Below, piece after piece: positions 1 to 54,115 of a DNA stretch of 54,115 bases. The first letter of the stretch is position 1; each line of letters starts with the position of its first letter. Position numbers and translations under genes: made by a program. Under the pieces are notes generated by a model. That model saw nothing but the letters and a program-made list of their open reading frames with translations. It did not search any database and was not told the origin of the DNA. Source of the stretch: an uncultured Armatimonadota bacterium (lineage in GTDB: Bacteria > Armatimonadota > Fimbriimonadia > Fimbriimonadales > Fimbriimonadaceae); the NCBI GenBank assembly GCA_903927345.1, contig CAIYMO010000037.1:1-54115 (forward strand), given 5' to 3'.

Positions 1-425
1 CTCTAGTGGCTGCCCAGATGCTGTTCGAGGTCCAAAGGAGGCACCCAGCCCCCACGATCTGCCACACGAGGTCACGCCTCAACTGACAAGCAGTGGTCTT
101 AAAGACTGGGGTGCCAACAAGAAGAGTTTAAGATACAACTGACAAGCGTTTCGTAAGAACCACTCCCCGAAACAAGACAGCCAAGCTTGTCAGTGGACGG
201 CCTTGGAGAGCAACCGCTAAACCCAGGTTGACAAACACCTCAAATCGTTGCCTAGTAAGTGACGATGAGAGTCACACCAAAACACCTGCAAACCCCGCGC
301 CCATTTACGCCCACTTGGGATCAAAAGCGAAAACTATTTGAACCTGAGACGCCCATTGCGCCCAACACACGCGCTCCCCGAATTGAGGAGTGCAACTCCC
401 CAAAGCTCACTGCGTAGAAGAACAC
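1..425. other. Non-coding leader region with repeated 10-mer
   Basis: I see no convincing gene here. The frame beginning at base 2 is open for about 46 codons and could be the tail of a gene outside the window, but its composition is not gene-like. The 10-mer ACTGACAAGC occurs at 82-91 and 138-147, and inverted (GCTTGTCAGT) at 185-194. The last two copies could form a 10-bp stem around a 37-base loop. A TTGACA at 228-233 has no good -10 partner. The stretch may be the 5' flank of the secreted protein that follows, or an unrecognised RNA. Confidence 0.4.
82..194. repeat. Three copies of ACTGACAAGC (two direct, one inverted)
   Basis: Exact copies lie at 82-91 (+), 138-147 (+) and 185-194 (-). 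The spacing is irregular, which argues against CRISPR. Either an operator cluster or a stem formed by 138-147 with 185-194 is possible. Confidence 0.5.
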
Positions 426-920
426 ATGATTCTCCAGAATCTCTCCTACCTCGCCGCCCTAGTTGCCATGATCGAACCAACCATTACCGATCTCAAGGAC
501 GGCTATGTCCGAGTCGAAACCAAGAAGTACACCGTCGAAGTCCCCAAAGGCTGGGAAGTCGGCGAAGAAACCAGCTTCGGCCAACGCGAATTCCACTCTG
601 ACAAAGGCGAAATCGGAACAATGACCGGCAGTGCGAAGGGCTCCAACTGGGATCGCCTCTACAACACCAGCCTCTTCTTCATCCAACGACGAGAAAAAGC
701 CACTCCAACTCCCTACAAGCTCAGCAAGAACAAGAAGGGCTACGAAACAATGAGCTTCGAGATGATCGGCAAAGACGGAAAGCCAACATCAAAGTACGTC
801 ATCCTCAAGAACACGAAAGAAGACATCCTCGCCCTCAGTGTGCGAATCACTCAAGTGAAGAACGAGACCGAGTTGAATAAAGCATTCGACCGCCTCGTCA
901 ATACGGCCGTCATGTACTAA
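426..920 (+). CDS. Small secreted protein of unknown function
   Basis: I do not recognise the family. The chosen ATG gives 164 residues whose first 15 or so (MILQNLSYLAALVAM) resemble a short export signal. An ATG at 390 in the same frame would put 12 polar residues in front of that segment, so 426 is preferred. The mature part is polar and lysine-rich, with alternating short hydrophobic stretches (YTVEVPKGW, EFHSDKGEIGTMTGS) that suggest a small beta-rich domain. A strong intrinsic terminator follows directly, so the gene is probably monocistronic. No clear Shine-Dalgarno or -10 element was seen. Confidence 0.65.
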   Translation: MILQNLSYLAALVAMIEPTITDLKDGYVRVETKKYTVEVPKGWEVGEETSFGQREFHSDKGEIGTMTGSAKGSNWDRLYNTSLFFIQRREKATPTPYKLSKNKKGYETMSFEMIGKDGKPTSKYVILKNTKEDILALSVRITQVKNETELNKAFDRLVNTAVMY

Positions 921-930
921 ACGAAATAAA

Positions 931-970
931 CAATCGGGTCGCTCCGAAAAAGAGCGACCCGATTGTTGTT
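931..970 (+). terminator. Intrinsic terminator, probably bidirectional
   Basis: A 14-bp perfect stem, CAATCGGGTCGCTC (931-944) pairing with GAGCGACCCGATTG (952-965), has a 7-base loop and is followed by TTGTT. It sits between convergent genes ending at 920 and 969 and could serve both. Confidence 0.9.
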
Positions 971-1958
971 AACCGAGGTCCGAAACGCGAACCATCGCGC
1001 CGCCGGCTTCCATCGACTTCCAAGCCGCCTCGGTCAACCGAATCACCTCAAGGCCGCATTCGAAACCAGACTCACAAGGAATCCCCTGCGTAATGCAGTC
1101 AAAGAAGTGCTGGTCAGGCGTCGAACCGCCATAAGTCTCTTCGTAAACAATCCGGTCCTTAGCCAAGTTGCGAACCGTAAGCTTGCCACCACGAACAAAG
1201 AACCCGAGCTTCGTTCCCATGATCGTCATGTCTTCGTGCCAGTTCGTCGAGTCGCCAATGATCGAGATATTGCCAACCGCGCCGTTCTTGAACTTAATCG
1301 CCAGCGCCGAATCGATATCAACCTGCAACCCTCGGTTGTCACCAACCGCCGAAACCGTCTCCGCCTGAAGACCGGTAACCCAAAGCATGATGTCGACAAA
1401 GTGTGAACCTGTATCGTTCAACTGTCCACCGCCGCTCAAAGCCGGATCGTGTCGCCAAGTACCGGCGCAAGCCACCTTCCACTCCTGGCAGCTAAGACCA
1501 GAGATGAACTGAATCTCACCGGCCTCGCCGCTATCAATCATGCCCTTGATCTTGCGATAAACAGAATCAAAGTGCCGCTGGTAAGAAACCATTCCAACCT
1601 TGCCACTCGCCTTCTGCGCCGCAATCACCCGATGCGCGTCGGTAACCGTGCAAACCATCGGCTTTTCAACGCAAGCATGCTTGCCGGCTTCCAGCGCATC
1701 AACAATCTGCTGAGCGTGCAAAGTGTGCGGAGTCATAATCATCACCGCATCAACATTCGGATCCTTCAATAAATCCTGATAATCCGAATACTCCGCCGCC
1801 GCCGCACTCTGCGGATGCGCCGACTTCATCGAAGCAATATTGCTCGGCGAAGTATCCGCCATCGCGACAACGCTAGCGCCTTTCACTTTCAGAAGGTTTC
1901 CAACTCGATACCGAGCAAACCCGCCAACTCCGATCAAACCAAACCGAACCTCAGACAT
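969..1958 (-). CDS. Gfo/Idh/MocA-family NAD(P)-dependent oxidoreductase
   Basis: The 329 residues begin with a Rossmann dinucleotide-binding segment (FGLIGVGGFARYRVGNL) and carry the family EKP motif (VEKPMV, near residue 100), whose lysine is usually catalytic. Members oxidise or reduce sugars and cyclitols in the cytoplasm; the substrate cannot be told from sequence. The C-terminal half has the expected alpha/beta fold (GGGQLNDTGSHFVD). A TAAACT box lies 9 bases before the ATG. It is convergent with the preceding secreted protein and shares its terminator. A second, clearly different member of this family lies at 43412. Confidence 0.9.
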   Translation of the reverse strand: MSEVRFGLIGVGGFARYRVGNLLKVKGASVVAMADTSPSNIASMKSAHPQSAAAAEYSDYQDLLKDPNVDAVMIMTPHTLHAQQIVDALEAGKHACVEKPMVCTVTDAHRVIAAQKASGKVGMVSYQRHFDSVYRKIKGMIDSGEAGEIQFISGLSCQEWKVACAGTWRHDPALSGGGQLNDTGSHFVDIMLWVTGLQAETVSAVGDNRGLQVDIDSALAIKFKNGAVGNISIIGDSTNWHEDMTIMGTKLGFFVRGGKLTVRNLAKDRIVYEETYGGSTPDQHFFDCITQGIPCESGFECGLEVIRLTEAAWKSMEAGGAMVRVSDLG

Positions 1959-1967
1959 GACTCCGCG

Positions 1968-1973
1968 AGTTTA
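1968..1973 (-). promoter_or_regulatory. -10-like TAAACT for the 1958 oxidoreductase
   Basis: TAAACT on the minus strand lies 9 bases from the ATG, predicting a leader of at most a few bases. No -35 is evident. Confidence 0.45.
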
Positions 1974-2042
1974 ACCCGACAAACTCCCAAAGTAAACCGA
2001 TTCACTTGTTAACCCGCTTAAAACTCCACTCCAAAGCGAGGT

Positions 2043-2048
2043 TATAAT
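2043..2048 (+). promoter_or_regulatory. -10 TATAAT, leaderless transcript of the 2056 gene
   Basis: A perfect TATAAT lies 7 bases before the ATG, so the expected transcription start falls on the start codon. No Shine-Dalgarno sequence could fit. Confidence 0.6.
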
Positions 2049-2055
2049 TCTGGAT

Positions 2056-3021
2056 ATGTACCGGAGTACTTGGGGGACCATCGCAGCGCTACTGCTATCT
2101 CAGTCCAGCCTCTACATCCCCGAACCGTACATGTACGTCGAGTTCTCTTCGAATTCCATTTCAGAAAACAAAGACCAAGAGGTGTTCCAAAAGCATCAAT
2201 ACGATTGGCTCAAATCCGAAATCGACTGGAACAGCACCGCCGGCAAGGAATCCTGGGAGACCGCTGTGCGACTCTTCCGAGACAACCGCCACAACAAGCA
2301 AACCCTCCTCTCGGTAACCTGCGTCCTCGACGAACCAGGATATCCAGCCTACTACTCGGCGCAAGCAACCAAGAAGTACATTTTCGCCCCAAGCGATCCG
2401 TGGCTCAGCGCAGGAGCATATCTCTGCGTCGACGGAATCCGTGGCGACGAACCTAGAACCTTTCAAGATTGCCACCACGTCGTTTACCCCTACAACGTCA
2501 ACCGTGCAATGCAAAAGGTGTTGCCAAAAACCCCCAGCCCACACCAAGTCCGGCTCCTCCTCCTCACAACACAATACGGCGAGTATTGGGGATCGGACAT
2601 GAAAGCCGGTCTAAGACGAATGCACAACCTTCTTGAATCACACGGATACAAGGATCGTTTCCTCCAGCTATCAAATGCCCGCTTGATGATTTCCGAACTA
2701 CTCGACAAGTCCCGGCCTGCTTCGGATCTTGCCGAACTCCGTCGAAGAGTTGACGCCCTCTACAAGGAGTTCCCAGGCTTCCAGCAAAGCATTCTGAAAG
2801 CAAGCGTCTCGTATGTCGAGGGCGTCCTTCAACATGACCAAGCCAAGTTTGACGACTACCTCCGACAACGGATCGCGTTAAACAAACAGCTCGCCTTGGG
2901 CGACCGCGAAGACCAGCAAGTCAGCCGAGAGGCAATGGTTGGCTTCGAACGGACAAACTACGAAAAACGAAAAGAGTTCTTTGGGGCGAATTCAAAGCCG
3001 ATTGATCTCGATTCGCTCTAA
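2056..3021 (+). CDS. Secreted protein of unknown function
   Basis: The 321 residues start with a probable signal peptide (roughly residues 1-20, WGTIAALLLSQSSLYI). The remainder is mostly helical and polar, for example YDWLKSEIDWNSTAGKESW and the arginine/leucine-rich stretch near residues 195-240, and has no motif I can assign. The start is fixed by a perfect -10 box 7 bases upstream. The gene ends 5 bases from the convergent 3027 gene with no hairpin between them. Confidence 0.7.
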   Translation: MYRSTWGTIAALLLSQSSLYIPEPYMYVEFSSNSISENKDQEVFQKHQYDWLKSEIDWNSTAGKESWETAVRLFRDNRHNKQTLLSVTCVLDEPGYPAYYSAQATKKYIFAPSDPWLSAGAYLCVDGIRGDEPRTFQDCHHVVYPYNVNRAMQKVLPKTPSPHQVRLLLLTTQYGEYWGSDMKAGLRRMHNLLESHGYKDRFLQLSNARLMISELLDKSRPASDLAELRRRVDALYKEFPGFQQSILKASVSYVEGVLQHDQAKFDDYLRQRIALNKQLALGDREDQQVSREAMVGFERTNYEKRKEFFGANSKPIDLDSL

Positions 3022-3026
3022 CAAAA

Positions 3027-3812
3027 TCAGGCCGATTCGACAACCGCTCGGTCGCCGCCGTACTCAACATAAGAAACCGTGGTCGGATAGTGGCTCAGAT
3101 CGACCTCATCCAAGGCCTTATCGATAGCCGAAAGTTGCGCCCGAGCCTCTGCCAATGCAGCAAGAAAGTCTCGAGATCCGAGTGATGGATCACGACCCAC
3201 ATGCCGGTAGCTGAGCATTTTCAGCCGCAATGCATCCAAGGTGGTGATGAAAACGCTTGCTTGAGCCTTTGTCCGCTCAATGCCCCCGGTCAACTCCTGG
3301 TAGTTACGCTCATATTCCTGCACGTTCTTTTCTGCAACAGCATATAGAGCCGATGCTTGCCGGTCGCCAGGATGAAACTCGGGAAGCCCCGGCGAGAGCC
3401 AAGGTTTAGCCTCGCTCTCAGCAATGTCGGCATGCATCAAATCCGCCCAGCGCAAGGCCTCATACAGACCCAAAGCAACCTCGCGAACCGTGTGAGGTAG
3501 CTCATTGAACTCAGCGATCTCCGAAGACTTGAGCTTGGCAATCCCGTCTTCGAACGCCCAGAAGCGTTCTCGGCAGGCGTACCAAAGCTCACCGAAGAAT
3601 GGATCAATAAATCGCCGCTCAAGCTCCAGGGCGTGCGCTTCTTCAAAGTGTTCAGGGCGCCCGATTATCATCTGGGTGAACGGCTGAAGTGGGTTTGTGC
3701 TTGCAATGCGATGCGCCTTGCGTAGGTACAACCGCCGCACGAGAGAGAAACCAATGCTTCTTGCCTCGTCCCGATAAATCTGCAAATCTGCTTCTACGAC
3801 TTCCTGTCTCAT
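3027..3812 (-). CDS. Predicted cytoplasmic helical protein, unknown function
   Basis: The 261 residues have no signal peptide or membrane segment and are rich in predicted helix, with many Ala, Glu, Leu and Arg residues (LALAEARAQLSAIDKALDEV near the C-terminus). No catalytic motif was recognised. On the minus strand a TACAAT lies at 3851-3856, which would give a leader of about 30 bases. The neighbours offer no functional clue. Confidence 0.65.
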   Translation of the reverse strand: MRQEVVEADLQIYRDEARSIGFSLVRRLYLRKAHRIASTNPLQPFTQMIIGRPEHFEEAHALELERRFIDPFFGELWYACRERFWAFEDGIAKLKSSEIAEFNELPHTVREVALGLYEALRWADLMHADIAESEAKPWLSPGLPEFHPGDRQASALYAVAEKNVQEYERNYQELTGGIERTKAQASVFITTLDALRLKMLSYRHVGRDPSLGSRDFLAALAEARAQLSAIDKALDEVDLSHYPTTVSYVEYGGDRAVVESA

Positions 3813-3910
3813 GCCACCGCGCCCATCCTTGGCTTTGCTAGCTACCAGCTATTGTACGCGAAATGCATGAATTACGATGCGGAAACCAAACCTCACTCTC
3901 GCCTGCCAAC

Positions 3911-4339
3911 CTATCTCACATCGAGTTCAGAAATTTTAAACTCCAACATCTCGGCAGGGTGGTGCTGGTCATCCACGATGTGAACTTCAAATCGTCGGGT
4001 GACCCTAGGGAATCCAAAGTCTACAGTCGCGTAGTCTCGGGGAACTCGTGAGTCGGCGATGCCTCGGCTGTTCGCCACCATTCGAGTTCGTTTCAAAAAC
4101 CCTAACTCGATTGGAAGTTCTCCAACGTCTTTCCAGCCCGAACCCAAGTCGTATTGAACAAGTGTCAACTGCCGGTCCACATCATCCACCACCCTCGCTT
4201 TGGAGTGACCTCCGTCAACTGCATTGCTACAGATATTCGCGAATACTCCTTCGGCCACCGAAAGGGATTCGCTATCCATTTTGGCAACAATCTGCTCCAC
4301 GGGTTGTGGCTTGAGGAAGTTGATCACTCGTTCAAACAC
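3911..4339 (-). CDS. Small hypothetical protein, GTG start
   Basis: 142 residues of unknown family with no signal peptide. The C-terminal half (DFGFPRVTRRFEVHIVDDQHHPAEMLEFKI) alternates in a beta-strand pattern. The GTG start is supported by TATCAT 6 bases upstream, the same leaderless arrangement seen at other genes here. It could also be downstream of gatA, which ends 39 bases earlier on the same strand, but the local -10 argues for its own transcript. Confidence 0.55.
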   Translation of the reverse strand: MFERVINFLKPQPVEQIVAKMDSESLSVAEGVFANICSNAVDGGHSKARVVDDVDRQLTLVQYDLGSGWKDVGELPIELGFLKRTRMVANSRGIADSRVPRDYATVDFGFPRVTRRFEVHIVDDQHHPAEMLEFKISELDVR

Positions 4340-4345
4340 GACTAA

Positions 4346-4351
4346 ATGATA
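4346..4351 (-). promoter_or_regulatory. -10-like TATCAT, leaderless GTG gene
   Basis: TATCAT on the minus strand lies 6 bases from the GTG at 4339. Confidence 0.4.
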
Positions 4352-4378
4352 ACCCCGGTTAATTGAGTTGCGATTCAG

Positions 4379-5830
4379 TTACAGATTGGGTCGCTTGGGG
4401 CTGACTGCAAATAGTTGTTCCGCACAGTAGGCTGCCTGCAACATCCGCTCGTCCTCCATCGGTGCACCCATCAGCTGCAACCCAACCGGAAGCCCGTGAG
4501 CAAACCCACACGGAATCGAAATCCCTGGCAGTCCGCCCATGTTTGCAGGAATCGTGCAGTAGTCAAGCGTCTTCATGGCCATCGGATCCTGACTCAGATC
4601 CCCAAGTTTGAAGGCGACGACCGGAGCCGTCGGCGATACGATAAAGTCATAGTCCTTGAACGCGTCCAGGAACTGCTGGGTCATCATTGCACGAACCTGT
4701 TGGGCACGCAAGTAAAAAGCGTCGTAGTAACCCGCGCTCAATGCATAGGTGCCAATCATGATCCGGGCCTTAACTTCATGACCAAACCCTTCGGCTCGAG
4801 TCTTGGCAACGACGTCGATGTGCCCTTGACCCTGCGATCGTGGACCATAGCGAACGCCGTCAAACCGGGCAAGGTTCGAAGATGCCTCGGCGGGAGCAAT
4901 GATGTAATACGTGGTCACTCCGAGCGGAATCGAAGGGATTGAAATCTCATCAACCGTTGCACCCTCTCGTCGCAAGGCGTCCAAGGAAGCCTGAATTGCC
5001 TTCTGAACTTCGGGATCGGTCCCTTCGCCATACATCTCACGTGGAAACGCGAGTTTGAGACCTTTCAGCGTGCCGCTTTTGAGTTCTCGGCTCGAAACCG
5101 CAGGAGCAGGATTTGAGGTCGCGTCGCGCTCATCGTGTCCCGTTGTTGCTTCGGCGAGAAGTGCTGCGTCCTCTACCGTCTTCGTGATTGGCCCAATCTG
5201 ATCGAGTGAGGAAGCAAAGGCTACCAACCCAAAGCGAGAGCATCGACCGTAGGTCGGCTTGTAGCCAACAGTTCCGGTAAACGAAGCAGGGAGCCGAATT
5301 GAACCACCTGTGTCCGAACCTAGCGAAACTGGAGCCAGATCAGCCGCAACTGCTGCCGCTGAGCCACCGGATGAACCGCCCGGAGTTCGGGTGAGATCCC
5401 AAGGGTTGTGAGCGAGTTTGTAAGCGGAAGTCTCTGTCGAAGAGCCCATCGCGAACTCATCCAGGTTCGTTTTGCCAAGAATGATCGCCCCTTGCGCCTT
5501 GAGTTTCTCAACAACGGTGGCGTCGTAAGGAGGAATGTAACCCTTCAGGATTTTGGACGCGCAGGTCGTCTCGATGCCTTCGGTCGATATGTTGTCCTTG
5601 ACCGCAACCGGCACTCCCGTCATCGGCAAGCTGTCGCCAGAGTCGATTCGGCCCTGAGCTGCTTCCGCTTCGGCAATTGCCTTCTCACGGTCATATGCCA
5701 AGAACGCCCCGTACTTGGCATCTTCCGAGTCAATTCGGTCCAAGAAGGCAGTGGTTACTTCAACGGCGGAAACTTCCTTTGATCGCAACTTAGCTGCGAT
5801 CTCAACGGCGGTAAGAGAAGTAATCGACAT
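4379..5830 (-). CDS. gatA: Asp-tRNA(Asn)/Glu-tRNA(Gln) amidotransferase subunit A
   Basis: The 483 residues are a full-length GatA, the amidase that releases ammonia from glutamine for transamidation of mischarged Glu-tRNA(Gln) or Asp-tRNA(Asn). The Ser-cisSer-Lys triad is visible: Lys78 in VAVKDN, the GGSSGGS loop (151-157) and the nucleophile Ser177 in GSDTGGSIRLP. The start ATG overlaps the gatC stop by one base (TGATG), so the two are translationally coupled. gatB is not in the window. Confidence 0.97.
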   Translation of the reverse strand: MSITSLTAVEIAAKLRSKEVSAVEVTTAFLDRIDSEDAKYGAFLAYDREKAIAEAEAAQGRIDSGDSLPMTGVPVAVKDNISTEGIETTCASKILKGYIPPYDATVVEKLKAQGAIILGKTNLDEFAMGSSTETSAYKLAHNPWDLTRTPGGSSGGSAAAVAADLAPVSLGSDTGGSIRLPASFTGTVGYKPTYGRCSRFGLVAFASSLDQIGPITKTVEDAALLAEATTGHDERDATSNPAPAVSSRELKSGTLKGLKLAFPREMYGEGTDPEVQKAIQASLDALRREGATVDEISIPSIPLGVTTYYIIAPAEASSNLARFDGVRYGPRSQGQGHIDVVAKTRAEGFGHEVKARIMIGTYALSAGYYDAFYLRAQQVRAMMTQQFLDAFKDYDFIVSPTAPVVAFKLGDLSQDPMAMKTLDYCTIPANMGGLPGISIPCGFAHGLPVGLQLMGAPMEDERMLQAAYCAEQLFAVSPKRPNL

Positions 5831-6120
5831 CAGTCCTCAATGATCATGGGGACGAGGAACAGACCTGCCTTGCTCATGGGAGCATTTTTGAGGGCTAGTT
5901 CACGCTTGAAGGAAGAACGTGGGACGTCTTCGGCCCATACATTGGTCAGGTTTGACGCGTGGAGCTTGGGGTCGACGCCACCAAAGTCCACTGCCTGAAT
6001 ATCGGAGAAGTGTCCAATCAGGGCATTTAACTCGGTTTGAAGAGACATGATTTCTGGCTCGTCAAGGTCCAGACGAGCGAGTTTTGCAACATGCCTAACT
6101 TCATCGAGCGAAATCGCCAT
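5830..6120 (-). CDS. gatC: Asp-tRNA(Asn)/Glu-tRNA(Gln) amidotransferase subunit C
   Basis: The 96 residues match GatC, the small subunit that wraps the GatA-GatB interface: ISLDEVRHVAKLARLDLDEPEI at the N-terminus and a short charged tail. The frame stays open upstream, but the ATG at 6120 gives the conserved GatC N-terminus and has TAAAAT 8 bases upstream, suggesting a leaderless gatCA transcript. The promoter region is shared with the divergent 6161 gene, only 40 bases away. Confidence 0.93.
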   Translation of the reverse strand: MAISLDEVRHVAKLARLDLDEPEIMSLQTELNALIGHFSDIQAVDFGGVDPKLHASNLTNVWAEDVPRSSFKRELALKNAPMSKAGLFLVPMIIED

Positions 6121-6128
6121 AGAGATTG

Positions 6129-6134
6129 ATTTTA
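6129..6134 (-). promoter_or_regulatory. -10-like TAAAAT for gatCA
   Basis: TAAAAT on the minus strand lies 8 bases from the gatC ATG. A CATAAT for the divergent gene lies at 6144-6149, so two promoters share about 40 bases. Confidence 0.45.
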
Positions 6135-6160
6135 GCACAGGCTCATAATGAAGCCAGAGG

Positions 6161-8173
6161 ATGCAGAACCCGAAGTTTGGAGTTACCGCGTTTACCGCAA
6201 CCGTGCTGACGATCATCTGCGTCGGAAAGGTCGTTCTGTTCCCGCACCTCCCCCCCTCTGCGACCGAAAGTTTAGTGACGATTGACCGCCGAAACGCACC
6301 CCCGGCTGCGGCAGTTGAGCTGAACTGGCAGACGATTCCTGGTCGCGCTGTAGAAGACGCCACCAAACTCAGAAAGGCACTCCTGTGGGTCATTATCGAC
6401 CCCCGTGATGCAAACGCCCGGGAACTCGAAACCGGTGCTCTCCGCGATGCCGAAGTCGTCCGCTTGGTCAAGCGCTACTTCGTTCCGGTAAAGCTAAACT
6501 CAGACGATCACCCCGAAGTCGAACGGCTCATCTTCCCCGTGGGAAGAGCCCAAACCTACCTCCGCTCTGGGGCGACAGTATTGGCGACGACACCCCAAGG
6601 GCATATCATCGGAATGATCAGGCCCCGTGGCGCCGGAGATCGTTTATCCACACCAAGTGTTCTCTTACAGCTCCTCGCACTCAAGCGAAAGCTTGACTCC
6701 CAAATCGCAAAGCCTGACCTTGAGACCGAATTAGACTCATTTGCCAAAGCCGAAACGCAGCGCCTACTGGGAATCACCCCGTCTGCTCCTCCAACAGGAC
6801 AAGAGTCACTTGTGCGCATTAGAAGCGCACTCGTTTCCAAACTAGGAGTCTTTAGCTCGAATGGCTTCGGCGAAGTCCGCCCGTCCACGTTGAACCTTCT
6901 GATTGAATTGGGTGAAATAGACTTGGCCTCTAAGCTGGTCGAAACGTACGCTACTTCAGTCGGATATGACGTCATCGGAGGCGGGGTATTCGATGGAATC
7001 GAACTGCTTCGGCCGACTAAAACAATCGCTTCAAAATCGGTTCTCACAAATGTCGCCTTTGCCGAGTCGGTCGCATTACTCCAAGCAATCAAGCCCACCC
7101 CGCAACGACAAGCGCTGCTCGAAGACGTTTTGAACTGTGTGAGCCGCGAGTTCATCCAAGACGCTGACATCTTCGAGGGCCGAATCTCCGATGCAGACGT
7201 CTCTGGTCTCAGCCCGAGGTTCAGCCTTACGGGATCTAGGATTGATGCCATTTTGTCGCCCACCGAATCGGCATGGGTGCGGAGTCACCTTCTTCCAAAG
7301 CCAGTTCCCGGAGACTACATGGGCAGACTCGAAAGCCTCAACATGTTGACGGATCCCCTCTTAAAGAATATTCGCGAGAAGTTGAAGCCATATAATGGCG
7401 TCGATGTTCAGCGCACAAGAGAGAACCGCGCGTATGTCATCGGCTTCACGTGCGCACGCATGCTGAGGGTGTACCAACTCACCAACAGTCCTCTGGCACT
7501 CGAGATCTTCCGACGGCTCGAACCAGCCCTTTACGGCTGCTTCGAAGGAAACCAAGTGCTCCGAATCTCGCGGATAAGCACATCGGGAGACGGGTGGCTA
7601 GGAAGCTATCTCTCCGTTGCGGATGCGCTACTGCAGCAGTATTTGGTCTTGGCTGAAAGAAAGCCGCTCGAAAAGGCACCCCAAGTCCTCAGGGGAATCC
7701 TGCAGAAGTTTGGCAACAGTAGCGTTGGTTGGCTCACCGTCGCCGCAGGCGGCAAGAGCCCAATCCCGGGCTTTGCAGGCACCTCCCCAGATATGGCAGA
7801 TCCCGGTTACGAGTCAACCGCCGCAACGACAATCCGCGTTCTCGACCGATATGTACCAGTGTTAGAAGACCGGGACCTCGCCAAAGCGATCCGAAATCGA
7901 GCATCAACAATGGTTTCCGTCGTGAAACCGCTCACCCAAGGCGCAAACATCACGGTTTCGGGAATCGTACGTGAGGCAATTTCTGCAAGCAGGGGTCGGC
8001 AGCTTGAGGTGTTTGGATCGTGTAACCCCGTTGCCCAGGCATTCCCTCTCGATTACGCCTATCCCTCCCCAGATGGAAGCAAGATCCCACCCGTAATCTA
8101 TATCCATTCTGAGGGTCGCCGGCTAGGACCTTACACGCTGGCGCAAGCCCGTCAACAGCTATCCGCCCGCTAG
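6161..8173 (+). CDS. Membrane-anchored protein with thioredoxin-like domain lacking CxxC
   Basis: The 670 residues begin with one hydrophobic segment (about 8-29), a signal anchor or signal peptide. Residues 60-155 follow the pattern of thioredoxin-fold proteins of the DUF255/TlpA type (ARELETGALRDAEVVRLVKRYFVPVKLNSDD, then a beta segment and TTPQGHIIGMIRP). The position of the redox CxxC is occupied by DPRDANA, so disulfide chemistry is unlikely. The central 400 residues are unassigned helical sequence. The end (SEGRRLGPYTLAQARQQL) resembles a short GYF_2-like segment. The gene is divergent from gatC and precedes tRNA-Ser. Family assignment is inference from the fold pattern. Confidence 0.7.
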   Translation: MQNPKFGVTAFTATVLTIICVGKVVLFPHLPPSATESLVTIDRRNAPPAAAVELNWQTIPGRAVEDATKLRKALLWVIIDPRDANARELETGALRDAEVVRLVKRYFVPVKLNSDDHPEVERLIFPVGRAQTYLRSGATVLATTPQGHIIGMIRPRGAGDRLSTPSVLLQLLALKRKLDSQIAKPDLETELDSFAKAETQRLLGITPSAPPTGQESLVRIRSALVSKLGVFSSNGFGEVRPSTLNLLIELGEIDLASKLVETYATSVGYDVIGGGVFDGIELLRPTKTIASKSVLTNVAFAESVALLQAIKPTPQRQALLEDVLNCVSREFIQDADIFEGRISDADVSGLSPRFSLTGSRIDAILSPTESAWVRSHLLPKPVPGDYMGRLESLNMLTDPLLKNIREKLKPYNGVDVQRTRENRAYVIGFTCARMLRVYQLTNSPLALEIFRRLEPALYGCFEGNQVLRISRISTSGDGWLGSYLSVADALLQQYLVLAERKPLEKAPQVLRGILQKFGNSSVGWLTVAAGGKSPIPGFAGTSPDMADPGYESTAATTIRVLDRYVPVLEDRDLAKAIRNRASTMVSVVKPLTQGANITVSGIVREAISASRGRQLEVFGSCNPVAQAFPLDYAYPSPDGSKIPPVIYIHSEGRRLGPYTLAQARQQLSAR

Positions 8174-8201
8174 CCCCTCGCGTAAACCGCTGCGCTTCGG
8201 T

Positions 8202-8207
8202 CATAAT
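8202..8207 (+). promoter_or_regulatory. -10-like CATAAT for tRNA-Ser
   Basis: CATAAT lies 7 bases before the mature tRNA 5' end, so transcription would start almost exactly at the tRNA. Confidence 0.45.
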
Positions 8208-8214
8208 ATCCGGT

Positions 8215-8302
8215 GGACAGGTCGCATAGTGGTCTAGTGCACCGCACTCGAAATGCGGAGTAGGGCAACTTACCGTGGGTTCGAATCCCACCCTGTCCGC
8301 CA
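8215..8302 (+). tRNA. tRNA-Ser (anticodon CGA)
   Basis: The 7-bp acceptor stem GGACAGG (8215-8221) pairs with CCTGTCC (8292-8298), followed by discriminator G and an encoded CCA at 8300-8302. The anticodon stem CCGCA/TGCGG frames a loop with CGA at 8249-8251, reading UCG. The long variable arm (near 8257-8274) is typical of class II serine tRNAs. The T-loop GTTCGAATC is present. Confidence 0.95.
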
Positions 8303-8349
8303 CCCCCTCTTTTCTCCCTTCAAGCCACCGCTTGTCAATTCTGACGAAA

Positions 8350-8399
8350 CTATACAAAAACGTATGGATTTGAGTTTTATACTTTACTTTCTTGTATAG
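8350..8399. promoter_or_regulatory. Inverted repeat in an AT-rich promoter region (candidate operator)
   Basis: CTATACAA (8350-8357) and TTGTATAG (8392-8399) are perfect inverted 8-mers. GTAT at 8362-8365 and TATACT at 8378-8383 add two more half-site-like words in between. The block is much more AT-rich than its surroundings and lies 20-70 bases before a heme-oxygenase-like gene, so iron or heme control is a reasonable guess. It does not match a classic Fur box. Confidence 0.4.
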
Positions 8400-8419
8400 A
8401 TTGATGAATTCTGATAAGC

Positions 8420-8740
8420 GTGTTCGTCGCCATCAACTACATCACTTGCGAATCCTCCTACATCGCCCGGTTCAAAGAACTATTCATGAACCGAGCCCAC
8501 GCCATCGATCGCCTTGCAGGGTTCATTTCGATGCAAGTGCTCGAGCCCAAAGCCGAAGCTGAACCTTACTTAGTGGTGAGCCAGTGGAACTCCGAGGATG
8601 CGTTCAACGGGTGGCTCAAGTCGCCGGAGTTTGTGGAGGGGCACCGGCGGGCGTTCGCCGATATGAAGGCTGCCAAAGAAAGCGGTTCAACCCCGCCGAT
8701 GCACTCAAAGTTCGTCACTTACTCCGTGCTGACCGACTGA
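8420..8740 (+). CDS. IsdG/HmoB-type heme-degrading monooxygenase
   Basis: 106 residues, the usual size for one-domain heme oxygenases of the ABM fold. The sequence around DAFNGWLKSPEFVEGHRRA and the C-terminal KFVTYSV closely parallel IsdG/IsdI. The catalytic Asn-Trp-His triad of that family appears intact at N6, W65 and H75. The start is GTG; no Shine-Dalgarno sequence is visible. The last 22 bases overlap the convergent acpH-like gene. A generic antibiotic-biosynthesis monooxygenase is the alternative, but the triad favours heme breakdown and iron release in the cytoplasm. Confidence 0.8.
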   Translation: MFVAINYITCESSYIARFKELFMNRAHAIDRLAGFISMQVLEPKAEAEPYLVVSQWNSEDAFNGWLKSPEFVEGHRRAFADMKAAKESGSTPPMHSKFVTYSVLTD

Positions 8741-9294
8741 ACCAAGTCCGGCCAGAACTCGCGAAAATCAAGCTCAAATGCAGCAATTTGGCTCTCAAAA
8801 AGTTCCACTGCACCTGCCATATCCACCGCTCGACCAGAGCGGTGGAGGATGCGCTGCTCCATCCGGTGAAACGTGGTCCGCAAACCATCAAAATCAGAAT
8901 AGCTGAGCAACCACTCGTCCTGAATCATGCGCCGAAGAACAAACTGAGTGTTCTCAGGCAGTAAGTGGAGGTGCTCCAAAATCTCGGCGTGGAGGTTGTG
9001 AACGTATGACTCCACAGGGACTGCAAGTGGCCAGTTGTTCACGAGGAAGTGATCGAAGAAGACATCAACGATCGGGTTCGAAAAGCGCAGATAGCCGATA
9101 AGGCGACCACAGGCACGTTTCACTGCCTCATGTTTGTCAGTAATCGTATCAATGCGGCGATGCAGCAGAACACCCTCTGCAAGAGCACCTGTTAGTGCGA
9201 TCTCATCGGGCCGAGCAAGAAAATCCGCTGCAACATTCCCGACGCGCACTAGAGCGAGATCGGGTGAAAGAACGGCGTGGGCGAGGAGGTTCAT
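8719..9294 (-). CDS. acpH: Acyl carrier protein phosphodiesterase (AcpH) family protein
   Basis: 191 residues matching the AcpH family (PF04336): N-terminus MNLLAHAVLSPD with GNVAADFL, then LHRRIDTITDKHEAVKRA and the FDHFLVNNW segment with conserved metal-binding His/Asp residues of the HD-like fold. The family removes the phosphopantetheine arm from holo-ACP. It is the last gene of a minus-strand operon with pheA and a DUF6714-like gene; GGTGA a few bases before the ATG can serve as ribosome binding site. Its 3' end overlaps the convergent heme oxygenase gene by 22 bases. Confidence 0.85.
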   Translation of the reverse strand: MNLLAHAVLSPDLALVRVGNVAADFLARPDEIALTGALAEGVLLHRRIDTITDKHEAVKRACGRLIGYLRFSNPIVDVFFDHFLVNNWPLAVPVESYVHNLHAEILEHLHLLPENTQFVLRRMIQDEWLLSYSDFDGLRTTFHRMEQRILHRSGRAVDMAGAVELFESQIAAFELDFREFWPDLVQSVSTE

Positions 9295-9307
9295 TGCAAT
9301 TCACCCA

Positions 9308-9862
9308 CTAGACTGGAGTCAGGAACTGGCGCCAGAACGCCGGAACCTCCTGTAGAGACGTTTGAAATGAGAGGGTAACTAACTCTGGATCGATATCTTC
9401 TAAATAGATGTACGACCCATCACTTTGGCGTCCCCATTCGCTCTCAGCAAATTGGAACCACAGATACTCAGCGATTGCCCTAAGCTGGGCCTCGTCAAAA
9501 AGCTCCATGTTTCTAGGGCGGACATTCGAATCTGTTTGGAAATGGAAGTCCAGGCTGTTAGGGGTGAATGCTACGTCGAGTCGCTTAGTTAGCGAAATGC
9601 AAATCGCTGCAGGAAGGTAGTATCGGAACCCGATTGGATCCAGAAAGCAAAAGCCACCGATTCCGCACTCACGGAAGCCATCTCCGTCAATGAGTTCTGT
9701 CCATCGCTGATCGGTATCCTTTTTTCTTGCCGTCGCTCTCTCGGCATCTGAGCCATACATATCGAGCACTTCAGTTTCAGTCCAGGACACACCTCCTTGA
9801 CGGCTGACGTTTCCGAAAGCTGCTTTGATAAAGCCGATAAGCTCTGACCTAGTTGCGATCAT
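9308..9862 (-). CDS. DUF6714-like protein of unknown function
   Basis: The 184 residues resemble proteins I know as DUF6714, recognisable by GIGGFCFLDPIGFRYYLPAAI and the C-terminal SLQEVPAFWRQFL. No catalytic residues or membrane segments are evident. The gene starts 9 bases after the pheA stop with an AAGG-type ribosome binding site, and ends 13 bases before acpH, so it is in the middle of a three-gene transcript. The family name is from memory of the conserved central motif and is moderately sure. Confidence 0.65.
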   Translation of the reverse strand: MIATRSELIGFIKAAFGNVSRQGGVSWTETEVLDMYGSDAERATARKKDTDQRWTELIDGDGFRECGIGGFCFLDPIGFRYYLPAAICISLTKRLDVAFTPNSLDFHFQTDSNVRPRNMELFDEAQLRAIAEYLWFQFAESEWGRQSDGSYIYLEDIDPELVTLSFQTSLQEVPAFWRQFLTPV

Positions 9863-9871
9863 TATTGACCT

Positions 9872-10978
9872 TCACTGACTATCCGCAAGCGGATAGCTAC
9901 CCAGTACCGTCGTCTCCAAGGCCAAACTCCTCAGCCGATGAATCGCCGATACGAAGTGCTCATCCGTCCGATGTCCCGCACAATCCGCATAAAAGATGTA
10001 CTCAAACGAAGCCCGAGGAGCGGGGCGCGACTCGATCATCATGAGGTTGACCCCCTGCTCGTAAAACGTCTCCAGCGCCCGATACAACTCACCAGGCCGG
10101 TTGCGCAGGTTGAACATAACGCTCGTCTTATCGCGCCCCGTCTTCATCGGCTCGTTATAACCAATCACCAGGAATCGAGTTCGGTTGGTAGGGTTATCCG
10201 CAATGTGCTCTTCAAGAATCGGAATCCCGACAGTCTCGGCACCCAATGCATTTGAAATTGCCGCTGACCGAGGGTCTTCCAGAGCCCGTTGAGCAGCTCG
10301 CGCGGTCGGAACAACCTCAATGATCTCCGCCGAAGGAAGGTTCATCTTAAGCCAGCGCTTACACTGAGTCGCAGGCTGCGGTCCAGCAAAAACACGCTCA
10401 ATCTGATCTAGAGAAGGTGCGACTGAAACCAACAGGTGGTGGATCGGAACGTAGGTCTCCGCGCAAATCTTGACGTTTGTCTGCGGAAACATATCGAGCG
10501 TCTCAGGCACAACGCCCGCCACCGAGTTCTCCACCGGAACGACGCCGTAATCCGCCTTCCCATTTTCAACCGCCAGAAACACATCGGAAATCGAGTCCTG
10601 GGCAACCATTGCCGCACTGGAGCCAAAGGTCTGCAGAGCCGCCATGTTGGTGAAGGTGCCAGGAGGTCCCCAATACGCAATTGACATCGGCTTCTCTGCC
10701 GCAATCGCCGCCGAAATGATCTCACGATAGATGGACTTCAACTGCTGAGGAAGCAAGGGGCCAGGATTGATCGCAGAGAGTTTCTCGTAAACCGCCCGCT
10801 CACGCTCAGGTGTAAAAAACGGCTTTCCATCGATGCGCTTGATGGCACCAACTTCAGTTGCAAGCTCAGTTCGACGAGAAAGAAGCCGAACTAACTCGGC
10901 ATCAACGGCGTCAATATCCGCTCGGATTTCATCCAAAGGTCTTGGATCAGAGTTGTCGCCGTGCGGAAGATGCGCCAT
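9872..10978 (-). CDS. pheA: Bifunctional chorismate mutase / prephenate dehydratase
   Basis: The 368 residues have three parts: an AroQ-type chorismate mutase helix bundle near the N-terminus (PLDEIRADIDAVDAELVRLLSRR), a prephenate dehydratase domain (AYWGPPGTFTNMAA, VPVENSVAGVVPETLD, TRFLVIG) and a C-terminal ACT domain with GELYRAL and ESRP, the residues that bind phenylalanine for feedback inhibition. It makes phenylpyruvate from chorismate. The ATG at 10978 is chosen over an in-frame upstream one at 11053 because it follows a TATAAT by 9 bases and gives a normal-length mutase domain. Confidence 0.95.
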   Translation of the reverse strand: MAHLPHGDNSDPRPLDEIRADIDAVDAELVRLLSRRTELATEVGAIKRIDGKPFFTPERERAVYEKLSAINPGPLLPQQLKSIYREIISAAIAAEKPMSIAYWGPPGTFTNMAALQTFGSSAAMVAQDSISDVFLAVENGKADYGVVPVENSVAGVVPETLDMFPQTNVKICAETYVPIHHLLVSVAPSLDQIERVFAGPQPATQCKRWLKMNLPSAEIIEVVPTARAAQRALEDPRSAAISNALGAETVGIPILEEHIADNPTNRTRFLVIGYNEPMKTGRDKTSVMFNLRNRPGELYRALETFYEQGVNLMMIESRPAPRASFEYIFYADCAGHRTDEHFVSAIHRLRSLALETTVLGSYPLADSQ

Positions 10979-10987
10979 GAACCTAAG

Positions 10988-10993
10988 ATTATA
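10988..10993 (-). promoter_or_regulatory. -10 TATAAT for the pheA operon
   Basis: A perfect TATAAT on the minus strand, 9 bases from the pheA ATG. Confidence 0.55.
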
Positions 10994-11059
10994 GAAATGT
11001 TCCGAGGCAAACCTGCAACCTAAAGGCACGTTTCCAGATAGAATCATGGGCATTAGTCG

Positions 11060-11923
11060 GTGGAGTACCCCTTAATTCAGAGCCTCAAAGAGATGTCAAC
11101 CCGCGATATGGTCGTCGCGCTCATTGATGTCCTCATCGTGGCGTTCCTGATCTACCGGATTCTAATGCTCGTCCGAGGCACGCGTGGTTGGCGCATTTTG
11201 CTCGGCGTTCTCGTGTTCACGGTTGCGCTGGTGGTCAGCGACACCCTCCACCTCACGACGCTTCATTGGATTCTCGAGAAGGCAACGTTGCTCGGTCCCG
11301 TCGCTCTCGTCATCCTCTTCCTTCCCGAACTCCGACAGGCACTCGAAGGTCTCACAAGATTCGGCTTCCTCGCCGACGCCGTCAAAGACGTTGGCCACGA
11401 ACAAAACCTTGACCGAGCCTCGGTCGAAGAGATCGTCGGCGCCGTCGCAGAAATGTCAAAGGACAAGGTCGGAGCGATCATCGTCATCGAAACCGGAAGC
11501 CACTTGGACGAAGTCGCCGCAACCGGTGTGACGCTCAATGCGAAGATCACCACTTCGCTGCTCGGTTCAATCTTCTTCGGCCAAAACCCACTCCACGACG
11601 GAGCCGTGATCATCCGGGGCGATCATGTCTTCGCCGCAGCCTGTCGACTTCCTCTCAGCGAAAACCAGCGTATTGACCGACGCATGCACATGCGCCACCG
11701 CGCGGCCGTTGGGGTTACCGAAAGCAACGACGTGATCTCAATCGTGGTCAGCGAAGAGCGAGGTACGATTTCCGTCGCCCAGGAAGGTCGAATTACCCCA
11801 ATGGCAACGACCACCGATCTGCGAGAATTCCTGATCAAGAACACAGTGGAACAGGTCGAACCTGACGAGCCACCGAAGAAACGTCGCCGAGATCGGAGCA
11901 AGAAAGAGGAGGAATCGGTATGA
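11060..11923 (+). CDS. cdaA: Diadenylate cyclase CdaA (c-di-AMP synthase)
   Basis: The 287 residues show three N-terminal membrane helices (about 17-33, 47-61, 72-90), a linker and a DAC domain. The catalytic DGA (180-182, in HDGAVII) and RHR (212-214, in MRHRAAVG) motifs that bind ATP are both present. It condenses two ATP to c-di-AMP at the membrane. The start given is GTG; an in-frame ATG at 11093 would drop 11 polar residues and is a real alternative. The tail is a highly charged Lys/Arg/Glu stretch. The stop overlaps the cdaR start (ATGA). Confidence 0.95.
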   Translation: MEYPLIQSLKEMSTRDMVVALIDVLIVAFLIYRILMLVRGTRGWRILLGVLVFTVALVVSDTLHLTTLHWILEKATLLGPVALVILFLPELRQALEGLTRFGFLADAVKDVGHEQNLDRASVEEIVGAVAEMSKDKVGAIIVIETGSHLDEVAATGVTLNAKITTSLLGSIFFGQNPLHDGAVIIRGDHVFAAACRLPLSENQRIDRRMHMRHRAAVGVTESNDVISIVVSEERGTISVAQEGRITPMATTTDLREFLIKNTVEQVEPDEPPKKRRRDRSKKEEESV

Positions 11924-12633
11924 ACAAAGTAAACGTGCCTCTCGCCCTAATGTCGTTGCTCATTAGCGTCCTTCTCTGGCTCAACATCTTTAACACCCGA
12001 TCCGTAAAGTCCCGAACCCAGGTCTTCGCCGTCAGGATCACAACCGTCAGCCTGGATGACACAAAGTTCCTTGTCTCAGATTCGCCCGAAGACGTTTCCG
12101 TCACCGTTGCTGGTTCAACATCGCAGATCCGAACCGTCATGGGCCAAGAAGTTTCGGGCTACGTTGATCTCTCGCAAGCACAACCCGGGACGAGTAGCTA
12201 TCCAGTGGTTGTCTATCCCCCCAACGTCCGCGATCTCCTCGTAAACCCGACGGTCACGGCAAGAATCAAAGTCGAACCGGTCCTGGTTAAGGAGGTTCCG
12301 ATCACGGTGAACCGAACCGGACGCCTTGCCGCAAGGTCCGCCGACGTCGAAGCCGTCGACACCTTCCCCCGAACGATCTTTATCGCCGGATCCGCTGATG
12401 CGATCCAGAAAACAACATCCGTCGCTGTCAACGTTGATCTATCCGACGACGTAACGAGCACGGCTGGCGCAGAACTTGAAGCAAAGCCCGTAGACCAAAG
12501 TGGGAAGCCTGTACAAAAAGTGATGATCTCTGCCACCGGAAAAGACGTCCACTACCAAGAGGCCTCCCTTGTAACACCCTTCCTCGTGCGGGTAAGAGTC
12601 AAGATGAAAGCCCCCGAGGTAACCGGACCTTGA
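11920..12633 (+). CDS. cdaR: CdaR/YbbR-domain regulator of CdaA
   Basis: The 237 residues have one N-terminal transmembrane segment (about 7-25, PLALMSLLISVLLWLNIF) followed by extracytoplasmic YbbR repeats (SVTVAGSTSQI, VTARIKVEPVLVKEVPITVNRTG, then a third unit). In Firmicutes CdaR binds CdaA and modulates c-di-AMP synthesis; the overlap with cdaA supports the same role here. The usual third gene, glmM, is replaced by an acetyltransferase whose TTG overlaps this stop codon. Confidence 0.9.
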   Translation: MNKVNVPLALMSLLISVLLWLNIFNTRSVKSRTQVFAVRITTVSLDDTKFLVSDSPEDVSVTVAGSTSQIRTVMGQEVSGYVDLSQAQPGTSSYPVVVYPPNVRDLLVNPTVTARIKVEPVLVKEVPITVNRTGRLAARSADVEAVDTFPRTIFIAGSADAIQKTTSVAVNVDLSDDVTSTAGAELEAKPVDQSGKPVQKVMISATGKDVHYQEASLVTPFLVRVRVKMKAPEVTGP

Positions 12634-13403
12634 CCGAAATCCGACCAATCAAGGAGTCCGAAGCCGAAGCGTTCCTAAGCTTGCTCTGTAAGGTCTTCGA
12701 ACTTGATTTCAACCTCGCCTACGACATCTTCTTCACCGAGCCGATGTTCGACCTCAACCGAAAGTGGGCGATCATCGAAGGACAAGAAATCGTTTCTGTA
12801 CTCACCACCACCCCGCTGGAATTTGGCTGGGGCAAAGCCGTCGGTATCGCAGGAGTCGCAACCCATCCCGATCGTCGAAACGAAGGCTACGGTCGCCGGC
12901 TCATCGAACGAGTCCTGCGCGACTCTGAGCGCGCCGGCGAAGAAGCCGCGATGCTTTTTGCCACGGACCTCCGACTCTACGAAGCCCTCGGCTTCGAAGG
13001 TCTAGACCGGGTCGTTCGTGGCCCCATCACCTCGCTCCCTCTCGAAGTCGATCTCCCCACCTACGACTTCGCCGAGCTCCGCGCCCGATACGACGCTTGG
13101 GCGTCCGAACACCCAGACCGACTCAGACGCGACGACCGCCGTTGGCGATACTGGCAGTGGAACTACCGCGACTCCATGGCGTTTGGAGATGGCTACCTCA
13201 GCCTCGAAAATGAGACAGTTCGAGAAGTGCTGAACACGTCGCTGCTGAAAAAATGGCCAGTCCCCCGAGGCACAGAGTGGCTCGGCACGTCATTCATGAC
13301 CGACCAACTCGAGGTCCCACTCGGTGCCGTAAACGTCCCGATGTATCTCATGGGACGCAACGTCCCCGGTCAGCCCCAGTTCTTCATGACCGACCAGTTT
13401 TGA
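12630..13403 (+). CDS. GNAT-family N-acetyltransferase (Eis-like)
   Basis: 257 residues with an N-terminal GNAT domain. The acetyl-CoA loop is clear in GVATHPDRRNEGYGRRLI (about residues 71-88), and the DLRLYEALGFEGL segment is the usual end of the fold. The C-terminal 120 residues lack a clear motif; Eis-type enzymes carry a second GNAT half and a sterol-carrier domain, so this may be a shortened relative. The TTG start is embedded in the cdaR stop (TTGA), implying coupled translation. Confidence 0.82.
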   Translation: MTEIRPIKESEAEAFLSLLCKVFELDFNLAYDIFFTEPMFDLNRKWAIIEGQEIVSVLTTTPLEFGWGKAVGIAGVATHPDRRNEGYGRRLIERVLRDSERAGEEAAMLFATDLRLYEALGFEGLDRVVRGPITSLPLEVDLPTYDFAELRARYDAWASEHPDRLRRDDRRWRYWQWNYRDSMAFGDGYLSLENETVREVLNTSLLKKWPVPRGTEWLGTSFMTDQLEVPLGAVNVPMYLMGRNVPGQPQFFMTDQF

Positions 13404-13405
13404 GC

Positions 13406-13411
13406 TAAACT
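13406..13411 (+). promoter_or_regulatory. -10-like TAAACT for the metzincin gene
   Basis: TAAACT lies 6 bases before the ATG and just after the upstream stop codon, so the protease gene can be transcribed separately from cdaAR. Confidence 0.5.
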
Positions 13412-13417
13412 CCGCCA

Positions 13418-15301
13418 ATGCCCTTGGCCGCGTTTGCTCTCGCGACGACCCTTGCCACATCCGATTTCTTCCTGGATGACGACAACGATGGCCTCCTCAA
13501 CGGTTGGGAGCGGCACGGATTCGGACCTCTCAATCCAGAAGTCCAAAACTGTAATCCGAAGCACGCCGACATCATCATCTGCTTCCGTATTCGACCCGGA
13601 ATGACCGATGCCACCGTAAAACCCACCATTGAGCGGCTAACGAAATTCTACGCAGACATGCCGTTCACGAACCCCGACGGCAAGCGCGGACTGAACCTCA
13701 TACCCGTCGTTCTCCCTCCGCACCCCGAGGACAAAGGCCAAGGATACATCGAGTTCTATAACCAAGGAATGCCCACCGAGTGGCGGGGACTAGCCCACGG
13801 AGTCTTTGTGGGAAACTCGCCCGGCGGCGGCGGCCAAGCCAACCGCCCCGACTGGTGTGGCACGGGTTACAACTGGTGGACCATCGCCCATGAAGTCGGG
13901 CACCAACTCGGCCTCCCCCACGAACCTCTCGGGTTCGGTCTCGGCTCGCCGCTCCACACCAGCCTGATGAACTACGACTACTCGTACCAACTGGATGGCG
14001 ACGGACAAAAGGTCCGCTTCTCCTTCGGCGAGTTCGCCTCATGGAAAGGAAGCGAGGCCGACCTCAACGAAGTCCTCCCCTTCGGCATCGATCAGCTCAA
14101 GTTCCTCTCAAACCGCCCCCACTACTTCTCCCTCAAGTCCCTCGGTAAGGCCAAAACGTCGGTCGACTGGAACCGCAACGGAGTTCACGCCGAAACCCAC
14201 GTCCGCGCGAACATCAACGACGGCTACTCGGTCGGGCTCTCCTCCAACATCAAGTCAAAGAAGATCGCCGGTGCTCCAGTCTTGGTGACCGACGGAAAGA
14301 CTCTCTCTATGGTTGCTCCGGTCTCCGAGTTCATGAATGAGACGAGCCCGTCGAAGGACCATCCGGCGACGGCGACGTTGTTTAGGATCGACGGAAAGAA
14401 GTGCGTGGAGGTGAAGAAACTATCTGATCCCGCAGCTGTCAAAGGGGACATCTCAGCGGTGATCTACCAAGGGAAGTTAGAAATTTGCTATCAAGGAAGC
14501 TCAGGAACTGACTGGGCCAAGTTCCAACTTGGTACGGACATCTCCCAAATCGACGGGATCCTCGGTTTGGGAGATGTCCGGGAATCCACCCCGACCAAAC
14601 TTAACGTCGTTAACCTACCAGCTTCGGACGGGTCGCTCGTGGTTACACCGAAGGGTGTCATCCAGCTGCACACCGAACGGAAATCCGGGGCGGTTCATTT
14701 TGGTGGTTGGATGGAGAACATCGCAAAGAGCACGAAGCCCGCTGCCGGAGTCTGGAATCCCGTCAGGAAGGTCCTTGCTGTGGCGTACGTCGAAGACACC
14801 GACAAGCTGAAAGGCCTGATCAAGATCATCGAAGTTGACCCATTCAAGAAGATGATTGTATCGAAGGCGCCGATGACCGTTGGTGGCGAGAAATCACCAG
14901 CCCAAACCTCGGCAAAACCCGTCATCTTCTTCGACTCGCTTTCATCCACTTATCGCGTCCTCGTGAAAGGCCGTTACGACGACCCCCACCAGCCCGGACT
15001 CAACTACATGTGCCGCCAAATCGCCAGCCGCGACGGCTGGTGGATCAAGATGATGGGCAACGAATGGGCAAACTCCCGCAGCGTCGCCTCGGCCGTCGAA
15101 TTCAACGGTGACATGGCGTACGCCTACCGCTGGTATGGCGGAGGAGAAGACGGAATGGCCTGGATCTCCATGCGCGCCTCCGGAATCGAGAAGGGAATCA
15201 TCACCGACTTCGACGAAGTCGGTTTCATCTTCAACCACGGCCTCCGAGACTCCCTCAACGCAGTGCGCAACGAACAATGGCCGCGCAAAGGCTGGCGCTA
15301 G
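13418..15301 (+). CDS. Secreted metzincin-type zinc metallopeptidase
   Basis: The 627 residues carry a short signal peptide (about 1-15), then DDDNDGLLNGWERHGF (20-35), a calcium-binding type-3-like repeat often found at the start of secreted proteins. The zinc motif HExxHxxGxxH is exact at 158-168 (HEVGHQLGLPH), and LMNYDY (183-188) supplies the Met-turn that defines metzincins. The roughly 400-residue C-terminal part is probably a beta-propeller-like or substrate-binding region but has no motif I can name. Promoter evidence supports independent expression. The HEAT-repeat gene follows with no gap. Confidence 0.88.
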   Translation: MPLAAFALATTLATSDFFLDDDNDGLLNGWERHGFGPLNPEVQNCNPKHADIIICFRIRPGMTDATVKPTIERLTKFYADMPFTNPDGKRGLNLIPVVLPPHPEDKGQGYIEFYNQGMPTEWRGLAHGVFVGNSPGGGGQANRPDWCGTGYNWWTIAHEVGHQLGLPHEPLGFGLGSPLHTSLMNYDYSYQLDGDGQKVRFSFGEFASWKGSEADLNEVLPFGIDQLKFLSNRPHYFSLKSLGKAKTSVDWNRNGVHAETHVRANINDGYSVGLSSNIKSKKIAGAPVLVTDGKTLSMVAPVSEFMNETSPSKDHPATATLFRIDGKKCVEVKKLSDPAAVKGDISAVIYQGKLEICYQGSSGTDWAKFQLGTDISQIDGILGLGDVRESTPTKLNVVNLPASDGSLVVTPKGVIQLHTERKSGAVHFGGWMENIAKSTKPAAGVWNPVRKVLAVAYVEDTDKLKGLIKIIEVDPFKKMIVSKAPMTVGGEKSPAQTSAKPVIFFDSLSSTYRVLVKGRYDDPHQPGLNYMCRQIASRDGWWIKMMGNEWANSRSVASAVEFNGDMAYAYRWYGGGEDGMAWISMRASGIEKGIITDFDEVGFIFNHGLRDSLNAVRNEQWPRKGWR

Positions 15302-16102
15302 ATGGTGTTTCTGACTACTGATCCAGACGACTTTGAACGGGACATCACGTCGGCTCAAGCGGAGGAAGAGCTGTTGGGCTATATGAATCAGCTCGGAACC
15401 ATCTCGAAGAATCATGTCGACTTTGAGCGGCTAGTCCTTATCGCCCGATGGTTTCCCAAGCGTCAGCCTCTGGCAGCGGCGATCCTGCGGAGCGCGGCAA
15501 TGCACCCAACCTCATTCATCCGGGGCGATGCCGTTGATGCACTCGGATTCATCGGTAATCGGAACGACTATCGTTGTCTCGTCTCCGCTCTCAACGATCC
15601 GGACGACTTGGTCGCCAGTTCCGCAGCTGACTCGCTCTTCGTGGTGGGCGAACGACTGGCAATTCCTCACCTTCGGCGCGTCTTGCTTGGGCTTTACGGT
15701 CGACTCACACAAAAATTTGCCGTGATCTGCCTGACCAAATTCGACGATCCGGCTCGGTTCGTCCCGATGCTGAACGAAGCACTCAGGTCCCGAAACATCT
15801 GGGTTGAAGCCGAAGCCGAAATTTTTTCTTTCAAACTGGCGTATCTGGGTGAATCCGAGCTAGAGACCTTTCTCTCCCTTCTCGACCGCCCCCGACACTA
15901 CGAGTACATGCTCCCATTCAGAGAGTTCCAAGCAAATCCCGAGAGCTTTCATAAGCTGAGTACTTCCGGTCAGGCGCTGGTCCTCTCGCGATTGCAAACC
16001 TTCAAAGAAATGATCGAACCCGACGAGGAGTACCCAAGATGGCAGGTGACAATGGCGGATGAGGTTATCCAGGTACTGATGAGTGAAACACCAGCGGTCT
16101 GA
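15302..16102 (+). CDS. HEAT-repeat-like protein
   Basis: 266 residues, all helical. The segment SFIRGDAVDALGFIGNRNDYRCLVSALNDPDDLVASSAADSLFVVGERLAIPHLRRVL (about 70-127) shows two HEAT/PBS-lyase-type repeats with the usual buried Ala-Leu pattern and Asp-Pro turn. Its role is presumably a protein-interaction scaffold. The ATG follows the metallopeptidase stop codon directly, so the two are co-transcribed. There is no signal peptide, so it is cytoplasmic whereas its neighbour is exported. Confidence 0.75.
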   Translation: MVFLTTDPDDFERDITSAQAEEELLGYMNQLGTISKNHVDFERLVLIARWFPKRQPLAAAILRSAAMHPTSFIRGDAVDALGFIGNRNDYRCLVSALNDPDDLVASSAADSLFVVGERLAIPHLRRVLLGLYGRLTQKFAVICLTKFDDPARFVPMLNEALRSRNIWVEAEAEIFSFKLAYLGESELETFLSLLDRPRHYEYMLPFREFQANPESFHKLSTSGQALVLSRLQTFKEMIEPDEEYPRWQVTMADEVIQVLMSETPAV

Positions 16103-16133
16103 CCTGGCTCCTTCAATTCACCTTGTCTCAAAG

Positions 16134-16463
16134 TTAACCAGCAAAATAGACCAAGAACTCGCCGTCCGGACCCCAGCGGTCGGCGACGTCCTGCAGGCAC
16201 TCGAGTAGCGCCGTCCAATCCTCGTTACGATGACCGTGGTGAACCACCAACGCAAACTTGTTCCCACCCAACCACGAAAGGTCCGAAAGACAGTCAATCA
16301 GCGCATCCCAGTTATGCCCAAAGTAAGAAGGGAACTCCCAAACCTCAGCCAGACCCTTCAGGATTTCCACTTTCGAATCAGCCCCTGAAGCGTCCCATTC
16401 GCGAACGGCGTGCGTCGCCTTGAGTCCGTCAATCCCAGCCTTTGGGACTCGGTGACGCCTCAC
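16134..16463 (-). CDS. Barstar-family ribonuclease inhibitor
   Basis: 109 residues with the barstar signature FPSYFGHNWDALIDCLSDL (44-62), where barstar has YYGENLDALWDCL. The two acidic residues that plug the barnase active site (barstar D35 and D39) align with D53 and D57. The GTG start overlaps the stop of the barnase-like gene (GTGA), so inhibitor and RNase are made together. This is the cytoplasmic immunity half of the pair. Confidence 0.9.
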   Translation of the reverse strand: MRRHRVPKAGIDGLKATHAVREWDASGADSKVEILKGLAEVWEFPSYFGHNWDALIDCLSDLSWLGGNKFALVVHHGHRNEDWTALLECLQDVADRWGPDGEFLVYFAG

Positions 16464-16918
16464 TTGCTCACCCTCGTAAAGCTATCATAGTGATCGCCGG
16501 TGTACCAAACGGAGCCATCCTTTCCAATCACCACTCGCTGTGGACCAGGGAACTTCGGGCTATGCAGAGTGTGCACAAACTCGCGGTAATACTCGCGATC
16601 ATTTTGCCGGGGAAGCAACCGCTCCCGATTCCCAAAGAACCCACCGTCGTTCCGGTGATTCAGCCTCTCGCCTTTGCGTATGCGGTCAATGGTCGGGTTG
16701 ATGTCCATCTCGCCCCGATAGACTTCCCGCCCAAAGTCAACGACGCGGACGTCTTTGAGAATCTCAAGCTTGCCCTGAACCGCACCAACCTGCGGCTGTC
16801 CAAACCCTGATTGGCTGCTCCCTCGTGAAGGTGTCCCTCCAGAGAGACCCTTTGCAACCAGCAATCCAGCGGCGAACATCGCCACAGCCCCGGCTACTAG
16901 CAAACGAGAACCAACCAT
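16460..16918 (-). CDS. Barnase-like secreted ribonuclease
   Basis: The 152 residues begin with an uncleaved or cleaved hydrophobic export segment (about 5-24, LLVAGAVAMFAAGLLVAKGL), then a Ser/Gly linker and a microbial RNase (PF00545) domain at about 75-150. GGFFGNRERLLP (92-103) matches GGDIFSNREGKLP of barnase. The general base and acid and the catalytic arginine are recognisable as E113, H143 (GDHYDSFTRV) and R128. It cleaves RNA, probably after guanosine, outside the cytoplasm. The frame extends to 17083, but the ATG at 16918 is the one that gives an export signal. A CATAAT lies 12 bases upstream (16931-16936), overlapping the preceding stop codon. Confidence 0.88.
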   Translation of the reverse strand: MVGSRLLVAGAVAMFAAGLLVAKGLSGGTPSRGSSQSGFGQPQVGAVQGKLEILKDVRVVDFGREVYRGEMDINPTIDRIRKGERLNHRNDGGFFGNRERLLPRQNDREYYREFVHTLHSPKFPGPQRVVIGKDGSVWYTGDHYDSFTRVSK

Positions 16919-16931
16919 ACTCACTTCGATA

Positions 16932-17981
16932 TTATGAACGCGTGAGCCGTGAGAGGGTCGCTTCCATAATCGGGACCGTCTGCGCGCTGACGCTGAACAC
17001 GATCGCCTCGCGAAGTACTCGCTGAGCGGGGTGAGAGAAGTAGTTCGCCGCACCGCTACTCGCAACAACGCCCGCATGCGCACTTCGCATCATGACGTCA
17101 ATCGCCCAAGCCCGCTTCTCTAGCCGCTTCGGAGCAGTGTCCTCCGAGAAGTCGCGCTGGTGAGCGATCAGCCCGGCCCGGCACTCCTCAATCTCGGCGT
17201 AAAGCTTAGTCGCCGTCTCCTGCAGGAAGTCAAACCCCTTCTTACGCGCTACATCCTGAACAATATCCGCTCCGGCCAGCGCACAACCAACGGCAAAGTG
17301 CCCCTGAACCACGATGTTGAACGCATCGTTCTTCCGCATCCAGTCCTTGTCATTGATAAACGCAACTTTGCGACTGTCAAGGAAGTAATCGGACAGCCGC
17401 GCAGTAACTGTCTGGCACGTCTCCATCGCCGCCAATCGCATTGGCTCGCTCATCGTCTGCCCCTCGGCATCCCCAAACGGCATGAACCCAAAGACCGCAC
17501 GCCCATCGGGCAAAACTGACCCAATCAAATACTCATCGAAGAACCCAAGGCCGGTGATCCAAGGAACTTCGCCGTTGAGGAGGTAACCACCGTCCGTCTC
17601 GACCGCCTTGCAGATTGGCTCACCAGTTCTTCGGAGCTGAGAGAAGCCGATTCCCACCGTCCGGGGACCGTGCATCAGCGGCAGGTACTCCGACTTGATC
17701 TCCTCCGAAGCCTGCTTGGCGATCATATTGACCGCGCTCTGGTGCTGAGTCTGCAAGAACGCAAACGACCCACTTGCCCGAGCAACTTCTTCTTGGTAAG
17801 TGCGAAACTCTCCCTCGCTGATCTCCGGGCCACCGTACTGGGTGGGGCGCTTCAGCGCCATCAGACCCTGCCTTCGCATCTCGTTGAACGCAACCCCCAT
17901 CGCCTCAACGGACGAGTCAATCGCATGAGCATTCGGAGCAACGTGCTCCCGCAGGAATGCGGTGGCGGCGTCGAGGCTCAC
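16932..17981 (-). CDS. Acyl-CoA dehydrogenase-family flavoprotein
   Basis: 349 residues with acyl-CoA dehydrogenase fold features: an N-terminal helical domain (GLMALKRPTQYGGPEISEGEFR), a middle beta domain (GIGFSQLRRTG, DGGYLLNGEVPWITG) and a C-terminal helical domain ending SHPAQRVLREAIVFSVSAQT. The usual catalytic glutamate of acyl-CoA dehydrogenases is not obvious, so a DszC/HpaH-like flavin monooxygenase activity is possible. The GTG start overlaps the last base of the glyS stop (TAGTG). Substrate unknown. Confidence 0.75.
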   Translation of the reverse strand: MSLDAATAFLREHVAPNAHAIDSSVEAMGVAFNEMRRQGLMALKRPTQYGGPEISEGEFRTYQEEVARASGSFAFLQTQHQSAVNMIAKQASEEIKSEYLPLMHGPRTVGIGFSQLRRTGEPICKAVETDGGYLLNGEVPWITGLGFFDEYLIGSVLPDGRAVFGFMPFGDAEGQTMSEPMRLAAMETCQTVTARLSDYFLDSRKVAFINDKDWMRKNDAFNIVVQGHFAVGCALAGADIVQDVARKKGFDFLQETATKLYAEIEECRAGLIAHQRDFSEDTAPKRLEKRAWAIDVMMRSAHAGVVASSGAANYFSHPAQRVLREAIVFSVSAQTVPIMEATLSRLTRS

Positions 17982-20011
17982 TATCCCTCCAGCTTTGTGA
18001 AGTCTCCGGCGACAAGCAACTGCTCAGCGGCGGCATTTGCAAGCGAGAGCCGATGGAATCGCTCGCTCGAGTCGTCAGACATCACCATCGTCTTATCGAA
18101 GAACGCGTTGATCGCAGGAAGCAAAGACTTAAGAGTGTCCGCAAGCTCAAGCGGAGTGGTTGCCGCCGCGACCATGGGTGCAGAAGCCGTCAGCGCATCC
18201 AATAGCGCAGCCCCTTCCTCCGAGTTCAGCCCAGCCTTCGTAACATCAGCCAATCCGCCAACCTTCTCACCCTTGCCCTTTGCAGAGTTCGTCAAGTTAA
18301 TCGGTCGAGCAATCGTCTGCAACGCGGTGGCATCCGTAAACTGCTCCAGCGTCTGCAACCGGAAGTCCACTTCCGCGGGGGTTGTCATCGCCTCAACATT
18401 GCCTCGGAACAGCGCTGCTTCAAACGGTCGTCGAACTTCAGCAGACCCCCAAAGCACTGGGTACCGGCCAGCGAAAATATCCGCAAGCGCCGTCACCGCA
18501 CCATCTCGATCAAGCGAATAACCCTGAGCTGCATATTCGTCGAAGGCAAGCAAAATCAGCTTGGCAAAGGGCTCACGAATGTAAAGCGCGCCGTACTTAA
18601 CCAGCGAAGTCACCGACTTCCGCAAGCCGAATGGGTCGCTGGATCCGCTTGGGATCAGCTTCAAACCAAGGTATCCCGCCAGTTTATCAAGGTGATCCGC
18701 TAACTGAACAGAAAGCGCAACCCCGTCAAACTCGGAGACATCGCGGTACTGAGTCGCGATAGCCCGAGCAACTTCTGGCTCAAATCCCGCACGTTCTGCG
18801 TACTGTCCACCAATGACGCCCTGTAGCGAACTCAATTCAGAAACGAGACCAGTGGCAAGATCGGACTTCGCATACAAAGCTGCCTTCCGAGCGAGTTCTG
18901 GATTTGCGTTCAGTAGCAAAGCAATTTTCGCTGCCAGGTTCGCCAATCGATCAGCACGCTGTCGAACCGAACCCAACTGGGCTTGGAACACAACGCCCTC
19001 CGTCTGGGCAAGGAAGTCATCGAGGGTCAGTTTCTGGTCCTGCTCGTAGAAGAATCGCGCATCGTTAAACCGCGCACCAAGCACCCATTCGCAACCCTTG
19101 CGAACCGTCTCATCTTCGCCCGAGTTTCGGATGAAGATGAACTGATTGGTCAGTTTCCCGTTAGCATCACGAACAGGGAACATCCGCTCATGCTTCGCCA
19201 TCGCAGTAATCAGAACTGGCTCCGGAAGCTCCAAGTAGGACTCTGGGAACGATCCCAAAATCGCAGTTGGCCACTCCGTCAAAAACGTGTTCTCATCCAG
19301 TAGGTCGTCGTATCCCACCGTGCATCCCGGAGCCAATGTATGGGCCTGATTCACGATCGACTCTCGTCGAGCCTCTGAGGAAACCTCGACGAACCGAAGC
19401 TTTAGTTCCGAAATCAAAGAAGCAAAACTCTTCGCCTCAAACGGCTCGGGTGCATAGAATCGGTGACCTGTCGAGATCAGCGCGGCAGGAACGCCTTCAA
19501 CATCAAACTGAACCGCCTTTCCGTCATACGCCGCCAAAATCCAGCGAATCGGACGCGCAAATCGTGCTCGCGAAGCTCCCCAGCGCATGGACTTGTCAAA
19601 GTTCAGTCCCAGAATGATTCGTGGCAAGATCGAAGCCAGCAAGTCGGAGGTTTGGAGTCCACTCACATGTTTAGTGACCCAAACATACTGCTCATCCTTG
19701 CGAAGCTCCGAGGGCTCAATGCCCTGTGATTTACAGAATCCAAGCAGTGCTTTAGTCGGTTCGCCGTTCGCATCATAGGCGGCCTGAAGCGAAGGTCCAC
19801 GCTGCTCCTTGACCGAATCCTCTTGGCGATCCTTCAGGTTAGGGAATGAAACAATCAGTCGGCGCGGAGTTCCACATGCCGTCGCTCCACCCTCGCAAAC
19901 ACCGAGCTCGGTCAGCTCCTTACAAAGCGCATCGCGCAAGTCGCTGTACGCCTTTTCGACAAAGGACGCGGGGAGTTCTTCACAACCGACTTCGAGCAAA
20001 AACTCAGGCAT
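17981..20011 (-). CDS. glyS: Glycyl-tRNA synthetase beta subunit
   Basis: The 676 residues are a complete GlyS: N-terminal MPEFLLEVGCEELPASFV, the HERMFPVRDANGKLTNQFIFIRN region, an HD-like domain and the C-terminal anticodon-binding domain (FDKTMVMSDDSSERFHRLSLAN). It works with GlyQ in the alpha2-beta2 enzyme. The ATG at 20011 is preferred over an in-frame one 33 bases upstream because it matches the family start. glyQ, usually adjacent, is not in the window. The next gene on the strand, an acyl-CoA dehydrogenase relative, is coupled by a one-base overlap. Confidence 0.96.
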   Translation of the reverse strand: MPEFLLEVGCEELPASFVEKAYSDLRDALCKELTELGVCEGGATACGTPRRLIVSFPNLKDRQEDSVKEQRGPSLQAAYDANGEPTKALLGFCKSQGIEPSELRKDEQYVWVTKHVSGLQTSDLLASILPRIILGLNFDKSMRWGASRARFARPIRWILAAYDGKAVQFDVEGVPAALISTGHRFYAPEPFEAKSFASLISELKLRFVEVSSEARRESIVNQAHTLAPGCTVGYDDLLDENTFLTEWPTAILGSFPESYLELPEPVLITAMAKHERMFPVRDANGKLTNQFIFIRNSGEDETVRKGCEWVLGARFNDARFFYEQDQKLTLDDFLAQTEGVVFQAQLGSVRQRADRLANLAAKIALLLNANPELARKAALYAKSDLATGLVSELSSLQGVIGGQYAERAGFEPEVARAIATQYRDVSEFDGVALSVQLADHLDKLAGYLGLKLIPSGSSDPFGLRKSVTSLVKYGALYIREPFAKLILLAFDEYAAQGYSLDRDGAVTALADIFAGRYPVLWGSAEVRRPFEAALFRGNVEAMTTPAEVDFRLQTLEQFTDATALQTIARPINLTNSAKGKGEKVGGLADVTKAGLNSEEGAALLDALTASAPMVAAATTPLELADTLKSLLPAINAFFDKTMVMSDDSSERFHRLSLANAAAEQLLVAGDFTKLEG

Positions 20012-20064
20012 AGCGAACCCAAAGGATACCTTGGGACACACCACCTGGCTAAGCCCTTCACCCC

Positions 20065-22248
20065 TCAGCGGGCGGGTTTGATCACGAACTTCAGCGCCGC
20101 ATAGCCATCGATTTGGAAGTGCTGAATCTTAACCCGATGCCGCCCCGCAGAGAGCTTGAGGGTCTTCGAATACGTTGTTGGACCCTGATAGTGCCACTCG
20201 TCGCAGATCACAGTGTCATCGTCAATCGTTACGACAATTCCATCATCGCCCGTTACCTCGATCGTGTAGGTACCTTCAGGAACCGTAAACGCTCCGCTCC
20301 CGATTGTGCCGAAGTGAGTCTTGGGAACCCCTTTCTCGAACGCTCCATAACCGGCGTAATCCAACTTTTGCGGCAGCGCAAGCACCGCCGGTGCGAGCGC
20401 CGAAGCCTGTTCATAAGCTCGCGTTTGAGTCCGAGGATCGGCCGTCTTCGGATCCCAAGTGAAGAACCGCAGATTCCAAGACTCTTTGACCTCAAAAGTT
20501 TCGTGGGTCAGCGTAATCGGCGTACCCGCAGGCGATGCAATTCCGCGATAATCCACCGTTTTGCCGCCAGTGTAAATGATTTTCAACTGTCGTTTAGGAT
20601 CAGCTTTCGAAGCGTCAGGGCGAATCCAAATCGAACCCGGAACTTCACCGCCGATACTGTTCTTGATCTCAAATCCATCACAGACCTTGACCTTGTATGC
20701 CCCCTTCGGCCCCAAGACGGCCAGCTTTTGCCAACCTTGATCAAACACCTTCGTTGCCACCAGGAGAGGCGACTTGTAGTCAACCGGCCCCCATTGATCA
20801 ACCCGAAGGCTGCTCTTATCGCCCGCCGTGGAAAACGGCATCATCCCACCCTTCAGTCGTTCCGGCGAAAGGTCTTCCCAGACATCCTCATCGTCGCGAG
20901 GATCCCAAGCTCCGACACTTCGCGAAGCCAACGGCTTTTCGCACTCATTCCCTTCAAGCGAGTAACCCACCGGAAGGCCCCCGTTCGCAAGGTCGGTATG
21001 AAGACAGTTCTTCACGAATCTCACGTTCTTGCATGAAGGGTCAATTCCAAATAACGTGTTGAACGAGTTGTTCCCCTCAAAAAACACATCCTCGGTACGA
21101 GTTACGGCGATCTTGGCGTCCCCGATAGCGTTGTCCTTAATCTGCCAGCCCATGCTTCGGGTCTCACGATTCTTCGGATAACCCCAATTCGGGTCCTGCT
21201 TTTCATTCGCCCAAATCCGCAAAGCGTTCTTGTTCCCCATGAACTGGTTTGACTCAACAGTGACGTTTTGCCCATGTTCGTGCGCCACGCCGTCCTCGTT
21301 GCCAGCAATGTGATTCCCCGCAATCAGAGTGTCGTAGCTATAGCCCGTCCAGAACCCGTGCCAGCAGTTGTCAACGCGGTTGTTCACGAACTTGTTTCGG
21401 CTAAACGTCGCCTCGATCCCGTTCGTCGGCGCATCGCTGAAGTCGTTTCCGTAGAGCAGGTTGTCATTACAACCGCCCTTTCCTGTGTCCATCGTGGTTT
21501 GACCCGCCCAAAGGAAAAAGCCATCGCCACCAAACCTCGCCGAGTTGTACGCAAATAGGTTCTTGCTGCACTGCTCGAAGGCAAGAATTGCCGCCGAGTC
21601 TTGTCCCCGGTTATAAACTCCGTGCGAGTACCCCCGAACGCAGTAATCAAGGTTGTTGTGCATGATACGGTTGTTCGATGATCGGTACATACCGATCCCT
21701 ATCGCGCTCATGTAGTTGATGCTTGAGTTCCAAACGAGGCCCTTTTCAGCGCGATTCATCATAAGTCCGCACTGACCGCCGTAAGCCTTTAATCCCTTAA
21801 CTTCAAACCCGGTGACCCCATCGAGATAAACGCCGGCTCCGTAGCGAAACCACTCGCGCTTCTCATTGTTATGGAAGCTCATCCAGTCATTCAGATCTTC
21901 TTTTTCCGGCGTAGAACCAAGCTTCTGCTTCCAGTTCCAACTCACGTCGCAGTTGATTAGCTTGAGGTTCTGGCAGTTCTCCGCCAATATGGCGACCTTA
22001 TAACCAGCCACGGTCAGATTCTTGATCGTGATGTTAGAACCCGACACCCGGACTCCGATACCCTTCCGCTGATCGGGGTCAACCGTTTTCGACGTCCCCC
22101 GCAGAACCACGCCTTTGAAGTCAAGCGTGACGTCCTTCCCCGAAATGCTGTAAGCAGGTGTCTGCAGGTTAACATCGGAAGGCTTCAAGTACTCCCCTGG
22201 TTTAGTTGGAACAGTTTGAGCGAGTGACAACAGGAGGAGTGGGATCAT
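20065..22248 (-). CDS. Secreted right-handed beta-helix protein with C-terminal PA14-like domain
   Basis: The 727 residues start with a signal peptide (MIPLLLLSLAQT). Residues about 40-450 are parallel beta-helix repeats of the NosD/pectate-lyase type, seen as recurring asparagine-rich turns (SSNNRIMHNNLDYC, CSKNLFAYNSARFGGDGFF, GNHIAGNEDGVAHE). A beta-sandwich follows, and the final 90 residues (SGAFTVPEGTYTIEVTGDDGIVVTIDD ... HRVKIQHFQIDGYAALKF) look like PA14. It probably binds or cleaves polysaccharide outside the cell; no catalytic residues could be assigned. The start overlaps the DinB stop (ATGA). Confidence 0.85.
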   Translation of the reverse strand: MIPLLLLSLAQTVPTKPGEYLKPSDVNLQTPAYSISGKDVTLDFKGVVLRGTSKTVDPDQRKGIGVRVSGSNITIKNLTVAGYKVAILAENCQNLKLINCDVSWNWKQKLGSTPEKEDLNDWMSFHNNEKREWFRYGAGVYLDGVTGFEVKGLKAYGGQCGLMMNRAEKGLVWNSSINYMSAIGIGMYRSSNNRIMHNNLDYCVRGYSHGVYNRGQDSAAILAFEQCSKNLFAYNSARFGGDGFFLWAGQTTMDTGKGGCNDNLLYGNDFSDAPTNGIEATFSRNKFVNNRVDNCWHGFWTGYSYDTLIAGNHIAGNEDGVAHEHGQNVTVESNQFMGNKNALRIWANEKQDPNWGYPKNRETRSMGWQIKDNAIGDAKIAVTRTEDVFFEGNNSFNTLFGIDPSCKNVRFVKNCLHTDLANGGLPVGYSLEGNECEKPLASRSVGAWDPRDDEDVWEDLSPERLKGGMMPFSTAGDKSSLRVDQWGPVDYKSPLLVATKVFDQGWQKLAVLGPKGAYKVKVCDGFEIKNSIGGEVPGSIWIRPDASKADPKRQLKIIYTGGKTVDYRGIASPAGTPITLTHETFEVKESWNLRFFTWDPKTADPRTQTRAYEQASALAPAVLALPQKLDYAGYGAFEKGVPKTHFGTIGSGAFTVPEGTYTIEVTGDDGIVVTIDDDTVICDEWHYQGPTTYSKTLKLSAGRHRVKIQHFQIDGYAALKFVIKPAR

Positions 22249-22739
22249 GACGGTAGTCGTAAGTCGTGGTAGTCCTGGTGGACCGAAAGGAGTTCAACCA
22301 ACTGCGCGGGACTCATATTTCCGAACAAATTGTGCTTCAGGCAAATCGCGTTGTCCTCGTACTTGGACAGGTGAGCAAAGATCAACTGTCGAGTCAGTCG
22401 CCATCGCTCTGCTTGTGCCTCAACAGACCCAATCCCTGTCGGAATCATTTGCCGAGGGGCCGGAGTCAAACCCGATGGCTTGGCCAGTTGCTTGAGAACC
22501 AGCTTGTAAAGAAATCGTGGCCTTGCAATCTCAGATGTGACCGGCTGTTGAGCCGCTCTAGCGATGAAGTCCATGTAGCTACCGTCCGAAATCGCCAGAT
22601 GCTCAATCACCTGGACTGGAGAAAACCCCTTTCCGAGTGGAGCATTTCGAACCGAATCGGGATAACCAAGAACTCTAGCGATGCAAGCCTCCATCCGTTC
22701 ATTCAGCTTCTCAAACTTCGCGGTGAGCTCAGGACTCAT
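22245..22739 (-). CDS. DinB-family four-helix protein
   Basis: 164 residues with DinB/YfiT-like features: an N-terminal helix with KGFSPVQVIEHLAISDGSYMDFI, where the histidine belongs to the family metal site, and a C-terminal SPAQLVELLSVHQDYHDLRL with the second His pair. Family members bind a divalent metal and often act as thiol-dependent transferases. The ATG at 22739 is supported by TACAAT 6 bases upstream, and a longer in-frame reading back to 22940 is rejected. It begins the run of minus-strand genes that leads to glyS. Confidence 0.82.
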   Translation of the reverse strand: MSPELTAKFEKLNERMEACIARVLGYPDSVRNAPLGKGFSPVQVIEHLAISDGSYMDFIARAAQQPVTSEIARPRFLYKLVLKQLAKPSGLTPAPRQMIPTGIGSVEAQAERWRLTRQLIFAHLSKYEDNAICLKHNLFGNMSPAQLVELLSVHQDYHDLRLPS

Positions 22740-22745
22740 GGGGCG

Positions 22746-22751
22746 ATTGTA
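22746..22751 (-). promoter_or_regulatory. -10-like TACAAT for the DinB gene
   Basis: TACAAT on the minus strand, 6 bases from the ATG; the divergent methyltransferase -10 lies 9 bases away. Confidence 0.5.
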
Positions 22752-22760
22752 CACCTGCGG

Positions 22761-22766
22761 TACCCT
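22761..22766 (+). promoter_or_regulatory. -10-like TACCCT for the methyltransferase
   Basis: TACCCT lies 6 bases before the GTG at 22773. The match is weaker than the others because of its C-rich core. Confidence 0.35.
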
Positions 22767-22772
22767 GTTAAG

Positions 22773-23510
22773 GTGAGCGAAACTTCTCGTTGGCGCGAGT
22801 TCTTTGATGCCCAGGCGGCAACCTACGACGAGAATCCATTTACCCAGCACACTGCGGCTGAGGTCGATTTCCTGTTGAGCCTCTATCCGGTCCAACCCGG
22901 AGCCACTATTTTGGATATCGGTTGCGGAACAGGTCGCCACTCAATTGAACTCGCCCGACGCGGATACAAGGTCACCGGAGTCGACTTCTCCAGCAAAATG
23001 CTTGAGCAAGCCCGAGCGAAGGCCGGTGATGTCGAAGTCGAGTTTGTTGAGGCCGATGCCCGTACTCTCACGCTGGACAAGCTGTACGACCTCGCGATCT
23101 GCCTTTGCGAAGGCGGGCTAGGGCTGATCGAGAGGGCTGAGAACCCCTACGAGCACGATCTTGCGATTTTCCGGTCTGTCCTGAACCACCTTAAGCCCAA
23201 CGCCGCGTTCGTTCTCACCTGCCTCAATGGCTACTCAGCTATCCGCCAGATGAAGGATGAGTTCACCGCAGACGGCCGCTTCAATCCCGCCACAATGGTG
23301 AGCAATTACACCGACGAATGGGCACTTCCGGGTGGCGTTCAACAGTTAACTATTCACGAGCGGCTGTTTATCGCTCCCGAAGTAACGCGAATGCTTGAGC
23401 AGAGTGGATTTATGGTTGATGCGGTCTATGGTGGAACCGCAGGCTACTGGGCTCGCCGCCCACTGAGCCTTGATGAAGTTGAGGCAATGTTCTGTTGTCG
23501 CAAAAAGTGA
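22773..23510 (+). CDS. Class I SAM-dependent methyltransferase
   Basis: 245 residues with the SAM-binding motif I ILDIGCGTGRHSIELARRGYKVTGVDFS (near residues 46-73) and a motif-IV region (YDLAICLCEGGLGL). The acceptor is unknown. The frame is open far upstream, but the GTG at 22773 gives the normal length for a small methyltransferase and sits 6 bases after a -10-like box. The stop overlaps the start of the following membrane protein gene (GTGA). Confidence 0.88.
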   Translation: MSETSRWREFFDAQAATYDENPFTQHTAAEVDFLLSLYPVQPGATILDIGCGTGRHSIELARRGYKVTGVDFSSKMLEQARAKAGDVEVEFVEADARTLTLDKLYDLAICLCEGGLGLIERAENPYEHDLAIFRSVLNHLKPNAAFVLTCLNGYSAIRQMKDEFTADGRFNPATMVSNYTDEWALPGGVQQLTIHERLFIAPEVTRMLEQSGFMVDAVYGGTAGYWARRPLSLDEVEAMFCCRKK

Positions 23511-24985
23511 CCCAAGGCTCGTTCCGCTGGTTCCTCCCTTGGTTCCTGCTGGCATGGGTCATCACCGTCATTCCAATCTTCCTTTTTCACTCAGTCCCGG
23601 GCTTGGACACACCAAACCACCTTGCCCGCTTGCACGTCCTCGCCACGCTCCACGAGCGACCCGCACTGCAAGACTTCTATAAGATTAACTTTGTTGTCCT
23701 TCCCAACTTAGCGATCGATCTTTTGATCACGCCGGTCCTGATGTTCACCAAGATCGATGCGATCCTCCTGATGAAGATTTTCATCACAAACATGATCGGG
23801 ATGATGGGCTTTGGGTTCGCCTGGGTCAACCGCGAAATGACCGGCAAGTGGTCGGCATACGGCCTCTTCGGCCTCTGCTTCGCATACTCGTATATCCTCG
23901 CGTTTGGGTTCATCAACTACCTCTTTGGCATCGCGCTTGGGCTGATTTGCTTCGCGATCTGCCTCCGTCTGGATTCAAAGCCAGTCGCACAAAATGCCTT
24001 CCTGGTGATCGCGGCACCGCTGCTCGCCCTAAATCACTTGATGGCGTTCGGACTATTTGCGCTCAGCTTCGTCGGACACCGATTCTTCAAACCCGATCAC
24101 CGATTCCAAGGGTGGCCCGGACTCGGTGGAGGAACGCTGATTGTTCTGATCCTCATCAAGCTCTCTCCCGTCGCGGAGCTCTCAGGAGTCTTCTGGCGGC
24201 CCATCGGTGATCATATCGTCCGCCTCGCCTCGCCGCTTGTCTTCGGCCGAGAAGTACGAGACTTTCTTTTTGAGGGAGTTCTCCTGGCCCTGATCGGCTA
24301 CGGCGTCTACCGGCGAAGCTTCAAGGTGCCTCTTGAAGCAAAAGTCACCGGAATCCTGTTCCTGCTGATCTCGCTCTTCGCCCCCCACCAAGCATTCACC
24401 AGTGCGTTTATCTTTGCCCGAATTCCGGTCTGGCTGATCATGATCTACTTCGCCTCGGTGGAGCTTCCACTTCGGCGCCTCAGTGTGGTTTTGGCACTGC
24501 TAACACTGCGCTCCGTTGATATCGGAAGTCGCTTCCTCGGCATGAATCCGACGATCGATCAAATGAGATCCGATCTCTCAATAGTCCCCTCTGGTTCGCT
24601 ACTCTTTCAATCGGCCGCTGCAGGGTCCTTCTCCCTTGCACCACAAGGCTGGAATCCTCCGTTGCTCCATACCAACTGCCTCCTGCTTCTCGACCGAGAT
24701 GTTTACATCTCAAACTTGTTTACGATCAAAGCCCAACAGCCCTTGGTCGACCAGCCGGGGATCGGAAAGCCTTGGCGAGACAGCTACCCGTCCCACCAGA
24801 AAGGTCGAACGATCGCCACGGAGCGAGATCGATTACTCGCAAAAATCAAAGAGCTCCCCGATGAAAAACTTCGCTCAAGACCCATGTTTTGGCTGGTTCT
24901 CAAAGGAGAAACTTCACGAGCTTCCGAACTCGGATTGCCACAAGTCGTGTCCCGACCACGCTACACCCTTTACCGGCTGCGTTAG
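23507..24985 (+). CDS. Polytopic membrane protein, possibly glycosyltransferase-like
   Basis: About 492 residues with around ten hydrophobic helices (for example WFLPWFLLAWVITVIPIFLF, YILAFGFINYLFGIALGLICFAICL, TGILFLLISLF) and a hydrophilic C-terminal 150 residues. The short polar loop after the first helix (HSVPGLDTPNHLARLHVL) recalls the first loop of GT-C-like integral membrane glycosyltransferases, but I cannot identify the family. The GTG at 23507 (GTGA overlap with the methyltransferase stop) is chosen over a TTG at 23495, matching the coupling used elsewhere in the window. Confidence 0.7.
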   Translation: MTQGSFRWFLPWFLLAWVITVIPIFLFHSVPGLDTPNHLARLHVLATLHERPALQDFYKINFVVLPNLAIDLLITPVLMFTKIDAILLMKIFITNMIGMMGFGFAWVNREMTGKWSAYGLFGLCFAYSYILAFGFINYLFGIALGLICFAICLRLDSKPVAQNAFLVIAAPLLALNHLMAFGLFALSFVGHRFFKPDHRFQGWPGLGGGTLIVLILIKLSPVAELSGVFWRPIGDHIVRLASPLVFGREVRDFLFEGVLLALIGYGVYRRSFKVPLEAKVTGILFLLISLFAPHQAFTSAFIFARIPVWLIMIYFASVELPLRRLSVVLALLTLRSVDIGSRFLGMNPTIDQMRSDLSIVPSGSLLFQSAAAGSFSLAPQGWNPPLLHTNCLLLLDRDVYISNLFTIKAQQPLVDQPGIGKPWRDSYPSHQKGRTIATERDRLLAKIKELPDEKLRSRPMFWLVLKGETSRASELGLPQVVSRPRYTLYRLR

Positions 24986-24992
24986 GTTGTGG

Positions 24993-24998
24993 TAATAT
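24993..24998 (+). promoter_or_regulatory. -10-like TAATAT for tRNA-Leu
   Basis: TAATAT lies 18 bases before the tRNA 5' end. The word GGTAATATCC resembles the ATAATATCC before tRNA-Ser. Confidence 0.4.
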
Positions 24999-25016
24999 CC
25001 TTGCTCACTCTCGTGT

Positions 25017-25102
25017 GCGCGGGTGGTGAAATTGGTAGACACGCTACCTTGAGGTGGTAGTGCTCACAAGGCGTGAAGGTTCGAGTCCTTTCCCGCGCAC
25101 CA
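25017..25102 (+). tRNA. tRNA-Leu (anticodon GAG)
   Basis: Acceptor stem GCGCGGG (25017-25023) pairs with CCCGCGC (25092-25098), discriminator A, CCA encoded at 25100-25102. The D-arm TGGTGAAATTGGTAGAC and the anticodon stem-loop CTACCTTGAGGTGGTAG give GAG, reading CUC/CUU. The long variable arm fits class II leucine tRNA, and GTTCGAGTC is the T-loop. Confidence 0.95.
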
Positions 25103-25168
25103 AATCTCTTTGAGATACGATCGAGAGTTGCCCAGAATCCCTCAGCATTGACCCACTAGGTCTGCCTG

Positions 25169-25174
25169 TATAAT
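25169..25174 (+). promoter_or_regulatory. -10 TATAAT with TTGACC, GH110 promoter
   Basis: TATAAT lies 6 bases before the ATG, and TTGACC at 25148-25153 is a plausible -35 (15-base spacer). This is the most complete promoter in the window. Confidence 0.6.
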
Positions 25175-25180
25175 CGCGGG

Positions 25181-26962
25181 ATGCTCTCCTTTGTTGCGAT
25201 TCTCACCTCCGGTGCCCATGTCATTCAAGTGACGGACTTTGGCGCAACCCCAGGTTCGCTCAAAGACGCAACCGCCGCCGTTACCCGGTCTATCGAATCC
25301 GCAAAGCCCGGCGACACAATCTACTTCCCCAAGGGCGAGTATCACTTCTATCGAGACAACGGCCACAAGCGCGAGCTCTTCCTCTCCAATTCCGACGTCG
25401 TGAACCCACGACACATCTCGATTCTCATCGAAAACCGCAAACGGCTAAAAATTGAGGGCCACGGTTCGCGACTCGTATTCCACGACCGAGTCATGCCCCT
25501 TGCCGTACTCGGAAGCCAAGACATCGCCTTCAACGGTTTCACGATCGATTGGGATCGCCCACTAATGTCCCAGGGCACCGTCCGTGGATTTGACTCAAAG
25601 GGTCTTACCCTCGAAGTCGACCCCAAGAAGTATCCGTACGGCATTGAGAATGGTCAGCTGCTGTTTACCGACCAAACTTGGAAGCGTCGCCCATGGGGCT
25701 GGATGGAGTTCAATCCCCAATCCCGTGGCGTTGAGGCCGGAACCGGGGACAGTGGGTTTATCGACGCCAACATCAGCCGTTCACCGGTGACCGAGCTAAA
25801 GCCCGGGCTACTCCACTTTGCTCTCCAAAGCAAGCGCGGCCCAAAGGTCGGCAACGTCCTCATCATCCGTCATGGCACCCGAGACCACGCCGGCGCATTC
25901 ATCGAGAACTCGAAGAATGTCACCCTGAGCAACACTGATTTTCGCCATACGTCTGGTCTCGGAGTCCTCGCTCAGTACACCGAAAATCTCACGCTCACTA
26001 AGGTCAACATCGCCCCCGACCCCAACTCGGATCGACTCTTCGCCGGGCACGATGACGCATTCCATCTTTCCAACTGTAAAGGCAAAATCGTCGTCGACGG
26101 GTGCTTCTTCGATGGCCTCATGGATGATCCAATCAACGTCCACGGCACCTGTATCCAAACAACGGAGAAGATTTCCAGCACAACTGTCCGAGCAAAGTTC
26201 ATGCACGATCAAAGCGTCGGGATGAAGTTTGCAGACCCTGGCGACGAAGTGTCATTTATCGATCGTGGACCAATGAACCCGCGAGGCAGTCGAACGGTGA
26301 AATCAGTGAAGAAGATCACCAACGCGCTTGTTGAAGTCGAATTCATTTCAGCCCTTCCTGTTGACTTCCAGGTCGGAGACGCCCTTGAGAACCTCACTTG
26401 GACTCCCGCCCTCACCGTCCGCAACTCCGTTTTCGGAAAAGTCCGAGCGCGGGGCCTGCTCATCTCAACCCCAAAGAAGGTGATAATTGAGAACAACATC
26501 TTCCGCTCCAGTGGGGCGGCAATCTTTGTTGCGGGAGACTCCAACGGCTGGTACGAGTCGGGCGCGGTGAAAGATGTGACAATCCGTCGAAACCAGTTCA
26601 TCGACTGTAACTCCAGCTCTTACCAGTTCTGCGATGCGGTGATCTCAATCCACCCAGAAGTTCCAGTGCCCGGAAAGACCCCCTACCACCGCAACATTCG
26701 AATTCTGGACAACAAGTTCATAACCTTTGACCCGGCCATCCTCTGGGCAACTTCAGTTGATGGATTGGTGTTCAAAGGAAACACCATCACTGCCAGCACG
26801 ACCTACCCCTCCTACCTGGGTCGCAAAGAGGGGCTGACGTTCATCAACTGCCAAAACGTTCAGGTCAGTGGCAACACCCTTGACCCGAAGTTTACGGGCC
26901 GCCAGGTACTGGTCGGTGGTTCACATGCGGGGCCAGCAGTAATTAGCGGCTGGTCGAAATAA
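25181..26962 (+). CDS. GH110-family alpha-galactosidase, secreted
   Basis: 593 residues with an N-terminal signal (MLSFVAILTSGAHV) and a parallel beta-helix fold. The stretches HDDAFHLSNCKG (290-301) and DGLMDDPINVHGT (311-323) are the signature of GH110 alpha-1,3-galactosidases, an inverting family first known from gut Bacteroides that removes terminal alpha-galactose. The start is set by TATAAT 6 bases upstream. A strong terminator follows. With the GH78 and GH51 genes near 50-54 kb it points to complex-glycan use. Specificity (branched blood-group B versus linear) cannot be told. Confidence 0.88.
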   Translation: MLSFVAILTSGAHVIQVTDFGATPGSLKDATAAVTRSIESAKPGDTIYFPKGEYHFYRDNGHKRELFLSNSDVVNPRHISILIENRKRLKIEGHGSRLVFHDRVMPLAVLGSQDIAFNGFTIDWDRPLMSQGTVRGFDSKGLTLEVDPKKYPYGIENGQLLFTDQTWKRRPWGWMEFNPQSRGVEAGTGDSGFIDANISRSPVTELKPGLLHFALQSKRGPKVGNVLIIRHGTRDHAGAFIENSKNVTLSNTDFRHTSGLGVLAQYTENLTLTKVNIAPDPNSDRLFAGHDDAFHLSNCKGKIVVDGCFFDGLMDDPINVHGTCIQTTEKISSTTVRAKFMHDQSVGMKFADPGDEVSFIDRGPMNPRGSRTVKSVKKITNALVEVEFISALPVDFQVGDALENLTWTPALTVRNSVFGKVRARGLLISTPKKVIIENNIFRSSGAAIFVAGDSNGWYESGAVKDVTIRRNQFIDCNSSSYQFCDAVISIHPEVPVPGKTPYHRNIRILDNKFITFDPAILWATSVDGLVFKGNTITASTTYPSYLGRKEGLTFINCQNVQVSGNTLDPKFTGRQVLVGGSHAGPAVISGWSK

Positions 26963-26966
26963 AAGC

Positions 26967-27003
26967 GCACCTCGCCCCAATACTCTTGGGGCGAGGTGCT
27001 TTT
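26967..27003 (+). terminator. Intrinsic terminator after the GH110 gene
   Basis: A 14-bp perfect stem GCACCTCGCCCCAA (26967-26980) pairs with 26986-26999, with a 5-base loop and TTTT after it. The upstream A-run (26961-26964) lets it also work for the convergent sulfur operon ending at 27007. Confidence 0.92.
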
Positions 27004-27006
27004 CAG

Positions 27007-28368
27007 TTAGGCCTCTTGGACTTTGCCCGGGCACTTTTCGGCAACTTCCATCAAGCCACCGGGGATCTCGGCGACATTGCTGAACCCTGCCCGTCGCAGG
27101 ATCGAAACCGCGATCGGTGACCGATTTCCGCCCGCGCAGTGAACAACAACACGTGAATCCTTCGGTACTTCATCTAGACGTGCTGATAAGTAGCCAAGTG
27201 GAATATGATGCGCGTTCTTCATATGAGCGGCATTCCACTCATTGATTCCGCGGACATCCAAAACGTACTCCTCACCGCTAACCTGCGCACAAGACGTTTC
27301 GATGAACGGCTCTCCAGAACCAGGTGCGGGCATCCAGCCACTTACAACATCCAGACCAATCGTTGCCATATCCCGCGCCGCTTGATCCGCCTGTTCTTGC
27401 GATTCCGCAATGACAACCACCGGCTCGTCGTACTTCAGTAACCATCCTGCCCAGTTCGTCAGGCCTTTGTTACTTGGAATCGCAAGTGAGCCAGCAACGT
27501 ATCCTAGCCGAATCGCCGATCCGGATCGCACGTCAACAACGTCCTTCGTTCCCGCCGCAGAAACCCGCGAGACGCGTGGCATAGCACCAAGGACCACGGG
27601 ACCCTTCTTGTTCCGCATCTTCATCTCCTTGAAGTAAAACGGAGGCTCGGGCTGACCAGCCAGAACGGCCTCGACAAACGCTTCCTCGCTCTTTATTTGA
27701 AACGCCCAGTTCGCCTTACGCTCATAACCCAGTGAAGTCACCGGCGAGCCGCCGAGCGACTTTCCACAAGCCGAGCCTGCGCCGTGAGCTGGCCAGATAA
27801 GCAGAGAATCTGGCAGAGCAGCCGTCGCTTGAATCGACTGGAAGAGCACTCGCGCACCCTTCTCCATCGTGCCCTGGAAACTTGCTGCTCGTTCCAGCAG
27901 GTCAGGCCGACCAACATCACCCGCAAAGATGAAGTCTCCCGTAAAGAACGAATGTGGCTCTTCGCTTGCCGGATGGTCGGTCAGCAAGAAAGACATGTGC
28001 TCAGGAGTGTGGCCAGGAGTATGAACCGCCTTCAGCGACAGATTCCCAACCCGAATCACAAACCCGTCCTTCATCAAACTTACATTCGGGTCTGTCGAAA
28101 ACTCATAGGTCCAATCCGAACCACCTTCGTCACTCAGATAGACCTTCGCCCCGGTCGCTGCGGCAAGCTCGCGAGTTCCTGAGAGATAGTCCGCGTGGAT
28201 GTGAGTCTCGGTGATGTGTGTGATCCGGAGCCCCTCAGCTGCCGCCATCTCGAGATACTGGGCGATGTCCCGAAGTGGATCGATAACAATCGCCTCACCG
28301 GTCTTTGCGCATCCCACCAGGTAGCTGGCTTGGGCGAGTTTAGGTTCAAAGAAGTTTCGAATGATCAT
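27007..28368 (-). CDS. Persulfide dioxygenase-rhodanese fusion (CstB-like)
   Basis: 453 residues. N-terminal metallo-beta-lactamase-fold persulfide dioxygenase (1-230): THIHAD (55-60), H120, D145 and H195 are the metal ligands expected of the ETHE1 group. Residues about 270-345 are a rhodanese-like domain without a cysteine (VVVIAESQEQAD), and about 360-450 a second rhodanese with the active Cys411 (HCAGGNRS). This is the CstB layout, oxidising low-molecular-weight persulfides and handing sulfur to thiosulfate. The start overlaps the upstream gene (ATGA). It is the last gene of the sulfide operon. Confidence 0.93.
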   Translation of the reverse strand: MIIRNFFEPKLAQASYLVGCAKTGEAIVIDPLRDIAQYLEMAAAEGLRITHITETHIHADYLSGTRELAAATGAKVYLSDEGGSDWTYEFSTDPNVSLMKDGFVIRVGNLSLKAVHTPGHTPEHMSFLLTDHPASEEPHSFFTGDFIFAGDVGRPDLLERAASFQGTMEKGARVLFQSIQATAALPDSLLIWPAHGAGSACGKSLGGSPVTSLGYERKANWAFQIKSEEAFVEAVLAGQPEPPFYFKEMKMRNKKGPVVLGAMPRVSRVSAAGTKDVVDVRSGSAIRLGYVAGSLAIPSNKGLTNWAGWLLKYDEPVVVIAESQEQADQAARDMATIGLDVVSGWMPAPGSGEPFIETSCAQVSGEEYVLDVRGINEWNAAHMKNAHHIPLGYLSARLDEVPKDSRVVVHCAGGNRSPIAVSILRRAGFSNVAEIPGGLMEVAEKCPGKVQEA

Positions 28369-28916
28369 GCTTGCACCTTCGACGTTGAAGTTGAGTTACA
28401 GGGCTTCGCCTGGTTCCAAGGGAGCTTGGCAATACCAATCGCCATCGGACATAGGTTAGTGATACCAGCAAAGGTGAGCCCTCCGCCGACAAACATCGAG
28501 AGATAAACCCACGCCGGGTTTACCGTCGCTGCGAGGACAGAGCCGGTTAGGGCCAAAACTCCAGCGGCAAGCCGAATCTGCCGTTCAAGGCTCCACCGCG
28601 AACCGCTAGTCCCGACGAGCTCACCGCCCTCAGCAACCCAAGCGTCAGTTCCGCCCTGCACGAGAAGTAACCCATCGTGCCGCCCGTCCAGCATGTTGCA
28701 AGCAATCCCTGCTCGCGTTCCGGCTTGGCAAAGAACAGCAACCTGTCCTCCGTGAAAGTCCGCGATTCGGTGGTCAACCTCTTCCAGAGGGACGTTCATC
28801 GCTTGGGGAACGTGTCCTGCGGCATATTCGCCTGGGGAGCGTACGTCGATGAGCTTGATTGCCTCGCCTGAGTTGAGACGAGTGCGAAGCTCTTGGGCCG
28901 TAATGGTTTTGTTCAT
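28365..28916 (-). CDS. Rhodanese with C-terminal DUF2892 membrane domain
   Basis: 183 residues. The rhodanese domain (about 5-105) has catalytic Cys63 in VLCQAGTRAG and IDVRSPGEYAAGHVPQAMNVP. Residues about 110-165 form two hydrophobic helices of the DUF2892 inner-membrane type (AAGVLALTGSVLAA, WVYLSMFVGGGLTFAG). It probably passes sulfane sulfur at the membrane. ATG is 2 bases after the permease gene and its stop overlaps the fusion gene, so all three are coupled. Confidence 0.9.
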   Translation of the reverse strand: MNKTITAQELRTRLNSGEAIKLIDVRSPGEYAAGHVPQAMNVPLEEVDHRIADFHGGQVAVLCQAGTRAGIACNMLDGRHDGLLLVQGGTDAWVAEGGELVGTSGSRWSLERQIRLAAGVLALTGSVLAATVNPAWVYLSMFVGGGLTFAGITNLCPMAIGIAKLPWNQAKPCNSTSTSKVQA

Positions 28917-28918
28917 GG

Positions 28919-29698
28919 TTATTGAGCTAGAGACACAGGGGGCGCAAAATGATTCACGCCAACTTTATAAAAAGTAAAAATCGCCACCGCGACAACCAGA
29001 TAAGCGAATCCAGTCTTCAAACTGGCCGCCTTAACTCTTGGTCGCAAGACGAGACCAACTAACATACCGGCAAGGGAAGCCCCAACCACCCAACCCAGGA
29101 TTGACCAAGGATATGGCCGGTTAAAGTCCGAAGCAACCGCCGCCAACGACTGTGTGCTGATAATCGCCAGCGATGTTGGAACCGCGCGGGGCATCTCCAG
29201 CCCAATCCCCAAGGTCAGCAACGGCACAATGAGAAACCCTCCGCCTGCCCCCAGTAGGCCACCGAGCAACCCAACCCCAACCCCGCTCATAACCATCGCC
29301 AGAGTCGATAGTTCCCGACGCTCGCCCGTCGGCGGCCGAAACATGCGATAGGCAACCGCAACCATCAGCAACCCAAACGCCAAAAGAGTCGCATCGTCTT
29401 TACTGAATGACCCGATCTGAGCCGGGATCAACGGGATCAAGAGCTTCCTCGCCGAAACCGAGCCGATCGCCGCCGGAATTCCCACCCAAGCAATCGACTT
29501 CCAATCCAGCCTTCCCGAACGCAGTTCGAGAATCACAGCCAGCAGGCTCGTAGCTCCCACCACCAGCAGTGAACCTCCCGTTGCTTCGCTCGGCTTAACC
29601 CCAAACAAGTTGACGAGAATGGGCAGTGTGAGAATTCCTCCTCCACCGCCAAGAAGACCTAGGGTCAGACCCATTGCAAGAACCGCGATCCATGCCAT
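28919..29698 (-). CDS. TauE/SafE-family sulfur-anion exporter
   Basis: 259 residues, about eight transmembrane helices, with the two glycine-rich halves of the TauE/SafE family: GLTLGLLGGGGGILTLPIL near the N-terminus and GVGVGLLGGLLGAGGGFLIVPLL in the middle. Members export sulfite, sulfoacetate or thiosulfate. Here it would remove the products of the downstream persulfide dioxygenase. A clear Shine-Dalgarno TTGAGGA lies 5 bases before the ATG, as expected of an internal operon gene. Confidence 0.9.
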   Translation of the reverse strand: MAWIAVLAMGLTLGLLGGGGGILTLPILVNLFGVKPSEATGGSLLVVGATSLLAVILELRSGRLDWKSIAWVGIPAAIGSVSARKLLIPLIPAQIGSFSKDDATLLAFGLLMVAVAYRMFRPPTGERRELSTLAMVMSGVGVGLLGGLLGAGGGFLIVPLLTLGIGLEMPRAVPTSLAIISTQSLAAVASDFNRPYPWSILGWVVGASLAGMLVGLVLRPRVKAASLKTGFAYLVVAVAIFTFYKVGVNHFAPPVSLAQ

Positions 29699-29711
29699 AT
29701 ATCCTCAAGAG
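29699..29711 (-). promoter_or_regulatory. Shine-Dalgarno for the TauE/SafE gene
   Basis: TTGAGGA followed by a short spacer (TAT) and the ATG. It shows that a standard ribosome binding site is used inside operons, in contrast to the leaderless first genes. Confidence 0.6.
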
Positions 29712-29732
29712 TCCCGCCGCGATCAAATCGAT

Positions 29733-30233
29733 TCAGGCTGCACAGATCGAATGATCCAAAGTCTCGCGAACCTTAGCCCGAGCCCGGAGCAATCGTGACT
29801 TGGCCGCCGCTACCGATAACCCCAAAGCAGTTGCCGCTTCCTCAACCGTTCGCTCCTCTATCTCGCACATCAAATAGACGTCACGATAAGACTCATCCAG
29901 AAGCTCAACTGCGTCCTTCACGCATCCCTTCAGAATCGTCAAATCCATCTCGCTCATGTCGGTCGAAACAAGGTCACGCTCCTCGGCATACTCGAGCGCC
30001 TTGGTAATCCCAGCATGTGAGCGCATTCTGTAGCAGACCCTCTTCCCAATCGTTCCCAGCCAAGCCCGAAACGCGTCGTTCGATCCCAGCCGATCAAACG
30101 CCTGAAACGCCTGCATAATCGCAGTCGCCAGGGCATCCTCGGCGTCTTCTCGATTTCCGCACACCCGCGCCATCTGGCGATAAACCGAGTCTTTATGCTC
30201 GTTGACCAGGTCCTCGAATTGGGTATCAGACAT
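29733..30233 (-). CDS. ECF-type RNA polymerase sigma factor
   Basis: 166 residues with region 2 (LVNEHKDSVYRQMARVCGNREDAEDALATAIMQAF, the DAEDA core) and region 4 (LLDESYRDVYLMCEIEERTVEEAATALGLSVAAAKSRLLRARAKVRE). It recruits RNA polymerase to a specific promoter set. No anti-sigma gene is adjacent. The stop lies 34 bases before the TauE/SafE gene with no terminator between, so it may be co-transcribed with the sulfide genes and control them. The divergent 63-base region with the triple-YbjQ gene holds two direct CCGTAAC repeats. Confidence 0.9.
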   Translation of the reverse strand: MSDTQFEDLVNEHKDSVYRQMARVCGNREDAEDALATAIMQAFQAFDRLGSNDAFRAWLGTIGKRVCYRMRSHAGITKALEYAEERDLVSTDMSEMDLTILKGCVKDAVELLDESYRDVYLMCEIEERTVEEAATALGLSVAAAKSRLLRARAKVRETLDHSICAA

Positions 30234-30252
30234 CGCTTCTCACAGTCTACAG

Positions 30253-30282
30253 CCGTAACCCATCTGCTAACCTCACCGTAAC
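30253..30282. promoter_or_regulatory. Direct CCGTAAC repeats between sigma factor and YbjQ genes
   Basis: CCGTAAC at 30253-30259 and 30276-30282, spaced 23 bases apart, lie in the 63-base divergent region. A regulator dimer or ECF-type -35 elements (GTTACGG read on the minus strand) are both possible. Confidence 0.35.
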
Positions 30283-30296
30283 AACGAGAAACAGCG

Positions 30297-31436
30297 ATGG
30301 CAATCAATACGGGCTTCAACGGAAACGAAATCTTCTGCCTCTCCAAGAAAGGCTACACCCCCGGCGAGCTTGTCATCGGAAACTCAGTCTGGTCCGTCGG
30401 GTTCATGGGCGGAATCGGACAAGCCCTCAAAACGATCGGCGGCGGCGAGGTCACCCAGATCACCGACATCATTCATGACGGCAGAAAAGCCGCGCTCGAC
30501 CGGATGGAGGCTTGGACCGGCCTTAACGGCGCCGTAGGCATCAGCGGGGTGACCAGCGAGCTCGTGATCCACAGTGGCAATATCGAATTCCTCAGCGTTG
30601 GGTCCGCCGTTCACCGCGAAGGTGTCAACGCCACCGCCCTCGAATTCACCAGCAGCTCCGATGGTCAAGAAATCTACTGCCAGCTTGACTGCGGCTACCG
30701 CCCCATCTCATTCGCTTTCGGAAACGTCGCGTACTCCATCGGCCTCGGTGGAGGAATCATGGGCGGCTTCCGCTCGCTTGTAAGGGGCGAAGTCAAAGAG
30801 TACAGCGACATCTTCTATCACACCCGCCACCTCGCACTCGAGCGAATCCAAAAGGAAGCCAAAGCAAAAGGCGCAAACTGCGTCGTTGGCATAAAGACCA
30901 ACATCATGAAGTTCCAAGGGCTTCAAGAGATGGTCATGCTCGGAACCGCGAGTCACTCCGATTTCTATGGACCGGAATACAGCGAACGGCCCGCCACCAG
31001 CGACCTCACCTGCGAGGAAATGTGGAATCTCATCCATTGCGGCTACCTCCCGCTCGAACTCGTTCTCGGGGTTAGCGTCTACTCCCTCGGCTTCGCCGGA
31101 GGAATCACATCAGCGTTTAAATCTCTTGTCCGAGGCGAAATCGAAGAGCTCACCACCCTGGTCTATGACGCTCGGGAGAACGCCCTCCATCGCCTCATGG
31201 AACACGCAGTCGAAGCCGGCGCCGATGATGTCGTCGGAATCAAAACCTACGTCTATTCACTCGGTAGCGGAGTCATCGAATTCCTCGCCATCGGAACCGC
31301 CGTCAAAAAGGTCCCCGGGCTCACCACCGTAAGCGACTCCCTCCCGCCCCAAGCAGTCATGAGCGACAAAGACACCTTCATCAACCTCGCCGACAGCCGG
31401 GTCGGCACAAACCTGAACGAGGGTAAGAAGCAGTAA
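30297..31436 (+). CDS. Triple YbjQ/DUF74 heavy-metal-binding-type protein
   Basis: 379 residues made of three tandem YbjQ-like units at about 11-106, 125-219 and 241-336. Each opens with E(I/M)..L..GY.P..L..G..V(Y/W)S(I/L/V)G and closes with a hydrophobic FL.(V/I)G(S/T)A strand. YbjQ proteins are normally about 100 residues and form pentamers, so one chain here supplies three subunits. A role in metal or stress handling is only inferred. The stop codon (TAA at 31434-31436) is part of the tyrS -10-like box. No signal peptide. Confidence 0.85.
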   Translation: MAINTGFNGNEIFCLSKKGYTPGELVIGNSVWSVGFMGGIGQALKTIGGGEVTQITDIIHDGRKAALDRMEAWTGLNGAVGISGVTSELVIHSGNIEFLSVGSAVHREGVNATALEFTSSSDGQEIYCQLDCGYRPISFAFGNVAYSIGLGGGIMGGFRSLVRGEVKEYSDIFYHTRHLALERIQKEAKAKGANCVVGIKTNIMKFQGLQEMVMLGTASHSDFYGPEYSERPATSDLTCEEMWNLIHCGYLPLELVLGVSVYSLGFAGGITSAFKSLVRGEIEELTTLVYDARENALHRLMEHAVEAGADDVVGIKTYVYSLGSGVIEFLAIGTAVKKVPGLTTVSDSLPPQAVMSDKDTFINLADSRVGTNLNEGKKQ

Positions 31437-31439
31437 ACT
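31434..31439 (+). promoter_or_regulatory. -10-like TAAACT for tyrS, overlapping a stop codon
   Basis: TAAACT lies 7 bases before the tyrS ATG; its first three bases are the TAA stop of the triple-YbjQ gene. Confidence 0.45.
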
Positions 31440-31446
31440 AGGCTCC

Positions 31447-32637
31447 ATGAACCTTGACGCCCAACTTGCAACCATCCGCCGCGGAACAACGGAGGTTATT
31501 GGCGAAGAAGAGATTCTGAATCGAATCAAGAAAGGGAAGACCCTTCGCGTCAAACTTGGAGTCGATCCAACGGCAAAAGATGTCACTCTCGGCTGGGCCG
31601 TCGTCCTTCGCAAACTCCGAGACTTCCAGAAGATGGGCCATATCGCCTGCCTCATCATCGGCGACTTTACCGCCCAAATCGGCGACCCGAGCGGCAAGAG
31701 TAAGACCCGAAAGCAGCTGACTCGCGAAGAAGTTCAAGCCAACGTCGACGCCGTGAGCAGTCAGATTTACAAAATCCTCGACCCCGAAAAGACCGAGATT
31801 TACTACAACAAGGACTGGCTAGGCAAGATGACGTTTGAAGACGTCATTCGCCTCTGCTCCCGTTACACCGTCGCCCGAATCATGGAGCGCGACGACTTTA
31901 CCAAGCGGTTCAACAACAACCAGCCAATCGCAATGCACGAGATCCTCTACCCTCTTTGCCAAGGGATGGACTCGGTTGAGATTAAGTGCGACATTGAAAT
32001 CGGCGGAAACGACCAGAAGTTCAACAACCTTGTCGGCCGAACCCTGATGGAGCAGTACGGCCAAGATCCCCAAGCTGTCATCCTCTGCCCACTCCTCGTC
32101 GGCACCGATGGCAAAGAGAAGATGAGCCAGTCGCTGGGGAACTACATCTCGATCATGGATGCGCCCAACGACATGTTCGGCAAAACCATGTCGATCCCCG
32201 ACGACATCATCGCTAACTGGTTCGAGCTCTGCACCGACGTACCGCTCGAAGAAGTCCGGGGAATGCTTGTCGAGGGCAAAAACCCCCGCGACGCCAAGAT
32301 TAGATTAGCAAAAGAGATCGTCACCTTGTACCACTCTGTCGAGGCAGGAGAGGAAGCCGAGCGGTTCTTCATCGAAACCTTCTCGCAGCGCAAGGTCGTC
32401 ACCGACGCCGAAGAAGTCTCCATCCCCGATGACCTGGTTCAGGATGGGATGATCTCACTTCCCGCCCTCATCGCTGGGTTGGGACTCGCCGCCAGCAACG
32501 GAAAAGCCAAGGACCTGATTTCCAGCGGAGCCGTAGCCCTCGACGGCGAAAAAGTGACCGAGCTACGAATGAGCAAAGCTGACTTAGAAGGAAAGATCCT
32601 CAAAGTCGGAAAGCATCAGTTCCGCAAACTCGCCTGA
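31447..32637 (+). CDS. tyrS: Tyrosyl-tRNA synthetase with altered HIGH motif
   Basis: The 396 residues are a full-length class Ic TyrRS with a Rossmann catalytic domain, KMSQS (225-229) and a C-terminal S4 RNA-binding domain (ALIAGLGLAASNGKAKDLISSGAVALDGEK). At the position of HIGH (after LGVDPTAK) it reads TLGW (47-50), losing both histidines, although VKLGVDPTA and GDPSGKS are kept. It still looks like the housekeeping enzyme: domain order and length are normal. The gene ends overlapping the convergent 33284 gene by 22 bases. tRNA-Tyr, its substrate, is at 52349. Confidence 0.94.
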   Translation: MNLDAQLATIRRGTTEVIGEEEILNRIKKGKTLRVKLGVDPTAKDVTLGWAVVLRKLRDFQKMGHIACLIIGDFTAQIGDPSGKSKTRKQLTREEVQANVDAVSSQIYKILDPEKTEIYYNKDWLGKMTFEDVIRLCSRYTVARIMERDDFTKRFNNNQPIAMHEILYPLCQGMDSVEIKCDIEIGGNDQKFNNLVGRTLMEQYGQDPQAVILCPLLVGTDGKEKMSQSLGNYISIMDAPNDMFGKTMSIPDDIIANWFELCTDVPLEEVRGMLVEGKNPRDAKIRLAKEIVTLYHSVEAGEEAERFFIETFSQRKVVTDAEEVSIPDDLVQDGMISLPALIAGLGLAASNGKAKDLISSGAVALDGEKVTELRMSKADLEGKILKVGKHQFRKLA

Positions 32638-33284
32638 TCCGCCAGCTCCAAAATCTGTTCGCTGGTCACCGTTCCTAACCGGTGTCCAGCGAACATCACA
32701 AATGGAAACATGATCTGCGAGGCGACCTGCGCGTACAGAAACACGGGGGACTTCATGAAGAACGGAAGCACCCAGCCGCAAATGACCAATCCATCGTAGA
32801 TCGCTAAAGGAATCGCAAAGAGATTCACGACCGCATACGAGCTCCAAGGCGACTTCCAATCCATCGTCGTCGCATCTGCCGCGCTCGACTTCGCATAAAG
32901 CCACTCCGCAAAGTAGGCATTCGGAAGAAAACCCAAAAATGGGTTCGTGCAAAGTCCGATCACCTGCTTCGAGTTGAACCGAAGCCGATACCCGCGCAGT
33001 CCACAAACGGACCGATACGCCTCCTCAAACCATTGTGAAACGACAAAGCCGAGGAACAGGTAGACGACGATCTTCGCGATTCCAATCATCATCCCAAACT
33101 GGACGCCACTCGGCCCATCCTGGTTGAGATAGAAGTTAGCGAATCCCGCCACTGTCAGCAAGGAGAAAACGCACACAAGCGGAAAGCCAAGTCGAATCGC
33201 ACCACGGAGCACTTTTGCATTCACATCGAACGCCACCACGTCTCCCCCACGAGGGTAATTCGAAAAGTTCTGATCTCCGCTCAT
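32616..33284 (-). CDS. Integral membrane protein of unknown function
   Basis: 222 residues with a soluble N-terminus (about 1-30), then four or five hydrophobic helices (LGFPLVCVFSLLTVAGFANF, IGIAKIVVYLFLGFVVSQW, a mid helix near 150-170, SPVFLYAQVASQIMFPFVMF). Between helices two and three it is polar (YRSVCGLRGYRLRFNSKQV). No family was recognised. Its 3' end overlaps tyrS by 22 bases. The TATACT at 13 bases before the ATG is a plausible -10. A TetR regulator follows upstream on the same strand. Confidence 0.7.
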   Translation of the reverse strand: MSGDQNFSNYPRGGDVVAFDVNAKVLRGAIRLGFPLVCVFSLLTVAGFANFYLNQDGPSGVQFGMMIGIAKIVVYLFLGFVVSQWFEEAYRSVCGLRGYRLRFNSKQVIGLCTNPFLGFLPNAYFAEWLYAKSSAADATTMDWKSPWSSYAVVNLFAIPLAIYDGLVICGWVLPFFMKSPVFLYAQVASQIMFPFVMFAGHRLGTVTSEQILELADQASLRN

Positions 33285-33311
33285 CGTGACGTTGACCAGT
33301 ATACGATTACA

Positions 33312-33914
33312 CTAGGCAGCGAAAGCGGGCGAGAATCTTATGACGCTGTCCGCCATCTTCTTCGCAGGGACGGAGCTTATTCCCGCCCCGGGGCAGAGCT
33401 GAGCTGCATAGACACCCCGCATGATGGTCATCAACTGGGAAACCACATCGTGAGGATTCTGGAATCGGGCCTCAATCGCGAGCGTTGCCAATCGCATCTC
33501 AACAGATCGGACTTGGTAACCAATCGTTTGCCGAATCGCAGAGTCATCGTCCGTAAACTCAGCAACGGCTCGCATGTACAAGTTGCTCAAATTCCCCGAT
33601 GCGGAAAGCTCCTCAAGAGCGGCAAAGACGGCAGATAAGTAAGACTTTGCATCACCGCTCTTCGCACTGGCATATCCGCGAATGTGTGCAATCGTATCCT
33701 CGTGCGTCTGCTGAAGCGCCGCAATCACGAGTTCTTCTTTGTTCTTAAAGTGATAGAAGATGGTCATCTTTGAGACTCCAGCCTCTGCTGCTACAAGGTC
33801 CAAGCTCGTACGCTGAAATCCGTTTGCGGAGAACACCCGAATTGCGGTGTCGATGATTTGCTGCCTGGTTGAACTAGTTCGAACCACTGCCTTGTTGTGA
33901 GCATTCGTATCCAT
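33312..33914 (-). CDS. TetR/AcrR-family transcriptional regulator
   Basis: 200 residues. The N-terminal helix-turn-helix is typical: RQQIIDTAIRVFSANGFQRTSLDLVAAEAGVSKMTIFYHFKNKEELVIAAL (about 17-67). The C-terminal ligand-binding half is TetR_C-like with a helical pattern (AAVAEFTDDDSAIRQTIGYQVRSVEMRL). It sits between the membrane protein gene (27 bases downstream) and the divergent LPS operon, so either may be its target. The approximate palindrome CCGCTCCGTTGGACGGCGG upstream (33933-33951) is a possible operator. Confidence 0.9.
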   Translation of the reverse strand: MDTNAHNKAVVRTSSTRQQIIDTAIRVFSANGFQRTSLDLVAAEAGVSKMTIFYHFKNKEELVIAALQQTHEDTIAHIRGYASAKSGDAKSYLSAVFAALEELSASGNLSNLYMRAVAEFTDDDSAIRQTIGYQVRSVEMRLATLAIEARFQNPHDVVSQLMTIMRGVYAAQLCPGAGISSVPAKKMADSVIRFSPAFAA

Positions 33915-33981
33915 AGGCTTCCCAATCCACCGCTCCGTTGGACGGCGGGCACTCTAATAAGGTTCAATCAAGCCCGGCTTA

Positions 33982-34950
33982 ATGAGAATTGAGAACCTTT
34001 GGTTTGGGCAAGGTTGGAGACCCCACGTTGGGCGACTTCTTCTTCTGCCGATCACGGCACTCTATTCACTTGCCTGGCAAGTTTACCTGGTATTTTATCG
34101 GCTCGGATTCAAGAAAGCTTTAGAGCCCCACCCCCGAGTGATCTGCATTGGTAACCTCACCGCAGGCGGTTCTGGGAAGACTCCTGTGACTCTGTTTGTC
34201 ACGGATTGCCTCCTCAAACTCGGTCACCAACCCATCGTGAGTTGTAGCGGCTACGGCAGTCCCGCCTCCGAAGCTGCCCAAATGGCCCCCGATGGTCCTC
34301 TTAACCCCGCCGAGTGGGGAGACGAACCTTCTGAGCTTCGTGACTTCCGACCAGCTCTCCCCATCGTCGTAGGCAGGCGCCGCGTCCTTGCCGCCGAACT
34401 CGCCGCAAAAGCAAATCCAAACTCCGTTCTCGTCCTCGATGACGGCTTCCAACACCTCCCGCTCCACAAGCATCTAACGATCATCCTTGACGCTCTCAAT
34501 CCTGCGAACAAGCTCCCGTTCCCATCGGGTCCCTACCGCGAACCACGTTGGAACCGATCCCGAGCCGACTTGTCTCTCCCCAACGATCAATTCCAAATCG
34601 TCTACTCCGCCCCCGAATTTGTCGACCCCCAAGGCACACTTCTTTCCATCCCGGCCGACGCCGTCGTCCTCACCGCAATCGCTCGCCCGGACCTATTCGT
34701 TGAAACCCTGAAGGCGGCGGGTGTGACAATCACAGAGGTTGATTCCAAACCCGATCATGACCCTCTCAACGATCCCGAACTGTTTTCGCGTCACAATGGA
34801 AAGGTCGTCATCGTAACGATGAAGGACTGGGTGAAATTACGCACGCGGGAAGATTTGAACAAATCTCAAATCGTTATTGCTCGGCGTCAAGCAACAATCG
34901 AACCCAAAGAAGAGTTCATACAGTGGCTAAAGGAGCGAATCCCTGAATAA
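33982..34950 (+). CDS. lpxK: Tetraacyldisaccharide 4'-kinase (lipid A synthesis)
   Basis: 322 residues with an N-terminal hydrophobic anchor (about 17-38) and a Walker A loop GNLTAGGSGKTP (57-68). LDDGFQH (152-158) supplies the catalytic Asp-His region that LpxK shares with P-loop kinases. It phosphorylates the 4' position of tetraacyldisaccharide 1-phosphate at the inner membrane, producing lipid IVA. It heads an LPS operon whose next gene begins 26 bases on. Presence of this gene indicates a true lipid-A outer membrane. Confidence 0.95.
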   Translation: MRIENLWFGQGWRPHVGRLLLLPITALYSLAWQVYLVFYRLGFKKALEPHPRVICIGNLTAGGSGKTPVTLFVTDCLLKLGHQPIVSCSGYGSPASEAAQMAPDGPLNPAEWGDEPSELRDFRPALPIVVGRRRVLAAELAAKANPNSVLVLDDGFQHLPLHKHLTIILDALNPANKLPFPSGPYREPRWNRSRADLSLPNDQFQIVYSAPEFVDPQGTLLSIPADAVVLTAIARPDLFVETLKAAGVTITEVDSKPDHDPLNDPELFSRHNGKVVIVTMKDWVKLRTREDLNKSQIVIARRQATIEPKEEFIQWLKERIPE

Positions 34951-34975
34951 GAAAACATTCATCCACCAACTGGGG

Positions 34976-35824
34976 TTGGGCGTCCTCAACTTCGGCGAAA
35001 AGTGGTTCCGTATTCCTGACATCGCCAAGGCCGAACGGCGCGGCGCATCCCTCGGCATGCTCCTCTGGCGGCTTGACAAGAAGCACCGAACACGTACGAT
35101 CGCAAATATCAACCTAGCGTTCCCCGAAATGCCCGTCGCCGAACAAGCCAACATGGCCCAAGAAATGTTCCGGCACTTCGGTCGCGTCGTCGCAGACTTC
35201 CTCCGCTCACCGCTCGTCAAGCAAGATGAACTCCGAGCCCAAACCGAAGTCCAGGGTATCGAACATCTACAAAGCGTCCGCGACCAAGGACAAGGAGTTC
35301 TCCTCCTCAGCGCCCACCTCGGCAACTTCGAAAGAATGTGCCACTACATCTCCCTACAGGACATCAAAGTTTCCGGCATCGCACGCGACGCCAACGAGTC
35401 CGCTATTACTGACAAGGTCAACGCCCTCCGAGGACAGTACATGGACATCCTCAGCCGGGGCAATGCCGCGCGCGAAACCATCAAACGGCTCAAGGCGAAC
35501 GAACTTGTCGTCATCCTGCCCGACCAAAACGCCGACGAAGCCTATCTTCCGTTCTTCGGAAAACCCGCTGGTACGGTCCTCGGCCCAGCAGTACTCCATC
35601 TCCGGACAAAGGCGCCCATCCTCCCCTGCTGCCACCTGCGAACAGGTCCTGGCAAGTACAAACACGTCTATTTAGAACCTCTACGCGCGCTTCCAGAAGA
35701 AAAGCCAGAAGAGCTGATGGCAAGGGTCAACCTCGCGATCGAAGAAATGGTCCGCTTGGCGCCCGAGCAATACCTCTGGATGCATGACCGTTGGAAGTAC
35801 GCCCGCCGCCGGGGTCTTCTGTGA
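34976..35824 (+). CDS. lpxL: LpxL/HtrB-type lysophospholipid acyltransferase
   Basis: About 282 residues. The acyltransferase HxxxxE motif is H114-LGNF-E119 (SAHLGNFER), followed by NELVVILPDQNADEAYLPFFGKPAGTVLGPAVL, a region shared with late lipid A acyltransferases that add the secondary acyl chain. The start given is TTG at 34976. The reading frame continues upstream with a CTG at 34943 overlapping the lpxK stop, giving the stretch NKKTFIHQLGLGVLNF, so the true start is uncertain. The stop overlaps the GT9 gene (GTGA). Confidence 0.88.
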   Translation: MGVLNFGEKWFRIPDIAKAERRGASLGMLLWRLDKKHRTRTIANINLAFPEMPVAEQANMAQEMFRHFGRVVADFLRSPLVKQDELRAQTEVQGIEHLQSVRDQGQGVLLLSAHLGNFERMCHYISLQDIKVSGIARDANESAITDKVNALRGQYMDILSRGNAARETIKRLKANELVVILPDQNADEAYLPFFGKPAGTVLGPAVLHLRTKAPILPCCHLRTGPGKYKHVYLEPLRALPEEKPEELMARVNLAIEEMVRLAPEQYLWMHDRWKYARRRGLL

Positions 35825-36756
35825 ATATCCTGATCTCCCGACTGTCCGCCCTCGGAGATTGTGTCTGCACTCTCCCCGTCGCGGTAGCCCTCAAAAAGGC
35901 GTTCCCTGAGTCCAAAATCACCTGGGCCGTTGACCCCCGATTCGCTGGCATCATCGAGTGTTGTCCGTCAGTCGACGAGATCATCCGCGTAAAACCTGGA
36001 TTCAAACCCGCAACCTGGCCAACTTTCGACGTCAAGTTCGACCTAGCTCTCGACATGCAAGGTCTCACCAAAAGCGGCATCGTTGTCGCCCGCTCGAAGG
36101 CAACAAGAAAGTTGGGCTACCACTGGCAACGCGAACTTGCCAAACTCTTCTCCTCCCCCGTCCAACCGGACGCCTCCTCGCTGCACGTCGTCGACCAGTA
36201 CGTGGACGTCGCCCGCTTTGCTGGAGCCGATTGTGATCGCGCCGACTTCGGCGTAGTCCCACCCGATGAGGACCGAACCAAGATGAAGGACCTTCTCGAA
36301 GAAAACGGCGTTACGGGACCGTTCGTCGTTATGAATGCTGGTGCCGGCTGGGCAACCAAACGATGGCCCGCCTCCCACTTCGCTGCCCTCGCCGATAAGC
36401 TAGTTGCCAAAGGCCTCAAGTGTGTCTTCATCGGAGGAAAGGCCGACGCCGACCAAGCCGCGTTCGCCGAGGTCGCTTCCGCCACCCAAACCCCGCTCGT
36501 GAACTTGCTCGGCAAGACCTCCGTCCGTGAACTGGTCTCGCTCATTTCCCTCGCCAATGCCCACGTCGGCGGAGACACCGGCAGTAGCCACGTTGCCGCT
36601 GCCCTCGGAGTGCCCGCTATCGGCCTGTACTCCATCACCAAGCCCGTCAGAACCTGCCCCTATGGCCAAATCCATCGGTGCCACTACTCGGAGACCTCCT
36701 TGGCCGACATCGACCCCGATGCAGTGTTCCAAACCGTCTGGGAGGCCGTAGCGTGA
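35821..36756 (+). CDS. Heptosyltransferase-like glycosyltransferase (GT9)
   Basis: 311 residues of GT family 9. NILISRLSALGDCVCTLPVAVALKKAFP at the N-terminus and PFVVMNAGAGWATKRWPASHFAALADKL are the two halves around which WaaC/WaaF fold. GDTGSSHVAAALGVPAIGLY in the C-terminal domain closes the nucleotide-sugar site. It adds heptose (or a related sugar) to the LPS inner core. GTG start overlaps the acyltransferase stop; the end overlaps the rfaE2-type gene (GTGA). Confidence 0.92.
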   Translation: MNILISRLSALGDCVCTLPVAVALKKAFPESKITWAVDPRFAGIIECCPSVDEIIRVKPGFKPATWPTFDVKFDLALDMQGLTKSGIVVARSKATRKLGYHWQRELAKLFSSPVQPDASSLHVVDQYVDVARFAGADCDRADFGVVPPDEDRTKMKDLLEENGVTGPFVVMNAGAGWATKRWPASHFAALADKLVAKGLKCVFIGGKADADQAAFAEVASATQTPLVNLLGKTSVRELVSLISLANAHVGGDTGSSHVAAALGVPAIGLYSITKPVRTCPYGQIHRCHYSETSLADIDPDAVFQTVWEAVA

Positions 36757-37193
36757 CCCTTGCCGAACTCCAAGCCCAACGAGAAGGCAAAACCGTGGTC
36801 TTCACCAACGGCGTATTCGATATCCTCCACGCCGGACATGTCGATTACCTCGAAAAGGCCCGCGCCCTCGGAGACTATTTGGTCGTCGCCCTCAACACCG
36901 ACGCCACTGTCCAAGCTCTGAAAGGCCCGACCCGACCCGTCAACCACCTCGAAGATCGTCTACGAGTCATCAGTGCTCTCCGGTGCGTCGACTGCGCCGT
37001 CTCGTTCAGCGAGCAAACACCCGAAGCAATCATCGCCGAAATCCGACCTGACATCCATGTGAAAGGCGGCGATTACACCGTCGAATCCCTCCCGGAAAGC
37101 AAAATCGTCCTCGGTTACGGCGGCAAAGTCGTCATCATGCCCACTCTAGAGGGCCGTTCAACCACCAGCACAATCGAGCGGATGCAACGATGA
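36753..37193 (+). CDS. rfaE2: D-glycero-beta-D-manno-heptose 1-phosphate adenylyltransferase (RfaE2/HldE C-terminal type)
   Basis: 146 residues, the size of the stand-alone RfaE domain II. FTNGVFDILHAGHVDYLEKARALGD holds the HxGH nucleotidyltransferase motif, and GRSTTSTIERM is its C-terminal ISSTxxR-like motif. It makes ADP-heptose, the donor for the preceding glycosyltransferase. The HldE kinase half is not encoded nearby. GTG start at 36753 and ATGA overlap with the deacetylase. Confidence 0.93.
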   Translation: MTLAELQAQREGKTVVFTNGVFDILHAGHVDYLEKARALGDYLVVALNTDATVQALKGPTRPVNHLEDRLRVISALRCVDCAVSFSEQTPEAIIAEIRPDIHVKGGDYTVESLPESKIVLGYGGKVVIMPTLEGRSTTSTIERMQR

Positions 37194-37930
37194 GCGTCAT
37201 CGACTTCGACAAGCCACAAAGGTGGCTGTTCTGCATGACCCACCCCGACGACGAAATCTCCGTGTGCGCGACAATGCGTCGGCTGGTCCAAGCCGGGCAT
37301 CATGTTTCTCTCAGCTGGACCCACTCTCCCGGCTTCCGACTCAAAGAGGGAATCGCCGCCGCAAAGCTCATTGGGCTAAGTGAGGAAAACCTCTACCACC
37401 ACAACTCAACCGACGGTTCAACCTGCGACGAACTCGACGATCTTCTCCCCAGCTTCCGAGCGATGATGACCCACGCCAAACCCGACGCCGTGGTGTGCGG
37501 GGCTTTCGAACAAGGGCATCTCGACCACGACGCAACCAACTGGCTCGTCAACGCCACCTTCGACGGCCAAGTTGTCGAAGCGCCGTTCTATCACACCTAT
37601 ATACGACCCCAAGTGCAACGAATCAACCAGTTCTCCGACCCTGTGGGTCAGCACCTGGTCGCCCTCACTCTCGAAGAGCAACGGTTCAAACTAGATTTCG
37701 CGAAGCAGTTCAAAAGCCAGAACATCTGGCAAGTGCTCATGACCTTCGAAGTCATCTCCACCCTCCTGCTCCAACCGGCTCAACTCAGGAAACGGGAGCT
37801 GTTCCGTCTGCAAAGTCACAAGGACTTTCAAAAGCCAAATCATCCACCCAAGCTCGCTGCTCGGGTGGAGAAAACCCATCAATGGGATCGCTGGCTATCA
37901 GCAGTCACTAGGGCCGAATCGCAACGCTGA
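37190..37930 (+). CDS. PIG-L family deacetylase
   Basis: 246 residues with the zinc-binding HPDDE (18-22, MTHPDDEIS) and GHLDHD (near 106-111) motifs of GlcNAc-PI-type deacetylases. Such enzymes remove N-acetyl from GlcNAc-containing lipids or small thiols. As the fifth gene of the LPS operon it may deacetylate an LPS or envelope sugar, an inference from position. The last 23 bases overlap the convergent secreted-protein gene. Confidence 0.9.
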   Translation: MSVIDFDKPQRWLFCMTHPDDEISVCATMRRLVQAGHHVSLSWTHSPGFRLKEGIAAAKLIGLSEENLYHHNSTDGSTCDELDDLLPSFRAMMTHAKPDAVVCGAFEQGHLDHDATNWLVNATFDGQVVEAPFYHTYIRPQVQRINQFSDPVGQHLVALTLEEQRFKLDFAKQFKSQNIWQVLMTFEVISTLLLQPAQLRKRELFRLQSHKDFQKPNHPPKLAARVEKTHQWDRWLSAVTRAESQR

Positions 37931-38783
37931 CCGTGCGCACTGGACCGTTAAAGACCTTCCGCTCCGTCCCCTTCGTCCAGTCACCAACGCGCAACTCGTT
38001 CGTCAGGACCAAGCTCGACTTCTTGTTCTTCGGGTTCAGAGGAGTTTCGATCTGCTTCGTCGTGTAAGCAAAGGTTGGTCGCTGGAACCAGAAGTCAAAC
38101 GAATCCGCATAGCCAAATAGCACGCGAGGCTTCTTCGACTTTTCAAGGAGCAACATCGAATTCAAGTTCTCATCGCTCACCAAAGACTCTGAATTCGCCA
38201 AGAGGAATAACTGCTTCCCGGCGCCCTTTGGCATGTTCCAGCCACGCTGGAAGAAGTAACTTCGCTTATCCGAAGTGCTCTTGCTCGGAAACTCAATCGA
38301 CTTTCCAAACTCAAGCGTCAACGCCGCGCCGTTAGGCTCAGTCACCGAGTATTTCCCGTCAACTGCGTCGAGCGGCTCGGGAACTTTCGAGTAGTCCATC
38401 GGATCAATCTTCAGGGTCTTCGCGTTCAGAATCGCGTTATCGCCGTCTTCATACTTGGCGAGCTGCACGACGCCCGGAGCTGACGTCCGATTCTCGCTGA
38501 GAGCCAGCTGATAGTAAGCCGTTTCCATCACCAACTTGGGTTTCCAAGACTTGATCGAGCCAACGTAGACTCCAACCTGGGTGTGCACAGCCAACCGGTC
38601 CTTCCCGAGCCAACTCACTCCAATCGGAGTCTGTTCCATCGCAAGCTTACGGCTCTTGGTGCCGTCCATCGAACTCAAGTAGAGCTCAAGGCTGCTTGGG
38701 GTGGCGCCTGGCTTGTAAAACCGAGAAATGTGGGCCAACTGATCAGGTTGAGCCGCGGCGAGAAGCAAAAGTGCGGAAATCAT
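37908..38783 (-). CDS. Secreted protein, paralog of the 39739 gene
   Basis: 291 residues. Signal-like N-terminus MISALLLLAAAQPDQLAHI. Shared blocks with its upstream neighbour are obvious: RFYKPG, VSWLGKDRLAV, KYSVTEPNG, LLLEKSKKPR and the final SVAIRP. A beta-rich, TolB-like or beta-propeller fold is suggested by repeated WLGKDRLAV and LVLTNELRVGDW strands, but I do not recognise a family. The start was taken at the ATG giving the signal; the tail overlaps the PIG-L gene. Confidence 0.78.
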   Translation of the reverse strand: MISALLLLAAAQPDQLAHISRFYKPGATPSSLELYLSSMDGTKSRKLAMEQTPIGVSWLGKDRLAVHTQVGVYVGSIKSWKPKLVMETAYYQLALSENRTSAPGVVQLAKYEDGDNAILNAKTLKIDPMDYSKVPEPLDAVDGKYSVTEPNGAALTLEFGKSIEFPSKSTSDKRSYFFQRGWNMPKGAGKQLFLLANSESLVSDENLNSMLLLEKSKKPRVLFGYADSFDFWFQRPTFAYTTKQIETPLNPKNKKSSLVLTNELRVGDWTKGTERKVFNGPVRTVSVAIRP

Positions 38784-38854
38784 CTCAGCTCAGACGATAT
38801 CACATCCAGGAGCGTTTCGCCCGATTTAGCCGCTCTTACGTCAACGATTAATAT

Positions 38855-39739
38855 TTAAGGGCGAATAGCTACACTTATCGAATGGACGGCCCCAGAAATC
38901 AAGATCCGGTCCGTCCCCTTCTGCCAGTCCCCAACGTGCAACTCGCTGGTCCAGACGAGTTTTGAATTCTTATCCTTCGGGTTCAGCGGCGAAGTGTCGC
39001 GCGGCGTGCAATAGGCAAACGTTGACCGAGCCTCCCAAAAGTCAAACCCGTTCGCATTGCTAAAAATGAACCGAGGCTTTTTCGATTTCTCAAGCAACAG
39101 AAGCGCATTAATGTCCCCGTTGGTGCTGTTGTGATCACTCGCCAAAAGGAACAATCGATGAGGCTCCATCTGTCCTCTGCGCGGCGACTCCCACCCGCGT
39201 CGGAACAAGAACTCCGCCGCATCACTCTTGTCGCTTCCCGGATAAACAATCGGCTCACCAACCTGTAACGACAACTGTCCGCCATTCGGCTCAGTCACCG
39301 AGTACTTCTCGTCTTCTCCCGGCTCAAGCTGCTTCGGACCAGTCTTTTCGCTGTAGCTCTCAACGGCGAGAGTCTTGGGATTAATCGTCATGCTTGCAAC
39401 TTCGTCGCCCTGCACAAGCTGCGGAACCCCCGGAGGATTGGTTCGATCTCGAGAATCAACAAACGTCAAATCCTTTGTGCTTGGCACCAGTTTCGGGTGC
39501 CAGTTACTCGGACTCCCCACATAGATCCCGTCGTCCGACAACACCGCCAACTTGTCCTTCCCAAGCCAGCTCACGCGCCAAGGCGCCTTGCTAAACGCCA
39601 ACTCGCGGCGACGCGTGCCGTCCAATGCGCTCAAATACAAGTGGTAGCTACTCTTCGCCTTCCCCGGTTTGTAAAAGCGAGCAATAAACGCCAACTGGTC
39701 CGGCTGAGCAGCTGCAAGAAGCACGAGCGAAGTAATCAT
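38855..39739 (-). CDS. Secreted protein, tandem paralog of the 38783 gene
   Basis: 294 residues; same layout as the next gene: signal segment MITSLVLLAAAQPDQLAFI, then RFYKPG, VSWLGKDKLAVLSDDG, KYSVTEPNGG, LLLEKSKKPR, and SISVAIRP at the end. The pair arose by tandem duplication; the 71-base spacer contains no obvious terminator. Its start codon lies inside a long inverted repeat (39735-39775) that could hide it in the mRNA. Confidence 0.78.
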   Translation of the reverse strand: MITSLVLLAAAQPDQLAFIARFYKPGKAKSSYHLYLSALDGTRRRELAFSKAPWRVSWLGKDKLAVLSDDGIYVGSPSNWHPKLVPSTKDLTFVDSRDRTNPPGVPQLVQGDEVASMTINPKTLAVESYSEKTGPKQLEPGEDEKYSVTEPNGGQLSLQVGEPIVYPGSDKSDAAEFLFRRGWESPRRGQMEPHRLFLLASDHNSTNGDINALLLLEKSKKPRFIFSNANGFDFWEARSTFAYCTPRDTSPLNPKDKNSKLVWTSELHVGDWQKGTDRILISGAVHSISVAIRP

Positions 39740-39775
39740 CTGCCCATTTGACGAACATCAAAGAGCAGATGATTC
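39735..39775 (-). promoter_or_regulatory. Imperfect palindrome over the start codon of the 39739 gene
   Basis: AATCATCTGC (39735-39744) is exactly complementary to GCAGATGATT (39766-39775). Inside, TTTGA (39748-39752) pairs with TCAAA (39759-39763) around CGAACA. The ATG of the 39739 gene is within one arm. It follows the stop of the TIM-barrel gene by 20 bases, but has no U-tract, so an operator or translational hairpin is favoured over a terminator. Confidence 0.55.
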
Positions 39776-39795
39776 AGCCATTATTGACCCAAATC

Positions 39796-40653
39796 CTAGC
39801 GACCCAAGATTGCATCGAGGGCGTTACTCGTATTGGCAACCCGAACCATCGGATAGCGAGGGTAGTGCGGAATCATTTCCGCGACCAGTGCTCCATCAAA
39901 ACCGATTTCGTCCAGTGCCTTCACGACTTCCTCAAAATTCACATCACCCTCACAGAGGTCACAGAACCCGTCGGCCGTCCCCACCGCACGCTTGAAGTCC
40001 TTCACGTGCACCGCCGCAATTCGGTGTCCCAAAGCCCGGATCCACATCTCGGGATAGCCGAACGGAAGAATATTGCCCACATCAAACAAGCAACCGACGA
40101 ACGGAGAATTGAACTGGTCGATGAACGCCTTCATCTCGCCAATCGTGATGAGCATCTTGTTCCAGACGTTCTCAATTCCCATCGTCACCCCGCAAGCCTC
40201 AGCATGAGGCAGAAGCGCCGCCATTCCTTCCGCGCCCCATTTCAGGCAGTCGTCGTAGTTCTGAACCGGACGATCAGGCAGGAAGAACACATCGACCGCC
40301 GCCGGAATCGTGAGGTGAACCTTCGCGCCGAGCCAGCTGCTGATCTGCAACATCTTCGTGAGATCATCCGCCGCCGCCTGCCGAATCTTCGGATCAGGAT
40401 CGCCAAGCGACCGACCCCAATAAAGCCCACTTGCCGTGGTCTTGAGCAGAATTCCCTCGTTGCGAGCCGCATCCAAAAGGCTCTTGCACTTCGCCTCGGT
40501 CGCATCAGTTCCAAACTGAGTGCCAGGTTCCCCAATACAAAGCTCCAACGCCTCATACCGATGCTCTTTGGCAAGCTTGATCGCATCAAACGGATCAACT
40601 TTGTCCTCAAACGAACCCGGGAACGACCAATAGTTAATGCCCTTCAGCAACAT
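39796..40653 (-). CDS. Sugar phosphate isomerase/epimerase (xylose-isomerase-like TIM barrel)
   Basis: 285 residues of the AP-endonuclease-2/xylose isomerase-like superfamily. MGIENVWNKM, GCLFDVGNILPFG, HVKDFKR and ALVAEMIPHY carry the metal-binding Glu, Asp, His and Glu residues, at the ends of the barrel strands. Members act on inositol or hexulose derivatives, often alongside Gfo/Idh oxidoreductases such as the one at 43412. TAAACT 6 bases before the ATG marks a leaderless start. Substrate unknown. Confidence 0.87.
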   Translation of the reverse strand: MLLKGINYWSFPGSFEDKVDPFDAIKLAKEHRYEALELCIGEPGTQFGTDATEAKCKSLLDAARNEGILLKTTASGLYWGRSLGDPDPKIRQAAADDLTKMLQISSWLGAKVHLTIPAAVDVFFLPDRPVQNYDDCLKWGAEGMAALLPHAEACGVTMGIENVWNKMLITIGEMKAFIDQFNSPFVGCLFDVGNILPFGYPEMWIRALGHRIAAVHVKDFKRAVGTADGFCDLCEGDVNFEEVVKALDEIGFDGALVAEMIPHYPRYPMVRVANTSNALDAILGR

Positions 40654-40659
40654 GCGTGG

Positions 40660-40665
40660 AGTTTA
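40660..40665 (-). promoter_or_regulatory. -10-like TAAACT for the TIM-barrel isomerase
   Basis: TAAACT on the minus strand, 6 bases from the ATG at 40653. Confidence 0.5.
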
Positions 40666-40711
40666 ACCTCTCGCAAAGCCAAAGAGACAGGGGCGAACCG
40701 CGAGGGCTCGG

Positions 40712-42013
40712 TCAATCGTTTGGAATCAGCCGTTCGCGCAACAGACGCAAAGCCGTTTGCTCCGCACGAGCCCGGATATCTTCTCGAATCCCCCGGAACT
40801 TGCACTCTTCCACGCTTGTACCCGCCACTGAAGCAATCGCGATGTAAACAAGCCCTACGGCCTTTCCATCCACATCCGCCGTCGGCCCCGCGTTGCCAGT
40901 AATCGCCACCGCGTAAGTCGTCCCAAGCTTCGCCCGAATCGACTCCGCCATCAGAGTCGCTGTCTCCGGTGAGACGGGGCCGTTTGTCAGAAGGATTTCC
41001 GAAAGCCCCCTCTCCTCCCCCAGGGGGGAGAGGGGGTTGGGGGTGAGGGAGGCAGACGTGGCAACCTTGGAATCAAGCAAAGCCATCTTCGCCCCCACCG
41101 TGTAAGTGACCACCCCGCCAACGTAGGCCGCGCTCGCCCCCGGAACCATCGTCAACCGCGAGCCCAGCCCGCCGCCCGTCATCGACTCCGCCGTAGACAC
41201 AGTCTCATTACGCGCAATCAATAGCGACAAAACCGCTTCCTCCAAAGTCGTCTTGTTCAGCCCGTAAACCGCCGAACCCAACTCCTCCCGAATCGCCGCC
41301 TCCACCGGATCCAGCAATGCTTCAGCCTCCGAAAGGGAAGAGGACCGCGCCGTCAGCCGTAAATGAACCTCACTCGGCTGAGCATAAGGCGCAACCGTCG
41401 GGTTCTCACTCTCCATCAGGTGCTTAATCCGCTCCTCAACCGCACTCTCGCCCACGCCTGTAATCCGCAAAACTCGAGAGTGAATCACCACTCCACCTCC
41501 CAATGTCTCCAGCATTGGCTTCACCGAATCGTAAGCCATCGGGTCAAACTCACCACGTGGCCCAGGCAGAGCAAACACCGTCTTGCCATTCTTCCGAGCT
41601 ACCAATCCCGGAGCCGTGCCGTTCGGGTTTGGGATGATCTCCGCGCAAGTCGGCTTCTGTGCTTGTCGTGCGTTCGACTCCACCCACGTGTAGTTCCGCG
41701 AAGCAAACCACCGCCGAAGCCGCTCCTCAATCTCCGGAACCGTCTCCAACGTGTCATCCAAAGCCAGCGCAATCGCGTCCCGCGTCAAGTCGTCCGCCGT
41801 TGGCCCAAGCCCCCCAATACAAACCACCACGTCCGCTCGAGAAAGTGCCTGTCGTAGCACCTTAACAATCCGATCCAGGTTATCGCCTACCGTCTGACGA
41901 TGCCGGCACCCAATCCCGCACTCCGCCAAAATCCGCGCCATCGTCGCCGAGTGCGTATCCGTAATCTGCCCCAACAGCAGCTCAGTCCCAACGGCAACAA
42001 TCTCGGCGTTCAT
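40712..42013 (-). CDS. cinA: CinA: competence-damage-inducible / nicotinamide nucleotide amidase, with an in-frame insertion
   Basis: 433 residues. N-terminal MoCF-like domain (ELLLGQITDTHS 11-22; GGLGPTADDLT 67-77) and a C-terminal PncC-like amidase domain (TAESMTGGGLGSRLTMVPGAS 274-294, ITGNAGPTADVDGKAVG). The enzyme recycles NMN and repairs pyridine nucleotides. Between KMALL (309-313) and NGPVSPETA (344-352) there are about 20 extra residues, including LTPNPLSPLGEERG (323-336), encoded by a GC-rich palindrome at 41006-41047, which is a repeat-derived insertion. The reading frame is intact through it. TATACT lies 9 bases before the ATG. Confidence 0.92.
   Translation of the reverse strand: MNAEIVAVGTELLLGQITDTHSATMARILAECGIGCRHRQTVGDNLDRIVKVLRQALSRADVVVCIGGLGPTADDLTRDAIALALDDTLETVPEIEERLRRWFASRNYTWVESNARQAQKPTCAEIIPNPNGTAPGLVARKNGKTVFALPGPRGEFDPMAYDSVKPMLETLGGGVVIHSRVLRITGVGESAVEERIKHLMESENPTVAPYAQPSEVHLRLTARSSSLSEAEALLDPVEAAIREELGSAVYGLNKTTLEEAVLSLLIARNETVSTAESMTGGGLGSRLTMVPGASAAYVGGVVTYTVGAKMALLDSKVATSASLTPNPLSPLGEERGLSEILLTNGPVSPETATLMAESIRAKLGTTYAVAITGNAGPTADVDGKAVGLVYIAIASVAGTSVEECKFRGIREDIRARAEQTALRLLRERLIPND
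41006..41047. repeat. Palindromic repeat element inserted within cinA
   Basis: CCCCCTCTCC (41006-41015) pairs exactly with GGAGAGGGGG (41027-41036), then a GGGTTGGGGGTGAGG tail. It encodes LTPNPLSPLGEERG in cinA, a peptide typical of interspersed palindromic repeats in many bacteria, and widens the gene by about 20 codons. Confidence 0.75.
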
Positions 42014-42022
42014 AACACCTTC

Positions 42023-42028
42023 AGTATA
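42023..42028 (-). promoter_or_regulatory. -10-like TATACT for cinA
   Basis: TATACT on the minus strand, 9 bases from the cinA ATG. GAAGGTG in between could alternatively serve as ribosome binding site. Confidence 0.4.
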
Positions 42029-42074
42029 AGACCCTCAGACTTGCCGCGCAGCATCGTTGGCACGCAAACTCTGA

Positions 42075-42362
42075 TCAGACCGAGTTCGGCAATTCGTGCC
42101 GCAAATATCGCCATTCTGCTGGATGTTGATCGTCAATTAGCAAGGTCGGCTTGGGCAGGAACCCTTCAAAGCAACTGGAGATTCCAAGCTCTGCAGCTAC
42201 CTCTCGGGCATAGTCGGCTCCGCCACTACTCCACAGGTACATCGTAACTGGCGACTCGGCCAACTGCTTGATGCGGTCGACCATCCGAACCATTGGGATG
42301 CGCTTGCTACCGACTGTGCGAATCAACGTGTCGTCGACGTCAACAAACACAACCTGGTGCAA
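42075..42362 (-). CDS. Small HAD-superfamily phosphatase-like protein
   Basis: 95 residues with HAD motif I (FVDVDDTLI, 6-14), motif II serine (WSSGG) and a motif III/IV region (FLPKPTLLIDDQHP). It lacks a cap domain and is at the lower size limit, so it is a small capless HAD. The TTG start lies one base after the threonine aldolase stop codon, so it is expressed from that transcript. No substrate can be named. Confidence 0.78.
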   Translation of the reverse strand: MHQVVFVDVDDTLIRTVGSKRIPMVRMVDRIKQLAESPVTMYLWSSGGADYAREVAAELGISSCFEGFLPKPTLLIDDQHPAEWRYLRHELPNSV

Positions 42363-42363
42363 G

Positions 42364-43386
42364 TTAAATCACCACCGACCGGAACACGCCGAGGGCAAAC
42401 TCAAGATGCTCGTCGGTAAAGTCTGCATGCGTCACCAACCGCAGTCGATTCGCCGCCGCAGGCATCGCCCAGACTCCCTTCGCATGCAAAGCCGCCGCCC
42501 AATCCGCTGCCAGCTTCTCGGTGTTCAGCATCACCAAGTTCGTCGGATTCGCATCCGGATCACAGGAAATCCCCGGTAACTGACCAAGCTCTAAAGCGAG
42601 CCGTCGCGCCCGAGCGTGATCTTCGGCCAGCCGATCCACCATCTTCGTCAACGAGATAATCCCGCAAGCCGCCAAAATCCCCGCCTGTCGCATCCCACCG
42701 CCCAGCCTCTTTCGCCAGAAGCGAGCCGCATCAATGAACTCCGCCGGACCCGCCAAAATCGAACCCACCGGAGCCCGAAGTCCCTTTGACAAGCAGAAGT
42801 TCACCGTATCGACATGCTTCGTAATCTCCGAAACATGAACGCCCTGCGCTACCGCCGCGTTGAAGATTCGCGCCCCGTCAGCGTGAATCTTGATCCCAAA
42901 CTCATCCCCGACCTTCCGATACTCTGCCAGCACATCGAGTGGAATAACCGTTCCACCCGCCCGGTTGTGGGTGTCCTCAATACAAATCAGCGTCGTCCCT
43001 GGAGTGTGGATGTTTCGCTTCGTTATTCGCCGCCGCATCTCCGCTGGGTCCATCACCCCTCGGTCCGAAGGCAGTGTCCAAGTCAAAACGTTCGCAAACA
43101 CCGCCGGCGCCCCGACCTCATAAAAAATCACGTGCGCTTCTTCCTCAACGATGATCGCATCCCCCGGCTTCGTGTGCGTGGCAATCGCCATCTGGTTGCC
43201 CATCGTTCCACTCGGTACGAAGACCGCCGCCTCCTTCCCAACCAACTTCGCCGCAAGCCGCTCAAGCTCGATCACCGTCGGGTCATCGCCGAGCACATCG
43301 TCGCCCAATCCCGCCACCTGCATCGCCTCAAACATCTCGGGCGTCGGGCGGGTAACGGTGTCGCTGCGAAGGTCGGCGATAAGCAT
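42364..43386 (-). CDS. ltaE: Low-specificity L-threonine aldolase
   Basis: 340 residues of PLP fold-type [23 protein letters not shown] is the classic N-terminus. The Schiff-base lysine is K201 in [12 protein letters not shown], with [13 protein letters not shown] (168-180) for the aspartate that binds the pyridine nitrogen. It splits L-threonine/allo-threonine into glycine and acetaldehyde. The frame continues upstream for 123 codons, but the ATG at 43386 matches the family and has TAACCT 7 bases before it. Confidence 0.93.
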
Positions 43387-43393
43387 GGTCTCT

Positions 43394-43403
43394 AGGTTAC
43401 ACT
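43394..43403. promoter_or_regulatory. Overlapping divergent -10 elements for ltaE and the Gfo/Idh gene
   Basis: TAACCT for ltaE (43394-43399, minus) lies 7 bases from its ATG, and TACACT for the oxidoreductase (43398-43403, plus) lies 8 bases from its ATG. They share two bases, so only one polymerase could bind at a time. Confidence 0.45.
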
Positions 43404-43411
43404 CTGCAACT

Positions 43412-44422
43412 ATGAAGAGGGCGATTTTGGTGGGCGCGGGCGGAATGGGACGAGCCTGGGCGAGAAATCTCACCGACCATGGCGGAGTCCAAATCGCCGC
43501 CTGGGTCGACGTCATGCCCGGCCAAGCCGCCCGCTCAGCCGAGGAGCTCAATCTCCAAGTCCCAACCTTTGAGAGTCTTAGCGATGCCCTCAAAGAAGGA
43601 GCCGACTTCGTCGTCGACGTAACCATCCCCGAAGCCCACGAAACCGTCACCCTCGAAGCCCTCGCCGCCGGGCTCCCCGTCCTCGGCGAAAAGCCGATGA
43701 CCGTCTCCATGCATAGTGCCCAAAAGATGGTCAAAGCTTCCGAAGACGCAGGCAAGCTCTACATGGTCTCCCAGAGCCGCCGCTACGACGGCCGTCAAAC
43801 CGCCTTCAAAACCCTCGTCGACCAGCTCGGCGGAATCGGAATCCTCAACGCCGACTTCTACATCGGCGCCCACTTCGGCGGATTTCGAGACGTCATGGAT
43901 CATGTTCTCATCCTTGACATGGCGATCCACACATTCGACCAAGCCCGCCACATCTCCGGCCTCGACCCCGTCAGCGTCTACGCCGAAGAGTTCAACTCCA
44001 ACTGGTCTTGGTACAAGCACGGTTCCAGCGCAACGTGTCTCTTCGAAATGGAAGGCGGCGCAAAGTTCAACTACCGTGGCTCATGGTGCGCCGACGGACT
44101 CCACACCAGTTGGGAGGGCGAATGGCGCGCGGTCGGCCCCAACGGAACTGCCAAATGGGACGGTCACAGTCAAATCCAAGCTGAGCTGATTGAAGGCAAC
44201 GAAGGCTTCCACCGCCCCGTCCGCTCCCTCCACGCAGACCCCGTCGACGAACCAGGCGGCATCGCCGGCTCCCTCCGCGAATTCCTCCACGCCCTCGAAA
44301 CCGGCGCAACCCCCAAAGGCGAATGCCACGACAACATCAAATCCCTCGCCATGGTCTTCGGAGCAATCGAAAGCGCCAAACGCGGCGAACGGGTGTCGAT
44401 AAAAGAGATGTTGGAAGCCTAA
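43412..44422 (+). CDS. Gfo/Idh/MocA-family oxidoreductase
   Basis: 336 residues. [18 protein letters not shown] (3-20) is the nucleotide-binding start and GEKPMTV near residue 94 is the EKP motif. The C-terminal half ([30 protein letters not shown]) contains the Asp/His of the active site. It is cytoplasmic and probably oxidises a sugar or inositol. The frame is open upstream over ltaE; the ATG at 43412 is chosen for the Rossmann start and the -10 box. The sequence differs markedly from the 969-1958 protein. Confidence 0.9.
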
Positions 44423-44423
44423 A

Positions 44424-44605
44424 ACTCCCCCTACTTAGCGGAGGAGCAAAGATACCCCTCGCTGGCGAGGGGTCGGTGAACGCTAGTGAACCGGGGGAGT
44501 GGGCGGTCTGTTACTGCTTTTGGAGATCATAACCAGTTCCAATCTGGTAACTTCGCACTCCCACCAGTTCGCCGGAGCTCAGTGACTCCCTCGCCCGCGA
44601 GGGAG
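44424..44605. repeat. Inverted pair of REP-like palindromic elements
   Basis: Copy 1 (44424-44500) is bounded by ACTCCCCC and GGGGGAGT and contains CCCCTCGC/GCGAGGGG (44455-44462 with 44465-44472). Copy 2 (about 44520-44605), in the opposite orientation, contains CTCCCTCGC/GCGAGGGAG (44586-44594 with 44597-44605). Read on the reverse strand, copy 2 continues with words similar to copy 1 (CGGTGAAC-like, GGGAGTG, TTAC). The 258-base gap to fabI holds no gene. Confidence 0.65.
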
Positions 44606-44667
44606 ACCCGGTAATCCCCAATTCCCCGCTCCCACCCCCACTCCCAACGCCAAACCCAAAAACCAGT

Positions 44668-44673
44668 CATAAT
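44668..44673 (+). promoter_or_regulatory. -10-like CATAAT for fabI
   Basis: CATAAT lies 7 bases before the fabI ATG. Confidence 0.5.
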
Positions 44674-44680
44674 CCAAATC

Positions 44681-45445
44681 ATGCTTCTCGAAGGCAAAAC
44701 CGGTCTCGTCCTCAACGTCACGAACAAAAACTCCATCGGCTGGGCAATCGCCGACCGAGCTAACAAAGAGGGCGCAATCGTCGGCGTGGGCGCACAGAAT
44801 GAGCGACTCCTCGAAGGTGTCAACAAGCTCCTCGAAGGCCGCGAGCGATTCGAAACGGTCACCGTCGACTTCATGTTTGCCGAGCAATACGAAGCCCTGC
44901 ACGACCAAGTCAAAGCCAAACTCGGCCAGCTCGACTTCCTGGTCCACAGCGTCGGCTTCGCACCAAAAGAAGCTCTTACCGGACGATTCCTTGACACCAG
45001 CCTCGAAGACTTCAACACGGCGATGAATGCCAGCGTCTACTCGATGATCAAGACCTGCCAAACCCTCGAGCCGCTCATGAAGGAAGACAGCAGCATCGTC
45101 ACCCTCAGCTACATCGGCAGCACCCGCGTGATGAACAACTACAAGGTCATGGGCCTCTGCAAAGCCGCCCTCGAAAGCAGTGTCCGTTACCTTGCCACCG
45201 AACTCGGCGACCGAGGAATCCGCGTCAACACCGTCTCCCCTGGCCCCGTGAATACCATTTCTGGCCGAGGCGTCAGCGGACTCAGTGACTTCATTAAGTC
45301 CGTCCAAAACACCGCCCCGCTCAAGCGAGAATACGGCCAAGAAGAAGCTGCCGGAGCCGCTCTCTACCTAGTCAGCGACCTCAGCAAAGGCGTCAGCGCA
45401 CAGATCATCTTCGTCGACAGCGGCTACAACGTCATGGCGGTTTAA
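44681..45445 (+). CDS. fabI: Enoyl-[acyl-carrier-protein] reductase (NADH)
   Basis: 254 residues, a FabI of the SDR superfamily. GKTGLVLNVTNKNSIGWAIAD is the FabI-type cofactor site (GxxxxxSIGxxIA). The catalytic Tyr154-x6-Lys161 is in NYKVMGLCKAALE, with a second conserved Tyr144. It reduces enoyl-ACP in the last step of each fatty-acid elongation cycle. CATAAT 7 bases upstream and no Shine-Dalgarno sequence suggest a leaderless transcript. The preceding 258 bases are the repeat pair. Confidence 0.95.
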   Translation: MLLEGKTGLVLNVTNKNSIGWAIADRANKEGAIVGVGAQNERLLEGVNKLLEGRERFETVTVDFMFAEQYEALHDQVKAKLGQLDFLVHSVGFAPKEALTGRFLDTSLEDFNTAMNASVYSMIKTCQTLEPLMKEDSSIVTLSYIGSTRVMNNYKVMGLCKAALESSVRYLATELGDRGIRVNTVSPGPVNTISGRGVSGLSDFIKSVQNTAPLKREYGQEEAAGAALYLVSDLSKGVSAQIIFVDSGYNVMAV

Positions 45446-45485
45446 CCCCCGCCCTGCCCGGGATATGTCACAATAACCCGGGCAA

Positions 45486-46415
45486 ATGAGCAGCGACGCA
45501 ACCGGAATCTTTATCAACGAAACGCATACCAGTGCGGCAATCTGGCAATACCGAGTCGAGAAGATGATTCTCGAAGGGAAAACCGAGTACCAGACCTACC
45601 AGATCTGCAACATCCCCCGGTTCGGAAAATCGCTCTTCCTGGACTACAACATCCAGACCTCGATCATGGATGAGTACATCTTCCACGAGTGCATGAGCCA
45701 ACCCGCAATGACCCTCCACCCGAACCCTAAATCGGTCGTGGTCTGCGGCGGGGGAGAAGGCGCAACACTCCGAGAGGCCCTGAAGCACAACACCGTTGAA
45801 AAGGCGGTCATGGTCGATATCGACGAAGAACTCGTCGATATGGTCAAAGTCCACATGCCTGAGTGGCACCAGGGCGCCTTCGAGGATCCTCGAACCGAGC
45901 TCCTCCACTGCGACGCACGCCAATGGCTCGTCGACCACAAAGGCGCAAACTTCGACGTCATCCTCAGCGACCTTCCAAACCCCCACGAAGACGGCCCCGG
46001 CCAATTCCTCTTCACCAAGGAGTACTTCCAAATCGCCGCCGATGCAATGAGCGACGACGGAGTGTTCGCTATGCAAGCCGGCTCCGCAAACGAGAACTAT
46101 CCCGAGTGCATGGTCTCCTGCATCGAAACGCTTGAATCGATGAAGGAAGTCTTCCCCTACGTCTACGGCTACTACGGAATTGTCACCACCTTCTTCCAGC
46201 CTTGGGGCTTCGTTCTTGCATCCAAGAAGCACGACCCAATGGCACTCACCCCCGAAGAAATCGAAGCTCGATTCGCCGCCCGAGGAGTCAAGAACCGATA
46301 CTACACCGGTCGATTCCACAGCGCCGTCTACAACCTCCCCGAGTACCTCCACGAAGCCCAACGAAACTCCGCTCGCATTCTCACCGATGCCGAGCCATTC
46401 GTCTGGACCGCATAA
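45486..46415 (+). CDS. speE: Polyamine aminopropyltransferase (spermidine synthase)
   Basis: 309 residues. The decarboxylated-SAM site GGGEGATLREAL (88-99) and DIDEELVDMVK (111-121) are clear, and VILSDLPNP (158-166) places the catalytic aspartate at D162, where many relatives have DSSDP or DSTDP. It transfers aminopropyl to putrescine (or another diamine) to make spermidine. It starts 40 bases after fabI; the CACAAT at 45469-45474 is a weak promoter candidate. A strong terminator follows. Confidence 0.92.
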   Translation: MSSDATGIFINETHTSAAIWQYRVEKMILEGKTEYQTYQICNIPRFGKSLFLDYNIQTSIMDEYIFHECMSQPAMTLHPNPKSVVVCGGGEGATLREALKHNTVEKAVMVDIDEELVDMVKVHMPEWHQGAFEDPRTELLHCDARQWLVDHKGANFDVILSDLPNPHEDGPGQFLFTKEYFQIAADAMSDDGVFAMQAGSANENYPECMVSCIETLESMKEVFPYVYGYYGIVTTFFQPWGFVLASKKHDPMALTPEEIEARFAARGVKNRYYTGRFHSAVYNLPEYLHEAQRNSARILTDAEPFVWTA

Positions 46416-46421
46416 AACCCA

Positions 46422-46455
46422 AGACCCCTCTCCATGCGTGGAGAGGGGTCTTTTT
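46422..46455 (+). terminator. Intrinsic terminator after speE
   Basis: A 13-bp stem AGACCCCTCTCCA (46422-46434) pairs with 46439-46451, 4-base loop TGCG, followed by a run of T. The CCCCTCTCC/GGAGAGGGG core resembles the palindromic repeat in cinA, so it may be a domesticated repeat. Confidence 0.93.
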
Positions 46456-46534
46456 GTGCCTGGTTCATAGTCCCACCCCTGCAACGGGAGCGCCCGCGTC
46501 CGCATCCGAACGCAACAGTGAACCTGAAATCCCC

Positions 46535-46540
46535 CATAAT
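46535..46540 (+). promoter_or_regulatory. -10-like CATAAT, leaderless GTG start
   Basis: CATAAT lies 6 bases before the GTG at 46547, downstream of the speE terminator. Confidence 0.5.
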
Positions 46541-46546
46541 ATGTAA

Positions 46547-47890
46547 GTGAAACCCGACGTCGTCGTCATCGGAGCCGGAGCGGCAGGAATCTTTGCTGCC
46601 TGGCGAGCGGCGTCCCTCGGAAAGAAGGTCCTCGTCCTCGAAAAAACGAGTCGGATCGGCACCAAGATCCTAATCTCCGGTGGAGGCAAGTGCAACATCG
46701 CCCACGACGGTCCAATCGGCGACGTTATCCGCGCCTTCCGCAAGAACGAAGCCGACTTCATCCGCTCCGCCGTCAACCGATTCCCCAACCGCACCATCGT
46801 TCCGATGTTCACAAACAAGGGCCTCGAGGTGTACACCCGGCCCGACGGTCGAATCTTCCCAGTCCACCAAACCGCCAAAGACGTCGTCGCAATCCTTCAG
46901 GACTACCTCGACGAAGCCAAAGTCGAGGTCAGCCTCAACACTCCCGTCGAAGAAATCCTCGTCGAGGACGGCCAAATCATCGGAGTCCGCACCGGAGCCC
47001 CGTTCGAGAAACACAAAGGCTACGCCAACAAAGAAGACAAGCCCCGCTTCGGAGCAAAAGCCCTCCTCAGCGACGTCCTCCAAACCGGCACCACAAGAGC
47101 CGGCCTCAACGACCAAATCATTCACTGCGACAAGGTCATCCTCGCCGCCGGAGGCAGTAGCTACCCCAACAGCGGAACGACCGGCGACGGCTGGAAATGG
47201 GCCCGCGACCTCGGCCACACCGTCGAAAAACTCACTGCCGCTCTCGCCCCCGTTTATCTGGAACTCGACCCCTTCGACCCTGAACTCAGCGGTGTCTCCC
47301 TCGACGACATCATCCTCAAAGCAAGGCTGAACGGCAAGGAAATCGCCCGCTGGCAGGGCGACATGCTCTTCACCCACCAAGGCGTCTCTGGCCCCACCGT
47401 GCTCGGCATCAGCCGCCTTATTGCCGAGAACTTCACTGAAGGCGAGATCAAACTCGAAGCCGACCTCGCCCCCGGCATCGATCACCCCCAAATCACCGAG
47501 GCAATCCTCAAACAGGACGGCCGACGACCCATCAGCAGCTTCATCGCCGATTCCGTCCCCCAACGCCTCGCCCCCTACATCCTCCGCCAAAGCGGAATCG
47601 ACGAGTACACCTTCTTCGCCAAACTCGAAAAGAAGCCCCGGATCAAGCTGGTCGAAAATATCAAAGCCCTCCCTCTCGGCACCGTCCGAACGGTACCGCT
47701 CGAAAAAGGCGAAGTCGTCGCTGGCGGAGTCAGCCTCACCGAAGTCGACCCCCAAACCATGGCCTCCAAACTGGTCCCCGGCCTCTACCTATGCGGCGAA
47801 GTCCTCGACGTCGCGGGCCCTGTGGGAGGCTATAACTTGCAAGCCGCCTTCGCCACGGGCTATGTCGCCGGAGAATCAGCCGCGAGTTAG
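46547..47890 (+). CDS. BaiN/HI0933-family NAD(P)/FAD-dependent oxidoreductase
   Basis: 447 residues. An FAD-binding Rossmann start DVVVIGAGAAGIFAAWRAASLGKKVLVLEK, then SGGGKCNIAHDGP, which is the GGGKCN signature of the HI0933/YhiN group. The C-terminal GEVLDVAGPVGGYNLQAAFATGYVAG closes the FAD site. The cellular reaction of the group is not well defined. The GTG start is supported by CATAAT 6 bases upstream. It ends 16 bases from the convergent prepilin-type paralog. Confidence 0.9.
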   Translation: MKPDVVVIGAGAAGIFAAWRAASLGKKVLVLEKTSRIGTKILISGGGKCNIAHDGPIGDVIRAFRKNEADFIRSAVNRFPNRTIVPMFTNKGLEVYTRPDGRIFPVHQTAKDVVAILQDYLDEAKVEVSLNTPVEEILVEDGQIIGVRTGAPFEKHKGYANKEDKPRFGAKALLSDVLQTGTTRAGLNDQIIHCDKVILAAGGSSYPNSGTTGDGWKWARDLGHTVEKLTAALAPVYLELDPFDPELSGVSLDDIILKARLNGKEIARWQGDMLFTHQGVSGPTVLGISRLIAENFTEGEIKLEADLAPGIDHPQITEAILKQDGRRPISSFIADSVPQRLAPYILRQSGIDEYTFFAKLEKKPRIKLVENIKALPLGTVRTVPLEKGEVVAGGVSLTEVDPQTMASKLVPGLYLCGEVLDVAGPVGGYNLQAAFATGYVAGESAAS

Positions 47891-47906
47891 AGCCTAAGCG
47901 TTAACC

Positions 47907-48536
47907 CTAGTTCTGCCAAACACCAAGCGTGTTCATCCAGTCCTTACTTTGGCCCGAAATTGTTGAAGCCCATCGCGCGTGTCCGTCAAAGAACGAAACG
48001 AAGAATCCACTCTTCCCTGTACTGTGATGAGTTTCAACATGCTCGCCATCACCTTTGACCTCTACCTTGACAATCGGGTCATGCATCCATGCCGTCTGAC
48101 TCGGTTCCTCCACCTCCACCAACTCCAGCAACCCATTCCGCCCCCGCTCCCGCAAGATCAAGACAAAGTGCTCATATCCGAGAGCCGGCTTTGATGTTTC
48201 CAAATTAGACTTGCCTTCAGGAGACATCGGACAAGCATAGATCGTGGAGTTCTTGGCGTAAGGGTACGTTGCCTCCACAAATGCACGCCGGGCCCCGGGT
48301 CCATCAAAGGAGTAGTAAGGAGGCAGCGTATCACTTTCGTCCGCCGCGTAGATAAGCTGAGCCGTCGAAAGCTGCTTTAGCTTAGAAATGCACTGCGCAG
48401 GGCCATGTCCAATCCTCGCGGGAGTGATCATCGGATAGAGAAGTGCCATTGCGACTGATCCTACAAAGGTCCCGATCACCCCTTTCGCAAAACATCCGAG
48501 AGGCCTCTTCTCGCCATGAAATGCATCTCCCATCAT
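47907..48536 (-). CDS. DUF1559-type prepilin-like paralog, pilin signal lost
   Basis: About 209 residues. One transmembrane segment (RPLGCFAKGVIGTFVGSVAMALLYPMITPA) has no cleavable FTLIE-type pilin signal. The rest matches its neighbours: CISKLKQLSTAQLIYAADESD, FVEATYPYAKN, SFFDGHARWAS. The start given is the ATG at 48536, which overlaps the preceding stop (ATGA); a TTG 9 bases further upstream is less likely. Presumably a membrane-anchored extracytoplasmic protein that has drifted from a pilin-like ancestor. Confidence 0.78.
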   Translation of the reverse strand: MMGDAFHGEKRPLGCFAKGVIGTFVGSVAMALLYPMITPARIGHGPAQCISKLKQLSTAQLIYAADESDTLPPYYSFDGPGARRAFVEATYPYAKNSTIYACPMSPEGKSNLETSKPALGYEHFVLILRERGRNGLLELVEVEEPSQTAWMHDPIVKVEVKGDGEHVETHHSTGKSGFFVSFFDGHARWASTISGQSKDWMNTLGVWQN

Positions 48537-49171
48537 TTCAGCCAAACTCCGTCCGTAGTCATCGGGTCCGAGGTTCCGCCTTTCAGGGTCGGAACAAACT
48601 TCACGTGTCCGTCAAAGAACGAAGCGACAATGCCATTCCTGGCCTTCTCATGATGCGTTTCAATCTCTTCGCCGTTCGGAACCTTGGTGATTTTCAAAAT
48701 CGGCTCACGCATCCAAGCCTCCGTTTCGGGGCTCGCAAATCGGTCTAAGTTGATCAAATGATCCTCACCGACATGCCTCAAAATCAATGGGAAGTGGGCG
48801 TACTCAACGCGCTTCGCTGTGCGATTGATCTCGGGTCCGTTAGGTTCCGACCAATATGCAGGCGACTCGCCGCAAAGAAAGATCTGTGCGTTCTTCGCAT
48901 AGGGAATCATCGCTTCGAAGAACTGGGACTGTGCGACTGGCCCATCAAACGTGTAAACCGGCACAATCGCCTCGTCAAAATCGGCTGCGTAAATCAACTG
49001 CGACGTTGTCAGCTGCTTCATGTTGGAAATGCACCGCGTTTTGAGTGAGCGACGCCCGTCGCTGGTATACACCGGCGCAAGAATGAGCAACACAAGCGCG
49101 ATCACCACACAAGTAATCACCCCCTGAGTCAGGGTGAATCTACGTGCTTCAGGGCTCGCGGGCGTGTCCAC
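48533..49171 (-). CDS. DUF1559-type prepilin-like paralog, degenerate pilin signal
   Basis: 212 residues. The N-terminus RRFTLTQGVITCVVIALVLLILAPVY has the outline of a type IV prepilin, but position +5 is Gln instead of Glu and the residue before FTL is Arg instead of Gly/Ala, so cleavage by prepilin peptidase is doubtful. The body shares CISNMKQLTTSQLIYAAD, FFEAMIPYAKNAQIFLC and SFFDGHVKFV with its neighbours. It is coupled to the next gene by ATGA and starts 18 bases after the intact member. Confidence 0.8.
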   Translation of the reverse strand: MDTPASPEARRFTLTQGVITCVVIALVLLILAPVYTSDGRRSLKTRCISNMKQLTTSQLIYAADFDEAIVPVYTFDGPVAQSQFFEAMIPYAKNAQIFLCGESPAYWSEPNGPEINRTAKRVEYAHFPLILRHVGEDHLINLDRFASPETEAWMREPILKITKVPNGEEIETHHEKARNGIVASFFDGHVKFVPTLKGGTSDPMTTDGVWLK

Positions 49172-49189
49172 ACCCCAATTCTAACAGAC

Positions 49190-49912
49190 CTACTCTAAAT
49201 CAAAGTACCGATCCGTCGGAGTCTGACCCAGATAGAACCCTGACATCTTCTTCTTCGATGCATGCCCATCTGCCCACGCGATGATCGCGTTGTCCATCGC
49301 GTTCGGATCTGGAACACCCCAGCAGTCAAATCCCGCGCTACCGCTGATATCCACAAAATCCGAAGGCCGAAGCAAGAACTTGCCGTCGTCGCCACACCAA
49401 GAACCCTTCACCGAAGACTTGCCGGTCGACAACGCAACTGTTCCAGCCGGATCACCCAGCGTCGTCGCGGTCACCGCTTGCTGAGTCGCAAGGTTAGAAA
49501 AGTCCAGCTCAAGATTTGTCAGGAATCGAACGTTGTAGCCGAAGTGCGAGGTCTCGGCTCCGCTCTGGTCAAACTTGCTGACCGTCGAACAAGGGCAAAG
49601 CCAAACCTGCTTGTTCTTCACATACGGATTGATCATGTCGTGCCAGATCACCGTCGAGGTCGCATCGCCATAAGCCCCCAGCGGAAACTGGTCGTCATTA
49701 TCGCTCTGGTACATCACAAAAGAGATGTCCAGCTGTCGAAGGTTTGACATACAAGAAGCCGCCTTTGCCGCCTGTTTCGCCTGGGCAAACACCGGGAACA
49801 AAATCGCGGCGAGAATCGCAATAATCGCGATCACGACAAGCAGCTCAATCAACGTAAAAGCACGGCGCACCCGACTATTTTGCCCGATCAAACTGCCCTT
49901 GGCCGTTTTCAT
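49190..49912 (-). CDS. DUF1559-type prepilin with intact class III signal
   Basis: 240 residues. [31 protein letters not shown] is a full type IV prepilin N-terminus (A before F, Glu at +5). The C-terminal domain contains [24 protein letters not shown] and the family's WADGHA near the end. Such proteins are secreted pseudopilins of unclear function that are numerous in Planctomycetota and Armatimonadota. The ATG (49912) overlaps the stop of the GH78 gene (ATGA), so it is made with the rhamnosidase; a longer upstream reading to 50101 lies within that gene and is rejected. Confidence 0.88.
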
Positions 49913-52287
49913 TCTGATGCCGAAGGATCGATTGTAACGGTTTTTGCCCCCACAACCATCCCCTGCACATCCGGGATCGACACCGTGATTCCCTCCGGAA
50001 TCGCCAACGTCGCCTCCCAAGAGTCGCCCTTCTTCCGCACGTGGGCGTGCAACAGCCCCTTTCCGGTCGCAATAAAGCCCTCGGCCCACTCCAAATCGCA
50101 CAGGTGCGGTCGGAACTCAATCCGTCCCGGCTCCAACGGGTGGAAGCCAAGAATCTTCGTCTGGAAGTGCAACAGCGGATGAGCCGCCCACGCGTGGCAA
50201 TCCGAACGCGAAGGCTCCAACTGTTCCATAGTGCAAACCAGCCCGTTCTCAACCATCGCACCCCAATCCTCCCGAATCAGATCCAGCATCTGCTGATGCC
50301 GGCCCATCTTCGCCAGCGCCTCAAACCGATAATGCTGGAAGTAGAACGTCGCCGAATGCCCCTGCGGCGCAGAGTCATACCAACGCGCACCAATCCGCTG
50401 TAACTCGCCGTCGTTACAAAGCACCGCCAAGGCGTGTGTGTGCTCGCAGAACGTCGATCCCCCTGGCTCATCCGGAATCAGCCCGTTCTCAGCCACCTGA
50501 GCCTTAATCGCCTTTCGCAGCTCCTGCACCCACATCAAAATCGGCCGCTGGCTCTGCGCATATCCATACAGGCTCTCAAGCTCCGAAGTTGCCTCCAAAG
50601 CCAACAGCAACTGCAATGCGAACGCCAAGTTGATCTTCTCGTTCCCCCCAGGAGGAATCCCCGCTTCCCATGCCGGAACCCAATCAAGGAAGTTCCAATC
50701 ATCCTGAGCCACCGGAAGGTTTGTCTCCGGGTCAATCAGCATCTGGTACGAGTTCAACACTGCCCGAATCCCCGGTAAGTGCGCCCGAACCAACTCCCGA
50801 TTCCCGCGCCAAGTATGGTGATCCGCCACCATCAAAACCCACCAAAGCGAAAACGTCGGGATGTACTGCCGGTTCCGACACGGATACCGACTCTGCGTAA
50901 TCCCCCGCTGAGACCGCGAAGAATCAAACATCAAAATCGCCTTCTGATGCGCCCGATCATCATCCCCCAGCAGGGAAGTCATGAGGGCCTCGATTCGCGT
51001 ATCGCCCACGTACTGCAACTGCTCGTAGTAGGGCGAGTCCGTAAACGTATCGTGGCAATCCATCTGCAACGTCCGCAAGCAGATGTCCGCAATCTTATCC
51101 AGCCGCTCATCCGAGCAGCGGAACGGATTCGTCCTCGGCTCAAGGGCATACCGAGTCTCCTCAAACCGCAAATCTCGAATGGTCAGCGACTCATCGCCCG
51201 TCTCAACATAAATCTCCAAGTACCGACCCGCGAGCCACCAAAGCGCCTGGTAACTCTCATCGCCTCCGGCTGGTCGAACCTCATCTCCTTGCCCGAGCCC
51301 CTTAGACCAGACCATTCCAAACAACTTATCTTCAATTTCATTCCGGTCACCCTTCTCGTTGGTCCCCAGCTCGTGATACAAAGATTCCGCCCAGGTCAGC
51401 CGAACCACCGACCCCTTCCCGCCGCTCGTCGCCAGCGACCAATACGAGCACAGATAGGTCGCGCAATCGATAATCACGCGCCGCCGAGTATTCGCCGGAA
51501 TCAAATGTGCCGATCCCTCCAGCGCCGACTCCCAACCGCCATGCTCATCCGCCAAGTCCTGGGCACTCTTCACCCGCAGCTCGTTCGTCTTGGCACTATC
51601 TGGCGCGTCAACATGGCGAATGACAAAGTGGGTCCAATCCCTCCGCCAAGGGTTCGGCAACATCGACGGACGAAGAAGCCGCACTGGATAAGTGTCTCCT
51701 GCGCCCGGAATTACCGGCTTTTCCGAAAGAACAACGTCTTCCCAAGCCCCTTCTTCGCCGCCCCCAACAAATCGGAACCGATCCCCAGTCCCAAAGGTCG
51801 CGGTCCGCTTGATCATTTCAATTCCGCGAATCCGCTGCGCCTTCCAGGCCGCATGACCCGTCGTCAACTGCCCCTTCGACTCCGAATCCTCGGCGATCAG
51901 CAAAAACCCATGCCGCATAAAGAACTGGGCAAATGGCGCATGCTCATTCCCCAACGACCAAACAAACGCCTCAACAACATGCTCCCCTGGCTCTAATTCA
52001 AGCTGATATGACTCAAAAAACCAGTGGTCAGGGTCTCCCCGCTCCGAGCCACGCCCCACCAGTTCACCATCAACAAACAGGTGATACCGCTCGTCAGCCG
52101 TCACGTGAATCCTTGTCGAAATCGCCGAACCCAAGCTCAACTCCAGCCGGTACCGCGCGAAGAACGGCGTGACCTCCGCACCCGAAAGCGAAATGAACGA
52201 CGCATCCAACTGCCCCCGGTTCCAAGGCGCATTCTCCCGATCAATCGGAAACGGATTAGTGTCAATCAAGACGCGTTGGCAGGACAT
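49909..52287 (-). CDS. Alpha-L-rhamnosidase-type glycoside hydrolase (GH78)
   Basis: About 792 residues. An N-terminal beta domain ([34 protein letters not shown]) is followed by the (alpha/alpha)6 catalytic barrel with [28 protein letters not shown], matching the GH78 D..DSPxxExxxxxGD region that holds the general acid. It removes L-rhamnose, or a related sugar, from plant or microbial glycans. There is no obvious signal peptide, so it may act in the cytoplasm on imported oligosaccharides. The ATG at 52287 has TAAACT 7 bases upstream; it is divergent from tRNA-Tyr. Confidence 0.87.
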
Positions 52288-52294
52288 GGTTGTC

Positions 52295-52300
52295 AGTTTA
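52295..52300 (-). promoter_or_regulatory. -10-like TAAACT for the GH78 operon
   Basis: TAAACT on the minus strand, 7 bases from the ATG. The word ACTGACAA after it partly matches the 10-mer repeated at 82-194. Confidence 0.5.
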
Positions 52301-52326
52301 CGCCGGAGCCCCGCGCCATCGTGTGG

Positions 52327-52332
52327 TACACT
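52327..52332 (+). promoter_or_regulatory. -10-like TACACT for tRNA-Tyr
   Basis: TACACT is followed by a T-rich stretch and lies 16 bases before the tRNA 5' end, giving a short leader of about 9 bases. Confidence 0.4.
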
Positions 52333-52348
52333 TTTTTCTCGTTCTCGT

Positions 52349-52434
52349 GGTGAGTTGCCCGAGTGGCCAATGGGAACAGACTGTAAATCTGTCGGCGAGA
52401 GCCTACGCAGGTTCGAATCCTGCACTCACCACCA
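52349..52434 (+). tRNA. tRNA-Tyr (anticodon GTA)
   Basis: Acceptor stem GGTGAGT (52349-52355) pairs with ACTCACC (52424-52430), discriminator A, CCA encoded at 52432-52434. The anticodon stem-loop AGACTGTAAATCT gives GTA at 52383-52385. The long variable arm is the class II type of bacterial tRNA-Tyr. GTTCGAATC forms the T-loop. Confidence 0.96.
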
Positions 52435-52466
52435 TTCTCCTTCCGTTTTTACACCTTCCCAGTGTG

Positions 52467-52472
52467 TAAACT
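52467..52472 (+). promoter_or_regulatory. -10-like TAAACT for the GH51 gene
   Basis: TAAACT lies 6 bases before the ATG at 52479. Confidence 0.5.
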
Positions 52473-52478
52473 GCCGGA

Positions 52479-54115
52479 ATGGTTATAGCTAACGGGGCAT
52501 TCTTATCTCTTGCATTGCAAGACCCAACCCCAATCCCCGCCTCGATTGACCTCAACAACACGCGCGAGGAGATCAACCCCTACATCTACGGCCAATTCAT
52601 CGAGCACCTCGGACGGTGCATCTACGGCGGCATCTGGGCCGAAATGCTTGAAGATCGAAAGTTCTTCCACCCGATCACCACAACTTACGCGCCGTATGTC
52701 TCGATGCTCGACACCGACTTCCCTGGCGTCGGCGCCTCGCCATGGGAGATTATTTCCGGCTCCGTAGAGATGACCAAGCAAGACGTCTTCGTCGGTCGCC
52801 ACACCCCGATTCTTGCCGACGGAACCAAGATCAGCCAGCACCGGCTTGGCACCATCCAATGCAACAGCTACGTCGGCTACATCTGGCTCAAAGCCTTCAC
52901 TGAAAGCACAATCGTCACCATCACCTTCGGTTCCGAATCCGCAACGATCACTGTCGAGCCCGGCGACTACTTCAAGTACCCCTTCACTTTCAAAGCCGAC
53001 CAAACTAGCGACGAGATGACGATTTCTGTCACCAACCAGGGTGGCTCCGTCGCTCTCGGAACCCTCTCCCTCATGCCCGCCGATAACGTGCGGGGCATGC
53101 GCGCGGACACCCTAGAACACCTCAAAGCCCTCGGCGGAACCATCTACCGCTGGCCAGGCGGAAACTTCGTCAGCGGCTACGATTGGCGAGACGGAATTGG
53201 CGACCGCGACCGCCGCCCACCCCGCGGAAACCCCGCCTGGGGCGGAGTCGAGCACAACGACTTCGGCACCGACGAGTTCCTCGACTTCTGCAAAGAAATC
53301 GGCACTGACCCTCTCATCGCCGTCAACACCGGCTTCGGAGACGCGTACACCGCCGCCCAATGGGTCGACTACTGCAACGGCTCCCCCCAAACCATCGGCG
53401 GCTCTTGGCGCGTCCAAAACGGCCACACCGAGCCATACGGCATCAAAATCTGGAGCGTTGGAAACGAGATGTGGGGCGACTTCCAGCTCGGCTACATGAA
53501 GCTGGACCACTACACCCGCAAGCATAACTGGGTCGCCGAAGCCATGCTCAAAGCCGACCCCACGCTAACTCTCGTCGGCAGCGGCGACCTCGGCGACCCC
53601 GAAGTCACCGGTCTAGACGGCAAAGTCGCCAACCGAAGCTGGTCCAAAGGCATGCTTGAACAGTGCGCCGAGCACATGGACCTCATCTCTGAGCACTTCT
53701 ACGACGGCCAACTCCCCTGGAACAACAACCAGCGATTCCCCATCAACGAAGCCGTCAAGCAAATGGCGACCAACATCCGCAAAAAGGCCGACGGCCATCG
53801 GAAGATGCAAGGCGAAATGCCCCACCTCAACGGCAAATCCATCCCCATCGCTATGGATGAGTGGAACTACTGGCACCGCGACTACACCTACGGTGAACTC
53901 GGCTGCGAATACGACCTCGCAGACGCCCTCGGCATCGCAGCAGGACTCCACGAGTTCTTCCGGCAAACCGACATCATCCACATCGCCACCTACGCCCAAA
54001 CCGTCAACGTGATCGGAGCGATCAAGACCAATCGGACTGCCGCCGAAATGGAAAGCACTGGCCTCGTCCTCCAGGTCTACCGCCAGCACTACGGCTCAGT
54101 CCCGGTCGAAATCAA
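52479..54115 (+). CDS. Alpha-L-arabinofuranosidase (GH51-type), 3' end cut by the window
   Basis: At least 545 residues, incomplete. A hydrophobic N-terminal segment (ANGAFLSLALQ) can act as signal peptide. EEINPYIYGQFIEHLGRCIYGGIWAEM is the typical GH51 opening, with E330 in GNEMWG as general acid/base and E461 in MDEWNYW as likely nucleophile. A carbohydrate-binding beta domain is inserted between about residues 75 and 190. It releases terminal arabinofuranose from arabinoxylan or arabinan. With GH78 and GH110 it indicates plant-polysaccharide use. TAAACT 6 bases upstream supports the ATG. Confidence 0.92.
   Translation, partial: MVIANGAFLSLALQDPTPIPASIDLNNTREEINPYIYGQFIEHLGRCIYGGIWAEMLEDRKFFHPITTTYAPYVSMLDTDFPGVGASPWEIISGSVEMTKQDVFVGRHTPILADGTKISQHRLGTIQCNSYVGYIWLKAFTESTIVTITFGSESATITVEPGDYFKYPFTFKADQTSDEMTISVTNQGGSVALGTLSLMPADNVRGMRADTLEHLKALGGTIYRWPGGNFVSGYDWRDGIGDRDRRPPRGNPAWGGVEHNDFGTDEFLDFCKEIGTDPLIAVNTGFGDAYTAAQWVDYCNGSPQTIGGSWRVQNGHTEPYGIKIWSVGNEMWGDFQLGYMKLDHYTRKHNWVAEAMLKADPTLTLVGSGDLGDPEVTGLDGKVANRSWSKGMLEQCAEHMDLISEHFYDGQLPWNNNQRFPINEAVKQMATNIRKKADGHRKMQGEMPHLNGKSIPIAMDEWNYWHRDYTYGELGCEYDLADALGIAAGLHEFFRQTDIIHIATYAQTVNVIGAIKTNRTAAEMESTGLVLQVYRQHYGSVPVEI

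Follow-up and report, generated by a model that had tools for sequence, protein, structure and literature searches.

The tyrosyl-tRNA synthetase (TyrRS) encoded in the window, the whole stretch of 54,115 nucleotides analysed here, was found to carry TLGW in place of HxGH and KMSQS in place of KMSKS. Class I synthetases are recognised in textbooks by HIGH and KMSKS, two motifs whose cooperation in the transition state is known mostly from point mutants. In the sequences compared, the tryptophan at the second histidine position (Trp50) and the glutamine at the second lysine position (Gln228) were tightly associated across relatives, and on this evidence the pair has no fewer than two origins, one in the phylum of the window and one in Actinomycetota (a name taken from record titles). 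We read the protein as the sole, working TyrRS of its genome, with an adenylation site that was probably rewired at both motifs and in which Trp50 and Gln228 would be coupled partners; the probability of this reading is estimated to be about 0.6.

The tyrS gene and its product

The features considered are as follows.

31447..32637, + strand: tyrS, tyrosyl-tRNA synthetase of 396 aa, sole TyrRS of the genome, matching TIGR00234 and PF00579
31570..31572, + strand: Thr42 of DPTA, kept; nearly invariant in alignment A1 (35 sequences)
31585..31596, + strand: TLGW, residues 47-50, replacing HxGH, with Thr47 at the first His and Trp50 at the second
31948..31971, + strand: YPLCQGMD, residues 168-175, with the Y..Q..D of the tyrosine pocket, kept (alignment A1)
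32119..32133, + strand: KMSQS, residues 225-229, Gln228 replacing the second Lys of KMSKS; proposed partner of Trp50
32464..32562, + strand: S4-like tRNA-binding region, residues 340-372 (PF01479, 19.9 bits, below the cut-off of 22.8)
52349..52434, + strand: gene of the substrate tRNA-Tyr(GUA), also inside the window, with G1-C72 and A73

The reading frame at 31447-32637 is intact and its translation contains LGVDPTAKDVTLGWAVVLRKL. The protein scored 343 bits against TIGR00234, the NCBIfam model of tyrosine--tRNA ligase (cut-off 113.8), and 250.7 bits against PF00579 (cut-off 21.1), while its score against the TrpRS model TIGR00233 (27.5 bits) fell short of the cut-off of 176.75. The AlphaFold model, made with a 35-row alignment, had a mean pLDDT of 89.4 and a pTM of 0.79, and its Foldseek ranks 1-4 were all TyrRS of T. 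thermophilus (TM 0.86-0.87 by query length, 40-41% identity). As modelled, the enzyme has an ordinary class I catalytic fold; it belongs to a known family and is of the Thermus/Acinetobacter type. Residues Y168, Q172, D175, G186, G187, D189 and Q190 were invariant in A1 (35 sequences), so that both Y..Q..D and GGxDQ are present; from TyrRS structures we take these to be tyrosine-pocket residues. Thr42 is presumably the equivalent of Thr40 of B. stearothermophilus.

The codons at 31585-31596 (ACT CTC GGC TGG) encode T47, L48, G49 and W50, in agreement with the earlier note on this DNA, which had placed TLGW there as residues 47-50 with both histidines gone. In alignments with the nearest solved TyrRS (6bqy, 1h3e and 6byq), HLGH stands at the position of TLGW, and their KMSKS has Lys as its fourth residue, where the window TyrRS has Gln228. 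The class I HxGH signature is thus absent from the window enzyme, and of KMSKS the first lysine is kept (Lys225) and the second replaced; the same note's description of KMSQS and the rest of the enzyme as normal has to be amended at Gln228. HxGH is not obligatory for class I, which includes human TyrRS with HVAY as well as the TrpRS of E. coli with TIGN. A sequencing error behind TLGW is unlikely on the sequences read, because the motif occurs in 46 of 46 same-family genes and because His-to-Thr, and Phe- or His-to-Trp, each take at least two base changes.

Upstream of tyrS, a gene on the + strand (30297-31436) encodes a protein of 379 aa in which YbjQ_1 stretches, putatively heavy-metal-binding, occur three times; it ends 10 bases before tyrS, and the two may share a transcript. 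Downstream of tyrS, LpxK and a lipid A acyltransferase are encoded at 33982-35824 (+ strand), and the lineage therefore probably makes lipid A.

Sole copy and distribution in the family

The genome (3.1 Mb in 57 contigs, 100% complete) contains two PF00579 genes, the other of which is a TrpRS (275.4 bits against a cut-off of 176.75, motif HLGN); a family-level PF00579 search of this complete genome found no second TyrRS. This bears out the earlier suggestion that the window TyrRS is the only one. With one TyrRS and one TrpRS in the genome, the window enzyme must work, and as the sole copy in a complete genome it probably charges tRNA-Tyr with tyrosine. The G1-C72 pair and A73 of the tRNA-Tyr in the window are, by the identity rule as we assume it, those of an ordinary bacterial tRNA-Tyr.

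Whether TLGW is a clade-wide state had been posed as a check. In our sample it is family-wide, being found in all 46 same-family genes of this TyrRS type that were read (the window and 45 relatives), down to ∼57% identity. In four other members of the family (L082, L084, L085 and L090, from genomes G119, G118, G120 and G112) the best match was a distant TyrRS type with HVGS, 28-31% identical to the window TyrRS, which suggests that the TLGW enzyme was replaced there. Two further genomes of the window's phylum (L079 and L083, from G216 and G213) have a distant TyrRS, 29-30% identical, with TAGH, another loss of the first histidine. The tyrS of genome G071 (L074/L095) was matched as two segments, the first covering residues 1-157 and the second 160-395, separated by ∼130 bases; both lie inside one open frame of 514 aa, possibly with an in-frame insert of ∼44 residues. 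A phage or plasmid origin of tyrS was considered and rejected, as every match among 113 plasmid and 45 phage records was below 60% identity; the best phage match (47.8%) was in an Acinetobacter phage record.

Sample of relatives

TyrRS matches were found in 272 of 291 genomes of the window's phylum, from which loci were taken. In other phyla, genomes with a match numbered 360 of 396 in that of L167 (titled Acidimicrobiia), 197 of 201 in that of L160 (Chloroflexota), 73 of 79 in that of L157 (Phycisphaerales) and 115 of 119 in that of L152 (Tumebacillus). Further loci came from hand-picked regions, from a pattern scan and from three plasmid records. Of 429 loci, 428 were matched and 38 of these were dropped (below 200 bits or 330 aa), leaving 390 full-length rows, 383 of them unique. 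Some genes occur twice among the 390 rows (L001/L003, L074/L095), and a few may remain double among the 383 through start trims. Consisting of best matches and hand-picked regions, the sample over-represents relatives of the window.

Trp50 and Gln228 occur together

It was found that all 87 unique full-length rows with Trp at the second histidine of HIGH have Gln at position 228, against 2 of the 296 unique rows without Trp (L160 and L323). With duplicates included (390 rows), Gln228 was present in 91 of 91 Trp rows (83 TLGW and 8 HLGW) and in 2 of 299 others. The combination of Trp50 with Lys228 did not occur among the 383 unique rows. The second lysine was lost with the second histidine kept in three rows, namely the Gln of L160 and L323 and a Ser in L241 (HIGH/KMSSS), and these speak against a strict pairing; L366 is misaligned at KMSKS, and its residue there is not readable.

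We considered that any loss of the second histidine might bring Gln228. This was ruled out by 48 unique rows in which Phe, Asn, Ser or Thr stands at that position with the second lysine intact; Gln therefore accompanies Trp and not the mere loss of histidine. It was likewise ruled out, by eight full-length HLGW rows, that Trp always brings Thr. HLGW with KMSQS was found in six rows of the window's phylum and two of Actinomycetota, so that Trp with Gln does not depend on the presence of Thr. At least 12 TLGW genomes in the pattern scan had two PF00579 matches each, as expected, judged by the number of matches, for one TyrRS and one TrpRS.

The earlier note had proposed a compensated or lineage-specific active site. 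The first part gains a candidate, since a possibly compensating Gln is present in every full-length Trp row; the second is not supported, as TLGW/KMSQS is also found in Actinomycetota, with a separate origin. Functional compensation or physical contact between Trp50 and Gln228 would be consistent with the distribution of the two residues.

Origins of the pair

On a 102-row IQ-TREE tree computed with the motif columns left out, W50 and Q228 required four changes each, on the same four of 202 branches. These lead to the main clade within the window's phylum, a small clade in the same phylum (L059, L060), an actinobacterial clade and, nested in the last, the pair L259 and L313. The nested pair lies inside the actinobacterial W clade and has HIGH with KMSK, likely a joint reversal to HIGH/KMSK. 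By a crude, length-weighted estimate, the chance of sharing branches was ∼6e-9 for four and ∼8e-5 when the count is restricted to two origins. An independent-pairs sign test gave p = 0.125 with four pairs, a number unable to reach 0.05. On a 383-row FastTree, W50 needed four changes and Q228 six.

A single TLGW/W50 clade spread by horizontal transfer was rejected by the AU test (p = 0.0009), and one W clade per phylum was not (p = 0.33 and 0.41), these tests having been made after the 383-row FastTree topology was seen. As a single origin is rejected and one origin per phylum is not, only two origins are secure.

In the 102-row tree, the W clades of the window's phylum adjoin relatives with HLGF/KMSKS, and Phe may therefore have been the step preceding Trp. 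Among the W rows of both phyla HLGW is the minority and TLGW the majority, and the motifs present fit, without proving, an acquisition of Thr after Trp and Gln. The order of change would thus have been Phe, then Trp with Gln, then Thr.

Thr at the first histidine

The pattern scan covered 84,980 genomes and required Thr at the first histidine together with QFQ; it is blind to HLGW/KMSQS, and its counts are not frequencies over all bacteria. At least 119 stretches were found, comprising at least 59 TFGH, at least 41 TLGH, at least 12 TLGW, at least 6 TIGH and at least 1 TXGH. Among the matches listed, Thr with the second histidine kept was mostly from Verrucomicrobiota (Opitutales), followed by Planctomycetota and Chloroflexota (by record titles), with one record each of Bacillota, Gracilibacteria and Peregrinibacteria. 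The TLGW stretches among the matches listed (at least 12) were actinobacterial or titled only 'bacterium'. One TFGH TyrRS (L208) resembling those of the Opitutales records lies on a contig titled Polynucleobacter meluiroseus, possibly a binning error.

In rows not chosen for Thr, and leaving the W rows aside, Thr at the first histidine was uncommon (7 of 180 in four phyla): combined with any residue but Trp at the second position, it was seen in 3 of 50 rows from Chloroflexota and 4 of 30 from Planctomycetota, and in none of the 70 actinobacterial or the 30 Bacillota rows. Verrucomicrobiota were sampled through the Thr pattern only. At least 17 His-to-Thr changes were counted on the 383-row FastTree, in whose rows Thr is over-represented as a result of the pattern scan. 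As far as these alignments go, the change recurs in several phyla independently of KMSKS. The TFGH, TLGH and TIGH enzymes (Opitutales, Phycisphaerae, Chloroflexota and a few others) are of the same type as the window TyrRS and share its Thr at the first histidine, but they keep the second histidine and, except in L160, the second lysine.

Proposed mechanism and alternative explanations

We propose that the KMSKS loop would close over ATP, with Gln228 and the edge of Trp50 replacing the Lys and His contacts to the nucleotide. Lys225 and Thr42 would be retained as phosphate ligands, roles that we assume from classical TyrRS work. Thr47 would stand in for the first histidine, as in E. coli TrpRS (TIGN). 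Either His with Lys or Trp with Gln might then serve, Trp50 and Gln228 being putative partners in the closed state. A more tentative extension, to which we give somewhat less than an even chance, is that the second residues of HIGH and KMSKS form one exchangeable module (His+Lys or Trp+Gln) that would have been exchanged whole on several occasions, among them the likely reversal in L259/L313. Trp+Lys intermediates would then be disfavoured, and none was seen among the 383 unique rows.

According to PMC5919687, the transition state is stabilised by HIGH and by KMSKS, the latter being a mobile loop, and TyrRS activity falls when one or the other HIGH histidine is mutated. PMC7613620 reports that TyrRS of P. 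falciparum has HIAQ with KMSKS, that its first HIGH histidine is in contact with the methionine of the KMSKS loop and that rotation of this histidine accompanies loop mobility. Human TyrRS (HVAY with KMSSS) is a precedent for the pairing, as an aromatic residue there likewise accompanies the missing second lysine. As the contact in P. falciparum concerns the first histidine and not the second, it counts against reading Trp50 and Gln228 as partners.

Relaxed or neutral drift, in which this TyrRS type has little need of the HIGH histidines and simply tolerates Trp and Gln, would account for the many relatives with F, N, S, T or W at the second histidine and for the recurrent His-to-Thr change (at least 17 times on the Thr-enriched FastTree). 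It leaves unexplained the company of Gln228 with Trp50 (87 of 87 against 2 of 296), the shared branches and the presence of TLGW in every one of the 46 family genes read, to ∼57% identity, and it sits poorly with the mutants described in PMC5919687; we consider it unlikely. Escape from a natural TyrRS inhibitor, such as an adenylate mimic or nucleoside sulfamate, might explain why both nucleotide-clasping motifs changed together. By analogy, IleRS2 with an altered HXGH escapes mupirocin, and TyrRS loop mobility is associated, according to PMC7613620, with lower susceptibility to sulfamate reaction hijacking. Against this, the genome has no second TyrRS and the eight nearby proteins scanned suggest no resistance or antibiotic genes, which makes escape quite unlikely.

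The lost second lysine might also be replaced, by analogy with human TyrRS, by a potassium ion; Austin and First are said to have assigned potassium this role of the second KMSKS lysine in the human enzyme in 2002. Human TyrRS does pair HVAY with KMSSS, but Gln differs from Ser and the two enzymes presumably belong to different TyrRS branches, so that such chemistry appears distinctly improbable. That the protein is a pseudo-enzyme or paralogue, with another enzyme charging tRNA-Tyr, would suit its two to three missing catalytic side chains and is hardly credible for the only TyrRS of a 100%-complete genome, with an intact frame, tyrosine-pocket residues invariant in 35 rows and TLGW throughout the 46 family genes read.

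Under the preferred reading, a working enzyme with Trp50 and Gln228 as coupled partners, the paired change in two unrelated lineages suggests, at the level of sequence, that the signature motifs can be rewired together. Natural switching of the pair in two phyla, with the first histidine varying alone, provides ready material for a double-mutant cycle. Annotation based on motifs could label working synthetases as dead.

Comparison with known enzymes

In the open-access literature, which leaves most subscription journals outside, neither KMSQS nor TLGW was found in a paper on a tRNA synthetase, and no paper there linked Armatimonadetes with TyrRS. As far as this open-access search goes, the joint Trp/Gln state seems undescribed, and so does its recurrence; natural HIGH variation is already known, from IleRS2 (G/AXHH) and from human and Plasmodium TyrRS.

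The TyrRS of the T. thermophilus/Acinetobacter type (1h3e, 9sdf, 6bqy) are the best sequence and fold matches and share the fold, length and tyrosine pocket of the window enzyme. In 1h3e and 6bqy, however, HLGH and KMSKS are found, where the window enzyme has Thr at the first histidine, Trp at the second and Gln at the second lysine. Human cytoplasmic TyrRS, with HVAY and KMSSS (PMC7613620, PMC2813244), resembles it in carrying an aromatic side chain in place of the second HIGH histidine and in having lost the second KMSKS lysine, but its first histidine is kept and the residues are Tyr and Ser instead of Trp and Gln. E. coli TrpRS (TIGN, PMC10201369) likewise has Thr at the first HIGH position, but with Asn at the second and an intact KMSKS; the window genome's own TrpRS has HLGN, not TIGN. 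IleRS2, as described in the excerpt of PMC10485003, carries a G/AXHH signature tied to mupirocin and is, like the window TyrRS, a functional enzyme whose class I HIGH motif has changed naturally and more than once. It differs in that HIGH positions 1 and 3 are swapped, in its link with mupirocin and, as far as that excerpt goes, in that a change in KMSKS is unmentioned.
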